Shown here: positions 1 through 59,088 of the stretch, one piece after another
Layout of the letters: each line of letters opens with the position of its first letter
Position numbering within the stretch: the stretch's first letter is position 1
Source of the DNA: Deltaproteobacteria bacterium
Lineage (GTDB): Bacteria > Desulfobacterota > Desulfobacteria > Desulfobacterales > SpSt-501
Assembly: GCA_016219005.1 (NCBI GenBank)
Contig: JACRCN010000086.1
Coordinates: forward strand, 1 to 59,088
Direction of reading: 5' to 3'
DNA: 59,088 bases
Position numbers and translations under genes: made by a program
Notes under the pieces: model-generated
Database searches by the model: none
What the model was told of the DNA's origin: nothing
Seen by the model: the letters and a program-made list of their open reading frames with translations, nothing else

Positions 1-174
1 CGCCTTCTCCTCCGGCGCCTTGTCGATCTGGTCAAACGGCACGTAGCTCGCCATCCCCTTAAAACTCAACTGCTTCGTGATCGCCGCCGTCAACGTCGTC
101 TTCCCATGATCGATGTGCCCGATCGTCCCTACATTCACGTGCGGCTTCGTCCGCTCAAACTTCTGCTTGGCCAT
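1..174 (-). CDS. tuf: Elongation factor Tu, N-terminal part (runs off window)
   Basis: Translation factor that delivers aminoacyl-tRNA to the ribosome as a GTP complex in the cytoplasm. Only the first 58 codons are present. They read [14 protein letters not shown], then a P-loop [13 protein letters not shown], then the start of switch I, which is diagnostic for EF-Tu. The start is the ATG at 174-172 with a GGAGGA-type ribosome site just upstream. The gene directly follows tRNA-Thr(GGT) on the same strand, so this is the tufB-type copy of the tRNA-tuf operon. The rest of the gene lies outside the window. Confidence 0.97.
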
Positions 175-254
175 ATTGTCATCCTCCGTAATTAAAAAAT
201 AAGGGACTATCCTCCAGCGTCACACCCACCGCGAACGACGGTTGAGAATCAAGG

Positions 255-331
255 TGGAGCCCACGACCGGAATCGAACCGGTGGACCTCTTCCTTACCAA
301 GGAAGCGCTCTACCGACTGAGCTACGTGGGC
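255..331 (-). tRNA. thrT: tRNA-Thr (anticodon GGT)
   Basis: Complete cloverleaf on the minus strand. The acceptor arm GCCCACG pairs with CGTGGGC, the anticodon stem CTTCC/GGAAG carries the loop TTGGTAA, the T arm contains GGTTCGATTCC, and the 3' CCA is encoded. It is the last tRNA before tuf and matches E. coli thrT in operon position. Confidence 0.96.
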
Positions 332-386
332 TCAAGCAACCACAACGGCCAACCGACACCGGGAACCCCGGACCGCTTCAAAGCTG

Positions 387-462
<76 letters not shown>

Positions 463-617
463 CCGGAAACGGCGCAACGTACATCATCTCCAACCCGAAT
501 GACTATCCACACACGCGCGATCCCGAGGAGACACAACGACTCATGCAGGAAGTCCTGTAGTGACTATCGATCTCGAACGGCGACGCCGAAATCTCCTACA
601 CAAGACTCATATCAGGT

Positions 618-703
618 TGGTGGTGGGGGGAGGATTCGAACCTCCGTAGGCATCAGCCGACAGATTTACAGTCTGTTCCCTTTGGCCGCTCGGGAACCCC
701 ACC
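618..703 (-). tRNA. tyrU: tRNA-Tyr (anticodon GTA)
   Basis: Class II tRNA with a long variable arm, as expected for bacterial tRNA-Tyr. The acceptor arm is GGTGGGG/CCCCACC, the anticodon loop CTGTAAA, and the 3' CCA is encoded. It lies on the minus strand between tRNA-Thr(TGT) and tRNA-Gly(TCC). Confidence 0.96.
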
Positions 704-785
704 GGGGCAACAATCATTACGCGGCCGGTTCATCCGAAATACTGAAAGAGCGGACCCGCAAACCGCGCTCCCAAATTCCGTGACC

Positions 786-861
786 TGGAGCCAGCGGAGG
801 GACTCGAACCCCCGACCCACTGATTACAAATCAGTAGCTCTACCAGCTGAGCTACGCTGGC
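786..861 (-). tRNA. thrU: tRNA-Thr (anticodon TGT)
   Basis: Complete cloverleaf on the minus strand. The acceptor arm is GCCAGCG/CGCTGGC, the anticodon stem ACTGA/TCAGT holds the loop TTTGTAA, and the 3' CCA is encoded. First tRNA of the operon and closest to the promoters. Confidence 0.96.
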
Positions 862-932
862 ATTGCCAAAAAGACCTCAAGACATGCTGTAACAAAAGAC
901 AAAAAATATCCTTATGGCTTTTAAAATCAGCC

Positions 933-961
933 TTAATAGAAGGTTTGATCCTGCGTGTCAA
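933..961 (-). promoter_or_regulatory. Sigma-70 promoter of the tRNA-tuf operon (proximal)
   Basis: On the minus strand a perfect -35 TTGACA (961-956) is followed by a 17-base spacer and TATTAA (938-933). It lies about 70 bases upstream of the first tRNA, as expected for a strong stable-RNA promoter. Confidence 0.75.
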
Positions 962-976
962 GCTAAATTTAGGGGT

Positions 977-1004
977 ATTATAGGGCGCAACCTAAAAAAA
1001 TCAA
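977..1004 (-). promoter_or_regulatory. Possible second (distal) sigma-70 promoter of the tRNA-tuf operon
   Basis: Minus-strand TTGATT (1004-999), a 16-base spacer and a perfect TATAAT (982-977), just upstream of the first promoter. Tandem promoters are common for stable-RNA operons. It could also be an incidental AT-rich match in the divergent intergenic region. Confidence 0.5.
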
Positions 1005-1167
1005 CACTTTTTTCTGTATCGGACCTTCATGCGGGGTGGGTCCACTCCGCTGTTGCCCGCCGGCGGGCCGATCGATCCTTGACAATCTTATTCGTCTCTG
1101 TTTTATGGACGTGGCAATCGGTAGTCGCACCCACATTGTGGGATATCCTGGGAGCCTGTATCTAACG

Positions 1168-3153
1168 ATGAAAACTCCAGTACGTTATCATTTATATTTC
1201 TGCATGACGCTTCGATGGGTAGGCTTATGGGCCGTATCCGGCGCAATGCTTCTGTCGCTCGGGTGCTCGCACTTTTTCGCCGGCCCGCCGTCATCGACGG
1301 CGCCGTCTAAAGCAGCCACCCCGGCGGCGACCGATACCGGCGGGACCGCCTCGCCCGCCGGCGACAGCGCGGCTAAAACGGGCGCCGTCCCGGCCGACCG
1401 GAAAGAGGCCCGTCTCACGCCGCCGGATGTGCTGGCGGGAAAATCGCCGACCCATATGACCAAGCCTTCCGCCTCCGCCGCTGCGTTGATAGACGGCACG
1501 GACGAGGAATGCATCCTCGAAGAGGAAGACGAGGAGTTCCAGGCCGGCAAATTGAAGGGCAAGCAGCCGGCCCTCAACCGGGCCCTCTACCTATGCCGCC
1601 TTTCGCAATCCTATTGGCAGCGCGGCGATCTCGACAAGGCGATCGACACCCTGGACCAGGCCTATGCCCTCATCCTGGATGTGGACCCCGGCAACGACCT
1701 CCAACTGCTGCAGGAGAAAGAGGACCTGCGCCACACCATTTCCAAACGCATCCTTGAGATCTATTCCTCCCGACACGTGGTGGTCAACGGCAAGCGCAAT
1801 TCCATCCCCCGCATCATCAACAAGCACGTTCAGGATGAAATCGATTCCTTCACCACGGGCCGCGAACGCGACTTTTTTCTCGAAGCCTACCGGCGCTCCG
1901 GGAAATACCGCTCCAGAATGGAGGCCGCCATGACGGAGGCCGGCCTGCCGGCCGAGCTCTCCTGGCTGCCGCTGATCGAGAGCGGCTACAAGGCGACCGC
2001 CCTCTCACCCGCCCGGGCGCTGGGGCTTTGGCAGTTCATCCCTTCCACCGGCTACCGCTACAACCTCAACCGCGACAAGTACATCGACGAGCGTCTGGAC
2101 CCCGAAAAGGCCACCCGCGGCGCCATCGAATACCTGAAGGAACTGCACGAGATGTTCGGGGACTGGGCCACGGTGCTGGCCGGCTACAACTGCGGCGAGA
2201 ATCGTGTCCTGCGCACCATCCAGGGCCAGAACATCAACTATCTCGATAATTTCTGGGATCTTTACGAGCAGTTGCCGCGCGAGACCGCGCGCTATGTGCC
2301 CCGCTTCCTGGCGACCCTGCACATCGTCAGCGCGCCCGGGAAGTATGGCCTGGATGGCGTCGCGGTCGAGCCGCCCCTGCTGTTCGAAACCGTCAACGTC
2401 CAGAAGCAGGCCCAGTTGAAAAGCATCGCCCAGGCCACCGGGATCGACGACGACATCCTGCGCGAGCTCAACGCCGAGCTGCGGCAGGGCATCCTGCCTG
2501 AAGACGGCTACGAGCTGCGCGTCCCCCCCGGGATGGCCGACCGGGTGCTGGCGAACATCGAGGACATCCCCGTATACCGTCCCGGAAAAGTGGTGGTGGT
2601 CCAGCACAAAGTACGCAAGGGCGACACCCTGGACACGCTGGCCAAGAAGTACCGATCCGACGTAAAAAACATTATGCTGGCGAACAACATGCGTCGGCCG
2701 CAACCGCTCACCGTCGGCCACATGTTGCGGGTCCCCCTGATCGAGTGCCCACCCGACAAACGCCCCGCCCCGGCCCAGACCCCGACCCAGTCCGCCAAGG
2801 CCCCGGCTCACGAGCAGCAGACGATCGAGCACGTGGTCCGGCCGGGCGACTCGCTCTGGAACATTGCCAAGCGCTACGGCACGACAACCCAGGAAATCGA
2901 GCGGCTCAACCGGGTCGCCGCCTCTAACCTCACGCTCGGCCAGATGTTGAAAATCGTCCCGGCCCCACCGGCCCCGCAGGCCAAGCTCGAACCTCCGAAG
3001 CCGCGGCCCGGCACGACGTATGCCGTCCGCAAAGGCGACACCCTGCACTCCATCGCCAGGAGCCACAACACCACGGTGGAGCGGCTGCTGGACCTCAACA
3101 AAATGCAGCCCCAATCAAAGCTTCAGCCGGGGCAGAAGATTCGCCTCGATTAG
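1168..3153 (+). CDS. mltD: Membrane-bound lytic murein transglycosylase D-like, SLT domain plus three LysM repeats
   Basis: Predicted to cleave the glycan strands of peptidoglycan in the periplasm. The N-terminus has a hydrophobic segment ending in a lipoprotein-like LSLGC. A low-complexity Pro/Ala/Thr linker follows, then an SLT (GH23) domain with the catalytic Glu in the ESGY motif (about residue 271) and the ALGLWQF motif. Three LysM peptidoglycan-binding repeats begin at about residues 478, 553 and 616, each with a KGDTL- or GDSLW-type motif. The frame is open further upstream to 1036, but the ATG at 1168 gives a sensible secretion signal; the ATG at 1204 is an alternative. Monocistronic, divergent from the tRNA operon. 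Confidence 0.9.
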   Translation: MKTPVRYHLYFCMTLRWVGLWAVSGAMLLSLGCSHFFAGPPSSTAPSKAATPAATDTGGTASPAGDSAAKTGAVPADRKEARLTPPDVLAGKSPTHMTKPSASAAALIDGTDEECILEEEDEEFQAGKLKGKQPALNRALYLCRLSQSYWQRGDLDKAIDTLDQAYALILDVDPGNDLQLLQEKEDLRHTISKRILEIYSSRHVVVNGKRNSIPRIINKHVQDEIDSFTTGRERDFFLEAYRRSGKYRSRMEAAMTEAGLPAELSWLPLIESGYKATALSPARALGLWQFIPSTGYRYNLNRDKYIDERLDPEKATRGAIEYLKELHEMFGDWATVLAGYNCGENRVLRTIQGQNINYLDNFWDLYEQLPRETARYVPRFLATLHIVSAPGKYGLDGVAVEPPLLFETVNVQKQAQLKSIAQATGIDDDILRELNAELRQGILPEDGYELRVPPGMADRVLANIEDIPVYRPGKVVVVQHKVRKGDTLDTLAKKYRSDVKNIMLANNMRRPQPLTVGHMLRVPLIECPPDKRPAPAQTPTQSAKAPAHEQQTIEHVVRPGDSLWNIAKRYGTTTQEIERLNRVAASNLTLGQMLKIVPAPPAPQAKLEPPKPRPGTTYAVRKGDTLHSIARSHNTTVERLLDLNKMQPQSKLQPGQKIRLD

Positions 3154-3275
3154 AAGCCACCTCAAAAACAGCAGATCACAGCCGAGGGATAGGCGCACGC
3201 CGATGAAAAGCCTAGCCGTGTCAGATGCGGTTGAGTCCATTGAGTTCCGGTGCTTTCGATCACCGAACACACGGA

Positions 3276-4022
3276 CTATCTCCTGGCGGGCGCTTGACCG
3301 GGGCTGCGGTTGTTCCCGGTCGCAATGGAATCCAGAAGGTTCCTGACCTCGTGATCGTCCAGATGCCGCCAGGCACCCTCCGGCAGAGTTCCGAGCCGGA
3401 TGCCGGCGAAACGGATGCGCGCCAAGCGTGCGACCTCGTTTCCGACCCGGCCGACCATGCGCCGGATCTGCCGGTTGCGGCCCTCCTTGAGCACGATGCG
3501 GAAGCGTTTCTCGGAAACCCGGGTGACCTCGGCCGGGCGGGTGCGGGTGTTCAGGATCGGCAGGCCCCGGGCCATGCGCTGCAGCGCCCCGTCCGAAATG
3601 GGCCGCTCCACGGTGACATCGTATTCCTTCTCGTGGTCGAAGGAGGGGTGGGACAGGCGGTGGTGCAGCCGGCCGTCGTTGGTGAGCAGCAGCAGCCCGG
3701 TGGAATCCTTGTCGAGCCTTCCCACCGGAAACACCCGCGCGGGAACGTCGACCAACTCGAGGACGATCCGCTTGCCGGGGTGGTGGCAGCTGGTCACATA
3801 GCCCTTGGGCTTGTGCAAGGCGATGTAAACCATCTCCTGTTCCGGCGCGACCGGGATGCCGTCCACCGCGACCCGATCCTGCTCCGGGTCGACCTTGGCG
3901 CCGAGCGCGTCGACCACCCGGCCGTTTACCTGCACGCGTCCGGCGCGAATAAGCTTTTCCCCACTGCGACGCGAGCACACGCCGGCCGCGGATATAAATT
4001 TTTGAAGACGCACCAGTGGCAT
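3276..4022 (-). CDS. rluB: Pseudouridine synthase, RsuA/RluB family
   Basis: Isomerises uridine to pseudouridine, probably in 23S rRNA helix 89. An N-terminal S4 RNA-binding domain (LQKFISAAGVCSRR) is followed by the catalytic domain with the family motif GRLDKDSTG. Its Asp (about residue 104 from this start) is the nucleophile, and KEGRNRQIRRM lies near the end. Length (248 aa) suits RluB better than the longer RluC/D. An alternative start at 4055 adds 11 residues and neither start has a strong ribosome site. It lies 66 bases (or 33) downstream of argJ on the same strand. The choice between RluB and RsuA/RluE rests on overall resemblance only. Confidence 0.88.
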   Translation of the reverse strand: MPLVRLQKFISAAGVCSRRSGEKLIRAGRVQVNGRVVDALGAKVDPEQDRVAVDGIPVAPEQEMVYIALHKPKGYVTSCHHPGKRIVLELVDVPARVFPVGRLDKDSTGLLLLTNDGRLHHRLSHPSFDHEKEYDVTVERPISDGALQRMARGLPILNTRTRPAEVTRVSEKRFRIVLKEGRNRQIRRMVGRVGNEVARLARIRFAGIRLGTLPEGAWRHLDDHEVRNLLDSIATGNNRSPGQAPARR

Positions 4023-4088
4023 GACATTAGCCGGGAATGAGCGCAGCCGACGCATGGTTTCAATTGAGAAGCGATTGGGCGACAGCTT

Positions 4089-5273
4089 CTAACTGCGGTA
4101 GTCGGCATTGATCTTGACGTAATCGATGGAAAAATCGCAGGTGAAGACCGACGCCCGGCCCGGGCCCAGGTGCAGATCCAGCGCGATGCAGAACTCGTCG
4201 CTCTGGAGCACCCGCGTGGCCTCCGCCTCCACCGCTTTGCCGCACCCCATCCCGCGGGACACCATCTGGGCCGCACCGATGAACACGTCCACCGTGTCCG
4301 GGTTGAGCGGGACCCCCGCCCGCCCCGCGGCCGCGAGGATCCGGCCCCAGTTGGCATCTTCGCCGAAAAGGGCGGTCTTGACCAGGGGCGAGTGCGCGAT
4401 CGTGTCGGCGATGCGCAGGGCCTCCGGGTCGCTGAGAGCGCCGCGCACGCTGATTTCCACCAGCTTGTTCGACCCCTCGGCATCCTTCACCACCCATTTG
4501 GCCAGGGCGAGCATGACCTCGTCCAGAAGGGCCTGGAAAGCAGCCCGGGCGTCGTCCGAGTCCACCGCGGCTCCCGACAGACCGTTGGCCAGCAGCAGGA
4601 TGGTGTCGTTGGTGCTGGTGTCACCATCCACCGTGATGCGGTTGAAGGAACGGTCGGCCGCCGCCACGAGCATTCCTCGGAGGTCAGCCGGCGCCGCTGC
4701 AATGTCCGTCATGAGAAAGCAGAGCATGGTGGCCACATCCGGCCGGATCATTCCGGCCCCCTTCACGACCCCCGTCAGGGTGAAGGTCCGGCCGCCCATC
4801 CGTCCTTGCCGCGAGACAACCTTCGGCACCCGGTCGGTGGTCATGATGGCTTCGGCAAAATCCATCACCCCTTCGGCCTTAAGGCCGCGCAGGAGCCCCG
4901 GCAGCGCCGACTCGATGCGCTCTACGGGCAGCGGTTCGCCGATCACGCCCGTGGATGCGACGAGCACCTGCGCCTCCGGAACATTCAGCGCGCAGGCCGC
5001 CGCCCGGCCCATGCGGACTGCGTTGCGGTAGCCCTCCGCGCCGGTGCAGCAGTTGGCGTTGCCGCTGTTCACGAGCACGGCCCGGCAGATCCCGCCCGGT
5101 ACCCGCTCGCGGTCGAGCCGCACCGGTGCCGCCTGGATCTGGTTGCGGGTGAAGACGCCGGCAACGCTCGCCGGCACATCGGACACGATCAGACCGAGGT
5201 CGCTGCGTCCGTTCTTCTTGATGCCGGCGGCAGCCCCGGCGGCCTTGAACCCTGGACATGGAATGATCTTCAT
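4089..5273 (-). CDS. argJ: Bifunctional glutamate N-acetyltransferase / amino-acid acetyltransferase ArgJ
   Basis: Transfers the acetyl group from N-acetylornithine to glutamate, closing the cyclic arginine pathway. It may also make N-acetylglutamate from acetyl-CoA. ArgJ is made as a proenzyme that cleaves itself just before a Thr nucleophile. Here that site is the block KGAGMIRPDVATML with Thr182. The oxyanion motif ASTGVIG and the NDT motif of the beta chain (STNDT) are also visible. Length 394 aa is normal. Whether it is bifunctional cannot be judged from sequence alone. No other arg gene lies nearby. Confidence 0.95.
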   Translation of the reverse strand: MKIIPCPGFKAAGAAAGIKKNGRSDLGLIVSDVPASVAGVFTRNQIQAAPVRLDRERVPGGICRAVLVNSGNANCCTGAEGYRNAVRMGRAAACALNVPEAQVLVASTGVIGEPLPVERIESALPGLLRGLKAEGVMDFAEAIMTTDRVPKVVSRQGRMGGRTFTLTGVVKGAGMIRPDVATMLCFLMTDIAAAPADLRGMLVAAADRSFNRITVDGDTSTNDTILLLANGLSGAAVDSDDARAAFQALLDEVMLALAKWVVKDAEGSNKLVEISVRGALSDPEALRIADTIAHSPLVKTALFGEDANWGRILAAAGRAGVPLNPDTVDVFIGAAQMVSRGMGCGKAVEAEATRVLQSDEFCIALDLHLGPGRASVFTCDFSIDYVKINADYRS

Positions 5274-5488
5274 CGGGACGTCTCCAGTTTGGATGCGCTC
5301 TCGTCCGAAACGCCCTCGGGCGGACAGACCGGGCGCGTGGGTGCTTTGACAGAATCCGCAGGCGTTGTCAATCGGTCCACCTCCGGCCCCGCGGCTTCGG
5401 CACTGCGGCAGCGAACCGACCGCAGCCTTTCCCGCTGGTTTTTGCGCTTATCGCTTTGACGTGGGGGCTCAAAGGTTCAAGCGGCTGT

Positions 5489-5517
5489 TTGACACCCGCC
5501 CCGGCTTTCAGTAATGT
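5489..5517 (+). promoter_or_regulatory. Sigma-70 promoter ahead of the selenoprotein-AEC unit
   Basis: TTGACA (5489-5494), a 17-base spacer and TAATGT (5512-5517). The predicted transcript would start about 37 bases before the ATG at 5561. Nothing else is recognisable in the 287 bases between argJ and this gene. Confidence 0.55.
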
Positions 5518-5560
5518 CGCCCTGCCATATGCACCCCCGACCATCATTACAGGACATGTC

Positions 5561-5752
5561 ATGAAGACCACTCGAAACCTGGAATGGAATTGCCGGCGCT
5601 GCGGCGAACGCTTGGATCTCCGCCGCACCTGAACCTCCGTGCATCTGCGCTGCAGGGCTTGCAGCGCGCAGTTCTCCCTGGCGGAATACCAGAGCCAGAT
5701 GGATGAACACCTCGATGAGGAACTGGCCCACATCCGCTGCGACCGCTTGTGA
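5561..5752 (+). CDS. Small dual-CXXC protein, probable selenoprotein (Sec at UGA codon 24)
   Basis: The frame runs ATG (5561) to TGA (5750-5752) with one internal TGA at 5630-5632. Read as selenocysteine it gives 63 residues: CRRC at 11-14, Sec at 24, CRAC at 34-37, then an acidic Asp/Glu-rich stretch and a terminal IRCDRL. Coding character is continuous across the UGA: both CXXC pairs and a charged C-terminus sit in the same frame. A SECIS-like hairpin lies at the right distance behind the UGA. From memory, delta-proteobacteria carry a family of dual-CXXC small (seleno)proteins of this layout; I could not search for it. The function is unknown; a zinc-ribbon or redox role is an inference. 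The stop overlaps the next ATG, so it is probably cotranslated with the AEC transporter. The alternative is a pseudogene with a nonsense mutation. Confidence 0.75.
5630..5668 (+). promoter_or_regulatory. Candidate bacterial SECIS element
   Basis: The UGA at 5630-5632 is followed after 14 bases by a 7-bp perfect stem GCGCTGC (5647-5653) / GCAGCGC (5661-5667). An A-U pair can close it, leaving the apical loop GGGCU. A short stem, G residues at the start of the loop and this spacing are what SelB-dependent bSECIS elements show. The E. coli fdhF element has a very similar GC-AGGUCU-GC tip. Confidence 0.65.
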
Positions 5753-6669
5753 TGACGATCGTTCTCGAAAACCTTTTCCCCATCTTCGCCCTCATGGCCG
5801 CCGGGAAATTAATGCGGCACTGGAATTTTACCACGGAAGCATTTCTCAGGGTCTCGGACCGGCTGGTCTACTTCATTTTTTTCCCGGCCATGCTCTTCTG
5901 GAAAATCGGCGGCGCACCCCCGGACCTTTCCGGTGAAAGCGCCTTTTACGCGGCGGTGACCCTGGCGGTGGCCGCGGTTTACCTGCTCAGCACGACCTTC
6001 ATCATCGTCGGCAGAGTGGGCACCTACCAGGCCGGCTCCTTCTCCCAGAGCTGCTATCGCATCAATACCTTCATCGGTGTAGCCGTGATGATGAGCACCT
6101 TCGGGGAAGAGGGCGTCCGGCGATTCGGCATCTTGATCGGAATCTTCGTGCCCTTGATCCACGTCCTCTCGATATCCACCCTGATCTGGTTCGGCGGCAA
6201 ACGGGTTGCCCTGCGGGCCCAGATTTCGCAGACGGCAAGGGCGCTGGCGACCAACCCGTTGGTCCTGGCCTGCGTGGGCGGAATGATCTACGGCCAACTG
6301 GTCAACCGCTTTCCCGGCTTTATCGACAACACGCTGAGGCTCGCCTCCTATGTCACACTGCCGCTGGCCCTGTTGTCCGTCGGCAGCATGCTCACCCTGG
6401 AGAGCCTGCGGACCCATTTGCGGCTCGCCCTGGCGGCTTCGCTGTTCAAGCTGCTGGTTCTGCCGGCCATCGGATTCATGTGCCTGCGGGCGCTGGGGAC
6501 CGATGGCCCGTCTTTCCGGATCGGCATGATCTTCTTTTCCTTGCCGACATCGTCCGCCGCTTACATCCTGTCCTCTCAACTGAACAGCGACCCGGAGCTT
6601 GCGTCCGCGGCCATCGCGCTCTCGACGCTGTTGTCTTTCTTTTCCCTCTCCGCCGCGCTGCTCATGTGA
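5752..6669 (+). CDS. AEC (auxin efflux carrier) family transporter
   Basis: Inner-membrane secondary transporter with about ten hydrophobic segments in two halves. The N-terminal FPIFALMAAGKLM, the FFPAMLFWKI segment and the C-terminal LPTSSAAYIL are typical of bacterial AEC permeases such as malonate or malate carriers. The substrate cannot be read from sequence. The ATG at 5752 overlaps the stop of the small selenoprotein (TGATG); a GTG at 5749 would add one residue. Translational coupling suggests a joint operon, but no functional link is known. Confidence 0.85.
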   Translation: MTIVLENLFPIFALMAAGKLMRHWNFTTEAFLRVSDRLVYFIFFPAMLFWKIGGAPPDLSGESAFYAAVTLAVAAVYLLSTTFIIVGRVGTYQAGSFSQSCYRINTFIGVAVMMSTFGEEGVRRFGILIGIFVPLIHVLSISTLIWFGGKRVALRAQISQTARALATNPLVLACVGGMIYGQLVNRFPGFIDNTLRLASYVTLPLALLSVGSMLTLESLRTHLRLALAASLFKLLVLPAIGFMCLRALGTDGPSFRIGMIFFSLPTSSAAYILSSQLNSDPELASAAIALSTLLSFFSLSAALLM

Positions 6670-6690
6670 GCAGCCGGACCGGGCGTCGCC

Positions 6691-7431
6691 ATGAAGAATT
6701 TCAAGCTCATCATTGAATACGACGGTACGAATTACAAAGGCTGGCAGCGGCAGGCCGCAGAACCCACCGTGCAGGCTGAAATCGAGAAGGCTCTGTCCGC
6801 CATGACCCGCTCCGACATCACCCTCATCGGCGCCGGCCGCACCGATGCCGGCGTGCACGCCCTGGGTCAGGCCGCTCACTTCCGCTGCGAGACGCGCCTG
6901 GATCCCGAGGCCATCCTCAAAGGCCTCAACAGCCTCCTGCCGCCCGACATAGCGATCTGCGACTGCCGCCTGGTTCCGGAGGACTTTCACGCCCGCTTCG
7001 CCGCGCAAAGCAAGATTTACCGCTACCGGATTCTGAACCGCGCGGCGCGGGCCGCCGTCGGCCGGAATTACAGCTGGTTCATCCACCGGCCGCTCGATGT
7101 GCGAGCGATGCAGCAGGCGGCGCATTTCATCGTCGGCCGACACGATTTCAAGGCGTTTGAAAGCTCCGGAAGCCCCCGGGCGCACACCGTCCGACACGTG
7201 ATGGCGGCAGAGTGGGTCGAGGAGCGGGAGCAGGGGCTGCTCGCCTTTCAAATCGAGGCCGACGGTTTTCTGCGCTGCATGGTGCGCAACATCGTGGGCA
7301 CGCTGGTGGCGGCAGGCCTGGGGAGGATCCAACCCGCAGACGTCGCGGCGATCCTGGCGTCCCGGGACCGGCGCCGGGCCGGCGCCACCGCCCCGGCCAG
7401 GGGCCTGTTCATGGTCGAAGTCAACTACTGA
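6691..7431 (+). CDS. truA: tRNA pseudouridine(38-40) synthase TruA
   Basis: Modifies uridines 38-40 in the anticodon arm of several tRNAs. The catalytic Asp52 lies in GRTDAGVHA. The N-terminal YDGTNYKGWQRQ and the C-terminal FLRCMVRNIVGTL blocks are diagnostic. At 246 aa it has the standard length. It begins 21 bases after the AEC transporter on the same strand, so it may be the last gene of that unit. Confidence 0.96.
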   Translation: MKNFKLIIEYDGTNYKGWQRQAAEPTVQAEIEKALSAMTRSDITLIGAGRTDAGVHALGQAAHFRCETRLDPEAILKGLNSLLPPDIAICDCRLVPEDFHARFAAQSKIYRYRILNRAARAAVGRNYSWFIHRPLDVRAMQQAAHFIVGRHDFKAFESSGSPRAHTVRHVMAAEWVEEREQGLLAFQIEADGFLRCMVRNIVGTLVAAGLGRIQPADVAAILASRDRRRAGATAPARGLFMVEVNY

Positions 7432-7546
7432 TCGGCACCCGTTGCCTTTGGAGTTGAAGCCCGGCAAAACCGATGGTATAGAAAACCGCGATTGAAGCCG
7501 CAAAGCGGCTGATCCGCCACCCGCGTGCGATGAAGGAGAAACTGCC

Positions 7547-8827
7547 ATGCCAAAGATCGACAGCATGCCGTCTACGGAACGCAACACCGCCCAGAATGAA
7601 CTGGGGCAGCGTTACCGTGAATATCAATCTCGCAACATCTCCCTGGACATGACCCGCGGCAAACCCTGCCCGGCACAGCTCGATCTCTCCCTGGGCATGC
7701 TGGACGGAGCCTGCAGCCGGCTCTACCGGGCGCAGGACGGAACGGACTGCCGCAACTACGGCGGGCTCGACGGGATCCCGGAAGCCAAGGCGCTTTTCGC
7801 CGACTATATGGAGGTCGCACCCGAGGAGCTGATCATCGGCGGCAACTCCAGCCTCACCCTGATGCACGACGCGATGGCCTGGGCGGTTCTCTTTGGAGTG
7901 GCCGCGGGATCGTCACCCTGGGGCCGCCAGGGCCATGTGAAGTTCCTGTGCCCCAGCCCCGGCTATGACCGGCATTTTGCCATCTGCGAGCACCTGGGAA
8001 TCGAGATGATCCCGGTGGCGATGAAGGCGGACGGGCCGGACATGCAGGTCGTGGAGCAACTCGCCGCCGGCGACGCGGCCGTCAAGGGCATCTGGTGCGT
8101 CCCGAAATACAGCAACCCGACGGGCGCGGTGTATTCGGACGACGTGGTCGAGCGGCTGGCCGCGATGCCGGTCAAAGCGCCGGATTTCCGGATCTTTTGG
8201 GACAATGCCTACACGGTCCACCATCTGGGCGGAGCGCCGGCGCGACTGGCGAGCATCCTCACGGCCTGCCGGAAAAGCGGCCACCCCGACCGGGTGCTCC
8301 TCTTCGGTTCCACCTCGAAGGTTTCATTTTCCGGCAGCGGCCTGGCGTTCATGGCCGGCAGCCCGGCCAATATGGCCTGGGCTAAAAACCATCTAGGCTT
8401 CCAGACCATCGGGCCGGACAAACTGAGCCAGCTGCGGCATGTCGCGTTCTTCAAGGACATGGCCGGGGTCCTTCAGCACATGCAGAAGCATGCCGCGATT
8501 CTAAAGCCCAAGTTCGATGCGGTTCTGGAGGTTCTGGAGCGCGAGCTGGGAGGCAAGGGTGTCGCCGAATGGACGCGGCCCACCGGCGGTTACTTCATCA
8601 GTATCGATACACCGCCGGGTTGCGCCCGCCGGGTGGTGCAAATGGCGACGGAAGCCGGGGTCAGGCTCACCCCCGCCGGCGCCCCCTATCCTTACCAGAA
8701 GGACCCGCTGGACCGCAACATCCGAATTGCCCCGTCGTTCCCGTCGGTCGCCGACATCCGCATGGCCACCGAGGTGCTGGGGATCTGCATCCAGTTGGCG
8801 CGCCTGGAGAAACTGGAAGGAAAATGA
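7547..8827 (+). CDS. PLP-dependent aminotransferase, MocR-like / type Ic aspartate aminotransferase
   Basis: Fold-type I aminotransferase of 426 aa. The PLP lysine is K258 in FGSTSKVSFSGSG, with the cofactor-binding WDNAY motif at 218-222 and the CVPKYSNPTGAVYS block before it. The N-terminal SLDMTRGKPCPAQLDLS and the GGNSSLTLMHDA block place it in the Aminotran_MocR (PF12897-like) group, some members of which are aspartate aminotransferases. The substrate is therefore probably aspartate/2-oxoglutarate, but that is an inference. It has a good AGGAG site 9 bases before the ATG and a strong hairpin terminator behind it. Confidence 0.85.
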   Translation: MPKIDSMPSTERNTAQNELGQRYREYQSRNISLDMTRGKPCPAQLDLSLGMLDGACSRLYRAQDGTDCRNYGGLDGIPEAKALFADYMEVAPEELIIGGNSSLTLMHDAMAWAVLFGVAAGSSPWGRQGHVKFLCPSPGYDRHFAICEHLGIEMIPVAMKADGPDMQVVEQLAAGDAAVKGIWCVPKYSNPTGAVYSDDVVERLAAMPVKAPDFRIFWDNAYTVHHLGGAPARLASILTACRKSGHPDRVLLFGSTSKVSFSGSGLAFMAGSPANMAWAKNHLGFQTIGPDKLSQLRHVAFFKDMAGVLQHMQKHAAILKPKFDAVLEVLERELGGKGVAEWTRPTGGYFISIDTPPGCARRVVQMATEAGVRLTPAGAPYPYQKDPLDRNIRIAPSFPSVADIRMATEVLGICIQLARLEKLEGK

Positions 8828-8858
8828 AAACCCCGCCCTGGAGTGGAGCGGGGTTTAA
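8828..8858. terminator. Bidirectional intrinsic terminator
   Basis: A 9-bp stem AAACCCCGC (8828-8836) / GCGGGGTTT (8848-8856) with an 11-base loop, flanked by A and T runs. It sits between the convergent aminotransferase and PxxKW genes and can serve both. Confidence 0.8.
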
Positions 8859-8877
8859 CCGTTTGACCGGGACCGTA

Positions 8878-9162
8878 TTATTTTCCGGCGGCGCGCTTCG
8901 AAGCTTTGAGCGGATTAACCTTCTGCTTGGTCTCCGTCGCGACATTGGCCGACGCGTGGGTCGCCAGGTTGCAGATGCCGTTGCGCCACTTGAGGGGCGG
9001 TTCCGGACAGGCGTTGCAATACCAACCGGACGAGTGCTCGCCCTGTCGGCCGCAGCCGGTGCATTGCTCGATGACTTGGTGACACAGTCCTCCCTTGTAC
9101 CCACATCCTTTGGCTGTCATGAAGGCACACTCGACTCCTGGCTTGATGCTGGTGCAGCGCAT
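8878..9162 (-). CDS. PxxKW family cysteine-rich protein
   Basis: Small protein of 94 aa with ten Cys in its first half, including CTGC and CNAC pairs. The block PEPPLKW gives the PxxKW signature, followed by NGICNLATH; the C-terminus is Lys/Ala-rich. The family is found mainly in sulfate-reducing and related delta-proteobacteria. It probably binds metal or forms disulfides; the function is unknown. The second ATG (9162) is chosen because an AGGGG site lies 9 bases before it; the first ATG (9171) would abut that site. Confidence 0.75.
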   Translation of the reverse strand: MRCTSIKPGVECAFMTAKGCGYKGGLCHQVIEQCTGCGRQGEHSSGWYCNACPEPPLKWRNGICNLATHASANVATETKQKVNPLKASKRAAGK

Positions 9163-9270
9163 TGGAACCATCCCCTTTCAATTGCAGTGCAAATTAGGAA
9201 GCCGGCGGAAACCGGGCTTCTGGATTAAGAAGCATTTTTGAATATGGAAATATACCCCAACACATTTTGC

Positions 9271-9300
9271 TTGTCAACATGAAAGTGTTTCGGGTATGAT
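9271..9300 (+). promoter_or_regulatory. Sigma-70 promoter of the phosphofructokinase gene
   Basis: TTGTCA (9271-9276), an 18-base spacer and TATGAT (9295-9300). Transcription from here would exclude the upstream in-frame GTG at 9310 as a good start and supports the ATG at 9376. Confidence 0.55.
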
Positions 9301-9375
9301 GGGTGGGTAGTGGACACGCGCGGGTTCAACTCGCATACGGCCCTAATCTGTTCAGAGGCAACCCGGGAAACAGCC

Positions 9376-10701
9376 ATGCCGACGGAAACGCTCAACACGA
9401 ACATCACGACCCTGGGGGATGCCCGGATACCTTCGCCCGTGCACAAGCGCGTTCACGGCACCAACGGTTTCGCCTTCGTATCCGAGGCGGACCGGGTTCT
9501 GATCGATGTCACCGTGAATCGGGCCTGTAAACCGCTTGCGGACGGCACCCTGCCGCCGTCCTACGAGCTGGCCGGGCCGCGCGAGCGCATCTATTTCGAT
9601 CCCAGCAAGCTCAAATGCGCCCTGGTGACCTGCGGGGGGCTCTGCCCGGGGCTGAACGACATCATCCGCTCCATCGTGCTCGAGTTGCACTACGGCTATG
9701 GTGTGCGTAACATCTCCGGCGTGCGCTATGGCCTGCGCGGGTTCATTCCCCGCTACGGCTATGACATGATGGACCTCACCCCGAGCGAGGTGGTCAACAT
9801 CCACGAACGCGGCGGCGTCGTGATCGGATCGAGCCGCGGCCCCCAGGATGTCGAGGAAATCGTGGATACCCTGGAGCGCATGAACATCGGCATCCTCTTC
9901 ATGATCGGCGGCGGCGGCACCCTGCAGGCGGCCACCCACCTCGCCGACGCCATCCTGCAACGGGGCCTCCGAACCAGCATCGTCGGGGTGCCGAAGACGA
10001 TCGACAACGATATTTACATGGTGTCGCGCTCCTTCGGGTTCGACACCGCCGTCGAGGTGTCGACCCGCGCGATCGTCAGCGCCAGCAATGAAGCCGAAGG
10101 CTACCCCAACGGCATCGGTCTCATCAAACTCATGGGACGGCACTCCGGGTTCATCGCGGCCACAGCCACCCTGGCACAGCAGGATGTGAATTTTGTGTTG
10201 ATCCCGGAGGTGGATTTCGACCTCGACGGCCCCCAAGGCCTGCTGCACACTCTGGAGGTGCGCCTGGCCGACCGGGGTCATGCCGTCATCGTGGTGGCGG
10301 AGGGGGCCGGTCAGAAGTTCTTCGCCGGCCAGGCCAAGGAACTGGATTTGTCCGGCAACGTCAAGCTGAAGGACATCGGGCTGTTCCTCAAGCAAGAAAT
10401 TATCGCCTACTTCACAGAACGCAACATCCAGATTTCGATCAAGTACATCGACCCCAGCTACATGATCCGCAGTCTGCCGGCCAATGCCAACGACCGCGTA
10501 TTCTGCAACTTCCTGGGCCGCAATGCCGTGCACGCCGGCATGGCGGGCAAAACAGACCTGCTGATCGGCAACTGCAACAACCACTTCGTACATGTGCCCA
10601 TGAAACTGCTGGCCGGCAAGCGCAAGCACGTGGACCCGAAGGGGATGCTGTGGCGCAGCGCGCTCGAAGCCACGGGGCAGCCTTCCCTCAAAAACGACTG
10701 A
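9376..10701 (+). CDS. 6-phosphofructokinase, plant-like (group II-type) PFK
   Basis: Phosphorylates fructose 6-phosphate in glycolysis. The catalytic block PKTIDND lies at residues 206-212 (Asp210 as base), preceded by TCGGLCPGLND and followed by KLMGRHSGFIA. The long N-terminus and overall pattern resemble plant-type PFKs. The nucleotide-site motif reads IGGGGT (about 178-181), where E. coli PfkA has GGDGS and, as I recall, plant enzymes have GGNGT. The Lys in PKTIDND is seen in both PPi-dependent and plant ATP enzymes, so the phosphoryl donor (ATP or PPi) is open. The start has GGGAA about 8 bases upstream. A terminator follows. Confidence 0.88.
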   Translation: MPTETLNTNITTLGDARIPSPVHKRVHGTNGFAFVSEADRVLIDVTVNRACKPLADGTLPPSYELAGPRERIYFDPSKLKCALVTCGGLCPGLNDIIRSIVLELHYGYGVRNISGVRYGLRGFIPRYGYDMMDLTPSEVVNIHERGGVVIGSSRGPQDVEEIVDTLERMNIGILFMIGGGGTLQAATHLADAILQRGLRTSIVGVPKTIDNDIYMVSRSFGFDTAVEVSTRAIVSASNEAEGYPNGIGLIKLMGRHSGFIAATATLAQQDVNFVLIPEVDFDLDGPQGLLHTLEVRLADRGHAVIVVAEGAGQKFFAGQAKELDLSGNVKLKDIGLFLKQEIIAYFTERNIQISIKYIDPSYMIRSLPANANDRVFCNFLGRNAVHAGMAGKTDLLIGNCNNHFVHVPMKLLAGKRKHVDPKGMLWRSALEATGQPSLKND

Positions 10702-10706
10702 CACGG

Positions 10707-10747
10707 AACCACCGCAGCGCTTGGGCCCCGCGGTGGTTGCTCTTTAT
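10707..10747 (+). terminator. Intrinsic terminator of the phosphofructokinase gene
   Basis: A 9-bp stem AACCACCGC (10707-10715) / GCGGTGGTT (10730-10738) followed by GCTCTTTATT. It overlaps the 3' end of the convergent gene. Confidence 0.8.
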
Positions 10748-12684
10748 TCAAGCTCGATGAACTTCTTGCCGCGCACTTGCAGGATGTGCAGGGTTTTTTC
10801 CACATCGCCGGCCGGATCGAAGCGACTGAAGCCCGTTACGCCCGGAAATCCGTCGGATGCCTTCAGGAAGGCCGCGATGTCTCCGCGGAAGCGCACCCCC
10901 GGGCGACGCATCGTCTCAAGCAGAATCATCGCCGTGTCGTACGCCATGGCCTCCATGAACCCCGGCTTTTCCTGGTAAGCTTCTTCGAAACCGCTGACGA
11001 ACCGCACGACCGAAGGCTCGGTGCTGCCGCCGAAAAACGCATCGGGCATGATCGCACCCTGCACGTAGGGGTCGGCGTATTTGATCAAGGCCTCCGAGTG
11101 CCAGAGGTTGGTGCCGAGAAGCTGAATGTCTTTGACATCGTAGAAGGACAGCTGGGGCACGAGCATCCCGGCCTTCTTGGGTTCATCCGGTATGAAAATG
11201 GCCTGGAAATCGAACACCAGGTCCGTGTCCTTCTCGTCCGTCTTGCGCCGCCGCGAATCGCCCGGTTTTACCGGAGCCCGGTCCGGCCGGGGCTCCTTCG
11301 GTACCTCCTGGGCAAATCGGAGCAGCCGCTTGACGGTGGCGGCAAAGTCCACGGCCTCGGGGTTGTAGGCCAGGGCTGTTAAAATCTCCCCGCCCCTGGC
11401 CTGGAACTCGTCGCGGAAAAGCCCCATGAAGGTCCGGCCGTAAGTCTCGTCCGGGTAGAGGATGACAGCCCGCGTGATGTCGAGCTTGCGAACGACATAG
11501 GCGGCGAGGGAGCGCATCTGCGCCCGGGGGGTGATGAAATTCCGGAAAACATAGTCTCCGATGCCGACCACGTTGTCTTTCTGAACGATGGCGATCATCG
11601 GCAGCCCCAGCCGCTGCGCCTCGGGGGCAGCCGCCTCGGCGTGCACGATCGGCCCGATGACGGCCGAGACCTTCTCATGGTCCAACTCGAGCAGTGCCCG
11701 GACGGTCTGTTCCGGGTCGGAGGCGGTATCCTTCACAACGAGATGCACGGCCGGCCCCGTCCCCTGGGAATTGTACTGACTGAGGGCGAGCTCCAGCCCG
11801 CGCACGGCACGCTGGCCGATGGCTTGGTAGGAGCCGGTCAGCGGCAGCAGCGCTCCCAGCGCGAGGCGCTCGCGCGGACCGGCCTTCTCGATTTCGGCCA
11901 CCGTCTGAGCCGCACGCTCCGCGCTCTCGTGGGAGGGATAGCGGCGCTGGAACGCCTTGAGCAGGGTGAGCGCTTCGCTGTGGCGCCCCTCGCGGGCAAG
12001 GAGCATGCCCGCCTGGTACAGAAGATAGTCCATGGGCAGGCCTTCGTCCTCGCGGGTTGCCAGATCCTTGGCGTCCTCGGGGCCCAGGCGCAGAATCGAC
12101 GCTTTGAGCTTAGCCGCGATAGCCTCCTGCTCCGACACGGTGGCCATTTGCATGGCACGGGTGTAGGCATCGACCGCGTTCAGGGGGGAATCCAGAGCCA
12201 TGTATGCATCGCCGATCACCGCCAGGGTCCGGAAGCGCTGGGCCGGCGAGCTCATCGCCCGCAGGGCGTCCGGGCCGCGGCTGATCACCTCGCTGTATTC
12301 CTTGTCCCAATAGAGGGAATAAAGGATCTCCACCATGGCCTCGGGCCGGAACGAGCTCGACGGGTACTCCGAGATCAGCTGCGCATAGGCCAGGCGGCCG
12401 CGGGCAGGGCTTCCCAGCAGGCTGTGGATGCTCCCGATTTTCATGAGTGCGGCCGGAGCCAGGGGCTCGTCCGGGTAGCGTGCCAGATAGTCGTTGTAAA
12501 GCGTAAGCGCCTCGATATAGGACTTGGCCGCGTACAGCTTTTCGGCTTTCTGGAACATCTCATCGGCGGCGGCCCGTTGTTTGGGAAATGCGGCGATCCC
12601 CGGCCGGGGCCGGTGGGTGCAGGCCGCTCCAATGCAGGCAATCAATGCGCCGATGAGAAGCAGGCGTGGGATATAAAACTTCAT
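10744..12684 (-). CDS. Lipoprotein with TPR-like N-terminus and periplasmic Leu-binding-like domain (LpoA / PBP-activator type)
   Basis: Outer-membrane or periplasmic lipoprotein of 646 aa. The signal peptide ends in IGAACTHR with a lipobox Cys. Residues of about 40-280 form TPR-like helices (AEKLYAAKSYIEALTLYNDYL; YPSSSF). The remainder is a type I periplasmic binding fold starting at LALGALLPLTGSYQAIG, with ILYPDETYGR and AMAYDTAMIL. This order is that of LpoA-like penicillin-binding-protein activators, so a role in stimulating peptidoglycan synthesis is possible; an amino-acid-type ligand is the alternative. The start at 12684 has GAGG 6 bases upstream, better than the longer frame from 12720. 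Confidence 0.8.
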   Translation of the reverse strand: MKFYIPRLLLIGALIACIGAACTHRPRPGIAAFPKQRAAADEMFQKAEKLYAAKSYIEALTLYNDYLARYPDEPLAPAALMKIGSIHSLLGSPARGRLAYAQLISEYPSSSFRPEAMVEILYSLYWDKEYSEVISRGPDALRAMSSPAQRFRTLAVIGDAYMALDSPLNAVDAYTRAMQMATVSEQEAIAAKLKASILRLGPEDAKDLATREDEGLPMDYLLYQAGMLLAREGRHSEALTLLKAFQRRYPSHESAERAAQTVAEIEKAGPRERLALGALLPLTGSYQAIGQRAVRGLELALSQYNSQGTGPAVHLVVKDTASDPEQTVRALLELDHEKVSAVIGPIVHAEAAAPEAQRLGLPMIAIVQKDNVVGIGDYVFRNFITPRAQMRSLAAYVVRKLDITRAVILYPDETYGRTFMGLFRDEFQARGGEILTALAYNPEAVDFAATVKRLLRFAQEVPKEPRPDRAPVKPGDSRRRKTDEKDTDLVFDFQAIFIPDEPKKAGMLVPQLSFYDVKDIQLLGTNLWHSEALIKYADPYVQGAIMPDAFFGGSTEPSVVRFVSGFEEAYQEKPGFMEAMAYDTAMILLETMRRPGVRFRGDIAAFLKASDGFPGVTGFSRFDPAGDVEKTLHILQVRGKKFIELE

Positions 12685-12752
12685 ACGGACCTCGCCCCAC
12701 CCGGAAGGACGTGCGTGCACTGCCGCCCGGGAAAATTGTTAATTGGCACATT

Positions 12753-12780
12753 AGTGTACACTAGAATGTTGGGTTGTCAA
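12753..12780 (-). promoter_or_regulatory. Sigma-70 promoter with an overlapping palindrome
   Basis: Minus-strand TTGACA (12780-12775), 16-base spacer and TACACT (12758-12753), about 70 bases upstream of the ATG at 12684. The -10 box lies within the perfect 12-base palindrome TAGTGTACACTA (12752-12763), an obvious repressor-site candidate. Confidence 0.6.
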
Positions 12781-12884
12781 AAAAAATTTCCCGAGCTGGC
12801 ATCGTGAGAGACCCCTAAAGTTTTTCCCCAAAAGGCGGATAGTGTATTGTAACCAATGTCGACCTAACGCAAAGGAGAAGGGCC

Positions 12885-13439
12885 ATGAAAGGTTTCACCG
12901 GCGCAATCCTGATTACGGTCATGGTTTTTGCCGGGCCGGCGTTCGCAGAATTCTACAAGTACCTGGACAAACAGGGCAACGTGCGTTTCACCGACGACAT
13001 CAATCAGGTTCCCAAAGGACAGCGGGCCACGGCCCAAAGCTACTCCGAGTCGCAGGCCAGCGGCAAATCCGCCGCGGAAGAGGCCTCAGCCGTCAAGGAG
13101 GGAAAAAAGGCCGAGCCTGAGCCGCCGGCGGATTCGGCCGCGGCCGGCGGTGAGGGCAAAGAGTCGATCGAGGCCACCCGCGGCCGGTTGGACGTACTGG
13201 AAAAAGACGTCGAAGCCGAATACCAGGTGCTGGTGAAGGAGAAAGACCGCCTCGACAAGGAAAAAGGGGCGCAAAAGACCCGCGAAGAAATCAACGCCTA
13301 CAACAAGCAGGTGGAGACCTTCAACCAGCGGAATGAAAGTTTTGAAAAAAAGCGCGACGACTTGCGCAAGCTTGTCGAGGGATACAATGCCCTCGTAAAT
13401 GAGGCAAACTCCAAGACCGCGGCCGCCCCCAAAAAATGA
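12885..13439 (+). CDS. Secreted DUF4124-domain protein with coiled-coil C-terminus
   Basis: Predicted periplasmic protein of 184 aa. A signal peptide (cleavage near AFA-EF) is followed by the short DUF4124 motif FYKYLDKQGNVRFTDD, a low-complexity Glu/Ala linker, and from about residue 95 a long charged coiled coil rich in Lys and Glu. No enzyme motif is visible. DUF4124 proteins are common in proteobacteria and their role is unknown. A strong AAAGGAG site precedes the ATG. Divergent from the LpoA-like gene. Confidence 0.8.
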   Translation: MKGFTGAILITVMVFAGPAFAEFYKYLDKQGNVRFTDDINQVPKGQRATAQSYSESQASGKSAAEEASAVKEGKKAEPEPPADSAAAGGEGKESIEATRGRLDVLEKDVEAEYQVLVKEKDRLDKEKGAQKTREEINAYNKQVETFNQRNESFEKKRDDLRKLVEGYNALVNEANSKTAAAPKK

Positions 13440-13963
13440 TGACAGAGAACTACCCCCACCCCGGACCGGATATGGACGACGGGCGGGATGAGCCGCTGGG
13501 GGACCGACCCACCTGAAAAGTCTATTATCCTACCGCATGCCCGAAAAAAGCTTGCAGGGTCTGTCAAATATCATTATGATACGTCCCTGAATTCCCCGGC
13601 GCAGGGTGATGATGGCCTGCACCGCACGGGGATATCGTGATCATGACGATTGCTGCAGAATACAGCCTGATACCCTACGAGCCGAGCGGGAACCTGTCGG
13701 CCTTCCGCCGCCCGGGGGCCGCCGCTTATGCAACGGGTGCGCGGAATCCGGCATCCAGGCGTCATGAACCCCAGCCCGCTCCCCTGCTGATCGAAACACC
13801 CCGCCGATCAGCGACCACCTATTCGTTCCACCGCACCATCGCGGATTCCCGCGCAGCCGCCACGGGCTTGCGGGTTGATATTTTTGTTTAGCTCCCGTTA
13901 AAGTACCCTTCCGGAGGATCGGAACGTTTTACCATGCTGGACAATTGATAAAGGAGGCCGCCC
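13440..13963 (+). other. 524-base intergenic region with two possible promoters for the aldolase gene
   Basis: No convincing gene is seen. An 84-codon open frame at 13637-13891 is Arg/Ala/Pro-rich without recognisable features and is not called. Two sigma-70-like sites face the aldolase: TTGCAG-N17-TATGAT at 13552-13580, and TTGATA-N18-TAAAGT at 13875-13904, the latter about 60 bases from the ATG. Confidence 0.45.
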
Positions 13964-15259
13964 ATGCCCGCATCCAAATCCCGCATTCCCAATGGCTTCA
14001 AGAAAGCTCTCGCTGTCGGCCGGCCGCCGAACGTCGCCAAGCTCTTTCCGAATTCCAGCGCCCTGCTGGTCAGCGGTAAATACATCGACCGCGCCATGCT
14101 CGCGCGGGGCAAGGCCATCGCCATCGCCGCCAACGGCCGCAATGCGTTCGTCATCCGCGGCGTGCTGAAAGCCGCCCAGCGGGCCAACGCCGCCATTATC
14201 ATCGAAATTGCCAAATCCGAGGGCGGCGCGGGGGCCTACTGCGCGGTCAACTTCTGGAACCTGGCCCGCATCGTGGATGCCTGCTGCAACGAGATGGGTA
14301 TCACGGTGCCGGTGGCCATCCACGCCGATCACTACGGCATCAAGGGCCCCCAAGACATCGAGACCGCCCGAACCGAGATCCCCTCCATGTTCGACGCGGG
14401 CATTACGTCGATCGCCATCGACGCCTCCCACCTCCCGGACGATCGGAATCTGCTGGCCAGCATCGAGCTCATCCCCCTCGTCCCCAAGTGGGCCGGCCTC
14501 GAGACCGAAGTCGGCGAGATCAAGGGCAAGGAGGGCCTCTCCACGCCGGAGGAGGCTCTTTTCCTGATACAGGGATTGAACGCCCACGGAATCTACCCGG
14601 ACTGGATCGCATTGAACAACGGCACCACCCACGGCATCGAAGCCAGCGACTCCGGCATCCAGGTGGACCTCACCCGGCGCATCCACGAGACAATCGCCCC
14701 ATACCGCGTGTCGGGCGCCCAGCACGGCACCTCCGGCAACAGCTCCGAACGGCTGCGGGAGATCGCCGCCGGGACCCGCACCACCAAGGCCAATGTCGCC
14801 ACCGCTTTGCAGATGATCTCCTGGGGTCTGGAGGTGAACGATTTCGGCAACGCCATCCTCGATGCCGGCGGCAGCTTCATCAAGGTCAAGGACCAGGGCG
14901 TCAGCGAGGCGATGTGGGCGGAGATGGTGGCCTATGCCCAGGGGCGCAGCCTGAAGGCCGGCGATTACAAGAAACTCAACCTGCCCTTCGAGAACAAGCT
15001 CCTGGGCCTGCCCCGGCCGGTCCGGGCACGCATGGCAAAACGGGTGGAGGAGTTCGTCTACACCATGATCGTAAATGTCTTCAACGCCCGGAACACGGCA
15101 CCCCTTGTCATCGAGACGATTCTGAAGGCGGGATCCTACTCCCCGGGCCCGAAGGCCAAGCGGATCGAAAAGCCCGCGGACTGGACGCCCGAGAAAATCA
15201 AGGAGCGCGCGGCGGCTCTCCACGCGGACAAGGGCTCCCACGGAAACTTCGAAGACTGA
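13964..15259 (+). CDS. fba: Class II fructose-bisphosphate aldolase
   Basis: Zinc-dependent aldolase that splits fructose 1,6-bisphosphate into dihydroxyacetone phosphate and glyceraldehyde 3-phosphate. Metal and catalytic blocks are visible: HADHYG, then ETEVGEIKGKEG, ALNNGTTHG and SGAQHGTSGN. At 431 aa it is longer than the 300-360 aa classical enzymes and belongs to a longer subtype. AAGGAGG lies 8 bases before the ATG. With the phosphofructokinase 3 kb upstream it covers two consecutive glycolytic steps, though the genes are separately transcribed. Confidence 0.9.
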   Translation: MPASKSRIPNGFKKALAVGRPPNVAKLFPNSSALLVSGKYIDRAMLARGKAIAIAANGRNAFVIRGVLKAAQRANAAIIIEIAKSEGGAGAYCAVNFWNLARIVDACCNEMGITVPVAIHADHYGIKGPQDIETARTEIPSMFDAGITSIAIDASHLPDDRNLLASIELIPLVPKWAGLETEVGEIKGKEGLSTPEEALFLIQGLNAHGIYPDWIALNNGTTHGIEASDSGIQVDLTRRIHETIAPYRVSGAQHGTSGNSSERLREIAAGTRTTKANVATALQMISWGLEVNDFGNAILDAGGSFIKVKDQGVSEAMWAEMVAYAQGRSLKAGDYKKLNLPFENKLLGLPRPVRARMAKRVEEFVYTMIVNVFNARNTAPLVIETILKAGSYSPGPKAKRIEKPADWTPEKIKERAAALHADKGSHGNFED

Positions 15260-15734
15260 AAACGGCGGCAGGGAATCCCGCGCCGCTTGCGCCGGTTCAA
15301 ATCCGCACCAGCGATACTCCCCGCAGACCCCCTTGCGGGGGGTGACCTTGCAGTGTTTTAGGGCATCTCATGTGGTTTTGAGGATACAGGAAAGCACCCC
15401 CACGGGGATAAAAACAGGCCAAAACCCATGATCGTGTTCGGTCCCGCAACACCGAGTGAATCCTGACCGATTCTGGCGCTGCTCCCCCTCAATACTTCGA
15501 CACCCGTGCCCCCATTGGAAGTGACCTTGCTATTCACCAGAACGAGAGATGAAGTATCTGTGGCAATTACTGCTGAGGTAGGAGGTTAACTCTCGCGGGC
15601 AGAAAGTCACAATCCTTGGCCATATGCTTGTCACAAACGCAGCTTTTTGGGGAGTCGAGTTTACTTCGATATAACGCATTCGTTTCGTTTGAGTGGGTGT
15701 GAAAAGGTGGCAGTCTTTTCACACCCGGCTTCAA
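15260..15734 (+). other. 475-base gene-poor stretch behind the aldolase; hairpin at 15319-15340
   Basis: A perfect 7-bp stem CCCCGCA (15319-15325) / TGCGGGG (15334-15340) lies about 60 bases behind the aldolase stop but is not followed by a T run, so it is only a weak terminator candidate. From about 15370 the composition turns AT-richer, marking the edge of the MFS island. No gene or RNA is recognised. Confidence 0.35.
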
Positions 15735-16949
15735 TCATTTGTTCGGTGGTTCTATGTTTTTATTCAAGCATTCAATAGTTCTCAACTTCGAAGGCATGGG
15801 TGTACTCTTGACAATAATGGCGAGTGCAAGAAATTCGAGCATAAAAAGTCCGCCCAAGATCGAAAAGCCCGTCTGCAAATTTGCATAATGGGTAAGCTTG
15901 CCTAAAATCAAAGGCCCGAAAAAATACCCCGCGCCCCAGGAAAAATAAAATGCACCCGATACTGCTCCTTTCAATGCGTTTGGAACTCTTTCGTTTAGAA
16001 AGGCCATTGATGATACACAAAAGACACCGAGCCCAAGACTTGCTATGGTGAGCAGCCCATTGAGCCAAGGTTGATTTAGCATAAAAAAAGTTGCAATAGC
16101 GAGGGCTGCCACCATCGTTCCATAGACCATTGCTGGTTTACGTCCTTTACGGTCCGAAAAAGGGCCGGCGACGAGCTGGGATAAACTAAGCGCAATGTAA
16201 AATAGTGAAAAAAATACTCCGACTGTTGTCTGGTCGCTATTTCTTTCACTGATTAAAAAAGCAGGGATTATGGTAATGAAGATACCATATCCAGCGCCAT
16301 ACAATACTATCCCCGCAAGAACAGTTCGGTTAATAAGATTATCCGCGAGGGATATGAAGGCTCTGAAATTGATATTTGCCTTTGTTTCATTCGGTTCCCG
16401 AAATGGATTTTCGACAAATAGTGCAATTAAGAGTCCACCTAAAAAACTCACTCCGGCGAACAGCAAAAAAGCTTCGTTGCCTTGCCATGTCCTATAGATC
16501 AAAATCCCCATAAGGCTTCCAACAGTAAGACCACAATGAAGGGAAGCGTTATATATCCCCATGAATTTTCCCTTCTCGGCAGGATATTGAATTGACAATA
16601 GTGCAGGAGCAAGCGCCCAAATAGGGGCTTCTCCTACGCCCTGCAACATCCGACCCCAAAAGATAAGATTGGGCGTTTCTGCAAAGAAATACAGTAGTCC
16701 TGTCAAAGAACAGAAGAAATAGCCCCCGGCTATGAAAGATTTGAATCCAAATCTGTCTGAGAAGTAGCCTATGGGGAATTGAAGCAGCATGTTAGACACG
16801 GCATAGGCAGATGCCAGATATCCAACACTTGCAACTGAACCCGACAAATTTATGATTCGTTTGGGGAGCAACGCGACTATCATGCCAACCCCAAGCATAA
16901 GTAAGAAAGCCGAAAAATTTATCGTAATGACCGATTTATAGCGCACCAT
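15735..16949 (-). CDS. MFS transporter, AT-rich and probably acquired
   Basis: Inner-membrane permease of 404 aa with twelve predicted hydrophobic segments. The MFS signature between segments 2 and 3 appears as GYFSDRFGFK, and its repeat as GPFSDRKGRKPA in the second half. The substrate is unknown; drug or metabolite efflux is usual for such single genes. GGAGAG lies 6 bases before the ATG. Its codon use is markedly AT-rich (many AAA, TTT, ATA) compared with all neighbours, and it sits alone between long gene-free flanks, which points to horizontal transfer. Confidence 0.85.
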   Translation of the reverse strand: MVRYKSVITINFSAFLLMLGVGMIVALLPKRIINLSGSVASVGYLASAYAVSNMLLQFPIGYFSDRFGFKSFIAGGYFFCSLTGLLYFFAETPNLIFWGRMLQGVGEAPIWALAPALLSIQYPAEKGKFMGIYNASLHCGLTVGSLMGILIYRTWQGNEAFLLFAGVSFLGGLLIALFVENPFREPNETKANINFRAFISLADNLINRTVLAGIVLYGAGYGIFITIIPAFLISERNSDQTTVGVFFSLFYIALSLSQLVAGPFSDRKGRKPAMVYGTMVAALAIATFFMLNQPWLNGLLTIASLGLGVFCVSSMAFLNERVPNALKGAVSGAFYFSWGAGYFFGPLILGKLTHYANLQTGFSILGGLFMLEFLALAIIVKSTPMPSKLRTIECLNKNIEPPNK

Positions 16950-17493
16950 AAGATCTCTCCGCTATTTCAAAGAGAAGTTCATCTTTGCGTATGAGTTATT
17001 GGCTTTAAACGATGGGAAGAGCCAAGTTCTTGTATTTGGCGCACTTCTCCATCTCACCTTAACATCCTATCCTGTTAAGGCTTAGGGCCGCTCATACATT
17101 CCTCATTCCCATGAAAAATTATCGGGTTAAATGAGGGCGGGCGGAGATAATGATCCTATGGTGTTTAGGTGCATGGAAATTGAAACCCCTTTCTTTTGGG
17201 CTGCTTGGTTACGTTTTATTGGGTTTCAGCATGAAACACAATGCAAAACCTATCACCACCCCAGTTCGTTGGTGGTACGTCAGATGATATCTGCATTTCA
17301 GGCATACTGAAGATTTTAGGCTGATTTGCCTTTATTCGACGGGTGATTTTGTTTTGGGACAGCCGCTTGACCATTGGCTGATATTAACACCTTGGGCGCG
17401 ACAACGTTCCCCCTTCTGCCTGCTTTCAACATAAATTAAGTACGTTATTTCATTTTGTTACAAACACCTCTCCCATCCGCCTGCATTTTCCCC
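16950..17493. other. Gene-free AT-rich region upstream of the acquired MFS gene
   Basis: About 540 bases without a supportable ORF. The only clear structure is an inverted repeat (17057-17080). The lower GC matches the MFS gene and contrasts with the flanking chromosome, so this is probably part of the same insertion. No direct repeats or integrase remnants were found by eye. Confidence 0.4.
17057..17080. repeat. Perfect 8+8 inverted repeat, operator- or hairpin-like
   Basis: CCTTAACA (17057-17064) and TGTTAAGG (17073-17080) separated by 8 bases, 108 bases upstream of the MFS start. The geometry suits a dimeric repressor site; a small hairpin is the alternative. Confidence 0.45.
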
Positions 17494-17521
17494 TAAAGTC
17501 CTCCGCGAAAGCTGCCGATAG
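17494..17521 (+). promoter_or_regulatory. Sigma-28 (FliA)-like promoter
   Basis: TAAAG (17494-17498) and GCCGATAG (17514-17521), with 16 bases between TAAA and GCCGATAG. The enterobacterial flagellar consensus is TAAA-N15-GCCGATAA. It lies 22 bases upstream of the ATG at 17544 and precedes a protein that resembles a FlgM-associated family. Confidence 0.6.
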
Positions 17522-17543
17522 GAACGTCAGGGGGAATCCGAAG

Positions 17544-17972
17544 ATGCAGGTCACCAGCTACCAGATGCGCAACGTCCTCGACTGCTTCTGCAAGAAATTG
17601 AGCCAAACTCGGAAGCAGGAAAGGCCAGAAGGTTCGCTGACTTCGGAGATGACGGGCAAGATGGCCCTGACGCTGGAGAGCAGCCGGAAGGCCACCATGG
17701 ACAAGATCTCCGAGCAGGTCTTGCACAAAATCAATGAAGCCGGAGGGCTGACCCAGCCGCCCGCGCAGGCATCGGAGGCGCTGTTCGGGGGCAACGACGA
17801 CGCCGGCGACGCGGGCGAGCACGCGGACGTCAGTTTCACGTTCAACGTGATCGATGCCATCGACCAGAAACGCACCGCCACACTGGCCGTGGGGAACACA
17901 ACCGCCATCATCAAGCGGCTGGACCAGTTGGCGCAGGAACAACGATCAACCAAGACGGAGTCATGGGTTTAG
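17544..17972 (+). CDS. Small protein resembling the DVU0524 FlgM-associated family
   Basis: Cytosolic-looking protein of 142 aa, helical at the N-terminus (MQVTSYQMRNVLDCFCKKL), with a mid segment of helical Lys/Ser-rich character and a C-terminus ending in AIIKRLDQLAQEQ. I recognise it only loosely as similar to the Desulfovibrio DVU0524-type proteins found beside flgM. The sigma-28-like promoter directly upstream supports a flagellar-regulon gene. AGGGGGA precedes the ATG. The function is unknown. Cysteines at 14 and 16 are notable but not a known motif. Confidence 0.55.
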   Translation: MQVTSYQMRNVLDCFCKKLSQTRKQERPEGSLTSEMTGKMALTLESSRKATMDKISEQVLHKINEAGGLTQPPAQASEALFGGNDDAGDAGEHADVSFTFNVIDAIDQKRTATLAVGNTTAIIKRLDQLAQEQRSTKTESWV

Positions 17973-18122
17973 AGGATGCAGCACCCGGCGTTCGCCCCAG
18001 GCGGATGCGGTAATGGCGAAAGTAACGGGTGTACGCCGTTCGGCGCTTGTCCGCAGGTACCGGACGGCTTGAGACAGCGCCTGTCGGTTGTCAGAAAGCC
18101 AACCCAGGCAAAGGAGGAATCA

Positions 18123-18419
18123 ATGTTTGGTGCCATTGGAGAATCCGCTGTTCACCAGATACCCAGAGGGGGCGGTTTTAGCAGCGGTACGGAACAGGAG
18201 GTCGTGGTCCAGAAGGCCGGGCAGATCATACAAGCGCGGCCGGTGGAGAATTCGGGCGATTCCGGGAAATCGAAGGCGGACCGCCAGGACGAGCATAACC
18301 TGCAGAGCCACACCAAGCTGGAAGAAGGCGGCAAGGTCGTTGTCGAAAAATACGACGAGGCCGGTAAACTGGTCAAGGTCACCCCGCCGGGGTATCTGCC
18401 TTTCGGCAAGATCGCCTGA
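18123..18419 (+). CDS. Small conserved-looking protein with FlaG-like C-terminal pattern
   Basis: 98 aa; a Gly/Gln-rich N-terminus, a hydrophilic Asp/Lys middle and a C-terminal block KVVVEKYDEAGKLVKVTPPG. That block resembles in outline the FlaG motif (VVxxxD...GxxVxxIPP). The perfect AGGAGG site 6 bases before the ATG at 18123 decides the start; the frame is open to 17976 but lacks such a site. It lies 150 bases behind the DVU0524-like gene and is probably in the same sigma-28 unit. FlaG homology is an inference from pattern, not established. Confidence 0.55.
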   Translation: MFGAIGESAVHQIPRGGGFSSGTEQEVVVQKAGQIIQARPVENSGDSGKSKADRQDEHNLQSHTKLEEGGKVVVEKYDEAGKLVKVTPPGYLPFGKIA

Positions 18420-18428
18420 CGCGGCCGG

Positions 18429-19208
18429 CTACCAGGTTTTTCTGACGCGGATGCCGCAACCGTGCAGGTAGGCTTTGATCTCAGAAATCGCAAAATTGCC
18501 GTAATGAACCATCGAGGCGACGAGAGCGGCGTCCGCTCTCCCCTCGGTGAGCACGTCGCGGAGGTGCTCCGGTTTGCCGGCGCCGCCCGAGGCGATCACC
18601 GGGATGGTCACGTGTCCCGATACCAGGGCGGTGAGGTTTAGCTCGTAGCCTTCCCGTGTCCCGTCCGCATCAATCGAGTTAAGGCAGATCTCGCCCGCCC
18701 CGAGTTCCTGCGCCCGCAGCGCCCACTCCAGGGCGTCGATTCCCATGGCGGTCCGGCCGCCGTCGATCACCACTTCGTAGCCCGAGGGGATTCCCGGACG
18801 CACGCCCACGTGTTTCACATCCATCCCCAGTACGATGCACTGGCGGCCAAAGGCCTCAGCACCGCGGGCGATGATCTCGGGCTGGCGCACAGCCGCGGAG
18901 TTGACACTGATTTTTTCGGCCCCGGCCAGCAGCACGGCCCGCATGTCTTCCACGCTGCGGATCCCGCCGCCCACCGAAAACGGGATGAAGATGGTCTCGG
19001 CCACCCGCCGCACGACGTCGATCATGATGTTGCGCCGTTCGTGGGAGGCGGTGATGTCGTAGAAGACAATCTCATCGGCCCCCTGCTCGTAGTAAAACCG
19101 GGCCATGTCGACCGGGTCGCCGATGTCGACATTTTCCTGGAAGCGGATGCCCTTGGTGGTTTTGCCGTCACGAACGTCCAGACAGGGAATGATGCGTTTG
19201 CTCAACAT
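18429..19208 (-). CDS. hisF: Imidazole glycerol phosphate synthase, cyclase subunit HisF
   Basis: With HisH it converts PRFAR and glutamine-derived ammonia to imidazole glycerol phosphate and AICAR in histidine synthesis. The TIM-barrel catalytic Asp residues are in PCLDVRDG (Asp11) and SIDADGT, with the phosphate-binding SVGGGIR and IASGGAG loops. Length 259 aa is standard. It follows hisH by 9 bases on the same strand. Confidence 0.97.
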
Positions 19209-19217
19209 GGCGGGTTC

Positions 19218-19850
19218 CTAAGCGGCGGGGGTCCAGGCGCAGAAGTTGGCGAGCATGCGCAGGCCCGGCCGCCCGCTCTTCTCCAGGTGAAACTGCGTGG
19301 CCGCGAGGTTGCGCCACCCGAGCACCGATGCGAAGCGGATGCCGTAATCCGTGGTGGCCATGACGCGGTCTGCCTCGTCCGGCACGGGGTAATAGCTGTG
19401 CACAAAGTAAAACTCGTCCTGCGGGGAGATTCCCGCCGTCAGCGGGTGGGGGACGCGAACTCGGATGCGGTTCCAGCCCATGTGGGGGATCTTGAGCGGC
19501 CGGCCGTCATCGCCGGACAGCCGCCCCGAAAAGGCGCTGACCCGGCCGGCGACGATGCCGAGGCAGCGCGTGTCGTTTTCCTCGCTGAACCCCATGATCA
19601 CCTGAGTGCCGAGGCAGATGCCGAGCATCGGCTTGCCGGCGGCGAACTGCTCGACGAGCACGGCGTCGAGGCCGGTGCGCTTCAGGCTGTCCATGGCAGC
19701 GCCCGCCGCGCCGACGCCGGGAAAAATGATGCGCTCCGCCGCCCGGATGGTGCCGGCGTCGGCGGTGACGGTGCAGGCAAACCCGAGGTGCGCCACCGCC
19801 CGCGCGACACTGGCGAGGTTGCCGGCGTTATAGTCGATGATGGCAATCAT
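19218..19850 (-). CDS. hisH: Imidazole glycerol phosphate synthase, glutaminase subunit HisH
   Basis: Class I glutamine amidotransferase of 210 aa that feeds ammonia to HisF. The catalytic triad is visible: Cys79 in GICLGTQ, His188 and Glu190 in the C-terminal block. That block reads QFHLEKSG where most HisH have QFHPEKSG; the catalytic His and Glu are kept, so the Pro-to-Leu change is probably harmless. The ATG at 19850 begins MIAIIDYNAGN, a canonical HisH start; the open frame upstream overlaps mazG and is not used. Confidence 0.96.
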   Translation of the reverse strand: MIAIIDYNAGNLASVARAVAHLGFACTVTADAGTIRAAERIIFPGVGAAGAAMDSLKRTGLDAVLVEQFAAGKPMLGICLGTQVIMGFSEENDTRCLGIVAGRVSAFSGRLSGDDGRPLKIPHMGWNRIRVRVPHPLTAGISPQDEFYFVHSYYPVPDEADRVMATTDYGIRFASVLGWRNLAATQFHLEKSGRPGLRMLANFCAWTPAA

Positions 19851-19860
19851 GGGGATACGC

Positions 19861-20625
19861 TCACGCGCTGGCTTTGATCGATTCCCAAATGCGATCCTTC
19901 TCGCTCTGCGGGACGGTTTCCAACTCCCGGCCGCTGTCGCCGATAACTTTCTCCATCTGCCGGAACCGTTTTTCGAACTTCCGGGCGGCACCCGCCAGGG
20001 CCGTCTCGGGATGAACCCCGGCGAAGCGGCCAACGTTCACCAGGGTAAACAGCACATCGCCGAATTCCTCGCAGACCTCTTCCGGCAGGCCGCGCCGCAG
20101 CGCCTCACGGAGCTCGGCCACCTCTTCTCCCAGCTTGGCCAGCACGCCGTCCACGTCCTGCCAGTCGAACCGGGCGCGAGCCGCCCGCTCGGAGATCGAG
20201 AAAGCCCGCATCAGAGAGGGCAGGCTCGCCGGCAGGCTGTCGAGGACCGATTGGCGCTGATGATTGTTTTTCTCGCCCTGCTTGATGCGCCGCCAGTTCT
20301 GCACGACCTCGTCGCTGTCTGCGACCGTCGTCGACCCGAACACGTGGGGGTGACGCCGGATCATTTTGTCCGAAATCGCCCGGCAGACGTCCGCCAGGGT
20401 GAAGGCGCCCGACTCGGCGTGCATCTGGGCGATAAAGAGCACATGGAACAGGACGTCGCCCAGCTCCTCGCAGACGTTTTCAGCCTCTGCGGATGCAACG
20501 GCATCGGCGAGTTCATAGGCCTCTTCGAGCAGGTACCGCACCATGGTATGGGCCGTCTGCTCCCGGTCCCAGGGGCATCCGTCCGGCCCCCTCAATCGTT
20601 CGATGATGCGGAGCAAACCGGCCAT
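19861..20625 (-). CDS. mazG: Nucleoside triphosphate pyrophosphohydrolase MazG
   Basis: Hydrolyses NTPs to NMP and PPi in the cytoplasm. Two tandem MazG domains are visible, each with the metal-binding EExxE/ExxD pattern: EEAYELADA with CEELGDVLFH, and GEEVAELREA with CEEFGDVLFT. The N-terminal GCPWDREQTAHT is the family signature. Length 254 aa is normal. The ATG at 20625 lies 17 bases beyond the cvpA stop; a TTG overlapping that stop is an alternative. It forms a minus-strand unit cvpA-mazG-hisH-hisF with tight spacing. Confidence 0.94.
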   Translation of the reverse strand: MAGLLRIIERLRGPDGCPWDREQTAHTMVRYLLEEAYELADAVASAEAENVCEELGDVLFHVLFIAQMHAESGAFTLADVCRAISDKMIRRHPHVFGSTTVADSDEVVQNWRRIKQGEKNNHQRQSVLDSLPASLPSLMRAFSISERAARARFDWQDVDGVLAKLGEEVAELREALRRGLPEEVCEEFGDVLFTLVNVGRFAGVHPETALAGAARKFEKRFRQMEKVIGDSGRELETVPQSEKDRIWESIKASA

Positions 20626-20642
20626 CGCGAGAGGCGCAGAGC

Positions 20643-21170
20643 TCAATTCAGGATCTTCCACTCTTTTTTCAGCTCCCCTAATTTTACCGCGAACTCGCGC
20701 TTGATGTCGCTGGAGACCACGATCGCCAGCTGTTCCGAAACCATGGACACGTAAGGGGCGCAAGCGGATTCCTTGATGAGAGAGGCGCCCTTGGGCAGGA
20801 AAGCGGTCAGGATCAGAAACAGCACCGCGACGATAAGAGCACCCTTGGCCAGGCCGAAGACGACGCCGCCCAGCCGGTCCAGCCATCCCAGGAAAACGAT
20901 ATTCAGCAGATATTTGAGAATCATCGCAATCACGTTCACGACCACTAGCACGCCGCAGAAAATGATCAGAAAGGCCAAAATGTTGCGGTATGCCGGGTTC
21001 GAGACAACGCCGGCCAGATAATGGGCCACGACGCCATAATAGGAGTAGGCGGCGAAGAAACCGCCAAGGACCCCGATGATCGAGGACACCTCCTTGACCA
21101 GGCCCCGGAAGAGACCCCGGATCAGGCTGTACCCCAAAATGACTGCAACGATGATGTCGAACGCGTTCAT
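20643..21170 (-). CDS. cvpA: CvpA family inner-membrane protein
   Basis: 175 aa with four predicted membrane segments. The N-terminal MNAFDIIVAVILGYSLIRG and the GFFxAYSY...LGWLDRLGGVVFGLAKG block match CvpA, a protein first linked to colicin V production and since to envelope stress tolerance. The GGGGG site 5 bases before the ATG at 21170 decides the start. First gene of the minus-strand unit with mazG-hisH-hisF. Confidence 0.9.
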   Translation of the reverse strand: MNAFDIIVAVILGYSLIRGLFRGLVKEVSSIIGVLGGFFAAYSYYGVVAHYLAGVVSNPAYRNILAFLIIFCGVLVVVNVIAMILKYLLNIVFLGWLDRLGGVVFGLAKGALIVAVLFLILTAFLPKGASLIKESACAPYVSMVSEQLAIVVSSDIKREFAVKLGELKKEWKILN

Positions 21171-21376
21171 GCTTGCCCCCACACCGGCCGCGCCCCCGAA
21201 GCGGGGCTGCAGGGCTTTCGCCGGCACCGGTATCGCTGAACTAACAAAGCCGGCCCGTTGGAGTCAAGGTAAAAAATAAAACAGCACCCAACCGCGCCGG
21301 TCCTGCCGGGGCCATCGGCGACATCGACATTCGCTGCCATCCCGGCCAAGGTGCCCTGCCGCGGATCAGTTGGCGA

Positions 21377-21404
21377 TTGCATTCGCTACTGCAGATGTGA
21401 TAAT
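21377..21404 (+). promoter_or_regulatory. Sigma-70 promoter of the phoH operon
   Basis: TTGCAT (21377-21382), a 16-base spacer and GATAAT (21399-21404). It overlaps the upstream in-frame ATGs of the phoH frame, arguing for the start at 21457. Confidence 0.5.
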
Positions 21405-21456
21405 GATATTCGGTCAAGCACCCGGCGCCGGGTATGTTCGGCACGCGATCAACCTT

Positions 21457-22452
<996 letters not shown>

Positions 22453-22543
22453 CCCCGCACCGGAGGAGGTCTACGGCCATGCCCCATCGCACCATTGCCC
22501 GGCGGCATCACGCCGCACACCGCGGCCGGACCCGTGGAGCGCC

Positions 22544-24958
22544 ATGAACATTGCCCGACACAAGCCCGGTCCTGCGCTTCTGCGGGACCCCCTGTTCCGC
22601 TTCCGGCTGATCGTGCTGATCGCCGTGACGGCCCTCTTCACGCTGATTCTCTACCCGAACCTCATGGTCACGAAGCTCGCCTACACCGCCGGCGACGTCG
22701 CCGAGAAAGACATCAAGGCCCCGAAGGACTTTCTGGTCGAGGACCAGACGGCGACCGAAATCAAGCGCCAGCAGGCCGTTCAAGATGTCCTTACGGTCTA
22801 CGACAACGACACCGAGCTCGTCAACCGCCTGGTGCAGATGGTGCACGGAACGTTCGCCGACATGCGCGCCTTGCGGCAAGCGACGACCGAAAGCCGCGGT
22901 TCCGCCCCCAGCGCGGCGGCAACCCCGTCGGCGGAGGACAAGCGCACGGGACTTGCGGCTTCGGCCGAGGAGGTCCGCAAGGTGTTCGAGGATAAGCTCG
23001 GCATCCGCGTCGGCAAAGGCGCGTTCCTGGCGCTGGAGGCCGAGGGGTTTTCTAAACGCATTGCGGACGCCATCGGGGAGATCCTGCAGAAAACGCTGGA
23101 GAGCGGCATCGTCGCCAGCAAAGATGTCATGCTGAAGGACTTCGAAAAGGGGATTGTCCTGCGGGAGGTTCGGACCAAGGACGAACGGGTCGTCCGCGAC
23201 GCCCGGCAGTTTTACAGTCTGGACCAGGCCAAGGCCCTCGTGCGCAGCATCGGTCAGCCGGCGCTGCGGGACCTGGACTACGCCATGGCCAACCTCGTGG
23301 TGGATCTGTCCCAGCGGCTGATTCAGCCGAACATCACCCTCAACCGCAACGAAACCGAGGATCGCAAACACCGAGCCGTATCGGAGATCAAGCCGGTGCT
23401 ATACCGGGTCAAGGCAGGCGAGATGCTGCTGCGCGAAGGCGAGCGGGTCGCGGATCTGCACATGCTCAAACTGCAGGCTCTGGAATCCCAGACCAAACCC
23501 GAGCAGTTTTTGCTCGGCACGCTGGGCGCGGCCGCGGTGATATTCAGCCTCATCGCCGTCATCGATCTGCTCTTCCTTGAGCGCGGGCTGCACCAGTCCC
23601 AGACCCCGGTCAAAGACATTCTCCTGATGGCCTGCATGTTCCTCTTTTTTCAACTCCTCGCCCAGGCGATGGGTTCCTTCCTGGAGCTGATCCTCCGGAA
23701 CTCGCATTACGCCATTCCGGTGTGGACCGCGGTTTTCGCCGTCCCGCTCGTGGCCTCGCCGATGACCATCTGCGTGTTTCTGGGGCTGCCGGCGGCACTC
23801 CCGTTTGCCGTCGTGACGGCCTTTGGTGCGGCCCTCGCCCTCGGCAACAGCCTGCCGATGAGCGCCTATTACCTTGTCACCGGCAGCATGGGGGCCTACT
23901 GGATCCGCAACTGCCGCGAACGCAAGGTCTTCGTCACGGCGGGCGTGAAGACCGGCCTGTTGAGCGTCATCCTGGCCGCTGCCGCGGGATGTTTCCTGCA
24001 GGAATTTTCATGGACCGGATTGCTCTGGAGCTCGGTGTTCGCCTTTCTGGGCGGCATCGGATCCGGCGTGGTCACGGGCGGCATCGTTCCGCTCACGGAG
24101 ATTGCCTTCGGCTATACGACCGACATCACCCTGCTCGAGCTCGCCAACCTGGACCGCCCGATCCTGCGGCAGCTCATGATGGAGGCCCCGGGCACCTATC
24201 ACCACTCGGTGATCGTGGGTTCCATGGCGGAGGCCGCCGCAGCCGAGATCGACGCCAACCCCCTCCTCGGCAGAGTTGCCGGCTATTACCACGACATCGG
24301 GAAAATCCGCAAGCCGCTCTATTTCATCGAGAACCAGCGCAACGGCAAGAACCGGCACGACAAGCTGGCACCTTCGATGTCTAGCCTGATCCTGATGGCC
24401 CACATCAAGGACGGGATGGAGATCGCCCGGGAGCACAAGCTGGGGCCCGTGATCATCGACGGGATCCGGCAGCACCACGGCACGAGCCTGATCCGGTATT
24501 TCTTCGAAAAGGCCCGGCAGCTCAAGGGCGAAGACCAGGTGAAGGAGAATGATTTCCGCTACCCGGGGCCCAAGCCTCAGACCCGCGAAGCCGCCCTGGT
24601 GATGCTCGCGGACGTGGTCGAAGCCGCCTCCCGGACCCTGGAGAACCCGACCCCCGGCCGGATCCGAGGGCAGGTCCAAGACCTGATCAACCGGATCCTC
24701 GCCGACGGTCAGCTCGACGAGTGCGACATTACCCTCAAGGACATCCACCGGATCGCCGCCAGCTTCAACACCATCCTGAACGGCATCCATCACCACCGCA
24801 TCGAGTATGTCGAGCACCGGACCGCGACCGGTGAGAACGGCAAAGGCAGACCCCGTCATGGACATTCAGATCGCCAACCGCCAAAGGCGTCACAGGATCT
24901 CCCTGAAAATGATCCGGCAGGCAGCCCGAATCCTGTTAGACGCCTTAAAGCGTCCTGA
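22544..24958 (+). CDS. 7TM-HD (PgpH-type) cyclic dinucleotide phosphodiesterase
   Basis: Inner-membrane protein of 804 aa. One N-terminal membrane segment is followed by a large extracytoplasmic 7TMR-HDED region, then about seven membrane segments, then a cytosolic HD domain with APGTYHHSVIVG and the metal-binding pair H583-D584 in YYHDIGK. PgpH homologues hydrolyse c-di-AMP; whether this organism makes c-di-AMP cannot be seen here. The start has GGAG just upstream. The last about 33 codons overlap ybeY in another frame and look like non-homologous tail. Confidence 0.9.
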   Translation: MNIARHKPGPALLRDPLFRFRLIVLIAVTALFTLILYPNLMVTKLAYTAGDVAEKDIKAPKDFLVEDQTATEIKRQQAVQDVLTVYDNDTELVNRLVQMVHGTFADMRALRQATTESRGSAPSAAATPSAEDKRTGLAASAEEVRKVFEDKLGIRVGKGAFLALEAEGFSKRIADAIGEILQKTLESGIVASKDVMLKDFEKGIVLREVRTKDERVVRDARQFYSLDQAKALVRSIGQPALRDLDYAMANLVVDLSQRLIQPNITLNRNETEDRKHRAVSEIKPVLYRVKAGEMLLREGERVADLHMLKLQALESQTKPEQFLLGTLGAAAVIFSLIAVIDLLFLERGLHQSQTPVKDILLMACMFLFFQLLAQAMGSFLELILRNSHYAIPVWTAVFAVPLVASPMTICVFLGLPAALPFAVVTAFGAALALGNSLPMSAYYLVTGSMGAYWIRNCRERKVFVTAGVKTGLLSVILAAAAGCFLQEFSWTGLLWSSVFAFLGGIGSGVVTGGIVPLTEIAFGYTTDITLLELANLDRPILRQLMMEAPGTYHHSVIVGSMAEAAAAEIDANPLLGRVAGYYHDIGKIRKPLYFIENQRNGKNRHDKLAPSMSSLILMAHIKDGMEIAREHKLGPVIIDGIRQHHGTSLIRYFFEKARQLKGEDQVKENDFRYPGPKPQTREAALVMLADVVEAASRTLENPTPGRIRGQVQDLINRILADGQLDECDITLKDIHRIAASFNTILNGIHHHRIEYVEHRTATGENGKGRPRHGHSDRQPPKASQDLPENDPAGSPNPVRRLKAS

Positions 24959-25388
24959 CGCGGAGCTTTCCATCCTGCTCGTGGACGACCGCGAAATCGC
25001 CGGGATGAACCTCGCCTTTCTGAAACGGCACGGGCCCACCAACGTGATCGCCTTTCCCATGCGTGAAGGCGCCTACGGGGACCTCACGCCGAGCCTGCTG
25101 GGCGACGTGGTGATCTCCATGGACACGGCCCACCGCGAAAGCCGGCTCGCCGGACGGACGCTCGAGGAGCGGTTGACTGAGCTGCTGGTGCACGGAGTCT
25201 TGCACCTGTGCGGCTACGACCACGAAAACGGCGGCCGCCCAGCCCGTCGCATGGCCGCCAGGAGCCGGCGGCTGGTGAAAAAAATAGAAGCAAGCTGGAA
25301 GCTCGAAGCTCGAAGCTCGAAGCCGAAACAGGGAAAAGCGTCACCGGCCATCCAGGAGTTGCGCAAAAGCCGATCCACACGATCGTGA
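24858..25388 (+). CDS. ybeY: Endoribonuclease YbeY with repeat-derived tail
   Basis: Zinc-dependent endoribonuclease for 16S rRNA 3'-end maturation. The metal-binding motif HGVLHLCGYDH gives His112, His116 and His122, and ELSILLVDD is the usual N-terminal block. Family homology ends near RRLVKKI (about residue 144). The final 32 residues (EASWKLEARSSKPK and on) are encoded by a GAAGCTCGAAGC-type repeat, an apparent extension by repeat insertion. The start overlaps the pgpH 3' end by 101 bases. It is unusual for this pair to overlap so far. Confidence 0.92.
   Translation: MDIQIANRQRRHRISLKMIRQAARILLDALKRPDAELSILLVDDREIAGMNLAFLKRHGPTNVIAFPMREGAYGDLTPSLLGDVVISMDTAHRESRLAGRTLEERLTELLVHGVLHLCGYDHENGGRPARRMAARSRRLVKKIEASWKLEARSSKPKQGKASPAIQELRKSRSTRS
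25292..25323 (+). repeat. GCTGGAAGCTCGAAGC-type repeat, copy 1 (pair A left)
   Basis: Tandem AAGCTCG units inside the end of the ybeY frame. The same motif recurs in the opposite sense at 25414-25430 and in two other pairs in this window. Confidence 0.7.
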
Positions 25389-25413
25389 AGCGGAGGCCAT
25401 CGCCGAGTTTTTT

Positions 25414-25430
25414 CTTTCGAGCTTCGAGCC
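25414..25430 (-). repeat. GCTCGAAGC-type repeat, copy 2 (pair A right, inverted)
   Basis: CTTTCGAGCTTCGAGCC, the reverse complement of the motif at 25292-25323, lying between ybeY and nnr. Confidence 0.65.
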
Positions 25431-25463
25431 TGATACCCACGCCAATTTCCGAAGGGGATTCGC

Positions 25464-27020
25464 ATGGACTTAGTGACCGCAGCTGAGATGCAGACGCTGG
25501 ACCGCCTGACGATCGAGACGTTCGGCCTGCCGGGGCGGGTGCTGATGGAAAACGCCGGGCGCGAGGCCGTCCGGGTGTTTCTGACGCATTTCGCGAAGGC
25601 CGCCCGCAACGGTGTGGGCGTTGCCGCCGGCCGCGGCAACAACGGCGGTGACGGCTTTGTGATGGCGCGCGGCCTGGCACAGGCTGGCTACCCCGTGCGC
25701 GTCTACCTGCTCGGCACCGCCGACCGCGTATCGGGCGACGCCGCCGCCAACCTGAAGCTTCTGGCGCCGCTTTCCGTGCCCGTGATCGAGGTGCCGGATG
25801 AGGCCGCATTTTCGCGGCACCAGCGCACGATGCGCGACGTCGCCGTCTGGGTGGATGCGATTCTCGGCACCGGCCTCACCACCGCGGTCACAGGGCTCTT
25901 CCGAAACGTCATCGAGTTCATCAACCAGTTGCAACGGCCCGTGTTCTCGGTCGACATCCCCTCCGGCCTCAGCGCGGACACCGGCCAATTTGACGGCGCC
26001 TGCATCCGCGCCGCGGTCACCGTCACGTTCGGGTACGCCAAGATCGGCCACGCCGTCTTCCCGGGTGCGGAGTTCACCGGACGGCTGGAAGTGGTGGACA
26101 TCGGCATCCCGCCGCATATCGCCGAACGCGTCCGGCCGCGCCATTTCCTGCTCAAGGCTCACGATGTCGGCGGGACTTTCTCTCCTCGCCGGGCGGATAC
26201 GCACAAGGGTCGCACGGGGCACCTGCTGGTCGTGGCCGGCTCGCCCGGACAGACCGGCGCCGCGGCCATGACCGCCGCGGCGGCCCTGCGCGTCGGGGCC
26301 GGGCGGGTGACCCTGGGGGTGGCGCAAGGCCTGCATCCGATCCTGCAAACCCTGGTGCTCGAAGCAATGACCGCACCCCTGCCTGAAACCGGCAGCGGCA
26401 GCCTGGGTCGAGCCGCCCGGGACGCGATCCTGGAGCTTACCCCGGGCAAGAGTTGCCTCGCCATCGGACCCGGTTTGGGCCAGGACCCCGAGACCGGCGA
26501 GTTGGTCGCCGAACTGGTCCGCCGCAGCCCGCTGCCCCTCGTCATCGACGCCGACGGCCTCAACCACCTGGCCGGCCGCCTGGAGATCTTCAAAAGCCTC
26601 GCCGTGCAAACCGTGCTCACGCCGCACCCCGGGGAGATGGCGCGGCTAACCGGCACGAGCCTTTCCGCGGTCCAGCAGGACCGCATCGCCTGTGCCCGGG
26701 ACCTCGCGGTCACGCTCAACGTCCACGTCGTGCTAAAGGGCGCGCGCACCGTCATCGCCCATCCGGACGGCAGCGTCTATATCAACCCCACCGGCAACCC
26801 CGGCATGGCCTCCGCCGGCATGGGGGATGTGCTGACGGGGATGATTGCCGGTCTCATCGCCCAGGGCATGCACTCCGACACGGCCGCTCGGGCGGCCGTG
26901 TATCTTCACGGTGCGGCCGCCGACACGCTCGGCCGCACACTGGGACCTTACGGCTATCTGGCGAGCGAGGTCGCGCAGACCCTGCCCGGGGAAATCGCCC
27001 GGCTGCTGCGGGAGGCATGA
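25464..27020 (+). CDS. nnr: Bifunctional NAD(P)H-hydrate epimerase / ADP-dependent dehydratase
   Basis: Repairs hydrated NAD(P)H. The N-terminal YjeF domain (about 1-215) epimerises NAD(P)HX: LMENAGREAV, GRGNNGGDGF and DAILGTGL are visible. The C-terminal ribokinase-like domain (about 230-515) dehydrates it: IGPGLG, DADGLN, LTPHPGEMARL, NPTGNPGMASAGMGDVL. The fused form of 518 aa is usual in bacteria. AAGGGG lies 7 bases before the ATG. The stop is immediately followed by tsaE. Confidence 0.95.
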   Translation: MDLVTAAEMQTLDRLTIETFGLPGRVLMENAGREAVRVFLTHFAKAARNGVGVAAGRGNNGGDGFVMARGLAQAGYPVRVYLLGTADRVSGDAAANLKLLAPLSVPVIEVPDEAAFSRHQRTMRDVAVWVDAILGTGLTTAVTGLFRNVIEFINQLQRPVFSVDIPSGLSADTGQFDGACIRAAVTVTFGYAKIGHAVFPGAEFTGRLEVVDIGIPPHIAERVRPRHFLLKAHDVGGTFSPRRADTHKGRTGHLLVVAGSPGQTGAAAMTAAAALRVGAGRVTLGVAQGLHPILQTLVLEAMTAPLPETGSGSLGRAARDAILELTPGKSCLAIGPGLGQDPETGELVAELVRRSPLPLVIDADGLNHLAGRLEIFKSLAVQTVLTPHPGEMARLTGTSLSAVQQDRIACARDLAVTLNVHVVLKGARTVIAHPDGSVYINPTGNPGMASAGMGDVLTGMIAGLIAQGMHSDTAARAAVYLHGAAADTLGRTLGPYGYLASEVAQTLPGEIARLLREA

Positions 27021-27512
27021 TTGGTGCCGCACCGCGACAACCCCGCGGGCGAGATCACCCTCGTCACCGCCTCGGCGGCGGAGACCCGCCGGCTGGGGGA
27101 ACGGTGCGGCCGCCGGCTGCGGACTCCGTTGGTGATTTGCCTGATCGGCGATCTCGGCAGCGGAAAAACGGTGTTTGTCCAGGGTCTGGCCCGGGGGCTC
27201 GATGTCTCGGCCGATTATGCCGTCACCAGCCCGAGCTTCACCCTCATCAACGAGTACCCCGGCCGCTTGCGGCTGTTTCACATCGATTTATACCGACTGG
27301 ACGCGCAAGCGGACCTGGACGACCTGGGTCTGGCGGAGATTCTGCACGGCGAGGGGGTCGCAGCCGTGGAGTGGGCCGAAAAGCTCACCGATGGGGCGCT
27401 TGCCGAGCGTTTGGAGATTCGCTTTGAATTCGGGGACGATGACCGACGCCGGCTGCACATGGTTGCGTATGGACAAGCATCCCTGATTCTGCTAAAAGCG
27501 CTGCGTTCATGA
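27021..27512 (+). CDS. tsaE: tRNA N6-threonylcarbamoyladenosine ATPase TsaE
   Basis: P-loop ATPase needed with TsaB/TsaD for t6A37 formation in ANN-decoding tRNAs. The Walker A motif GDLGSGKT (from about residue 43), SPSFTLINEY and the HIDLYRLD block are characteristic. It has a TTG (27021) or GTG (27024) start, abutting the nnr stop. nnr-tsaE adjacency is widespread. The C-terminus ends in a hydrophobic LILLKAL. Confidence 0.94.
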   Translation: MVPHRDNPAGEITLVTASAAETRRLGERCGRRLRTPLVICLIGDLGSGKTVFVQGLARGLDVSADYAVTSPSFTLINEYPGRLRLFHIDLYRLDAQADLDDLGLAEILHGEGVAAVEWAEKLTDGALAERLEIRFEFGDDDRRRLHMVAYGQASLILLKALRS

Positions 27513-27566
27513 ACGGCCGAATGCGAAACGTCGACGCTTGAGGTTCAGCAGCAACGGAGGGTTGCG

Positions 27567-28784
27567 ATGGGACTGATCGTTCAAAAATACGGCGGCACGT
27601 CTGTGGCGAACCTGGAGCGCATCCGCAACGTCGCCCACCGCGTGATCCGCACCCACAACCAGGGCCACGACGTCGTGGCCATCGTCTCGGCCATGTCAGG
27701 TGTCACGGACAGCCTGATTGCGCTTGCCCGGGAGATCAACGAGAGCCCGGATAAGCGCGAGCTGGACGCTCTCCTCGCCACCGGCGAGCAGACGACCGCA
27801 ACCCTTTTGGCCATGATGCTCACCTCCATGGGCTCTCCGGCGCAATCCCTCATGGGCTTCCAGGTGCAGGTGCGCACCGACCAGTGCTTCGGCAACGCCC
27901 GCATCCAGGACATCCGCGTCGACCGCGTGCGCAGCCTGCTCAGCGACCATTCCATTGTGGTGGTGGCCGGATTTCAGGGCTGCGACGCCGAAGGGAATAT
28001 CACTACACTCGGCCGCGGGGGATCCGACACCTCGGCCGTGGCCATCGCCGCCGCGCTCACGGCGGACGCGTGCGATATCTACACCGACGTCACCGGTGTG
28101 TTCACGGCCGACCCGAACGTGGTCTCCAAGGCCCGCAAGATCGACCGGATATCCTACGAGGAAATGCTGGAGATGTCCAGCATCGGGGCCAAGGTGCTGC
28201 AGATCCGCTCGGTGGAATTCGCCATGAAATACAACGTCCCGGTGCACGTGCGATCGTCTTTTTCGGAGGAGGAGGGAACCATGGTCGTCAATGAGGATAA
28301 CGGCATGGAACGCGTGGTGGTCTCCGCGGTGACCATGAACAAGAGCGATGCGCGCATCACGTTAAGAAAGGTGCCGGACAGCCCTGGCATCGCCGCTAAA
28401 ATCTTCACGCCCATCGCCGCGGCCGGGATCTCCGTCGACATGATCATCCAGAACACGCGCGCCAGCGGCAAGACCGACTTGACCTTCACGGTGCCCAAGG
28501 CCGACTACAAGGTCGCGCTGGCGATCGAGAAGCAGGTGGCCAAGGAGATCGAGGCCGAGGACGTGTTCGGGGACGAGAACATCGCCAAGATCTCGGTCAC
28601 CGGGGTGGGCATGCGCAGCCACCCGGGGGTGGCGGCGCGCATGTTTGCCTGCCTGGCGCGGGAGGGGATCAACATCATGATGATCAGCACCTCCGAGATC
28701 CGGATCTCCTGCCTGATCGAGCAGAAGTACGCCGAGCTCGGGGTTCAGGCGCTGCACACGGAATTCGGACTGGATGCCGCGTGA
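27567..28784 (+). CDS. lysC: Aspartate kinase (monofunctional, two ACT domains)
   Basis: Phosphorylates aspartate, the first step to lysine, methionine and threonine. The N-terminal kinase signature VQKYGGTSV, TTLGRGGSDTSA and DIYTDVTGVFTADPN are clear. Two C-terminal ACT domains (about 265-400) suggest feedback inhibition by lysine and/or threonine. 405 aa. A good GGAGG site precedes the ATG. Likely the last long gene of the phoH-to-lysC run. Confidence 0.96.
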   Translation: MGLIVQKYGGTSVANLERIRNVAHRVIRTHNQGHDVVAIVSAMSGVTDSLIALAREINESPDKRELDALLATGEQTTATLLAMMLTSMGSPAQSLMGFQVQVRTDQCFGNARIQDIRVDRVRSLLSDHSIVVVAGFQGCDAEGNITTLGRGGSDTSAVAIAAALTADACDIYTDVTGVFTADPNVVSKARKIDRISYEEMLEMSSIGAKVLQIRSVEFAMKYNVPVHVRSSFSEEEGTMVVNEDNGMERVVVSAVTMNKSDARITLRKVPDSPGIAAKIFTPIAAAGISVDMIIQNTRASGKTDLTFTVPKADYKVALAIEKQVAKEIEAEDVFGDENIAKISVTGVGMRSHPGVAARMFACLAREGINIMMISTSEIRISCLIEQKYAELGVQALHTEFGLDAA

Positions 28785-28797
28785 CGACGCTTTAGAG

Positions 28798-28893
28798 ATG
28801 CCGCACTTTACGCCCCAGCAGCTCGTGTTTGTGCTCGTGCTGGCGGTGCTCGTGCTGGGGCTTGCGGTCTACCGCACCTTCTGGCTGTTCTGA
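28798..28893 (+). CDS. Possible 31-residue single-span membrane peptide
   Basis: ATG at 28798, 13 bases behind lysC, encoding MPHFTPQQLVF, then one Val/Leu-rich hydrophobic segment (about residues 9-25), ending YRTFWLF. The hydrophobic pattern and its position right after lysC make it a plausible small membrane protein. The ribosome site is weak and I do not recognise a family, so it may be chance. Confidence 0.4.
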   Translation: MPHFTPQQLVFVLVLAVLVLGLAVYRTFWLF

Positions 28894-28930
28894 ATTCGTG
28901 AGCAGTAAATACTCAAGTAGATAGACTGAA

Positions 28931-28951
28931 GGCTGAGGGCTGAAAGCTTTC
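28931..28951 (+). repeat. GCTGAAAGC-type repeat (pair B left)
   Basis: GGCTGAGGGCTGAAAGCTTTC, between lysC and the lipoprotein gene. Inverted partner at 29693-29720. Confidence 0.55.
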
Positions 28952-29001
28952 ATAGAGACAAATCATTCGTGACCACAGAGGCGCTGTTTTTCAACTGCCC
29001 G

Positions 29002-29487
29002 CTAGATTTCCTCAGCCCCCTCAACCGAATCCTCGTCGGGTGACAGGTCTTCCAGAAAAGCGCCTACTTTGGCGAGTTCAACCGCAATTTCCCTGCCCAT
29101 GAGACGGGCAAAGGCAACCGAGCCGGACATCCCGTAGTCGATCTGTACGGATGTCATGGTGGCGGTTCGATACTCGACCAGGATTTCTGCTTTTTCCCCC
29201 CGGCTGTAGCCGTACCGGAATGAGGTTCGCTCGGCTTCGACTTTCTTTTCCAGTAGTTCAAGCGACAGCACCTGGCCCGCACGGATGGTGGCGTCGACAA
29301 CGTCCGCGTATCGAGCCACCCAGTAGCTCTCCACTTTGCCTTTTTCGGATAGACTCAAGGCGACGGGCGAAGCACCGCCGATGGCCCCGACGGTCTGGAA
29401 GGCGACCGGAGCCATGCAACCACTGCCGATGAAAAGAAAAGCGCCCAATGCGCTCAACGCAAACCTGTGCGTGGAAGAAAGACCCAT
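29002..29487 (-). CDS. DUF3568-like lipoprotein
   Basis: 161 aa. The signal peptide ends in a lipobox FIGSGC, so it is probably lipid-anchored. The mature part has the layout of DUF3568: an Ala/Val-rich segment YADVVDATIRAG, a Glu/Arg-rich strand pair (EKKVEAERTSFRYG) and a Val/Tyr strand (ILVEYRTATMTSVQIDYG). Function unknown. The start at 29487 is chosen because it begins the signal peptide; the frame is open to 29571. It lies isolated and enclosed by an inverted repeat pair. Confidence 0.65.
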   Translation of the reverse strand: MGLSSTHRFALSALGAFLFIGSGCMAPVAFQTVGAIGGASPVALSLSEKGKVESYWVARYADVVDATIRAGQVLSLELLEKKVEAERTSFRYGYSRGEKAEILVEYRTATMTSVQIDYGMSGSVAFARLMGREIAVELAKVGAFLEDLSPDEDSVEGAEEI

Positions 29488-29692
29488 TTCCTGTTTTCCC
29501 CTTCTCGCCCGGTTTTCATGACCGGACATCCTCTCCGATCCCCGCCGCCCATCTGATCCCGGCCGACGCAAGCTCTGCCATCACTCCAACCGGCAGCACG
29601 ATCAGGGTGTTCGAAAACAAGCATCAGGCCGTCAGCCAAGGCAACATCCGCTCAAGGCTCCAAGCTCATGCGAAAAAACCCCATCCGCCCAA

Positions 29693-29720
29693 CTTTCAGC
29701 TTTCAGCTTCCAGCTTCCAG
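29693..29720 (-). repeat. GCTGGAAGCTGAAAGC-type repeat (pair B right, inverted)
   Basis: Two CTTTCAG/CTTCCAG units in tandem, the reverse complement of the type of motif at 28931-28951, upstream of the lipoprotein gene. Confidence 0.65.
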
Positions 29721-29789
29721 ATGTGAGCATTTGCAAAAGCCGCACACCCCCCGGATCACGGTGTGGGGGCGCAGTGTTTCAACACCCTG

Positions 29790-30509
29790 TTAGAGCGCGG
29801 ATTCAATCTCTGCGGCGATGCGCTGTGCCGCGGCACGCGGGTTCTGGGCATCCCGGATCGGCCGGCCGATCACGAGATAGTCCGAGCCGCCTCTCACCGC
29901 CTCAGCCGGCGTACTCACACGCTGCTGGTCGTCCGTCCCGCTGGCCGCCCACAGCGGCCGGATCCCCGGCGTCACCGTGACGAACTCGGCCCCGAACTCT
30001 GCCTTGATCGCCCGTGCCTCAAGCCCGGAGCAAACGACCCCCGCACAGCCGGCCTGCTGCGCCATCCGCGCCCGCCGCAGAACGAGCCGCGGCAGGTTGC
30101 CCGCCAGTTCCTCGCTGAAGCCGGCAGCGGCGATGTCCTGAGCCGACACGCTCGTCAGCACCGTGACCCCCAGCACCCCGACCTTCCCGCCGCTGCCGGC
30201 GACGGCGGCCGCGAGCATCCGCTGGCTCTCGCCGCAATGCACGGTGGCCAGCCTCACGCCCAGCGCGGCGACCCCGGCCATGGCCCGTGAAACGGTCGCC
30301 GGAATGTCGTGCAGCTTGAGATCCAGGAACACGCCGGCCGGACCGGCGGTGTGGATGAAGGCGATGATCTCCGGTCCGGACCGGATGAACAGCTCAAGGC
30401 CCACCTTGAACATGCCCACCACGCCGGCGAGCATGGTCACGTAGCGCTTAGCCTCCTCACCCGACGCGACATCCAGCGGGAAGATAAGATAGTCCTTCGG
30501 AGACTTCAT
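29790..30509 (-). CDS. pyrF: Orotidine 5'-phosphate decarboxylase
   Basis: Last step of de novo UMP synthesis. The catalytic Lys/Asp cluster is in FLDLKLHDIP, with FPLDV at the N-terminus, CSGLEA, TPGIRP and the phosphate-binding VIGRPI loop at the C-terminus. 239 aa is standard. It lies 45 bases downstream of rfbB on the same strand, an unusual partnership that may be only positional. Confidence 0.96.
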   Translation of the reverse strand: MKSPKDYLIFPLDVASGEEAKRYVTMLAGVVGMFKVGLELFIRSGPEIIAFIHTAGPAGVFLDLKLHDIPATVSRAMAGVAALGVRLATVHCGESQRMLAAAVAGSGGKVGVLGVTVLTSVSAQDIAAAGFSEELAGNLPRLVLRRARMAQQAGCAGVVCSGLEARAIKAEFGAEFVTVTPGIRPLWAASGTDDQQRVSTPAEAVRGGSDYLVIGRPIRDAQNPRAAAQRIAAEIESAL

Positions 30510-30554
30510 TCGCGTCGATCCTCGATCCCATGGCCCCCTCGGCCTCCCGGGCTC

Positions 30555-31610
30555 TCATCCATTGCCGTAGTGCTGCTGCACCCAGCGCTGATATTCACCG
30601 GTCCTCACGCGCTGCACCCAGGCACGGTGGCCCAGGTACCACTGGATGGTCTGGCGCAGGCCGGTCTCGAACGTCACCTGCGGCGTCCAGCCGAGGTCCC
30701 GTTCGATTTTGCGGCTGTCGATGGCATAGCGCAAGTCGTGGCCTGGCCGGTCCTTTACGAAAGTGATCAGGCCCCGGCGCGGCCCCAGGGCGGCATCCGG
30801 CAGGATCTCGTCCAGCAGGTCGCAGATGAGGGCGACCGCGTCGATGTTCGCCAGCTCGCAGCGGCCGCCGATGTTGTAAGTTTCCCCCCGTTTCCCCCCC
30901 TGCATGATCGCCCACACCGCGCGGCAGTGGTCCATCACGTGGAGCCAGTCCCGCACATTGCGGCCCTGTCCGTAAACGGGCAGCGGTTTGCCCTCGGCCG
31001 CATTCAGGATCATCAGCGGGATCAGCTTCTCCGGAAACTGAAAGGGACCGTAATTGTTGGTGCAGTTGGAGATCGTCACCGGCAGGCCGTAGGTGTGATG
31101 ATAAGCCCGCACCAGGTGATCCGAGGCGGCCTTGGAGGCTGAATACGGGCTGTTCGGCCGGTAAGCCGTTTCCTCGCTGAAATATCCTTCGGGCCCCAGT
31201 GAGCCATAGACCTCGTCGGTGCTCACATGGTGAAAAAGCATGAGGCGGTCGGCGCGCTCCCGTGCGACCTCCAGCAGCGTGAATGTGCCATCCACGTTGG
31301 TCTTGATGAAACCCTCCGGCGCCACGATCGAGCGATCGACGTGGGACTCGGCGGCGAAGTGGCAGACGGCGTCGATCGCGAAACGAGCGAAGACATCCGT
31401 CATGGCGCTCCGATCACAGATGTCGGCGCGAACGAAAACATACCGGTCCGGAAATTGTTCCGCGATATCTGTGAGATTCTCCGGGTTGCCGGCATAAGTC
31501 AGCTTGTCGACGTTGACCACACGCCCGCTAAACCCGCTTTCCGTCAGCAGACACCGGATGAAGTTCGAACCGATGAATCCGCAGCCGCCGGTGACGAGGA
31601 TGGAGTGCAT
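30555..31610 (-). CDS. rfbB: dTDP-glucose 4,6-dehydratase
   Basis: Makes dTDP-4-keto-6-deoxyglucose for rhamnose and other surface sugars. Extended SDR fold: the NAD motif [10 protein letters not shown] at the N-terminus, active-site TDEVYG, YSASK (Tyr/Lys pair) and the nucleotide-sugar block NVRDWLHV. 351 aa. The ATG at 31610 is preferred over a TTG at 31619 because AGGGG lies 11 bases before it. No rfbA, C or D is nearby. Confidence 0.95.
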
Positions 31611-31815
31611 GCGATTCAATTCCCCTTTCTCGATAGCCCCGCGCCGGCAAGGGCTTCAATGCCGGTTGAGCCCCCGCTGCCGGATGTGAACATCAACGCG
31701 TCGTCTTTCCCGTGTTCGCTCATCGCACATCCCGTATTCAATACCCGATTTTACACCATACCCCAATTTGACGCGGTCATAAACGTTTTTTTTGAGCACG
31801 CCCCCAAAAAATGGG

Positions 31816-31844
31816 TTGAATCCGGAAACGTGCCATGCTATAAA
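31816..31844 (+). promoter_or_regulatory. Sigma-70 promoter of the CheD-HDOD/selA run
   Basis: TTGAAT (31816-31821), a 17-base spacer and TATAAA (31839-31844), 43 bases before the ATG at 31888. AT-rich flanks support it. Confidence 0.6.
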
Positions 31845-31887
31845 ATTTCATAATGTTTACAGGCAAATAATTTAACCACACAGGGCC

Positions 31888-33240
31888 ATGGGACACCACC
31901 ACGTCAGTGCGGGTAGCAATTTCGTCGGCGGCCGGCAGCCGCTGGTGCTGGAAGCGTACCTGGCGACCTGCATCGGTCTCGCGCTGGTGGACGATACGGC
32001 GGGGGTCGGCGGGCTCGCCCATTTTCTTCTCCCCGAACCGACCTCGCTCGCCGGCTCGTTCCAGCCGGAGAAGTATGCCTCGAGCGGCCTGCCTCTTTTT
32101 CTGAAGGCCCTTTGCGACGCCGGAGCCCGGCGCGAACACCTGAAGGCTACCATTGCGGGCGGGGCTCTGATCGGCCCGCTCGCTGAAATCGACCTCAGCC
32201 TCAACATCGGCGGCCGGACCGCGGAAACCGCCGAGACCATTCTGCGACGGGAAGGCATCCCGATCACCCACGCCGAGACCGGCGGCCTTTTCTCCTGCTG
32301 CATCCGCCTGGACATGCAGACCTGGGCGTGCCGCATCGAGCCGTCCGACTTCAGCAAAACGGAATCGCACCGACCCGCGACGATTCCCAGCCTCAAGGAC
32401 ATCGACCAGGCCATGGAGCGCCTTCAGCCGGTTCCCCAGGTCGCCCTGAAGATCATGCGGCTCATTGAAGAGGAAGAGCAATATGACATTCGCGTGCTGA
32501 CCGCGGAGATCCGCAAGGACCAGGTCATCAGCGCGCGGACCCTGCAGCTTGCCAACTCCGTGATGTTCGCTCACCGCTGCCGCATCGAATCACTGGACCA
32601 GGCCCTGATGTATATGGGTGTCAACCTGCTCATGAAGTTCGTGATCGCCGCGGCCATCGACGGGTTCTTCGCCCAGTCGGCTTCGGGCTATTCCCTGTGC
32701 AAGGGTGGGATCTACCACCATGCCGTCGGCACGGCCGTGATCGCCGAGCGGCTGGCGCAACTGACGTCGGCGGCCGCACCCAGCCTGGCCTACACCGCGG
32801 GCCTCCTGCACGACATCGGCAAGGTGGCCCTCGACCAGTATATGTCCGTTGCCTACCCGCTGTTTTACCGCCGTTTGTTCGAAAATCCGGAGCTGGATTT
32901 CACCCAGGCGGAACGGGAAGTCTTCGGGGTCGATCACACCGAGGTCGGCCATCGCCTGGCGGTCAAGTGGATTCTGCCCGATTCGTTGGCCGAGGCCATC
33001 CGCCACCACCACGTGCCCGAGCGCGTAGAGCAGCATGGAAATCTTGCCCATATCGTGTTCCTGGCGAATTTTCTGATGTCCTGCTTCCGGGCCGGGCTCG
33101 AAGTCGAAAAGCTGGATGCGGGCCTGCTGGCCTCGCGCCTGGCCGCTATCGGACTTGCCGTCGACCAGTTCCCGCAGCTCGTGGACATGATCCCGGTGAA
33201 CGTGTTCGAAGCCGCCCCCGCGGCGGCGATAGCGGGATGA
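31888..33240 (+). CDS. CheD-HDOD fusion protein
   Basis: 450 aa. Residues about 5-155 match CheD, the chemoreceptor glutamine deamidase: VSAGSNFV, LATCIGLALVDD, GGLAHFLLP, IAGGA and NIGGRTAE. Cys28 and His45 occupy the positions of the CheD catalytic pair. Residues about 175-390 are an HDOD domain (LQPVPQVALKIMRLIEEE, LLHDIGKVALDQYM, EAIRHHH), a divergent HD fold often without phosphodiesterase activity; here an HD pair (LLHDIGK) is present. The fusion suggests a signalling protein linking receptor deamidation with HDOD output. No chemotaxis gene is adjacent. Confidence 0.8.
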   Translation: MGHHHVSAGSNFVGGRQPLVLEAYLATCIGLALVDDTAGVGGLAHFLLPEPTSLAGSFQPEKYASSGLPLFLKALCDAGARREHLKATIAGGALIGPLAEIDLSLNIGGRTAETAETILRREGIPITHAETGGLFSCCIRLDMQTWACRIEPSDFSKTESHRPATIPSLKDIDQAMERLQPVPQVALKIMRLIEEEEQYDIRVLTAEIRKDQVISARTLQLANSVMFAHRCRIESLDQALMYMGVNLLMKFVIAAAIDGFFAQSASGYSLCKGGIYHHAVGTAVIAERLAQLTSAAAPSLAYTAGLLHDIGKVALDQYMSVAYPLFYRRLFENPELDFTQAEREVFGVDHTEVGHRLAVKWILPDSLAEAIRHHHVPERVEQHGNLAHIVFLANFLMSCFRAGLEVEKLDAGLLASRLAAIGLAVDQFPQLVDMIPVNVFEAAPAAAIAG

Positions 33241-33288
33241 TGCCCTGCACATTTTGAGCAGACGCGCCCTGGTGTGCGAGACTCCTCT

Positions 33289-34710
33289 ATGGATTTGACT
33301 GAACGACAGCGACACCTCCTGCGGCTGCTCCCGGCCGTCGACCGCGTCATCGATCTCGCGAAGACCGCGAGCGGCTTCGAACGGATCCCCAAATCGGTGG
33401 TCGTCAGCTCGATCCGCACCGTGATCGAGGCGCAGCGTCGACGCGTCTGCGAGGGCAACGGCACCCTCACCGATGCGGAGCTGTCCGACGGGGCCATCAT
33501 GGACCGGGTGAAGGAGACGGTGCAGCTTGCCATGCGCCCGAATCTCCGACGCGTGGTCAACGCCACCGGTATCGTGGTGCACACCAATCTGGGCCGCTCG
33601 CTGCTGGCGCAGGAGGCAATCGAAAACATGGCGGCTGTCGCCGCCGGCTACTCGAACCTCGAATACGACCTGGCGCAGGGCAAGCGCGGCTCGCGCTATG
33701 CCGCCGTCCAGGACCTCCTGTGCGAGATCACCGGCGCGGAGGCCGCCATGGTGGTCAACAACAACGCCGGCGCGGTGCTCGTCTGCCTCGAATCCCTGGC
33801 GCGGAACCGCCAGGTCATCGTCTCCCGCGGCGAGCTCGTCGAGATCGGCGGCTCCTTCCGCATTCCTGACGTCATGGCCAAGAGCAACGCCGTGCTGAGG
33901 GAGGTCGGGACCACCAACCGCACCCACCTCCGGGATTACGAAAGCGCCATCGCTCCCGAAACCGGGCTCCTGCTGAAGGTTCATTGCAGCAACTACAGTA
34001 TCGTCGGCTTCACGCGGCAGGTGTCGCTGAAAGAACTCGTCGGCCTGGGAGCTATCCACAACCTGCCCGTAATGGAGGACCTCGGCAGCGGCACCTTCAT
34101 CGATTTCTCGCGCTACGGCCTGCTGAAAGAACCCACCGTGCAGGCGTCGGTCGCCAGCGGCGCCGATGTGGTCACCTTCAGCGGCGACAAGCTCCTGGGA
34201 GGTCCCCAGGCGGGGATCATCGTGGGCAAGCAGACCTTCATCGAGCGTATCCGCCAGAACTCCATCACCCGGGCGCTGCGCATCGACAAGCTCACCCTGG
34301 CGGCCCTCGAGAGCACGCTGCGGCTTTACCGTGACGAGGAACGGGCCGTGGCGGAGATACCGACCCTGCGCATGCTGACCGACACCGAAGCCGCGATCGC
34401 GGCGCGCGCCGCGGTGCTCGCCCGGACACTGGCCGGCTTGCCCGACTCCCGGCTGGCGGTCGATCTCGTGCGCCTGCCGTCCAAGGCCGGCGGCGGCGCC
34501 CTGCCGCTGCTGGAGCTGCCGAGCCGCGGCCTGCGCATCCGCGTCAACGGGCTCTCCGCCAACGCGCTCGAGCTGCGCCTGCGGAGCGCAGATCCGCCCG
34601 TCATCGGCCGCATCGAGGACAATGCCTTCGTAATGGATGTGCGCACCCTTCAGAACGACGAATTCCCCCTCATCGAATCGGCCCTGGCGTCGATTCTGAA
34701 AAGCGACTGA
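33289..34710 (+). CDS. selA: L-seryl-tRNA(Sec) selenium transferase SelA
   Basis: PLP enzyme that converts seryl-tRNA(Sec) to selenocysteyl-tRNA(Sec) using selenophosphate. The PLP lysine is Lys301 in FSGDKLLGGPQAG. The N-terminal RVVNATGIVVHTNLGRS, MVVNNNAGAV and SRGELVEIGGSFRIPD blocks are diagnostic. 473 aa is the usual length. The start is the ATG at 33289; a GTG at 33274 is possible. selB, selC and selD are not in the window. Its presence means the organism can in principle insert selenocysteine, which matters for the UGA-containing gene at 5561. Confidence 0.96.
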   Translation: MDLTERQRHLLRLLPAVDRVIDLAKTASGFERIPKSVVVSSIRTVIEAQRRRVCEGNGTLTDAELSDGAIMDRVKETVQLAMRPNLRRVVNATGIVVHTNLGRSLLAQEAIENMAAVAAGYSNLEYDLAQGKRGSRYAAVQDLLCEITGAEAAMVVNNNAGAVLVCLESLARNRQVIVSRGELVEIGGSFRIPDVMAKSNAVLREVGTTNRTHLRDYESAIAPETGLLLKVHCSNYSIVGFTRQVSLKELVGLGAIHNLPVMEDLGSGTFIDFSRYGLLKEPTVQASVASGADVVTFSGDKLLGGPQAGIIVGKQTFIERIRQNSITRALRIDKLTLAALESTLRLYRDEERAVAEIPTLRMLTDTEAAIAARAAVLARTLAGLPDSRLAVDLVRLPSKAGGGALPLLELPSRGLRIRVNGLSANALELRLRSADPPVIGRIEDNAFVMDVRTLQNDEFPLIESALASILKSD

Positions 34711-34713
34711 GAC

Positions 34714-36057
34714 ATGGCGAACCGCAAGAGAAAAATCGCACGCAAGGAAGGCTCCCGGCGCCACTTCCTGCTGTCCCAGGCCGACACCCGGCGGCTCGAA
34801 GAGGCGCCGGAATACGGCGCCGACCGTGTCCGCGACCTGTTGGCAGCGACGTTTCCGGACCTCCTGTGGGGAACGGGGTTGCGTGGCGCATGCGCTAAGC
34901 GGCTCAAGACGGTCAGCCGCTTTGCGGCCATGGCCGTGCGCCAGGATGAGGCCCCCGGAAGGCAGCTGCCCCTTTTGGCCGGTCCCGATCCCGGGCCGCT
35001 CCTGGAGGTTGCCAACGGCCTGGACCGGGTCTGCCGAGACATCGGCGGTTTCTGGGGAATCGAGGACCACGGGCTGCCGGCGGGATTCCTGCCCGGCTGC
35101 GGGGCGGCGGAGGGGCTGGCCGCGGCCAAGGCATTCCAGCAGGAGCTGCGCGAACGGACCGGCTGCACACTGACCGTGGGTGTTGCCGTCCACCCCACCC
35201 TCGACTATGCCGTGCATGAGACCGTCGTGAATGCCCGCAAGGCAGCCGACCACGCAACCTTTTTCGGCCCCGGCAGCTGCGCTGCCTTCGATGCGGTCAG
35301 CCTCAACATCAGCGGCGACAAGTGCTTTGAACACGGCGACACCGAGGCGGCGATCCGGGAGTTTCAGCGGGCCCTCGCCCTGGACCCCGCCAATGTGAAC
35401 GTGCGCAACAGCCTCGGCGTGTGTTACGCCGTGCTCGGCGACTACGAAGAGGCCCTGCAGCAGTTCGCGGCGGCCGTCAGCCTGGACCGCCGCGAATACA
35501 TGGCGATCTACAACATCGGCCTCGTCCACTGGCTGCTCGGCCGCAAGGAGGCCGCCCTCGATCATCTGCTGCAGGCCAACGCCCTGCGGGGCGAGGTGTT
35601 CGAGATCCTGTTCCAGATCGGAAAGCTCCAGCTGGACATGCATCAGCCGCACGCCTCCCGCGAGAACCTCGAGCACGCCAGCCGCCTGCGCACCAAGTCC
35701 GGCGGCATCTACCGCTACCTCGGCGACTGCTACGCAGCCCTCGACCTCTCGGAAAAAGCGATAGCGGCCTACAAGAAAGCCATCAAGTTCAACTCGAGCG
35801 ACCCGGCCGCACTGTCCGCCTTAGGCTGCCTGTTCGACGGCAAGGCCGAGAACCCGGACATATCGTTGATGTTCTGCCGGGAGAGCGTCAAGCTCGCCCC
35901 GGAGAACCCTTTGTTCCGCCACCGGCTGGGCGCCCTCTGTTTGAAGCAGAACCGTCTGGCGGATGCGCTGGAACACCTGGAAGCGGCCGCGCGCCTCGGC
36001 CGCGACACCGCCGGCGACATCCGCCGGGTGCGGGAGCGGATGGAGGGGCGGCACTGA
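34714..36057 (+). CDS. TPR protein with degenerate GGDEF-like N-terminal domain
   Basis: 447 aa, beginning 3 bases after selA. Residues about 75-195 resemble a GGDEF fold without the active-site signature: GVAVHPTLDYAVHETVVNA, then ARKAADHATFFG. Residues about 200-440 form six or more TPR units (GDTEAAIREFQRALALDP; GDYEEALQQFAAAVSLD; LSEKAIAAYKKAIKFN). It is probably a cytosolic scaffold or sensor; no enzyme activity is predicted. Tight spacing suggests cotranscription with selA, but no selenium-specific role is known. Confidence 0.75.
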   Translation: MANRKRKIARKEGSRRHFLLSQADTRRLEEAPEYGADRVRDLLAATFPDLLWGTGLRGACAKRLKTVSRFAAMAVRQDEAPGRQLPLLAGPDPGPLLEVANGLDRVCRDIGGFWGIEDHGLPAGFLPGCGAAEGLAAAKAFQQELRERTGCTLTVGVAVHPTLDYAVHETVVNARKAADHATFFGPGSCAAFDAVSLNISGDKCFEHGDTEAAIREFQRALALDPANVNVRNSLGVCYAVLGDYEEALQQFAAAVSLDRREYMAIYNIGLVHWLLGRKEAALDHLLQANALRGEVFEILFQIGKLQLDMHQPHASRENLEHASRLRTKSGGIYRYLGDCYAALDLSEKAIAAYKKAIKFNSSDPAALSALGCLFDGKAENPDISLMFCRESVKLAPENPLFRHRLGALCLKQNRLADALEHLEAAARLGRDTAGDIRRVRERMEGRH

Positions 36058-36105
36058 TACGCATGCCCCATTGATCTTGATCGGATTCAAACGCACGCAA
36101 GGCCC

Positions 36106-36702
36106 ATGACCGACTACGCTCAGATCATCTCCGGCATCCTGGAAGAGAGCATCCGGGTCAAGCGTGAGGCTATTTTGCACAACCTGGGGCGCATCCAGAA
36201 GGGCGCCGAAACACTGGCGGCCTGCGTGTCCTCGGGCCACAAGATCCTCATCTTCGGAAACGGCGGCAGTGCCGCGGATTCCCAGCACATCGCCGCGGAG
36301 TTCGTGAACCGGCTCCGGATCGAGCGGCCGCCTCTGGCCGCCTTGGCGCTGACCACGGACAGCTCCATCCTCACCAGCATCGGCAACGACTACCGCTTCG
36401 AGGACATTTTCGCCAAGCAGGTGGCCGCTCTCGGCCGGCCGGGTGATGTCGCCTGGGGCATCAGCACCAGCGGCAACTCCCCCAACGTGGTCGCGGCCAT
36501 CGCAGACGCCCGCCGCCGGGGCCTGGCGACGGTCGCGATGATCGGCCGGGGCGGCAAACTCGCCGCCGGCGCCGAACTCGTCTTCACCGTGGACTCGGCT
36601 GTCACCGCGCGCATCCAGGAGACCCACATCACCATCGGCCACATCCTTTGCGAGCTCGTCGACCGCATCCTCTTCCCGCAGGGGTTCACGCATGAAGCCT
36701 GA
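36106..36702 (+). CDS. gmhA: Phosphoheptose isomerase GmhA
   Basis: Converts sedoheptulose 7-phosphate to D-glycero-D-manno-heptose 7-phosphate for LPS core. SIS-domain motifs GNGGSAADSQHIAAEFVNR and GISTSGNSPNV are clear, and the C-terminal TARIQETHITIGHILCE matches GmhA. 198 aa. AAGG lies 6 bases before the ATG. The next gene overlaps its 3' end by 11 bases. Confidence 0.94.
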   Translation: MTDYAQIISGILEESIRVKREAILHNLGRIQKGAETLAACVSSGHKILIFGNGGSAADSQHIAAEFVNRLRIERPPLAALALTTDSSILTSIGNDYRFEDIFAKQVAALGRPGDVAWGISTSGNSPNVVAAIADARRRGLATVAMIGRGGKLAAGAELVFTVDSAVTARIQETHITIGHILCELVDRILFPQGFTHEA

Positions 36703-37645
36703 TGTCGAACCGCTTGACCTCGCCGGGGTGAAAACCACCTCCATTGCAGGCCGCGTGCGCCGGGTGCATACAGCCGATTTCGCCGCGCCGTGGACCGCGG
36801 GCGGCTCGTTGGCCGCCTTCCTGGAGCGGCTGCCCGGGATCCTGGCCGCCGCGGATCTCAAAACCGTCATGGCCGCCATGGCCGGCGCCGCCCGGCGCCA
36901 AAAGCCGGTCATCTTCGCCATGGGCGCCCACGTGCTCAAAGTCGGCCTCGGCCCGATCGTGATCGACCTGATGCAGCGCGGGGTCATCACCGGGGTCGCC
37001 ATGAACGGGGCCGGCATCCTCCACGACCTCGAACTGGCTATGACCGGCCGCACTTCGGAAGACGTCGGGCCGGCCCTGGAAGACGGCTCCTTCGGGATGG
37101 CCGCGGAGCCAGCGGCCTTCCTCGGCCGCGCGGTCGATCGGGCGCATGCGCGCGGCGAGGGGCTGGGCCGCGCCGTGGGCGCAAGCATCCGGGCCGCGGG
37201 CCTTCCCTTCGAGTCGCGCAGCATCCTGGCCGCCGGGGCGCGCCTCGGCCTACCCGTGACCGTGCATGTGGCCATCGGCACCGACATCATCCACATGCAC
37301 CCCGGGTTCGACGCCGCCAAGACCGGCGCGGCATCCCACCTCGATTTCCGCCTGCTGGCCGGCCAGGTGAGCGGTCTCGAGGGCGGGGTCTTCATCAACG
37401 CCGGCTCCGCGGTCATCCTGCCGGAGGTGTTCCTGAAGGCCGTCAACGTGGCGCGCAACCTGGGGTTCCGGCTCACGACCTTCACCACCGTCAACCTGGA
37501 CTTCATCCGGCACTACCGGCCGATGGTGAACGTGGTCGCCAGACCCACGGCGGGCGGCGGCACTGGCATCAATCTGGTCGGACACCACGAGATCATGCTG
37601 CCGCTGATCGCCGCCGGCGTGATCGAAGCACTGAAAGAAGCTTGA
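36692..37645 (+). CDS. Deoxyhypusine-synthase-like protein of unknown function
   Basis: 317 aa. Blocks VIFAMGAHVLKVGLGPIVID, MNGAGILHDLELAMTG, RTSEDVGPALEDGSFGMA and the C-terminal GGVFINAGSAVILPEVFLKA recall the deoxyhypusine synthase (DHS) fold, which uses NAD and a Lys nucleophile. The DHS signature GSDSGA is missing here, and a Lys occurs in FLKAVN. Bacteria lack eIF5A, so a classical DHS role is unlikely. Overlap with gmhA by 11 bases implies an operon; a sugar- or polyamine-related role is only a guess. Homologues are, as I recall, widespread in delta-proteobacteria. Confidence 0.6.
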   Translation: MKPDVEPLDLAGVKTTSIAGRVRRVHTADFAAPWTAGGSLAAFLERLPGILAAADLKTVMAAMAGAARRQKPVIFAMGAHVLKVGLGPIVIDLMQRGVITGVAMNGAGILHDLELAMTGRTSEDVGPALEDGSFGMAAEPAAFLGRAVDRAHARGEGLGRAVGASIRAAGLPFESRSILAAGARLGLPVTVHVAIGTDIIHMHPGFDAAKTGAASHLDFRLLAGQVSGLEGGVFINAGSAVILPEVFLKAVNVARNLGFRLTTFTTVNLDFIRHYRPMVNVVARPTAGGGTGINLVGHHEIMLPLIAAGVIEALKEA

Positions 37646-37646
37646 T

Positions 37647-37669
37647 GCTGGAAACTGGAAGCTCAAAGC
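37647..37669 (+). repeat. GCTGGAAACTGGAAGCTC-type repeat (pair C left)
   Basis: Directly behind the stop of the DHS-like gene (37645). Inverted partner at 37837-37863. Confidence 0.6.
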
Positions 37670-37733
37670 AACCGATCAAACCCTCTATTTTCCCTTCACC
37701 GCCTTTGAGATCGCTCTGCGAGCCGGATCGGTA

Positions 37734-37762
37734 TTGACAAATCGTTGTTTTTTGCATTTAAG
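37734..37762 (+). promoter_or_regulatory. Sigma-70-like promoter of the hemC unit
   Basis: TTGACA (37734-37739), 17-base spacer and TTTAAG (37757-37762), in the AT-rich interval between the two repeat copies and about 115 bases before the zinc-ribbon ATG. The -10 box is weak. Confidence 0.4.
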
Positions 37763-37836
37763 CCTTTATCTTGACCTTGTGGTCAGCGACATTTGGCGCC
37801 ATCATTCATTTTTTTGCTTCTGTCAGCCCTTTTTGA

Positions 37837-37863
37837 TTCCAGCTTCGAGCTTCAAGCTTGCAG
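37837..37863 (-). repeat. GCTTGAAGCTCGAAGC-type repeat (pair C right, inverted)
   Basis: TTCCAGCTTCGAGC followed by TTCAAGCTTGCAG, the reverse complement of the motif type at 37647-37669, ending 21 bases before the next ATG. Confidence 0.65.
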
Positions 37864-37884
37864 CCGTTAAGGAGATCCTTGAAT

Positions 37885-38109
37885 ATGCCCATCTACGAGT
37901 ACCATTGTGAGAATTGCGACCAGACCTTCGAGTGTCTGGTCATCGGCTCTGCCAAGCCGGAGTGCACGGCCTGCAACAGCAAGAAGGTGCGCAAGCTCAT
38001 GTCCGCCTGCGGGTTCGTCAGCAAGGGCGGCGGTCAGACCGTCAGGCAGGCGGCCGGATCGTCCTGCGGCAGCTGCCACGCATCCAGCTGCGGCGGATGC
38101 AAGCACTGA
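37885..38109 (+). CDS. FmdB-type zinc-ribbon protein with Cys-rich tail
   Basis: 74 aa. The N-terminal MPIYEYHCENCDQTFECL and the later CTACNSKKVRKL form the FmdB/CxxC_CxxC zinc ribbon. The C-terminus carries a second Cys cluster SSCGSCHASSCGGCKH. Members are putative regulatory or metal-handling proteins of unknown function. AAGGAG lies 9 bases before the ATG. The stop overlaps the hemC start by one base (TGATG), implying coupling to hemC. Confidence 0.8.
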   Translation: MPIYEYHCENCDQTFECLVIGSAKPECTACNSKKVRKLMSACGFVSKGGGQTVRQAAGSSCGSCHASSCGGCKH

Positions 38110-39041
38110 TGGCCCGACCGGTCACCATCGGAACCCGCGGCAGCAAGCTTGCACTGTGGCAGGCCGAGTGGGCCCGCTCTGCGCTGCTGGCGCGCTTCCC
38201 CGGGATGTCCGTCGAGCTCGCGGTCATCAAGACCCAGGGCGACAAGATCCTCGACGTGCCGCTTGCCCAGGTGGGCGGCAAGGGTCTTTTCGTGAAGGAG
38301 ATCGAAGAGGCCCTGCGGGACGGGCGCGTGGACATAGCGGTCCACAGCATGAAGGACATGCCCGCGGACATCCTCGAGGGGCTTGCCGTCGGAGCCGTCC
38401 CCGAGCGCGAAATCTCCGCGGATGTGCTGATCTCCCGTGGCGGAGAGCGCCTGGCGGAACTTGCAACCGGCAGCGTCATCGGCACCAGCAGCCTGCGGCG
38501 GGGGGCACAGCTGCGCCATGCGCGACCGGACCTGCGGATCGAGCCGCTGCGCGGAAACCTGGACACCCGGCTGCGCAAGCTGGAGACCGGGGGCTTATCG
38601 GCCGTGGTCCTGGCCGCCGCCGGCGTCCGGCGGCTCGGCCTGGAAGACCGCATCACCGAGATCCTGGGCCCCGACCTGATGCTGCCTGCCGTGGGCCAAG
38701 GGGCGCTGTGCATCGAGATCCGCGCAAACGACCCGCGCATCGGTCCTCTGGTGGCCGGTCTCAACCATCCGGACACCCATGCGGCGGTCGCGGGCGAGCG
38801 CTCCTTTCTTCGCCGCCTGGGGGGAAGCTGCCAGGTGCCGATCGCCGGTTACGGCCGCGTGGAAGGGCGCCGGTTCGACCTGACCGGCCTAGTCGCCGCG
38901 GTCGACGGCAGCGCCCTCATCCGGCACCACCTGAGCGGACCGGTGCAAGACGCCGCCGCACTGGGGGTCGAACTGGCCGAAGTGCTCCTGGCCCGGGGAG
39001 CCGACATCATCCTGCAAAAACTCACATCGACGGCACGGTGA
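38109..39041 (+). CDS. hemC: Porphobilinogen deaminase (hydroxymethylbilane synthase)
   Basis: Polymerises four porphobilinogens to hydroxymethylbilane. Visible: TIGTRGSKLALWQAE at the N-terminus, VHSMKDMP (catalytic Asp), GTSSLRRGAQ, RGNLDTRLRKL and GQGALCIEIR. The dipyrromethane cofactor Cys lies in GSCQVPIAGY. 310 aa is standard. It precedes cobA-hemD by 1 base, forming a compact tetrapyrrole unit. Confidence 0.97.
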   Translation: MARPVTIGTRGSKLALWQAEWARSALLARFPGMSVELAVIKTQGDKILDVPLAQVGGKGLFVKEIEEALRDGRVDIAVHSMKDMPADILEGLAVGAVPEREISADVLISRGGERLAELATGSVIGTSSLRRGAQLRHARPDLRIEPLRGNLDTRLRKLETGGLSAVVLAAAGVRRLGLEDRITEILGPDLMLPAVGQGALCIEIRANDPRIGPLVAGLNHPDTHAAVAGERSFLRRLGGSCQVPIAGYGRVEGRRFDLTGLVAAVDGSALIRHHLSGPVQDAAALGVELAEVLLARGADIILQKLTSTAR

Positions 39042-39042
39042 T

Positions 39043-40584
39043 ATGAAAACGCCCATCGTCTATCTTGTGGGGGCCGGCCCCGGGGACCCCGGGTTGATCA
39101 CCGTCAAGGGCCGGGAATGCATCGCCCGCGCCGATGTCGTCATCTACGATTACCTGGCCGCGCCGGCGCTCCTCCGGCACGCGTCACCGGGGGCCGAGCT
39201 CGTCTATGTCGGCAAGCAGGGCGGCGACCACACCCTGCCCCAGGACGGGATCAACGCCCTGATCGTGGCCAAGGCCCGGGAGAACAAGACGGTCACCCGG
39301 CTGAAAGGGGGGGATCCGTTCGTATTCGGCCGCGGCGGCGAAGAGGCCGAAGTGCTGGTGGAGGCCGGCATCCCCTTCGAAATCGTGCCCGGCGTCACTT
39401 CGGCCGTTGCGGCGCCGGCCTACGCGGGCATCCCCCTCAGCCACCGCAAGATGACCTCCACCATTGCCTTCGTCACCGGCCACGAAGACCCGACCAAGGA
39501 TCAGACCGGTATCGACTGGCCTGCCCTCGCGCGGGGCATCGGGACACTCGTCTTCTTCATGGGGGTGAAGAACCTCGCGAACATCGTGGCCGAGCTCGTC
39601 GCCAACGGACGCTCCCCGCAAACACCGGTCGCCCTGGTGCGCCGGGGCACGACCCCGGAGCAGGTCACGGTGAGTGGCCGACTCGACGATATCGTCGCAA
39701 AGGTCAAACACGCCCGCCTCAAATCGCCGGCCGTCATCGTAGTGGGCGAAGTAGTGGGCTTGCGCGAAAAACTGAAATGGTTCGAGAACCGGCCCCTGCT
39801 GGGCCAGCGGGTCGTCGTCACCCGCTCCCGGGCGCAGGCGAGCGACCTGGTCCAGGCGTTGGAGGAATTGGGCGCCGAATGCCTGGAGTGCCCCACCATC
39901 CAGGTTGTGCCGCCCGACGACTCCGCACCCCTCGACCGGGCCATCGCGGATCTATCCGCCTTCGACTGGATCGTCTTCACCAGCGTCAACGGGGTGAACG
40001 GCTTCTTCGAGCACCTGTTCGGCGCCAGCAAGGATGTGCGCGCCCTCGGCCGCCTGCGCACCGCGGCCATCGGGCCGGCCACGGCCGAGCGGCTGAAGTC
40101 CTTCGGCCTGTTAAGCGACATCGTCCCGGAAAGCTACCGGGCCGAATCGATCGTCGCCGCTTTCCGCAAGGAAGAAATCCGCGGCCGGCAGATCCTGCTG
40201 CCGCGCGCCCAGGAGGCGCGGCAGATCCTGCCCGTAGAGCTGACGGCCATGGGGGCCGTCGTCCGGGAGGTGCCGGCCTACAAGACCCGCCCGGCCGCGG
40301 CGGCTGACCTTGATGCCCTGGTGCGGCGCCTGGAGGCAAAGTCCATCGATCTCGTGACCTTCACCAGCTCATCGACGGCGAAAAACTTCAAAGCCCTGCT
40401 GCCGCCGGGCCGATTCCAGGAGCTCGCGGCCGGCGTCCCCACCGCCTGCATCGGGCCGGTCACCGCCGACACCGCCCGGCAGCTCGGGTTCGACGTGCGC
40501 ATCGTCGCCGAGGAATACACGATTCCGGGGCTGTGCACCGCCATTCTCGACCATTACCGCGGCCGCCGCGGCACACCCCCATGA
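39043..40584 (+). CDS. Fused uroporphyrinogen-III C-methyltransferase / uroporphyrinogen-III synthase
   Basis: 513 aa with two domains. Residues about 1-245 are a CobA/SUMT methyltransferase (LVGAGPGDPGLITVKG, YDYL, RLKGGDPFVFGRGGEE, FFMGVKN) that makes precorrin-2. Residues about 255-510 are HemD, which closes hydroxymethylbilane to uroporphyrinogen III (VVVTRSRAQASDL, VFTSVNGV, VTFTSSSTAKNF). The cobA-hemD fusion next to hemC is common in delta-proteobacteria and Firmicutes and channels flux toward siroheme, cobalamin and alternative heme. Confidence 0.95.
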   Translation: MKTPIVYLVGAGPGDPGLITVKGRECIARADVVIYDYLAAPALLRHASPGAELVYVGKQGGDHTLPQDGINALIVAKARENKTVTRLKGGDPFVFGRGGEEAEVLVEAGIPFEIVPGVTSAVAAPAYAGIPLSHRKMTSTIAFVTGHEDPTKDQTGIDWPALARGIGTLVFFMGVKNLANIVAELVANGRSPQTPVALVRRGTTPEQVTVSGRLDDIVAKVKHARLKSPAVIVVGEVVGLREKLKWFENRPLLGQRVVVTRSRAQASDLVQALEELGAECLECPTIQVVPPDDSAPLDRAIADLSAFDWIVFTSVNGVNGFFEHLFGASKDVRALGRLRTAAIGPATAERLKSFGLLSDIVPESYRAESIVAAFRKEEIRGRQILLPRAQEARQILPVELTAMGAVVREVPAYKTRPAAAADLDALVRRLEAKSIDLVTFTSSSTAKNFKALLPPGRFQELAAGVPTACIGPVTADTARQLGFDVRIVAEEYTIPGLCTAILDHYRGRRGTPP

Positions 40585-40670
40585 CGCGGCAGCACCTCTT
40601 GAATTCAAGCAGAAACTATAGTAGAGACGACGGGTAAGCGAGGTCATCACATTCCAGCGCGAGGCATACC

Positions 40671-41003
40671 ATGAAACTCGATCATGAAGAAAAGAACGGG
40701 GTCGTTTGCGTGAGGATCGCGGGGCGCCTGGACGCGGATTCTGCGGCGCAAGCCGAAACAACGATCAAGGGGCTTCTCAAAGAAGGCAAATCCCGGATGG
40801 TTTTTGACCTCGGCCAGATGGATTATATCAGCAGCGCCGGCCTCCGGGTCATCCTGATGACCGTCAAGGAGCTGCAGAGCAGAAAGGGAAAAGTGGTTCT
40901 GAGCGCGCTGACTCCCTATGTGCGTGAAATATTCGACGTGAGCAATTTCTCATCCATCATCCCGATCACCGACACCGTCGAGGCAGGGTTTCAGAAGGTT
41001 TAG
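40671..41003 (+). CDS. STAS-domain protein (anti-sigma factor antagonist type)
   Basis: 110 aa, one STAS domain. The phosphorylatable Ser motif appears in MDYISSAGLRVILM, and GRLDADSAAQAE is the usual first helix. It resembles SpoIIAA/RsbV-like proteins that bind anti-sigma factors when dephosphorylated. No kinase or sigma gene is adjacent. GAGG precedes the ATG. The 86 bases upstream contain a perfect palindrome CTTGAATTCAAG at 40598-40609. Confidence 0.85.
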   Translation: MKLDHEEKNGVVCVRIAGRLDADSAAQAETTIKGLLKEGKSRMVFDLGQMDYISSAGLRVILMTVKELQSRKGKVVLSALTPYVREIFDVSNFSSIIPITDTVEAGFQKV

Positions 41004-41152
41004 CCGATCCCGCCCCCCTGCACACAACCGATTTGGACTGAAGCCACCCCGGTTCGCCGGCGAGGCGTTCACGGGCGTTTCCGACGCCTGCCAGTCCCCT
41101 CCCCGCCCGGCCGGCCAAGCCGTACCGGCATGCGGGCGCTGGTGGAAAACCC

Positions 41153-42154
41153 ATGGCTGAATCTGCGCCGACCCGACTGATTGACCCCTGCAACCGCCAC
41201 CTGAACTATCTGCGTGTCTCCATCACGGACCGCTGCAACCTGAGGTGCATGTACTGCCTGCCCCAGGAGTCGCTTCCGCGCCTTTCCCACGACGACATCC
41301 TGCGCTACGAGGAAGTCCTGCGCATCGTCCGCGTGGCGGTCGGGCTGGGGATCACCAAGGTCCGGGTCACGGGCGGCGAGCCCCTGGTCCGCAACGGGGT
41401 CTACGAGTTCCTCCTGCAGTTGTCCGTCGTGCCCGGGTTGATCGACATCTCCCTCACCACCAACGGCGTCCTGCTGAAGGACAACCTCCACCGCCTCCAG
41501 GCGGCCGGCATCGCGCGCCTCAACATCAGCATCGACACGCTCCAGCCCGAGCGCTATCGGGCCATCACGGGCACCGACGTCTTCGATCGGGTCTGGGATG
41601 GGATACGCGCCGCGGAAGCCTTGGGTTTCCACCCGATCAAATTGAACGCCGTGGCGCTCAAGGGGGTCAACGACGACGAGCTGGTGGACCTGGCGCGCCT
41701 GTCCTTCGAACACCCCTACCATGTGCGGTTCATCGAATTCATGCCGATCGGCAAGTCCCGGTGGGCCGGACGCCCCCCGCTGCTGGTACCCGAGATCCAG
41801 GAGCGGCTGCGTGTTCTCGGCGAACTGACGCCCGTGCCGCGTTCGGAGCACGACGGTCCGGCCCAGCGCTTCCGCTTCAAGGGCGCCCGGGGCGAGATCG
41901 GTTTCATCCCGGCCATCAGCCGCCATTTCTGCGACCGCTGCAACCGCCTGCGCCTGACGGCCAGCGGCCAGCTCCGACCCTGCCTGCTGTCCGACCTCCA
42001 GGAGGACCTCCGGGGGCCATTGCGCCGCGGGTGCGAGGATGCGGAGCTGGCGGAAATTTTTTTGAGAACCACCCGACACAAGCCCTCGGAGCATAGCCTG
42101 GCCGGCGGCGAGCCGGCGCACACCTGCTGCCAGATGCGTTCGATCGGAGGCTGA
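41153..42154 (+). CDS. moaA: GTP 3',8-cyclase MoaA
   Basis: Radical SAM enzyme that starts molybdenum cofactor synthesis. The SAM cluster Cys residues are C28, C32 and C35 in RCNLRCMYC. The second cluster is in HFCDRCNRLRL with CLLS following. VTGGEPLVR, ISLTTNG and a C-terminal Gly-Gly (RSIGG) are all present. 333 aa. Moco supports formate dehydrogenases and other oxidoreductases, some of which are selenoproteins. The stop overlaps the start of an inverted-repeat element. Confidence 0.95.
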   Translation: MAESAPTRLIDPCNRHLNYLRVSITDRCNLRCMYCLPQESLPRLSHDDILRYEEVLRIVRVAVGLGITKVRVTGGEPLVRNGVYEFLLQLSVVPGLIDISLTTNGVLLKDNLHRLQAAGIARLNISIDTLQPERYRAITGTDVFDRVWDGIRAAEALGFHPIKLNAVALKGVNDDELVDLARLSFEHPYHVRFIEFMPIGKSRWAGRPPLLVPEIQERLRVLGELTPVPRSEHDGPAQRFRFKGARGEIGFIPAISRHFCDRCNRLRLTASGQLRPCLLSDLQEDLRGPLRRGCEDAELAEIFLRTTRHKPSEHSLAGGEPAHTCCQMRSIGG

Positions 42155-42276
42155 TAGGCGCGTCATGAGGCCAATCTCTGCGTTACGCTTCACCCGCTCT
42201 CGCGGCTACGTACGATGGGTACGTCTCGTAAGGCGGAGCTTGCGCGCCTTGATCTTGGCCTCGTTGCGCGCCTATC
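42153..42276. repeat. 124-base element with 22-bp imperfect terminal inverted repeats
   Basis: Left end GATAGGCGCG-TCATGAGGCCAA (42153-42174) and right end TTGGCCTCGTTGCGCGCCTATC (42255-42276) are nearly exact reverse complements (about 19 of 22). A central part, ACGTACGATGGGTACGT, is itself partly palindromic. The element lies between moaA and the adenosine kinase gene and begins within the moaA stop codon. It looks like a REP/MITE-type repeat; a transcript would fold strongly. Confidence 0.65.
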
Positions 42277-42353
42277 CGGCATCCGGCCAAATGACGCTTA
42301 TAGCCAAATGAATTTTACTTGAACCCTTGAACCCTTAACTTGTAGGAGAAAAG

Positions 42354-42836
42354 ATGGACTTAAAGATCGTAAAAATCGAAAACCCGCACCAGTTGAACCT
42401 GATCCTGGGCCAGTCCCACTTCATCAAGACCGTCGAGGACATGCACGAAGCCATCGTTGCCACGGTCCCCGGCGCCAAGTTCGGGCTAGCCTTCTGCGAG
42501 GCCTCCGACGTCTGTCTGGTGCGTCACAGCGGAACCGACCCGGAGCTGCTTGAACTGGCGAAAAAAAACGCCTTTGCCCTCGCCGCCGGCCACAGTTTTA
42601 TCGTGTTCATGCGGGACATGTACCCGATCAACGTGTTGAATACCATCAAGAACCTTCCGGAGGTGTGCCGCATTTTCTGTGCCACCGCAAACCCGGTGGA
42701 GGTTATTATCGGCGAAACCGGGCAGGGCCGGGGGATACTCGGCGTCATTGACGGCTTCAAATCGAAAGGCATCGAAACCGATGCCGACATCCAGAAGCGC
42801 AAGGAGCTGCTGCGCATGATCGGCTACAAACATTGA
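42354..42836 (+). CDS. Adenosine-specific kinase family protein (PF04008-like)
   Basis: 160 aa cytosolic protein. The archaeal/bacterial adenosine-specific kinase family is recognised from NLILGQSHFIKTVEDMHEA, FGLAFCEASD, RHSGTDPEL and ETGQGRGILGVIDG. A Pyrobaculum member binds adenosine; the catalytic role is poorly known. An AGGAG site lies 7 bases before the ATG. Monocistronic. Confidence 0.85.
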   Translation: MDLKIVKIENPHQLNLILGQSHFIKTVEDMHEAIVATVPGAKFGLAFCEASDVCLVRHSGTDPELLELAKKNAFALAAGHSFIVFMRDMYPINVLNTIKNLPEVCRIFCATANPVEVIIGETGQGRGILGVIDGFKSKGIETDADIQKRKELLRMIGYKH

Positions 42837-42962
42837 CGGCAGCACCCTGAAGCCCATTTCCGCGATGCGCGGGCGCGCCGTCGGAGGGCCGCGGGACTTA
42901 AGCCTGAAGCGCGGGCGCGGCAAGCCTTATGCCCGGGGCTTAACGTTCTGCAGAAGGACAAA

Positions 42963-43235
42963 CTACTCGTCTGCCTTGACGCTCAATCTCTTGGGAAAAA
43001 TATGGACCTCGCCGGCCATCGGGCTGAAAATCTTCAGACTGGTAGTCTCGTTTGCCTCGTAGTTAACGCTCCACACCTGGCCGGTATGGGTATCCATAAC
43101 AACAATCTGTTCATCGTCATAGCTGACAGGCGCGTATCTGTCGTGTTTGCCCATCACGTCAAAAATCACAAAGGACATCGTAAACAACCCTGCTGCAATC
43201 AGAAATAGAGCCACCGTCTTGAGATGCTCCCCCAT
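42963..43235 (-). CDS. Small membrane-anchored protein of unknown function
   Basis: 90 aa. One N-terminal hydrophobic segment (about residues 7-27) is followed by a hydrophilic domain with DDEQIVVMDTHTGQVWSV and ending in charged residues. No family is recognised. AAGGAGG lies 8 bases before the ATG, so it is probably translated. It opens the accessory patch. Confidence 0.65.
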   Translation of the reverse strand: MGEHLKTVALFLIAAGLFTMSFVIFDVMGKHDRYAPVSYDDEQIVVMDTHTGQVWSVNYEANETTSLKIFSPMAGEVHIFPKRLSVKADE

Positions 43236-43267
43236 TTCAGACCCCTCCTTGTGAATAAACCAACATC

Positions 43268-43296
43268 TTGTTTAATTAGCAAATACGCGATAAAAT
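43268..43296 (+). promoter_or_regulatory. Sigma-70-like promoter of the phage-like small gene
   Basis: TTGTTT (43268-43273), a 17-base spacer and TAAAAT (43291-43296), 37 bases before the ATG at 43333. Confidence 0.5.
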
Positions 43297-43332
43297 CCTT
43301 CCAAAAATATCAACCAGGAAGGATCATGCTGC

Positions 43333-43635
43333 ATGAGTCGTTATACACCCGGACCCTGGATCGCTAAAGAAGAGAATGGAACCTACGGCGTCTTTTCTGA
43401 TGACGATTCTCTTTTGGCCATCACCCTATCCGAGGACATACAAGACAAGGATGCCGCGAAAGCGAATGCCCACCTGATGGCGGCCGCCCCTCGGCTCCTG
43501 GATGTCATCAAACAAATTAAGGAACACCTGGATAACAACATGATCGTCACTGCGGATGGCTTTAAGATCAATGACAGCCATCTGCGCGAATCCATTATCG
43601 ACGCCATTTTAAAAGCGGAAGGGTATCGGGCATGA
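43333..43635 (+). CDS. Phage-like small protein
   Basis: 100 aa. The N-terminal YTPGPWIAKEE and the central ANAHLMAAAPRLLDVI are typical of a family of short proteins found in phages and prophages (A-N-A-x-L-x-A-A-A-P-x-L-L). Function unknown. A weak GGAAGG site precedes the ATG. Its presence suggests a prophage remnant, but no other phage gene is close. Confidence 0.7.
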   Translation: MSRYTPGPWIAKEENGTYGVFSDDDSLLAITLSEDIQDKDAAKANAHLMAAAPRLLDVIKQIKEHLDNNMIVTADGFKINDSHLRESIIDAILKAEGYRA

Positions 43636-43648
43636 ACACTGCACCGTG

Positions 43649-43924
43649 TCACTCCTGATTGCTGTCTTCATCTCTCAGTTTCAATATATCGTTCAGAATA
43701 TCCCCTCGCTGTTTGCCGTCGAAAGGGCCATCGTACTCCGGGAATTTTTCACACAGCCCTTTCAGCCGCATTGATGCTACAGCCTCCGAGAGATCCTTGA
43801 CACATTCGGAAAAACCCTTGGACAACCCGCGATGATAATCGTCCCTGCTGATCTGATCCTGAAACTCACGCTCTTCGTTCCATCCTGCAATCAAATTTTC
43901 AAGTCGATCGCATACCCAGCACAT
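43649..43924 (-). CDS. Hypothetical protein, charged, 91 residues
   Basis: 91 aa, highly charged and largely helical, with a CVC-like N-terminus (MCWVCDRLENL). No family is recognised. GGAGG lies about 7 bases before the ATG. It is convergent with the phage-like gene, overlapping its 3' region closely. Confidence 0.5.
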   Translation of the reverse strand: MCWVCDRLENLIAGWNEEREFQDQISRDDYHRGLSKGFSECVKDLSEAVASMRLKGLCEKFPEYDGPFDGKQRGDILNDILKLRDEDSNQE

Positions 43925-44068
43925 CCGGCTGCCTCCAGCCTATCTTGTTGTGATTGTATGTCCCGCTCCACACAGAATTTTCCACTTCATCCGGCACCCC
44001 CTTGATTCTGGGATGGAAAAAGCCGGCCATGGCCGGTATGCTCAGACGATAGCACAAAAGGGGGGCTC

Positions 44069-44389
44069 ATGGGACTGGGAATGAGTATATTCATTGTTAA
44101 AGATGACGGTTCGTTGGAACGCCTGCCGGCGGGAAGTTATAACCGGCTCCTGCAGCGTGACTCAAACGAGCGGTTGCGGCGATATGCCGGCAAGCGGGTC
44201 CGGTGTGCTGTAGTGATCGTGGAATCTATTGAACGTAAACCTGCCGCAATTGTCAAGAGTCAATACGCCTGCCTTTCATTTGATTCTGAGGGCCGGCTGC
44301 TGATGGAAAGGGATGAAATTGAGGCCCGGTTGGCAATGGAGACGGTTATTCCCGGCAACGATAAGCATGTGGTCGATGCAATAAAATAA
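44069..44389 (+). CDS. Hypothetical protein with a decayed duplicate 2 kb downstream
   Basis: 106 aa, cytosolic. No known motif; the N-terminus FIVKDDGSLERLPAGSYN and a Lys/Arg-rich middle are its features. The clear GGGGGG-type site lies just before the ATG. About 130 bases of it (44088-44217) are repeated with roughly 85 percent identity at 46041-46170, where the frame is broken. This intact copy is likely the functional one. Confidence 0.6.
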   Translation: MGLGMSIFIVKDDGSLERLPAGSYNRLLQRDSNERLRRYAGKRVRCAVVIVESIERKPAAIVKSQYACLSFDSEGRLLMERDEIEARLAMETVIPGNDKHVVDAIK

Positions 44390-44629
44390 GGCTTGGTCAA
44401 ATCGAACATCTTAATGCAATCGACATCTTGAAATATTTATTGCTATTGTCAAATGAATTCCGATTTGTGACATCTGACATATCACCGGGCGATTTTTTCT
44501 GAGATAAATTCAATCTATCCCAAAGCTCTATTGACCAAAAAAGTCTGTCGACCTATACCAAATCCCCAAGTTCCCAAATCGGCACTACCGCGGCGGTATT
44601 TCCGTTTATTTTCAATGCAGGAGAGTGCA

Positions 44630-45874
44630 ATGCGTGACTACGATCGCATCGCGAATAAGATCACAGCGGTACTCTTTTTTTCACAAAGCCTCAGTTCGGC
44701 CGGCTTCATCGCTGCCTTCACGGTCAATGCCCTGGTTGCCGTTGACTTGACCGGCTGGACAGCCATGGCAGGTGTGCCTGGTGCTATCTACGTCCTTGGG
44801 CAGGCCGGCGGGGCCCTGGTTTGGGGCTTCAGCTTCGAGAAGATCGGCCGCAGATGGGGCCTCGCCCTCGGGCAGATAATCGGGGTTATCGGATCAGCAA
44901 TTGCCATAACCGCTGTAGTCGGCTGTTCCTTTCTCTTCTTTCTGACCGGTCTCGTTATGGTCGGGATGGCCAGATCAGCAGTGGACCTTGGTCGCTTTAT
45001 TGCCGCTGAGGTCCATCATCCTGAAATGCGCGGACGGGCTATCTCCAAAGTCGTATTGGGAAGCACGGTCGGCGCCATCGTGGGGCCTCTCCTGGTCGGT
45101 CCTACGGGCGAGCTGGCAACGATGGCGGGATTGCCCGAGCTGTCCGGTCCTTATGGCGTCGGATTTGTCGTGCTTGTGCTCGCTGCCATATTGATACTGT
45201 CGGGGTTGAGACCTGAACCACGCGAAATCGGAAGAGAACTTAGCCGCGTGCATACCGAATCGGGCCCAGCCCAGGAGACCCGCAGCCTCTCCGCAATAGT
45301 GCGGCAGCCCGGCGTTTTAGCGGCAATGGTCACCATGGTCTTCGCCCAGATGGTCATGGTAGTGCCCATGTCGATTACCTCTGTTCACATGAAGACCCAT
45401 CAGCATCCTCTGAGCATGGTATCCCTTGTGATATCCGCCCACACCCTGGGCATGTTTGCCTTTTCTCTCATTACCGGAAAGATGACGGACCGCTGGGGCC
45501 GGCTGCCGGTCATTATTTTGGGGGCATCGGTTATGATCATCTCCTGCCTCATCGCTGGGCCTTCAGTCAATCTGCTGCCGCTGGTGATTGCCCTCTTCCT
45601 TCTCGGGCTGGGTTGGAATTTTGCCTATGTGGCGGGATCGACGCTGCTTGCCGACCAGCTTTCAGCCAAAGAGAGGGCCAAGACACAGGGGTTCAACGAC
45701 CTGCTCCTGAATCTCGCCTCGGCAGGCAGCCAGGTGGGGAGCGGCGTCATTTATGCTTTCGGCGGGTTTATGCTTATGAGTCTCACATCAGCGATAATGG
45801 CCGTAGTACCACTGGCCGCCGTCGTGTGGTTGCGGGTCGCCCAGGCCAACAAACAATCCGGGACGAACATATAG
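44630..45874 (+). CDS. MFS transporter
   Basis: Inner-membrane permease of 414 aa with about twelve hydrophobic segments. MFS motifs are visible as GFSFEKIGRRWG and MTDRWGRLPV. The N-terminal half also carries ARSAVDLGRFIAAE and a GRA-type motif after it. Substrate unknown. The GGAGAG site 6 bases before the ATG at 44630 decides the start; the frame extends upstream to 44531. It stands between two copies of a small orphan gene, in an accessory patch. Confidence 0.82.
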   Translation: MRDYDRIANKITAVLFFSQSLSSAGFIAAFTVNALVAVDLTGWTAMAGVPGAIYVLGQAGGALVWGFSFEKIGRRWGLALGQIIGVIGSAIAITAVVGCSFLFFLTGLVMVGMARSAVDLGRFIAAEVHHPEMRGRAISKVVLGSTVGAIVGPLLVGPTGELATMAGLPELSGPYGVGFVVLVLAAILILSGLRPEPREIGRELSRVHTESGPAQETRSLSAIVRQPGVLAAMVTMVFAQMVMVVPMSITSVHMKTHQHPLSMVSLVISAHTLGMFAFSLITGKMTDRWGRLPVIILGASVMIISCLIAGPSVNLLPLVIALFLLGLGWNFAYVAGSTLLADQLSAKERAKTQGFNDLLLNLASAGSQVGSGVIYAFGGFMLMSLTSAIMAVVPLAAVVWLRVAQANKQSGTNI

Positions 45875-46048
45875 CTCTCATGGTATTGGGACTTTCGCGA
45901 AATAGCCGGGTGATAATCGTGGGACACAACGCATAATTCTCAGTATCCATGGACGAAGATAGTTTAACCGGACAGAATCAAGGCGGGCGTTAAGGAGGAC
46001 ACATAACGCATAAACACATGCCTGTTCCCCAACCTAACCCTATTCATT

Positions 46049-46195
46049 GTGAAAGCTGACGGTTCGTTGGAACGCCCGCCGGCGGGAAGGTATAACCGGC
46101 TCCTTCGGCGAAACTCAAACGAGCAGTCGCGGCAATATGCCGGCAGGCGAGTCCGGTGTGGTGTAACGGTGAAACGATCTCAAGAGATCAGATAA
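46049..46195 (+). pseudogene. Decayed duplicate of the 44069 orphan gene
   Basis: 46041-46170 matches 44088-44217 at about 85 percent. The duplicate starts in frame only at a GTG; the ATG at 46018 is one base out of register, and the frame ends early at TAA (46193-46195), half the parent length. The region 45875-46430 otherwise holds a short direct repeat (AACGCATAA at 45928-45936 and 46005-46013) and no gene. Confidence 0.7.
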
Positions 46196-46240
46196 AGATT
46201 CGGGTCAGGCCTATGTCTTATCCTGAACCCCTTAATTCAA

Positions 46241-46269
46241 TTGACAAAGAAAAACTGATATGCAATACG
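46241..46269 (+). promoter_or_regulatory. Possible promoter of the M20-dpp operon
   Basis: A perfect TTGACA (46241-46246) with a 17-base spacer to AATACG (46264-46269), a poor -10 box. It is 160 bases before the M20 ATG. A better site was not seen. Confidence 0.3.
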
Positions 46270-46430
46270 CTCGCATTCGATCTGTAAAAGCTAGTTATTA
46301 CCCATCTGAGTCGGCTTTCAAAGCCAAACGGCTGGTGAAAATCGACCAGTGGGCGGGAACTTATTTTTGAGGCTGCGCGCTCTTTCTTCAATCTATTACT
46401 TCACGCTCGAATGATGATTTGAGGCAAGCG

Positions 46431-47606
46431 ATGGATTTCGATTCCCACCCCCTTTTGAGCTGGCTCAGCCAGGTACGCCGTGATTTCCACCAAAACCCCG
46501 AGCTTTCCTTCCAGGAATTCCGCACGACGGCCAAGATTAAGGAAATCCTCTCCGGGCTGGGCATTCCTCTCCAGGAACTTCCCGGCCTGCCCACCGGCGC
46601 GGCCGGCTATCTGCAAGGCAGTGGCGGCCGGGGCAAGGTCATCGGCATGCGGGGCGACATAGACGCCCTGCCCATGACCGAACTCAACGACGTTCCCTAC
46701 AAGTCGGTCAACCCGGGAGTCATGCATTCCTGCGGCCACGACTGCCACGGGACCATGGTCCTGGGCGTGGCCAAGAAACTTGTCGAGTCGGGACTGGCTC
46801 GAAAGCTGAAGGGCGGGGTCAAGTTCATCCTCCAGCCCGCCGAAGAAGTGGCGGGCGGGGCCAAATCCATGATCGAAAACGGCGTGTTGCGAACCCCCCC
46901 TCTGGACCGCGTCCTGGCAGGCCACATGTTCGTAGACCTGCCGGCCGGCCAGGTCGGTTTTTTCAAAGAGAACAGCCACGCAGCTGCCGACACGTTCAAA
47001 CTTACCCTCTTGGGCAAGGGCGCCCACGGGGCTCACCCCCATTACGGCTTGGACCCGGTAGTGGCCGGTGCACATCTGGTGACCGCATTGCAGTCCATTG
47101 TGGGCCGGAACGTGGACCCCACCGAGTCGGCCGTCATCACCGTGGGCCAGCTTATAGCAGGCACCGCGCCCAACATCATCCCAGACCGGCTTTTTTTAAG
47201 CGGTACCGTGCGAACCTTCAAGCCCCACATCAGGGATTTGGTCAAGGCCAGGCTGCTGGAGGTAGTGGAGGCCACGGCAAAGGCCTTTCGCATGGAGGTG
47301 GATTACCAGTTCATCGACGGCGTACCCGCCTGCATGGTGGACCCGAAGGTGACCGAGGAAGTTTTCCAGGCCGCGGTTAAAGTCCTTGGGGAAGCCAACG
47401 TGCATTGGCTCAAGCCCAAAATGGGCGGCGAGGATTTTGCCTATTTCACCCAGGCCGTGCCGGGAACCTTCATGCGGGTTGGCTGCGGCAATCCGGCCAA
47501 AGGCATCGCAGGCCGGGCCCATTCACCCCATTTCGACGTGGATGAAACCGCCCTGGCCGTGGGCGTTGAGGTCTTTATCGAGGCAATCAAGACCTATTTG
47601 GGCTAA
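46431..47606 (+). CDS. M20 family amidohydrolase (carboxypeptidase/aminoacylase type)
   Basis: 391 aa cytosolic metallohydrolase that cleaves amide or peptide bonds, e.g. of N-acyl amino acids. Metal and catalytic motifs: GMRGDIDALPM (Asp ligand), MHSCGHDCHG, LQPAEEVAGGAK (Glu pair), PKMGGEDFAYF and a final AHSPHFDVDE. The inserted dimerisation domain spans about residues 180-290. GAGG lies 7 bases before the ATG at 46431. The following ABC importer suggests the two process an imported peptide or acyl-amino acid. Confidence 0.9.
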   Translation: MDFDSHPLLSWLSQVRRDFHQNPELSFQEFRTTAKIKEILSGLGIPLQELPGLPTGAAGYLQGSGGRGKVIGMRGDIDALPMTELNDVPYKSVNPGVMHSCGHDCHGTMVLGVAKKLVESGLARKLKGGVKFILQPAEEVAGGAKSMIENGVLRTPPLDRVLAGHMFVDLPAGQVGFFKENSHAAADTFKLTLLGKGAHGAHPHYGLDPVVAGAHLVTALQSIVGRNVDPTESAVITVGQLIAGTAPNIIPDRLFLSGTVRTFKPHIRDLVKARLLEVVEATAKAFRMEVDYQFIDGVPACMVDPKVTEEVFQAAVKVLGEANVHWLKPKMGGEDFAYFTQAVPGTFMRVGCGNPAKGIAGRAHSPHFDVDETALAVGVEVFIEAIKTYLG

Positions 47607-47650
47607 AAGCGTCCATGCCTCGGGCGCGGCTCAAACTCAAGGAGGAATGC

Positions 47651-49195
47651 ATGAAATCGGCAATGAAAACCTTGCTCCTGATCCTGGCCTGGACGATGAT
47701 AGCGTCGCCGGCTCTGGCCCAGACCATGATCCATGGCGCCGCCAGCGAGCCCAGAGCCTTAGACCCCTATTTCTACGCCGAGACCCCGACCAACTCCATC
47801 AACTACAATATCTACGACGCGCTGGTCTGGTATGACCACGACGCCAAGCTTATCCCGGGCCTGGCCGAAAAATGGGAGAATCCCGACGCCCTCACCTGGC
47901 TATTTTATCTGCGCAAGGGGGTCAAGTTTCACGACGGTTCGGACTTCACCGCCGAGGACGTGGTCTTTTCTATCGAACGCTGCGGCAGCTGGGCCCGCTC
48001 CGGCTTCAAGGACTCGGTGCGCGACATCGCTAAGGTCGAGATTATCGATCCCTACAAGGTAAAGATCACCACTAAGGCGCCCTTTGCCATCCTTCCGGAC
48101 ATGATGGTCCGAGTGATGATCATGTCAAAGGCTCACGTCCAAAAGACCGGAGACGACGCCCAGGCCACCAACCCCGTGGGCACCGGGGCATACAAGCTCA
48201 AGGAGTGGATAAAGGGCGACCACCTCACCTTGACGGCCAATGCGGCCTACTGGCGCGGGGCCCCCAGAATCGAGACGGTCAACTTAAGGCCCCTCACGAA
48301 CGACGCCACCCGGACCGCCGCACTAATTTCCAGCGAGGTCCATCTCATTGACGACGTTCCGGCACGGGATCTGGACCGGCTCAATAAGGACGACCGCCTG
48401 GAAGTGACCTCCAAGCCGGGCAACCGGACCATGATGCTCTATCTCGACCAAGCCAGGCAAAACAGCCCCAAGGTCGACAGCCCTACCGGCAAAAATCCTC
48501 TCCAAGACGTGCGGGTTCGCCGGGCCATCCACTTGGGCATCAACGTTGAGGCCATCATCAAGCATATCATGAACGGGGTGGGCGAACCGGCCACCCAGAC
48601 CTACCCCAGATTCATCTACGGCTACGACTCGAGCATCACCCGACCTGGTCACAACCTCCAGAAGGCCAAGGAACTCCTCAAGGAAGCCGGCTATCCCAAC
48701 GGCTTTGGCATCACCCTGGATGCGACCAACGACCGCTACCCCAACGACGAACAGGTGGCCCAGGCCATCGCCGCCGACCTGAGCAAGATCGGCATCAAGG
48801 TCAAGGTCAACGCAATTCCCAAGAACAACTTCTTCCCCATGGCCGACAAGGCGGATGTCAGCATGGCTTTCGCCGGCTGGGCCTGCAATCCGCCCGACGC
48901 CATACGCTTCCTTTTACCCTTAGCCCACACGTATGACCAGAAGCTGGGAGCGGGCCGCTACAATTACGGCCGCTATTCCAACCCGAAGGTTGACGCCCTG
49001 GCACAGGAAGCCTCGACCAACATGGATCCCAAGAAACGCCTGGAGATCATGTCCACGGCCAGCCGGCTGCTGATGGAAGACATGGCCTTCGTGCCTCTGT
49101 TCAACCTGGTAAATGTGTTCGCCAAGTCCAAGAAACTGGACTGGGTCCAAAGAATCGACCAGTACACCTGGTACTTTGACATGGCCCTCAAATAG
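47651..49195 (+). CDS. ABC transporter, periplasmic peptide-binding protein (family 5)
   Basis: 514 aa. A signal peptide (cleavage near ALA-QT) is followed by an SBP family 5 (DppA/OppA) fold: ALDPYFYAETPTNSINYNIYDALV, GVKFHDGSDFTAEDVVFSIER, PVGTGAYKLKEW and VRRAIHLGIN. The ligand is probably a di- or oligopeptide, though nickel and opine systems share this fold. AGGAGG lies 6 bases before the ATG at 47651. First gene of the five-gene importer. Confidence 0.92.
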   Translation: MKSAMKTLLLILAWTMIASPALAQTMIHGAASEPRALDPYFYAETPTNSINYNIYDALVWYDHDAKLIPGLAEKWENPDALTWLFYLRKGVKFHDGSDFTAEDVVFSIERCGSWARSGFKDSVRDIAKVEIIDPYKVKITTKAPFAILPDMMVRVMIMSKAHVQKTGDDAQATNPVGTGAYKLKEWIKGDHLTLTANAAYWRGAPRIETVNLRPLTNDATRTAALISSEVHLIDDVPARDLDRLNKDDRLEVTSKPGNRTMMLYLDQARQNSPKVDSPTGKNPLQDVRVRRAIHLGINVEAIIKHIMNGVGEPATQTYPRFIYGYDSSITRPGHNLQKAKELLKEAGYPNGFGITLDATNDRYPNDEQVAQAIAADLSKIGIKVKVNAIPKNNFFPMADKADVSMAFAGWACNPPDAIRFLLPLAHTYDQKLGAGRYNYGRYSNPKVDALAQEASTNMDPKKRLEIMSTASRLLMEDMAFVPLFNLVNVFAKSKKLDWVQRIDQYTWYFDMALK

Positions 49196-49207
49196 CCCGG
49201 CCGGCCC

Positions 49208-50173
49208 GTGTTCGCCTTCATCCTCAGACGCATCTATCAGAGCGTGCTGGTTCTCTTTTGCGTCAGTCTGGTGGTTTTCGCCATTCTCTACCTTTCCGGC
49301 GATCCCATTCAGATGCTCCTGCCCGCGGACGCAAGCCAAGAGCAGATAGACGAAATGCGTCGCCATCTGGGCCTGGACGAACCTTTTTGGGCCCAGTACC
49401 TGAGTTTTTTACGCAACGCCCTTCAAGGCGACATGGGCCGCTCCTTTACCTTCAACCAGCCGGCGGTCAAGCTCATCTTGGAGCGGGCCCCGGCCACCCT
49501 TGAGCTGGCGGTTTCGGCCATGATCCTGGCCATCCTCTTGGGAATCCCGGCCGGGCTCTTCGCCGCAGTCAAGCCGAAGAGCTGGCTGACCCAGATCATC
49601 ATGTCCGGCTCGCTCTTCGGCATCAGCCTCCCTGTCTTCTGGATGGGGATCATGCTCATCATGGTTTTTTCCGTGTTCTTGGGTTGGCTGCCCTCCTCGG
49701 GCCGGGGCCAGACCGCCTCTTTCGGGGGGATTCAGCTTGGCTTTCTCACCTGGGATGGCTGCAAACATCTGCTCATGCCGGCCTTCACTCTGGCTATCCA
49801 TCAGGTGGCCATGATCGTGCGCCTGGTCCGGGCCGGCATGATGGAGGTCATGCTCCAGGACTACATCAAGTTTCTCCGGGCCAAAGGGCTTTCGGAAAGG
49901 CGGGTGGTCCTGGTCCACGCCCTCAAGAACATCATGATCCCTGTAGTCACCATCATCGGCCTGCAAACCGGCTACACCATTGCCTTCGCCATCGTTACCG
50001 AGAGTATCTTCGCCTGGCCGGGCATGGGCAAGCTGGTCATAGACGCCATCCATTCCCTGGACCGGCCGGTCATCTTGGCCTATCTCCTGGTGGTGGCATT
50101 GATGTTCGTGTTCATCAATTTCATGGTGGATTTGACCTATTCCTTCCTCGATCCCCGTATAAGGCTCAAGTAA
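49208..50173 (+). CDS. ABC transporter, peptide permease (DppB type)
   Basis: 321 aa membrane permease with six segments and the EAA loop region around DYIKFLRAKGLSERRVVLVHALKN. The N-terminal FILRRIYQSVLVLF is the standard DppB/OppB start. GTG start at 49208, 12 bases behind the binding protein gene. Confidence 0.93.
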   Translation: MFAFILRRIYQSVLVLFCVSLVVFAILYLSGDPIQMLLPADASQEQIDEMRRHLGLDEPFWAQYLSFLRNALQGDMGRSFTFNQPAVKLILERAPATLELAVSAMILAILLGIPAGLFAAVKPKSWLTQIIMSGSLFGISLPVFWMGIMLIMVFSVFLGWLPSSGRGQTASFGGIQLGFLTWDGCKHLLMPAFTLAIHQVAMIVRLVRAGMMEVMLQDYIKFLRAKGLSERRVVLVHALKNIMIPVVTIIGLQTGYTIAFAIVTESIFAWPGMGKLVIDAIHSLDRPVILAYLLVVALMFVFINFMVDLTYSFLDPRIRLK

Positions 50174-50174
50174 G

Positions 50175-51053
50175 ATGAACTGGCACGCGCTCAGGGAGTC
50201 TTGGTCCGAGTTCCGGGAAAGCCCGGCCGGTCTTTGCGGGTTGTTCCTGACCACGCTGCTTTTTCTGGCGGCGCTCCTAGCCCCTCTGCTCAGCCCTCTG
50301 AACCCCTACGACCTTGAGCAGCTATTCCTTGAAAATAGCCTTAAGGTGCCATCTTTGCTCGATAATTGGGCCTACGAGAGCTTCATGCTGGGCTCTGACG
50401 GCCAAGGGCGCTGTATGTACAGCGCCATACTCTATGGACTGCGTATTTCTCTCTACGTGGGGGTGGCCAGCACCCTGCTTTCGGCCCTCATCGGCACCCT
50501 GGCCGGGCTTTGGGCTGGCTACCAGGGGGGCCGGACCGACACCCTGATCATGCGCTTAGCCGACATTCAGCTCTCCTTCCCGGCCATCCTCATCGCCCTG
50601 GTGATCATGTCCCTCTGGGGCCAGGGGGTCGGAAAGATCATCATCGCCATCAGCGCAGTGAACTGGGTCTTCTACGCACGCACCGCCCGGGCCTCAACCC
50701 TTTCAGAAAAAGAAAAAGATTATGTTGACGCAGCCATCTCTATCGGGGTTTCCGCCCCGGCTATCATGTTGAGCGAAGTCTTGCCCAACATCATGGCCCC
50801 CATCATCGTGATCGGGACCGTACGCATCGCCAACGCCATCCTCTTGGAGGCCACCTTGAGTTTCCTGGGGCTGGGGGTGCCCGTCACCGAGCCTTCCCTG
50901 GGGGCCTTGGTTAACGAGGGTTATCGGGTGCTTTTCAGCGGCCAGTGGTGGGTATCGGTTTTTCCGGGTCTGGCTTTGATGCTCGTCGTGCTGGGCATCA
51001 ACCAACTGGGAGACCGGCTCAGAGACATCCTCAACCCGAGACTTAAACGATGA
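50175..51053 (+). CDS. ABC transporter, peptide permease (DppC type)
   Basis: 292 aa with six membrane segments. The GSDGQGRCMYSAILYGLRISL and EKDYVDAAISIGVSAPAIMLSEVLPN (EAA loop) blocks mark the second permease of the Dpp/Opp family. It starts one base after the dppB stop and overlaps the next gene by 4 bases (ATGA). Confidence 0.93.
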   Translation: MNWHALRESWSEFRESPAGLCGLFLTTLLFLAALLAPLLSPLNPYDLEQLFLENSLKVPSLLDNWAYESFMLGSDGQGRCMYSAILYGLRISLYVGVASTLLSALIGTLAGLWAGYQGGRTDTLIMRLADIQLSFPAILIALVIMSLWGQGVGKIIIAISAVNWVFYARTARASTLSEKEKDYVDAAISIGVSAPAIMLSEVLPNIMAPIIVIGTVRIANAILLEATLSFLGLGVPVTEPSLGALVNEGYRVLFSGQWWVSVFPGLALMLVVLGINQLGDRLRDILNPRLKR

Positions 51054-52024
51054 GCGGCGCCGATGTGATCCTTGAAATAAAGGGCCTCAAGACCCATTTC
51101 TTCACTCGACGGGGGGTTGTCAAGGCCGTAGACGGGGTGGATTTTTCCCTGCGCCGGGGGGAGGTCATGGGACTGGTGGGGGAATCCGGAGCGGGCAAGT
51201 CCATCACCGGCTTTTCCATACTCCGCCTCATAGACGAACCGGGCCGGATCGTGGACGGAGAGGTGATCTTCGAGGGCCGCGATCTGCTGACGGTACCCGA
51301 AGCGGAGATGCGCCGGCTTCGGGGTGACCGGCTGGCCATGGTATTTCAAGACCCTCAGACCTCTCTGGACCCGGTCTTCACGGTCGGCTCCCAGATCGTT
51401 GAATCCCTGGTCTTTCACCAGAGCCTGAGCCCTTCCCAGGCTGGCTCCCGGGCGGCGGAGCTTTTGCGGGCGGTGGGTATCCCGGACGCGGAAAAGCGTC
51501 TGGCGGCTTATCCGCACCAGTTCTCCGGAGGCATGCGTCAGCGGGTGGTGGTCGCCATCGCCATGGCCCAAAACCCAGCGCTTCTGGTGGCCGACGAGCC
51601 CACGACGGCTCTCGACGTCACCATCCAGGCTCAGGTGCTCACCCTCATGCGCCGCTTGGTCCGGAATCATGGCACGGCCATGATCCTGATCACCCACAAT
51701 ATGGCCCTGGTGGGACAGTTCTGCGACAGCATTGCCGTCATGTACGCAGGCCAGCTCATCGAGCACGGAACCAAGGAGAAGGTCATTCGCGACCCCCAGC
51801 ACCCCTACACCCAGGGCCTCATCCGCTCGATCCCCGGCCGGCAGGAGCGCTGCCGCCGCCTGGACCAGATTCCAGGAATGATGCCCAACCTCATCGACCT
51901 TCCACCAGGCTGCCCTTTCCGCCCTCGATGTCCATCGGCCGGCGGGGACTGTGTCCAGCGGCCCCTTTTGCGGCCGGTGGGCTTGGACCACCAGGCAGCT
52001 TGCTGGCGAAGGAACAGGCCATGA
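51050..52024 (+). CDS. ABC transporter, ATPase (DppD type)
   Basis: 324 aa ATPase. Walker A GESGAGKS (Lys in GKS), signature FSGGMRQRVV, Walker B LLVADEPTTALD, and the C-terminal oligopeptide motif CPFRPRCPSA that binds an iron-sulfur cluster in some homologues. It powers import together with the next gene. Start overlaps dppC and end overlaps dppF, each by 4 bases. Confidence 0.95.
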   Translation: MSGADVILEIKGLKTHFFTRRGVVKAVDGVDFSLRRGEVMGLVGESGAGKSITGFSILRLIDEPGRIVDGEVIFEGRDLLTVPEAEMRRLRGDRLAMVFQDPQTSLDPVFTVGSQIVESLVFHQSLSPSQAGSRAAELLRAVGIPDAEKRLAAYPHQFSGGMRQRVVVAIAMAQNPALLVADEPTTALDVTIQAQVLTLMRRLVRNHGTAMILITHNMALVGQFCDSIAVMYAGQLIEHGTKEKVIRDPQHPYTQGLIRSIPGRQERCRRLDQIPGMMPNLIDLPPGCPFRPRCPSAGGDCVQRPLLRPVGLDHQAACWRRNRP

Positions 52025-53043
52025 CCGTGAACCAACCTCTTTTACGCGTCGAGGGCCTGACCAAGCATTTTCCGGTCCAGAAGGGGCTGCTCGACCGAAT
52101 CAGCTTCCAGGGCGGCAGGCTGGCCTTGCGCTCCCAGGTTGTGCACGCCGTCAACGGAGTGAACTTGGTTCTGGCTCGAGGCGAGACCCTGGCTCTGGTG
52201 GGGGAATCGGGGTGCGGAAAATCCACCCTGGCCAAGACCATCATAGGGCTCCATACGCCCACGGCTGGCCAGGTATATTTCGAAGGTCAGGAGATCAGCC
52301 GCCTCCAGGGTCGTGCCCGCAAGCCCTTCCGGAAGAAGATTCAGATGATTTTCCAAGACCCCTTTTCCTCGCTCAATCCCCGTAAGAAGGTCATGGACAT
52401 CATCGCGGCACCCATGAAGGTCCACGGCCTGGTCGGAAAAACAGATAGGCAGACCAAAGTCTATGAATTGATGGAGAAAGTCGGTTTGCATCCGGCCTAT
52501 GCCAACCGCTACCCCCACCAATTTTCGGGTGGTCAGCGGCAACGCATCGGCATCGCCCGCTCCTTGGCCAGCCTACCGGAGCTCATCATCGCCGATGAGC
52601 CCATCTCAGCCCTGGATGTCTCAATCCAGGCCCAGGTCCTTAATCTGCTCATGGCGATGCAGGAGGAGTTCCATCTGACCTATCTTTTTGTGTCTCATGA
52701 CTTGAGTGTGGTCAAGCACTTGAGCAACCGGGTGGCGGTGATGTACCTGGGCTTTTTGGTGGAAGTGGCCGAGACGGAGGCCATTTTCCTTAAGCCCGCC
52801 CATCCTTACACCAGGTTGCTTTTCGCGGCCATCCCCACCCTGGATGTGCTAGAATTCCGGGAAGGCGACCAGCAGGAGGGAGAGGTGCCGACACCCATCG
52901 ATCTAACCCGTGGCTGCCCTTTTCATCCCCGCTGCGGCCGGACCCAGGCCCTTTGTAGAGAGATGCGTCCTGAGTTGACGTCCCTCGCCTCGGTTTCGGG
53001 AGGAGAGCACCTTCTGGCCTGTCATTATCCGGTCCGGGACTGA
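52021..53043 (+). CDS. ABC transporter, ATPase (DppF type)
   Basis: 340 aa. Walker A GESGCGKST, signature FSGGQRQRIGIARSLA, Walker B LIIADEPISALDVS and C-terminal CPFHPRCGRTQALC. The ATG at 52021 overlaps the dppD stop (ATGA). Last gene of the operon. No terminator hairpin is evident in the following 335 bases. Confidence 0.95.
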   Translation: MTVNQPLLRVEGLTKHFPVQKGLLDRISFQGGRLALRSQVVHAVNGVNLVLARGETLALVGESGCGKSTLAKTIIGLHTPTAGQVYFEGQEISRLQGRARKPFRKKIQMIFQDPFSSLNPRKKVMDIIAAPMKVHGLVGKTDRQTKVYELMEKVGLHPAYANRYPHQFSGGQRQRIGIARSLASLPELIIADEPISALDVSIQAQVLNLLMAMQEEFHLTYLFVSHDLSVVKHLSNRVAVMYLGFLVEVAETEAIFLKPAHPYTRLLFAAIPTLDVLEFREGDQQEGEVPTPIDLTRGCPFHPRCGRTQALCREMRPELTSLASVSGGEHLLACHYPVRD

Positions 53044-53378
53044 TTGAGCAAGAAAGCCCGTAGGTTCAACCAAACCTGAAAATTCCTGAAGCTGCACCTT
53101 GCATCTAATCGCAAATCGCATTGACACCGTTCAGAAAACGATTACGAGAAAAAATATAAATGGCCATGGACCCCGCTTCTTTGCTGAATCAGCGAAAAGC
53201 CACTGTTTTTATTGTATCATTTAAAATGGATAATTTTTTTCTCCTTTTTTTCAACTTCCCCTTCAGTTGATCGTCCCCCTTGCCGATAATGGGATCAGGT
53301 ATGTAAAATTTCTCTTTATTCTAGGGTTGCCACGAATACCCCGCTCATACATCATCTGATGAATTTAAGGAGGTTACC
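53044..53378 (+). other. 335-base AT-rich spacer ahead of the PstS-like gene
   Basis: No gene is seen. It contains several T and A runs and a TTGACA at 53121-53126 that lacks a partner -10. A promoter for the next gene presumably lies here, but I cannot place it. Confidence 0.3.
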
Positions 53379-54152
53379 TTGAACAAATCGATCTTTTCTG
53401 GAGCCGTGTCAGTAGCAGCAGTATTTTTCATCCTGAGCTTGGTGTCACCCTGCTTTGCCGAAGAGGTAAAGATCGGGGCCGGAGCAGCGCCCACGGAAAA
53501 CGTCTTCAAGAAAATCATGGTGCCCATGGAGAAAGCCATCGGAGTGAAGGTCATTCTGGTCTCAAACGGCCCTTCCGAGGCGTTGAAAGATCTGGATAAA
53601 AACGCCGTGGATGCGGCATCGGGCGGTGTAACCTTTCCGGACTGGATGGCCATGATGGACAAGGAAGGCTACCAGATCCCGGACAAAAGCGCCTACAAGC
53701 ATCGCGTGATCGGCAAGGACCTTGTCAAGGTTCTGACGAATAAGGACGTGACGGTGAAGCAGCTTTCGAAGGATCAGCTCAAGGGGGTTTTCACCGGCTC
53801 GGTGAAGAACTGGAAAGAAGTGGGCGGACCCGACAAGCCGGTTGTCGTCTTACTGGGCACCAAAATTCCCGGCACCCAGAGCGTGTTCCAGAAACAGGTG
53901 ATGGACGGCGGCGAATACACCAAGGTCGCCAAAGAAGGGACCACGGCCGAAGACTTAAAGGCCAAAGCCGCAGCAACCTCCGGTGCGGTGTGCCTGGGGC
54001 CGGCCTCCATCGTAGACAGCTCCGTCAACGCACCGGAGATTCCTGAAATCGGCCGCCCCATTACCCTGATCACGAAAGGCGAGCCCTCCCCCAGCATCGT
54101 CAAGATGCTGGAGTATATCCGGGGCGAAGGAAAAAAATACATCGACAACTGA
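53379..54152 (+). CDS. PstS-like periplasmic substrate-binding protein
   Basis: 257 aa. A signal peptide (cleavage near CFA-EE) precedes a type II periplasmic binding fold. The block QLKGVFTGSVKNWKEVGG is the PstS/PBP-like hinge-loop motif seen in phosphate-binding proteins (IFxGxIxxWxE). TTG start at 53379 with AAGGAGG 6 bases before it. No pst permease or ATPase lies nearby. The gene 39 bases downstream is a chemoreceptor, so it may serve as an indirect chemotaxis ligand sensor. The ligand (phosphate or another oxyanion) is unproven. Confidence 0.8.
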   Translation: MNKSIFSGAVSVAAVFFILSLVSPCFAEEVKIGAGAAPTENVFKKIMVPMEKAIGVKVILVSNGPSEALKDLDKNAVDAASGGVTFPDWMAMMDKEGYQIPDKSAYKHRVIGKDLVKVLTNKDVTVKQLSKDQLKGVFTGSVKNWKEVGGPDKPVVVLLGTKIPGTQSVFQKQVMDGGEYTKVAKEGTTAEDLKAKAAATSGAVCLGPASIVDSSVNAPEIPEIGRPITLITKGEPSPSIVKMLEYIRGEGKKYIDN

Positions 54153-54191
54153 ATTGGACGAATTGGGCGTTCTGAACGCCAGGAGCTATCG

Positions 54192-55679
54192 ATGAGATGG
54201 TTTAAACTGAATACACTGCGAATCAAACTTCTTGTTCCGGCCGTTCTGACAACGACGATTTTGCTGCTGAGCCTGGGGGCATTCATGGGCCTGCGGACGA
54301 AAGCGAACATGTCCGCCATCTTGACGTCCAAGGCAGAATCCATGGCCGCTTTTCTGGAAAAAGTGGGTATCCCCTACATTCTCAATTTCGACTATCCTTC
54401 ATTGGACGGGATAGTGGCCCAGGCTGTCAAAGATCCTGAGGTGGAATTCGTTGTCTATTACGATGCGAAAGGCAAGATCCTCACCCAGAACAGTAAGGAG
54501 AAGCCGGCGGCTGAGGACACGCTGTTCTGGGAGCGGGAACTCATAGATCCGGATAGCAAGGCTGTTGTCGGCCGAATGAAATTTGCCTTCAGCCTGCGCG
54601 GGCTGGCGCATCAGTATCGCCAGGATGCAATCGCCATAGCAGCGGCCGTCGGCGGGGGCGGTTTCCTGGTTGTTCTGTCCCTGTTTTTCGTTATTCGGCG
54701 GAGCACCAAACCCCTGGACGCCGCCATTGGCAAAATTGCGGAGAGTTCGAAACAGGTCGCTGGCGCCTCCGACCGGGTGTCTTCGACCAGTCAACAGCTG
54801 GCAGACGGCACCTCGCAGCAGGCGGCATCCATCGAGGAGACGTCCTCTTCTTTAGAGGAGATGTCCTCCATGACCACGCAGAACGCGGACAACGCCCAGC
54901 AGGCCAACACCCTGATGGGCGAGGCCAGGCAGGTGGTGGGTACGGCCAACGAGTCCATGGGACAACTGACCGCGTCCATGGCCGAGATCACCAAGGCGAG
55001 TGAAGAGACCTCCAAGATCATCAAGACCATCGACGAGATCGCCTTCCAGACCAACCTGCTGGCCCTCAATGCAGCGGTGGAAGCAGCCCGTGCGGGCGAA
55101 GCCGGCGCCGGGTTTGCGGTGGTTGCCGATGAGGTACGCAACCTCGCCATGCGTTCGGCTGATGCCGCACGGAACACGGCCGCGCTGATCGAAGGCACGG
55201 TCAGTAAAGTCAAGGACGGTTCAGGGATTGTGGCCAAAACCAACTCGGCATTCTCACAGGTGGCGGACAGCGTGCAAAAAGCAACCGGTGTGATCGGTGA
55301 AATCGCTGCCGCCTCGCGCGACCAAGCTCAAAGCATAGCACAGATCAGCACGGCAGTGGCGTCCATGGACAAGATGGTTCAAGAAGCGGCGGCCAACGCG
55401 GAGGAATCCGCCGCGCTCAGCGTCGAGATGAGCACTCAGGCAGACACGCTTATGTCTGTGGTGGACAAACTGGCAGGGTTGGTCGGCGGGGATAAAGCAA
55501 GAACGATCGGAAGACCTAAAAAAGTTCTCCGCGCACAAAAGGCCGCTTCTCCAGTCCCAGCCGGCCAAGCTTCAGTGCCAAACAAATTTAAAGGCAAAAA
55601 ATCAGCTTCATCTTCCTCTCGATCACCTCGTCCCGAGGAGGTTATCCCCTTGGATGAGGCGGACTTCAAGGATTTTTAG
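54192..55679 (+). CDS. Methyl-accepting chemotaxis protein
   Basis: 495 aa chemoreceptor. Membrane segments at about 10-33 and 145-167 bracket a small periplasmic domain of about 110 residues. The cytosolic hairpin tip has the conserved block [23 protein letters not shown]. The C-terminus ends in DEADFKDF, a typical delta-proteobacterial tail. AGGAG lies 8 bases before the ATG. Adjacent to a PstS-like binding protein with the same orientation. Confidence 0.93.
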
Positions 55680-55739
55680 CGGGCTGATCGAGACTTCTCC
55701 GGTCACCGGCCGCAAGCACCCGGAATTTAAATCGCTATC

Positions 55740-56105
55740 AACGGCAGGATCGAACGATTCTGCCGCAACGATTTTCTCAGGCGGATGGAGAATATTTTGG
55801 TTGAAACCCAAACCTCCTGTTACGCATGGGCTTTGATGCCCAACCACTTTCACCCGCTGCTGAGAACCGGAAATACCCCCATCGCACGGATGATGAGTCA
55901 GATGCTGAGCGGCAGCGCGGGCAGGTTCAATCGCTTGCAGCGTCGCGCCGGACATCTGTTTCAAAATCGCTGCAAATCCATTTTCTGCCAAGAAAAGCCG
56001 TACCTGTTGGAATTGGTGCGCCGCACCCATTTGAATCCATGCCAGCCAAGCAGGTGGCCGCTTTCAAGCAACTGGATCGATACCGGTACAACGGTGAAAA
56101 TTACA
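55740..56105 (+). pseudogene. Decayed Y1 (IS200/REP-associated) transposase
   Basis: The frame from 55785 encodes YAWALMPNHFHPLLRTG with the HUH-type His-x-His, GHLFQNRCKSIFCQE and ELVRRTHLNP, matching Y1_Tnp/RAYT transposases. The N-terminal 50 or so residues (including the first strand before the HUH motif) are missing. Just after HLNP, near 56038, the homology jumps to another frame, which continues as QLDRYRYNGEN. So it is truncated and frameshifted, a transposon remnant. Confidence 0.75.
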
Positions 56106-56553
56106 TGAGTGCCCCCTGCAGGATTTTCATCACCGCATCGCCGCCGCTCGATTTAACATAGGAAAGGATCTCCGGCACGAATTTGCCGACCATGTCGGGA
56201 TTCATCCCCAACTTGGAAAATGGCTCCGCCAGGCTCGACAGACCGCCAAGAGAACCGGCGCCGCCGGGAAGCTTGGATAAACTCGAGGCCGCCCCCCCGG
56301 CTGCAGGAGCGGCGCTCAGCAGGGAATCCATATCGGGCACCGTTGCGGCGACCTTACTGAAGTCATTGGCGCCGAGCTTGCCCTTGGCGTAATCGAAAAT
56401 GGCACCGGCGCCTCCCTTGGCCTGTTGCTGGGTTACACCCAAATTCTGGGTCAACATCGATACCAGGTCCGCCGCCAAAACCGAAGACCCTCCCGGAAGC
56501 ATGCAAGCAACGGCAACCAGAAAATGACACAACGCCAAACGTCCGAGTTTCAT
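56101..56553 (-). CDS. Secreted DUF2780 protein (VcgC/VcgE-like)
   Basis: 150 aa. A signal peptide (cleavage near VLAAD) is followed by a DUF2780 domain: LTQNLGVTQQQAKGGAGAIFDYAKGKL, DMDSLLSAAP and KFVPEILSYVKSSGG. The Gly-Gly-rich loop GGAGSLGGLSSLAE is usual. AAAGGAGG lies 9 bases before the ATG at 56553; the longer upstream frame has no such site. Function unknown. Confidence 0.85.
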   Translation of the reverse strand: MKLGRLALCHFLVAVACMLPGGSSVLAADLVSMLTQNLGVTQQQAKGGAGAIFDYAKGKLGANDFSKVAATVPDMDSLLSAAPAAGGAASSLSKLPGGAGSLGGLSSLAEPFSKLGMNPDMVGKFVPEILSYVKSSGGDAVMKILQGALM

Positions 56554-56728
56554 TTTGACCTCCTTTCTGCTGAAAACGCATGACGAAGGATATCTCCGTC
56601 TCAGAGTTATGACCGAAAATAAGAAATTCTTTTTTAGTGTCAAACATAGAAAAGAATCTGCTCGGAAATTTGAGCCCATGGTGCGGATAGGCCTATTCCA
56701 CGGGTGTCTTTGGTGATATAAGCCTGCG

Positions 56729-57964
56729 GTGCGCCCGACATCCTTCAATCCGGTTCAAGCGTCATCATCCTTGCTGCGGCATGAGCCTTTCGCGCTGTTT
56801 TTGTGCGCGCGCATATCGACCGCGCTCGCTTACCAGGTACTGGGTGTCGCCGTGGGATGGCAGATGTATGAGATCACCGGCAGCGCCTGGTATCTGGGCC
56901 TGGTCGGGCTCGCGCAGTTCCTGCCGTTGTTTCTTTTGACGCTTGTGGTGGGTCAGGTTGCAGACCGTTATGATCGCCGCATGATTGCGAGCCTCTGCCA
57001 GGTCGTGCAGGGGCTTGCGGCATGTGCCCTGGCCGTTGCCAGTTTCGGCGACTGGCAGAGCAAGGAGAGCATTCTCGCCATCGTGTTGGCCGCCGGAGCG
57101 GCGCGTGCGTTCGAGATGCCCACGATGCAGGCGCTCCTGCCCGGGCTGGTGCCCGCCCCTTTCATCCCGCGGGCTGTCACCGCGTCGGCTTCGGCGCTTC
57201 AGACCGCATCCATCGTGGGGCCTGCATTGGGAGGGCTGCTGCACGCGATGGGAACGGGCACGGTGTATCTGACGGCGGGTGTTCTGTTTTGCGCGGCGAG
57301 CGTATTCATTTATCTGATCCGCATCCCGCGGGCCGCATCCCGGCGCGAACCGGTCAGTCTCCGGTCGGTTTTCGCCGGCATCGACTTCATCCGCAGCCGA
57401 CCGGAGATTCTCGGCGCCATCTCGCTCGATCTCTTTGCCGTGCTCCTCGGCGGGGCAACCGCCCTGCTCCCGATCTATGCAAGGGACATCCTGTTAACGG
57501 GACCCTGGGGATTGGGTCTTCTGCGCTCGGCCCCGGCCGTCGGTGCGCTGGCGATGTCGGCGATCCTGACCTGCTTGCCCCTTCAACGCCGCGCGGGAAA
57601 AATCATGCTCGGCGCTGTGGCCGTCTTCAGTATGGCTACGATCGTCTTTGCACTGTCGACCTCGTTTTCCCTATCCCTCTGCGCGCTGGTGATTCTGGGT
57701 GCAGCGGATATGATCAGCGTCGTTATCCGACAATCTCTGGTACAGATCAGGACGCCGGATGAGATGCGCGGGCGCGTCAGCGCCGTAAACGCGATGTTCA
57801 TCGGAACCTCAAACCAGCTGGGGGAGTTCGAGTCGGGCGCAACCGCCGCCTGGTTCGGCGTCGTTCCGGCTGTTCTGATCGGCGGCATCGGCACGATCCT
57901 CGTCGTTCTGGTATGGATGAAGTTGTTTCCGCAGCTGGCGCAAGTCGATTCCCTGGAAGGCTGA
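56729..57964 (+). CDS. MFS exporter, EntS-like
   Basis: 411 aa with about twelve membrane segments. The N-terminal FALFLCARISTALAYQVLGV, VVGQVADRYDRRMI (motif A) and RGRVSAVNAMFIGTSNQLGEFESG match the enterobactin-exporter EntS type. Substrate unknown. Start is a GTG at 56729; a later start is possible. Divergent from the DUF2780 gene with about 175 bases between. Positions 57965-58219 behind it show nothing recognisable. Confidence 0.85.
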   Translation: MRPTSFNPVQASSSLLRHEPFALFLCARISTALAYQVLGVAVGWQMYEITGSAWYLGLVGLAQFLPLFLLTLVVGQVADRYDRRMIASLCQVVQGLAACALAVASFGDWQSKESILAIVLAAGAARAFEMPTMQALLPGLVPAPFIPRAVTASASALQTASIVGPALGGLLHAMGTGTVYLTAGVLFCAASVFIYLIRIPRAASRREPVSLRSVFAGIDFIRSRPEILGAISLDLFAVLLGGATALLPIYARDILLTGPWGLGLLRSAPAVGALAMSAILTCLPLQRRAGKIMLGAVAVFSMATIVFALSTSFSLSLCALVILGAADMISVVIRQSLVQIRTPDEMRGRVSAVNAMFIGTSNQLGEFESGATAAWFGVVPAVLIGGIGTILVVLVWMKLFPQLAQVDSLEG

Positions 57965-58219
57965 GGCGACCGGCGCCAAGGCCGGAGCATAATGCCAAAT
58001 GGCGGGTAAGGGGGCATGCCTGTTTTCATGTGTTTCAATTAAAGAGACGGATTGCAGTTGATCAAGCCTGCCTCGTGGAGCGCGCATCGCTGCTCCGGGA
58101 GCTCTGCTCCATGTAATTTGCCGGTGCAATAACAACCCTATTGCCTTGCACCTTGAAGCTGATTACTTTGCCTGCAAATCGCATCGGCTCCCCAATTACC
58201 AATTCCCATCGGAGGCACT

Positions 58220-58849
58220 TTGAAAGCATTCCTTTTTCTTGCCGTTTTTCTCATGGCATCATGTGCGTCGGTTCCTATGCAGGAAAGCTATCTTCTTTCC
58301 GTTGAAAAAAGAATGCAGGCGAGCGAGCACTGGAAGGTTCTGGGAAAAGAGATTGCCGCAGAGGTGCAGGGATCTATCGAAAAACAATCGAATGAACAAA
58401 AGCAAAATCATCACGCAAGTGCGGTATACATATCCGACGTGGACCAGTCTTCCTTTGGCCGTGCAATGTATACCGTTCTCACGACTGAGTTTGTCAAACA
58501 TAACGTAGCCATATCACAGGACGCAAACGCCCGCTTCAGGCTGGACTGGTCGGTACAACCGGTTGTTCACAAGGCCGAACGAAAAGACAGTCCGAGCCTG
58601 GTGTACATTATTTTTGTTGGAATTCCGCAGGCAGTTTTTCTAGGAGAAGCCGACTTCGGTTTTCGAAGCAAACCGCATACTGAAGTAATAGTAACTTTTC
58701 GACTAAAAAATAATGACATCGATAGTTACCGCCAGACGCATATTTATGCAATCAATGATGCCGACATCGATCATTATTGGGAAATTTCAGAGCAAGGCAT
58801 GGTTTCGACTTCTTCAAAAACAGCTCCCCATATTCCTCTCAATGAGTAA
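58220..58849 (+). CDS. Putative lipoprotein of unknown function
   Basis: 209 aa. The signal peptide ends in a clear lipobox LMASCAS. The mature part is a mixed alpha/beta domain with no motif I recognise. TTG start at 58220 with GGAGG 4 bases before it. Codon use is more AT-rich than the surrounding chromosome, suggesting a different origin. The remaining 239 bases of the window (58850-59088) hold nothing recognisable. Confidence 0.65.
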   Translation: MKAFLFLAVFLMASCASVPMQESYLLSVEKRMQASEHWKVLGKEIAAEVQGSIEKQSNEQKQNHHASAVYISDVDQSSFGRAMYTVLTTEFVKHNVAISQDANARFRLDWSVQPVVHKAERKDSPSLVYIIFVGIPQAVFLGEADFGFRSKPHTEVIVTFRLKNNDIDSYRQTHIYAINDADIDHYWEISEQGMVSTSSKTAPHIPLNE

Positions 58850-59088
58850 TTAATGCTTTTAAGTAATACCAGGCCGGGCTGAGAGGGATTAGTATTCATA
58901 CCTTTACCGTCACATTCTGCTTCTCAGACAACTTTTTCCCTGGCAAAAATTTCCTTGGATGGGGTTGGCTGCGCTCCCTGAAGGCCATTTGGCATAGTCA
59001 TCGGTCGCCAACGGGATAATCCGCGTAAATTGCGGTTGACCGTGTGTAAAGTTTTGTAACGAACCGGCCGCCACATCTTTACAAATTA

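Follow-up and report, generated by a model that had tools for sequence, protein, structure and literature searches.

A dual CXXC motif small protein of Desulfobacterales whose in-frame UGA very probably encodes selenocysteine

The locus investigated in this study raises the question of whether a UGA codon that interrupts a short reading frame between two CXXC pairs terminates translation or is read as an amino acid and, in the latter case, which residue is inserted. The frame is located in the window, by which we refer to the whole analysed stretch of 59,088 nucleotides of a Desulfobacterales assembly. The initial annotation had described a frame with CRRC and CRAC motifs and an internal UGA at 5630-5632, and this description is borne out by a translation in which TGA is treated as a residue. 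Positions 5561-5752 of the forward strand then encode a protein of 63 amino acids (MKTTRNLEWNCRRCGERLDLRRTUTSVHLRCRACSAQFSLAEYQSQMDEHLDEELAHIRCDRL) with U as residue 24, the C-terminal sequence CDRL and a terminating UGA at 5750-5752. The spacing in the protein is CRRC-x9-U-x6-CRAC. In all six frames, the window contains the general motif CxxC-x(5,15)-UGA-x(3,12)-CxxC a single time, compared to a mean of 0.075 and a largest count of 2 in 40 second-order Markov copies. As an observation, the UGA-interrupted CXXC frame with its hairpin is real and confirmed. Its features are as follows:

5551..5554, forward strand: AGGA, a likely ribosome-binding site, 6 nucleotides 5' of the ATG
5561..5752, forward strand: gene of the dual CXXC motif small protein, very probably a selenoprotein, from the translation with TGA as a residue and its match to the family NF041197, the sole match in the genome
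5591..5602, forward strand: first CXXC codons (CRRC), presumed knuckle 1 of a zinc ribbon, with Cys columns invariant in the 29-row alignment A3
5630..5632, forward strand: in-frame UGA, a probable codon for selenocysteine (possibly cysteine via a selC* route), TGA in 33 of 65 aligned family genes and TGC or TGT in 32 of 65
5651..5662, forward strand: second CXXC codons (CRAC), presumed knuckle 2 of the zinc ribbon, with Cys columns invariant in the same alignment; these codons double as the top and loop of the hairpin

The gene ends with two consecutive in-frame UGA codons (5750-5755), in an organism that recodes UGA.

The identity of the protein is defined by its match to NCBIfam NF041197, which covers positions 1-53 of the 53 positions of the model with 69.9 bits at a cut-off of 40 (E = 1.5e-19), whereas the runner-up in NCBIfam stays at 19.2 bits with a cut-off of 87. 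A six-frame search of the genome with the same model returned a single match of 61.5 bits. In a 2026 review (PMC13188914), NF041197 appears as 'Dual CXXC motif small protein (hypothetical protein OS_HP3)' with the motif R-x-U, and OS_HP3 is credited to Zhang and Gladyshev 2007. The protein is also contained in a 2022 review (PMC9312934), and a further study (PMC12013277) names OS_HP3 of Desulfosarcina widdelii as the sole known selenoprotein in the test genomes that was missed by its program. A text search of the literature for 'NF041197' retrieved PMC13188914 alone. Judged from its sequence, the window gene is very probably a selenoprotein gene and a member of an already catalogued family, and since this family has been described as NF041197 and OS_HP3, its novelty is low. 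The concern that the gene may be missed by automatic annotation does not hold wherever NCBI's NF041197 model is applied.

The comparison with relatives defines which residues occupy the position of the UGA. We have read 66 family loci, consisting of the window gene and L026 to L090, which are the top scorers of their searches and not a random sample. The pattern used for their identification demanded U or C at the Sec position and was matched by 65 of the 66 loci. The same number of loci share one spacing, and homologues with either UGA or Cys at this position, which the initial annotation had proposed to search for, were found in nearly equal proportions, with 33 UGA forms, among them the window gene, and 32 forms with a Cys codon. 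The remaining locus (L090) contains one extra residue and has Cys at the Sec position. Sec and Cys thus exchange at the UGA codon within the family. The same exchange is found within the genus, where the gene is present in seven of seven genomes, including the one of the window, with TGA in six and TGT, encoding Cys, in one (G006).

On a broader scale, matches of the NF041197 type at E <= 0.001 were detected in at least 252 of 389 genomes of the order (at least 238 above the cut-off) and in at least 112 of 395 genomes of the phylum (at least 88 above the cut-off), in searches that scored no more than 16 first-look candidates of each genome, so that misses are possible. No family match was found in 14 control genomes. 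The window protein as a query against named genomes retrieved no relative. An alignment of four relatives as a query identified 16 loci, all of them from metagenome-assembled genomes of Desulfobacteria, Desulfobacterales, Desulfobacteraceae or Deltaproteobacteria; this set overlaps with the other set of relatives in at least one apparent genome (L151 / G124:C107), and the two are not independent.

Many genomes of the phylum contain a second, weaker match to NF041197 that scores below the cut-off. Among 20 regions with such second matches (L131-L150), the sought motif was present in 17, 16 of which carry UGA in the context G-x-U and one carries Cys. Under the same accession NF041197, the 2026 review (PMC13188914) also refers to a 'hypothetical protein DW' with the motif G-x-U, and the second matches probably correspond to this protein. 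In the genome of the window, no second copy was found beside the window gene at E <= 0.001.

A hairpin follows the UGA in the RNA:

5646..5668, forward strand: bacterial SECIS-like hairpin of 9 bp with the loop GGGCU at 5655-5659, from the fold and from the conservation of pairs and loop in UGA forms

Its arms (5647-5654 and 5660-5667) comprise 8 nucleotides each and are 100% complementary, and the fold adds a U.G pair at 5646:5668, resulting in a stem of eight Watson-Crick pairs and one U.G pair. The distance from the UGA is 13 nucleotides to the stem and 22 nucleotides to the loop. The hairpin noted in the initial annotation is thus present, with dimensions close to the 7 bp at fourteen bases behind the UGA originally given. 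A search of Rfam over 5400-5800 returned no family match. The folding energy of a 64-nucleotide stretch is no better than that of dinucleotide shuffles (z -0.51), and in the 45 nucleotides 3' of the UGA only 1.4% of 500 synonymous recodings fold better (z -2.06). At a threshold of 5%, the recoding test is passed by 6 of 33 UGA forms, including the window gene, and by 3 of 32 Cys forms, and total folding energy provides weak evidence for the hairpin.

Since plain folding energy is a poor test, we have used a codon- and pair-based comparison of the 33 UGA forms with the 32 Cys forms, in which hairpin positions are numbered from the base after the UGA. The pair 18:32 is formed in 33 of 33 UGA forms compared to 17 of 32 Cys forms, the pair 17:33 in 32 of 33 compared to 9 of 32, and two consecutive guanines in the loop are found in 26 of 33 UGA forms and in none of the 32 Cys forms. 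The kept pairs show changes on both sides, with CG and TA at 18:32 and GC, AT, TA and CG at 17:33. A sharp signal is contained in the codon at the loop. Of the UGA forms, 24 encode Arg at this position and all 24 do so by AGG, compared to 13 AGG among 208 Arg codons elsewhere in the same genes; in the remaining nine UGA forms the codon is ACG (5), GGG (2) or AAG (2), and in the Cys form of the same genus (G006) it is GGA. Fisher p values for these comparisons range from 3e-6 to 1e-23, calculated without regard to the relatedness of the loci, and they overstate independence because the compared loci are the best-scoring ones and mutually related. The pairs 20:30 and 21:29 are present in every gene, in UGA and Cys forms alike, since the Cys codons largely dictate the bases of these innermost pairs. 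The outer stem is poorly conserved, with 16:34 formed in 20 of 33 UGA and 17 of 32 Cys forms and 15:35 in 13 of 33 and 10 of 32, respectively. At the level of the compared genes, these patterns demonstrate that the hairpin is selected for the decoding of UGA, beyond what is required by the protein.

The same results bear on a rival interpretation of the locus, in which the UGA is a plain stop that leaves either a peptide of 23 residues or a decayed gene accompanied by a chance hairpin. Although termination at 5630-5632 is what the standard code dictates, this interpretation is difficult to reconcile with the conservation of the region 3' of the UGA, where all 29 rows of alignment A3 agree on Cys31, Cys34, Asp48 and Arg62, with a hairpin that is under selection beyond the protein, and with the recurrence of the same UGA across families of the order and the phylum. 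We thus find it barely credible.

The question of which residue is inserted leads to the selenium machinery of the organism, one component of which is encoded in the window itself:

33289..34710, forward strand: selA, selenocysteine synthase, within a longest open reading frame from 33274

The presence of selA at 33289, as initially annotated, is confirmed, with either 33274 or 33289 as its start. In other parts of the genome, we found a canonical selB on contig C89 (378 bits) and two selD genes, each with one in-frame TGA (C100:18958-19884 and C79:14164-15081). The genome check suggested at the outset for selB, selC and selD has thus located the first and the last of these, in addition to selA, whereas a canonical selC was not found in the assembly. 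This latter result refers to a search with Rfam RF01852 of an assembly that is 98.51% complete, in which 150 of 945 and 123 of 945 first-look candidates were scored. The tRNA-Sec sequence of the relative G005 used as a query gave a match of 18 bases only, which is at chance level. Among the 21 genomes of the relatives set, 15 contain a tRNA-Sec gene of the canonical class (73-78 bits); four of the six other members of the genus belong to these 15, the genome of the window does not. Of these tRNA genes, 14 of the 15 end in G73-CCA and the 15th, which lies at a contig edge, is outside that count. For the peptidase adjoining selC in G005, the assembly of the window contains only matches with an identity of about 30%, a result compatible with a gap in the assembly, although the gene may simply not be syntenic. 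In G005, the canonical tRNA-Sec (G005:C140:15126-15219) is followed by an open reading frame (L178 1655-2731) that by eye resembles a tyrosine-recombinase integrase, an arrangement reminiscent of an element inserted at selC in this genome.

The only tRNA-Sec-like gene of the assembly (C100:12719-12808) has the anticodon UCA, the pair A1:U72 and the discriminator base U73. On its 3' side, a full-length divergent SelB of 640 amino acids (280.8 bits) is followed by cysS, which overlaps with the SelB stop by one base and encodes a CysRS of 436 amino acids that matches the cysS model only as far as position 384 of 466. The end points of the cysS and Pfam matches suggest that this CysRS has no anticodon-binding domain. 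Beyond the set of tRNA, SelB and CysRS (G000:C100:12719-16067), we observed genes for a double-cubane reductase and an activase, with selD and yedF at a greater distance. A set consisting of selC* tRNA-Cys, selB* and cysS* has been described in Desulfobacterales with the features seen on C100 (PMC7609411), and tRNAs of the selC* type insert Cys at Sec UGA codons (PMC9437257). By its sequence features, the C100 tRNA is better explained as a selC* tRNA-Cys(UCA) than as a tRNA-Sec, and equivalent tRNAs were also found in G005, G019 and G006. Both Rfam RF01852 and ARAGORN label the C100 gene as tRNA-Sec, and surveys in the order may consequently miscount such genes.

Since the genome contains a second route to read UGA, position 24 may be occupied by Sec or, on occasion, by Cys. 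The UGA of the window gene could in this way be dual-coded, with Sec inserted when selenium is plentiful and Cys inserted by the selC* tRNA-Cys(UCA), SelB* and CysRS* when it is scarce, in line with a proposal reported in PMC9437257 that the Cys-at-UGA system serves under selenium scarcity. This possibility, which we retain as a tentative alternative, draws on the resemblance of the tRNA, SelB and cysS genes on C100 to the published Desulfobacterales system (PMC7609411) and on the tolerance of Cys at the position of residue 24, which is evident because relatives carry a Cys codon there. It is weakened by the C-terminal winged-helix match of SelB*, which is inferior to that of canonical SelB, with wing_2 giving no match at E <= 0.001, and by G006 of the same genus, which has a selC* tRNA and yet a Cys codon in this gene, so that a link between selC* and the NF041197 family is not supported.

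A more radical version, in which the organism has lost canonical tRNA-Sec and only Cys is inserted at the UGA, would account for the missing gene in a 98.51% complete assembly. It appears very unlikely in light of the retention of selA, canonical selB and two selD genes, and of the canonical-class tRNA-Sec in four of six other genomes of the genus. The gene may also have escaped the Rfam searches, given the number of candidates scored (150/945 and 123/945), and the approximately 30% identity found for the peptidase that neighbours selC in G005 is compatible with a gap in the assembly.

We thus return to selenocysteine as the residue that most plausibly occupies position 24. The initial reading of the gene as a small selenoprotein is supported by the NF041197 match, the exchange of Sec and Cys, the hairpin, and the presence of selA, selB and selD, and we are confident, short of certainty, that the UGA at 5630-5632 is recoded by SelB and the hairpin to yield a selenoprotein of 63 residues, presumably a zinc ribbon. 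In the proposed mechanism, SelB bound to the hairpin 3' of the UGA would deliver Sec-tRNA to the ribosome for insertion of Sec. The product would presumably be a small zinc ribbon of the cytosol that holds one metal ion with its two CXXC knuckles and carries Sec, as an exposed selenol, at the turn of the intervening beta-hairpin.

The proposed fold is based on an AlphaFold model calculated from 15 sequences (mean pLDDT 70.6), which contains strands at 17-22, 27-31 and 37-39 and helices at 40-43 and 49-56; a model obtained without relatives is much alike. In this model of moderate confidence, the two CXXC pairs flank a beta-hairpin, with residue 24 placed in the turn between the strands 17-22 and 27-31. 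The closest structures identified by Foldseek are chains of RNA polymerase complexes, which we take to be their zinc-ribbon subunits, with a best E of 0.2 and none below E 0.001. A profile search of PDB sequences gave a weak match to RPC10 (0.0015), and matches to Pfam families of the zinc-ribbon type were below cut-off. We read this as a putative zinc ribbon in which the two CXXC knuckles would coordinate one metal ion, presumably zinc, and in which Sec would lie exposed at the hairpin turn and most likely offer a selenol for a redox step or for the binding of a metal or metalloid.

The genes surrounding the locus were compared in relatives:

4089..5273, reverse strand: argJ, divergent upstream neighbour, with the same placement and opposite orientation in 23 of 39 neighbourhoods
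5752..6669, forward strand: membrane transport protein of the AEC type (PF03547, Mem_trans) from Pfam, whose ATG shares one base with the stop of the selenoprotein gene
6691..7431, forward strand: truA, encoding a tRNA pseudouridine synthase, a neighbour on the downstream side that is present in 19 of 39 neighbourhoods

The overlap of the stop of the small gene with the start of an AEC transporter, noted initially, is found in the sequence TGATG, with the stop at 5750-5752 and the ATG at 5752, and translation of the two genes may be coupled. For the comparison, 40 regions of relatives were taken, one of which was dropped due to its odd spacing, and neighbours were sought by tblastn in the remaining 39. 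A transporter homologue is present in 14 of these neighbourhoods and located immediately 3' of the selenoprotein gene in 11, a pseudouridine synthase is present in 23, and in 7 truA is immediately 3' of the gene without the transporter. The order of a divergent argJ, the selenoprotein gene, in some cases the transporter, and truA is repeated across families of the order, and the Cys form of G006 (L128) has the same argJ, transporter and truA neighbours as the window gene. None of argJ, pseudouridine synthase, truA and transporter was found in 12 of the 39 neighbourhoods, which include 6 of 6 outside the order and 6 of 33 inside. As the recurrent neighbours are mixed housekeeping genes, no single pathway can be read from them, and we have rejected an assignment of function on this basis, also in view of their absence in all six loci outside the order.

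The gene described here enlarges by one member an uncharacterised selenoprotein family that is widespread in Desulfobacterales and their relatives, and it is the second way of the genome to read UGA, rather than the family member itself, that is unusual. With Sec and Cys forms in one genus, an AGG signal in the loop and a host that contains a Cys-at-UGA system, the family offers a handle that could show what this system reads. If the codon were indeed read in two ways, the supply of selenium would determine the chemistry of this small, presumed zinc ribbon, and the family, in which natural Sec and Cys forms share genus and gene order, would provide a clean reporter for the switch.

The described features can be compared to known systems. 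The SECIS of E. coli fdhF contains UGCAGG..UGC at the top of its stem and a G-G loop shortly 3' of the UGA. The hairpin of the family resembles it in the stem top and in the G-G loop near the UGA and differs in the sequence of its loop, which is most commonly AGGTCCT (15 of 33 UGA forms) and AGGGCTT in the window gene. With respect to the selC*/selB*/cysS* system (PMC7609411, PMC9437257), the genome contains three genes with the published signs, which are located on a different contig outside the selenoprotein locus, and a connection of this system to the window gene is conceivable. Like the window protein, the hypothetical protein DW has Sec between two CXXC pairs, whereas it differs in its G-x-U instead of an R-x-U motif and in its C-terminal part. 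The closest correspondence is with NF041197/OS_HP3, with which the window protein shares the full length, the location of Sec between two CXXC pairs and the R-x-U motif; the second pair is most commonly CRSC in alignments of this family and CRAC in the window protein, and nothing else notable distinguishes the two.
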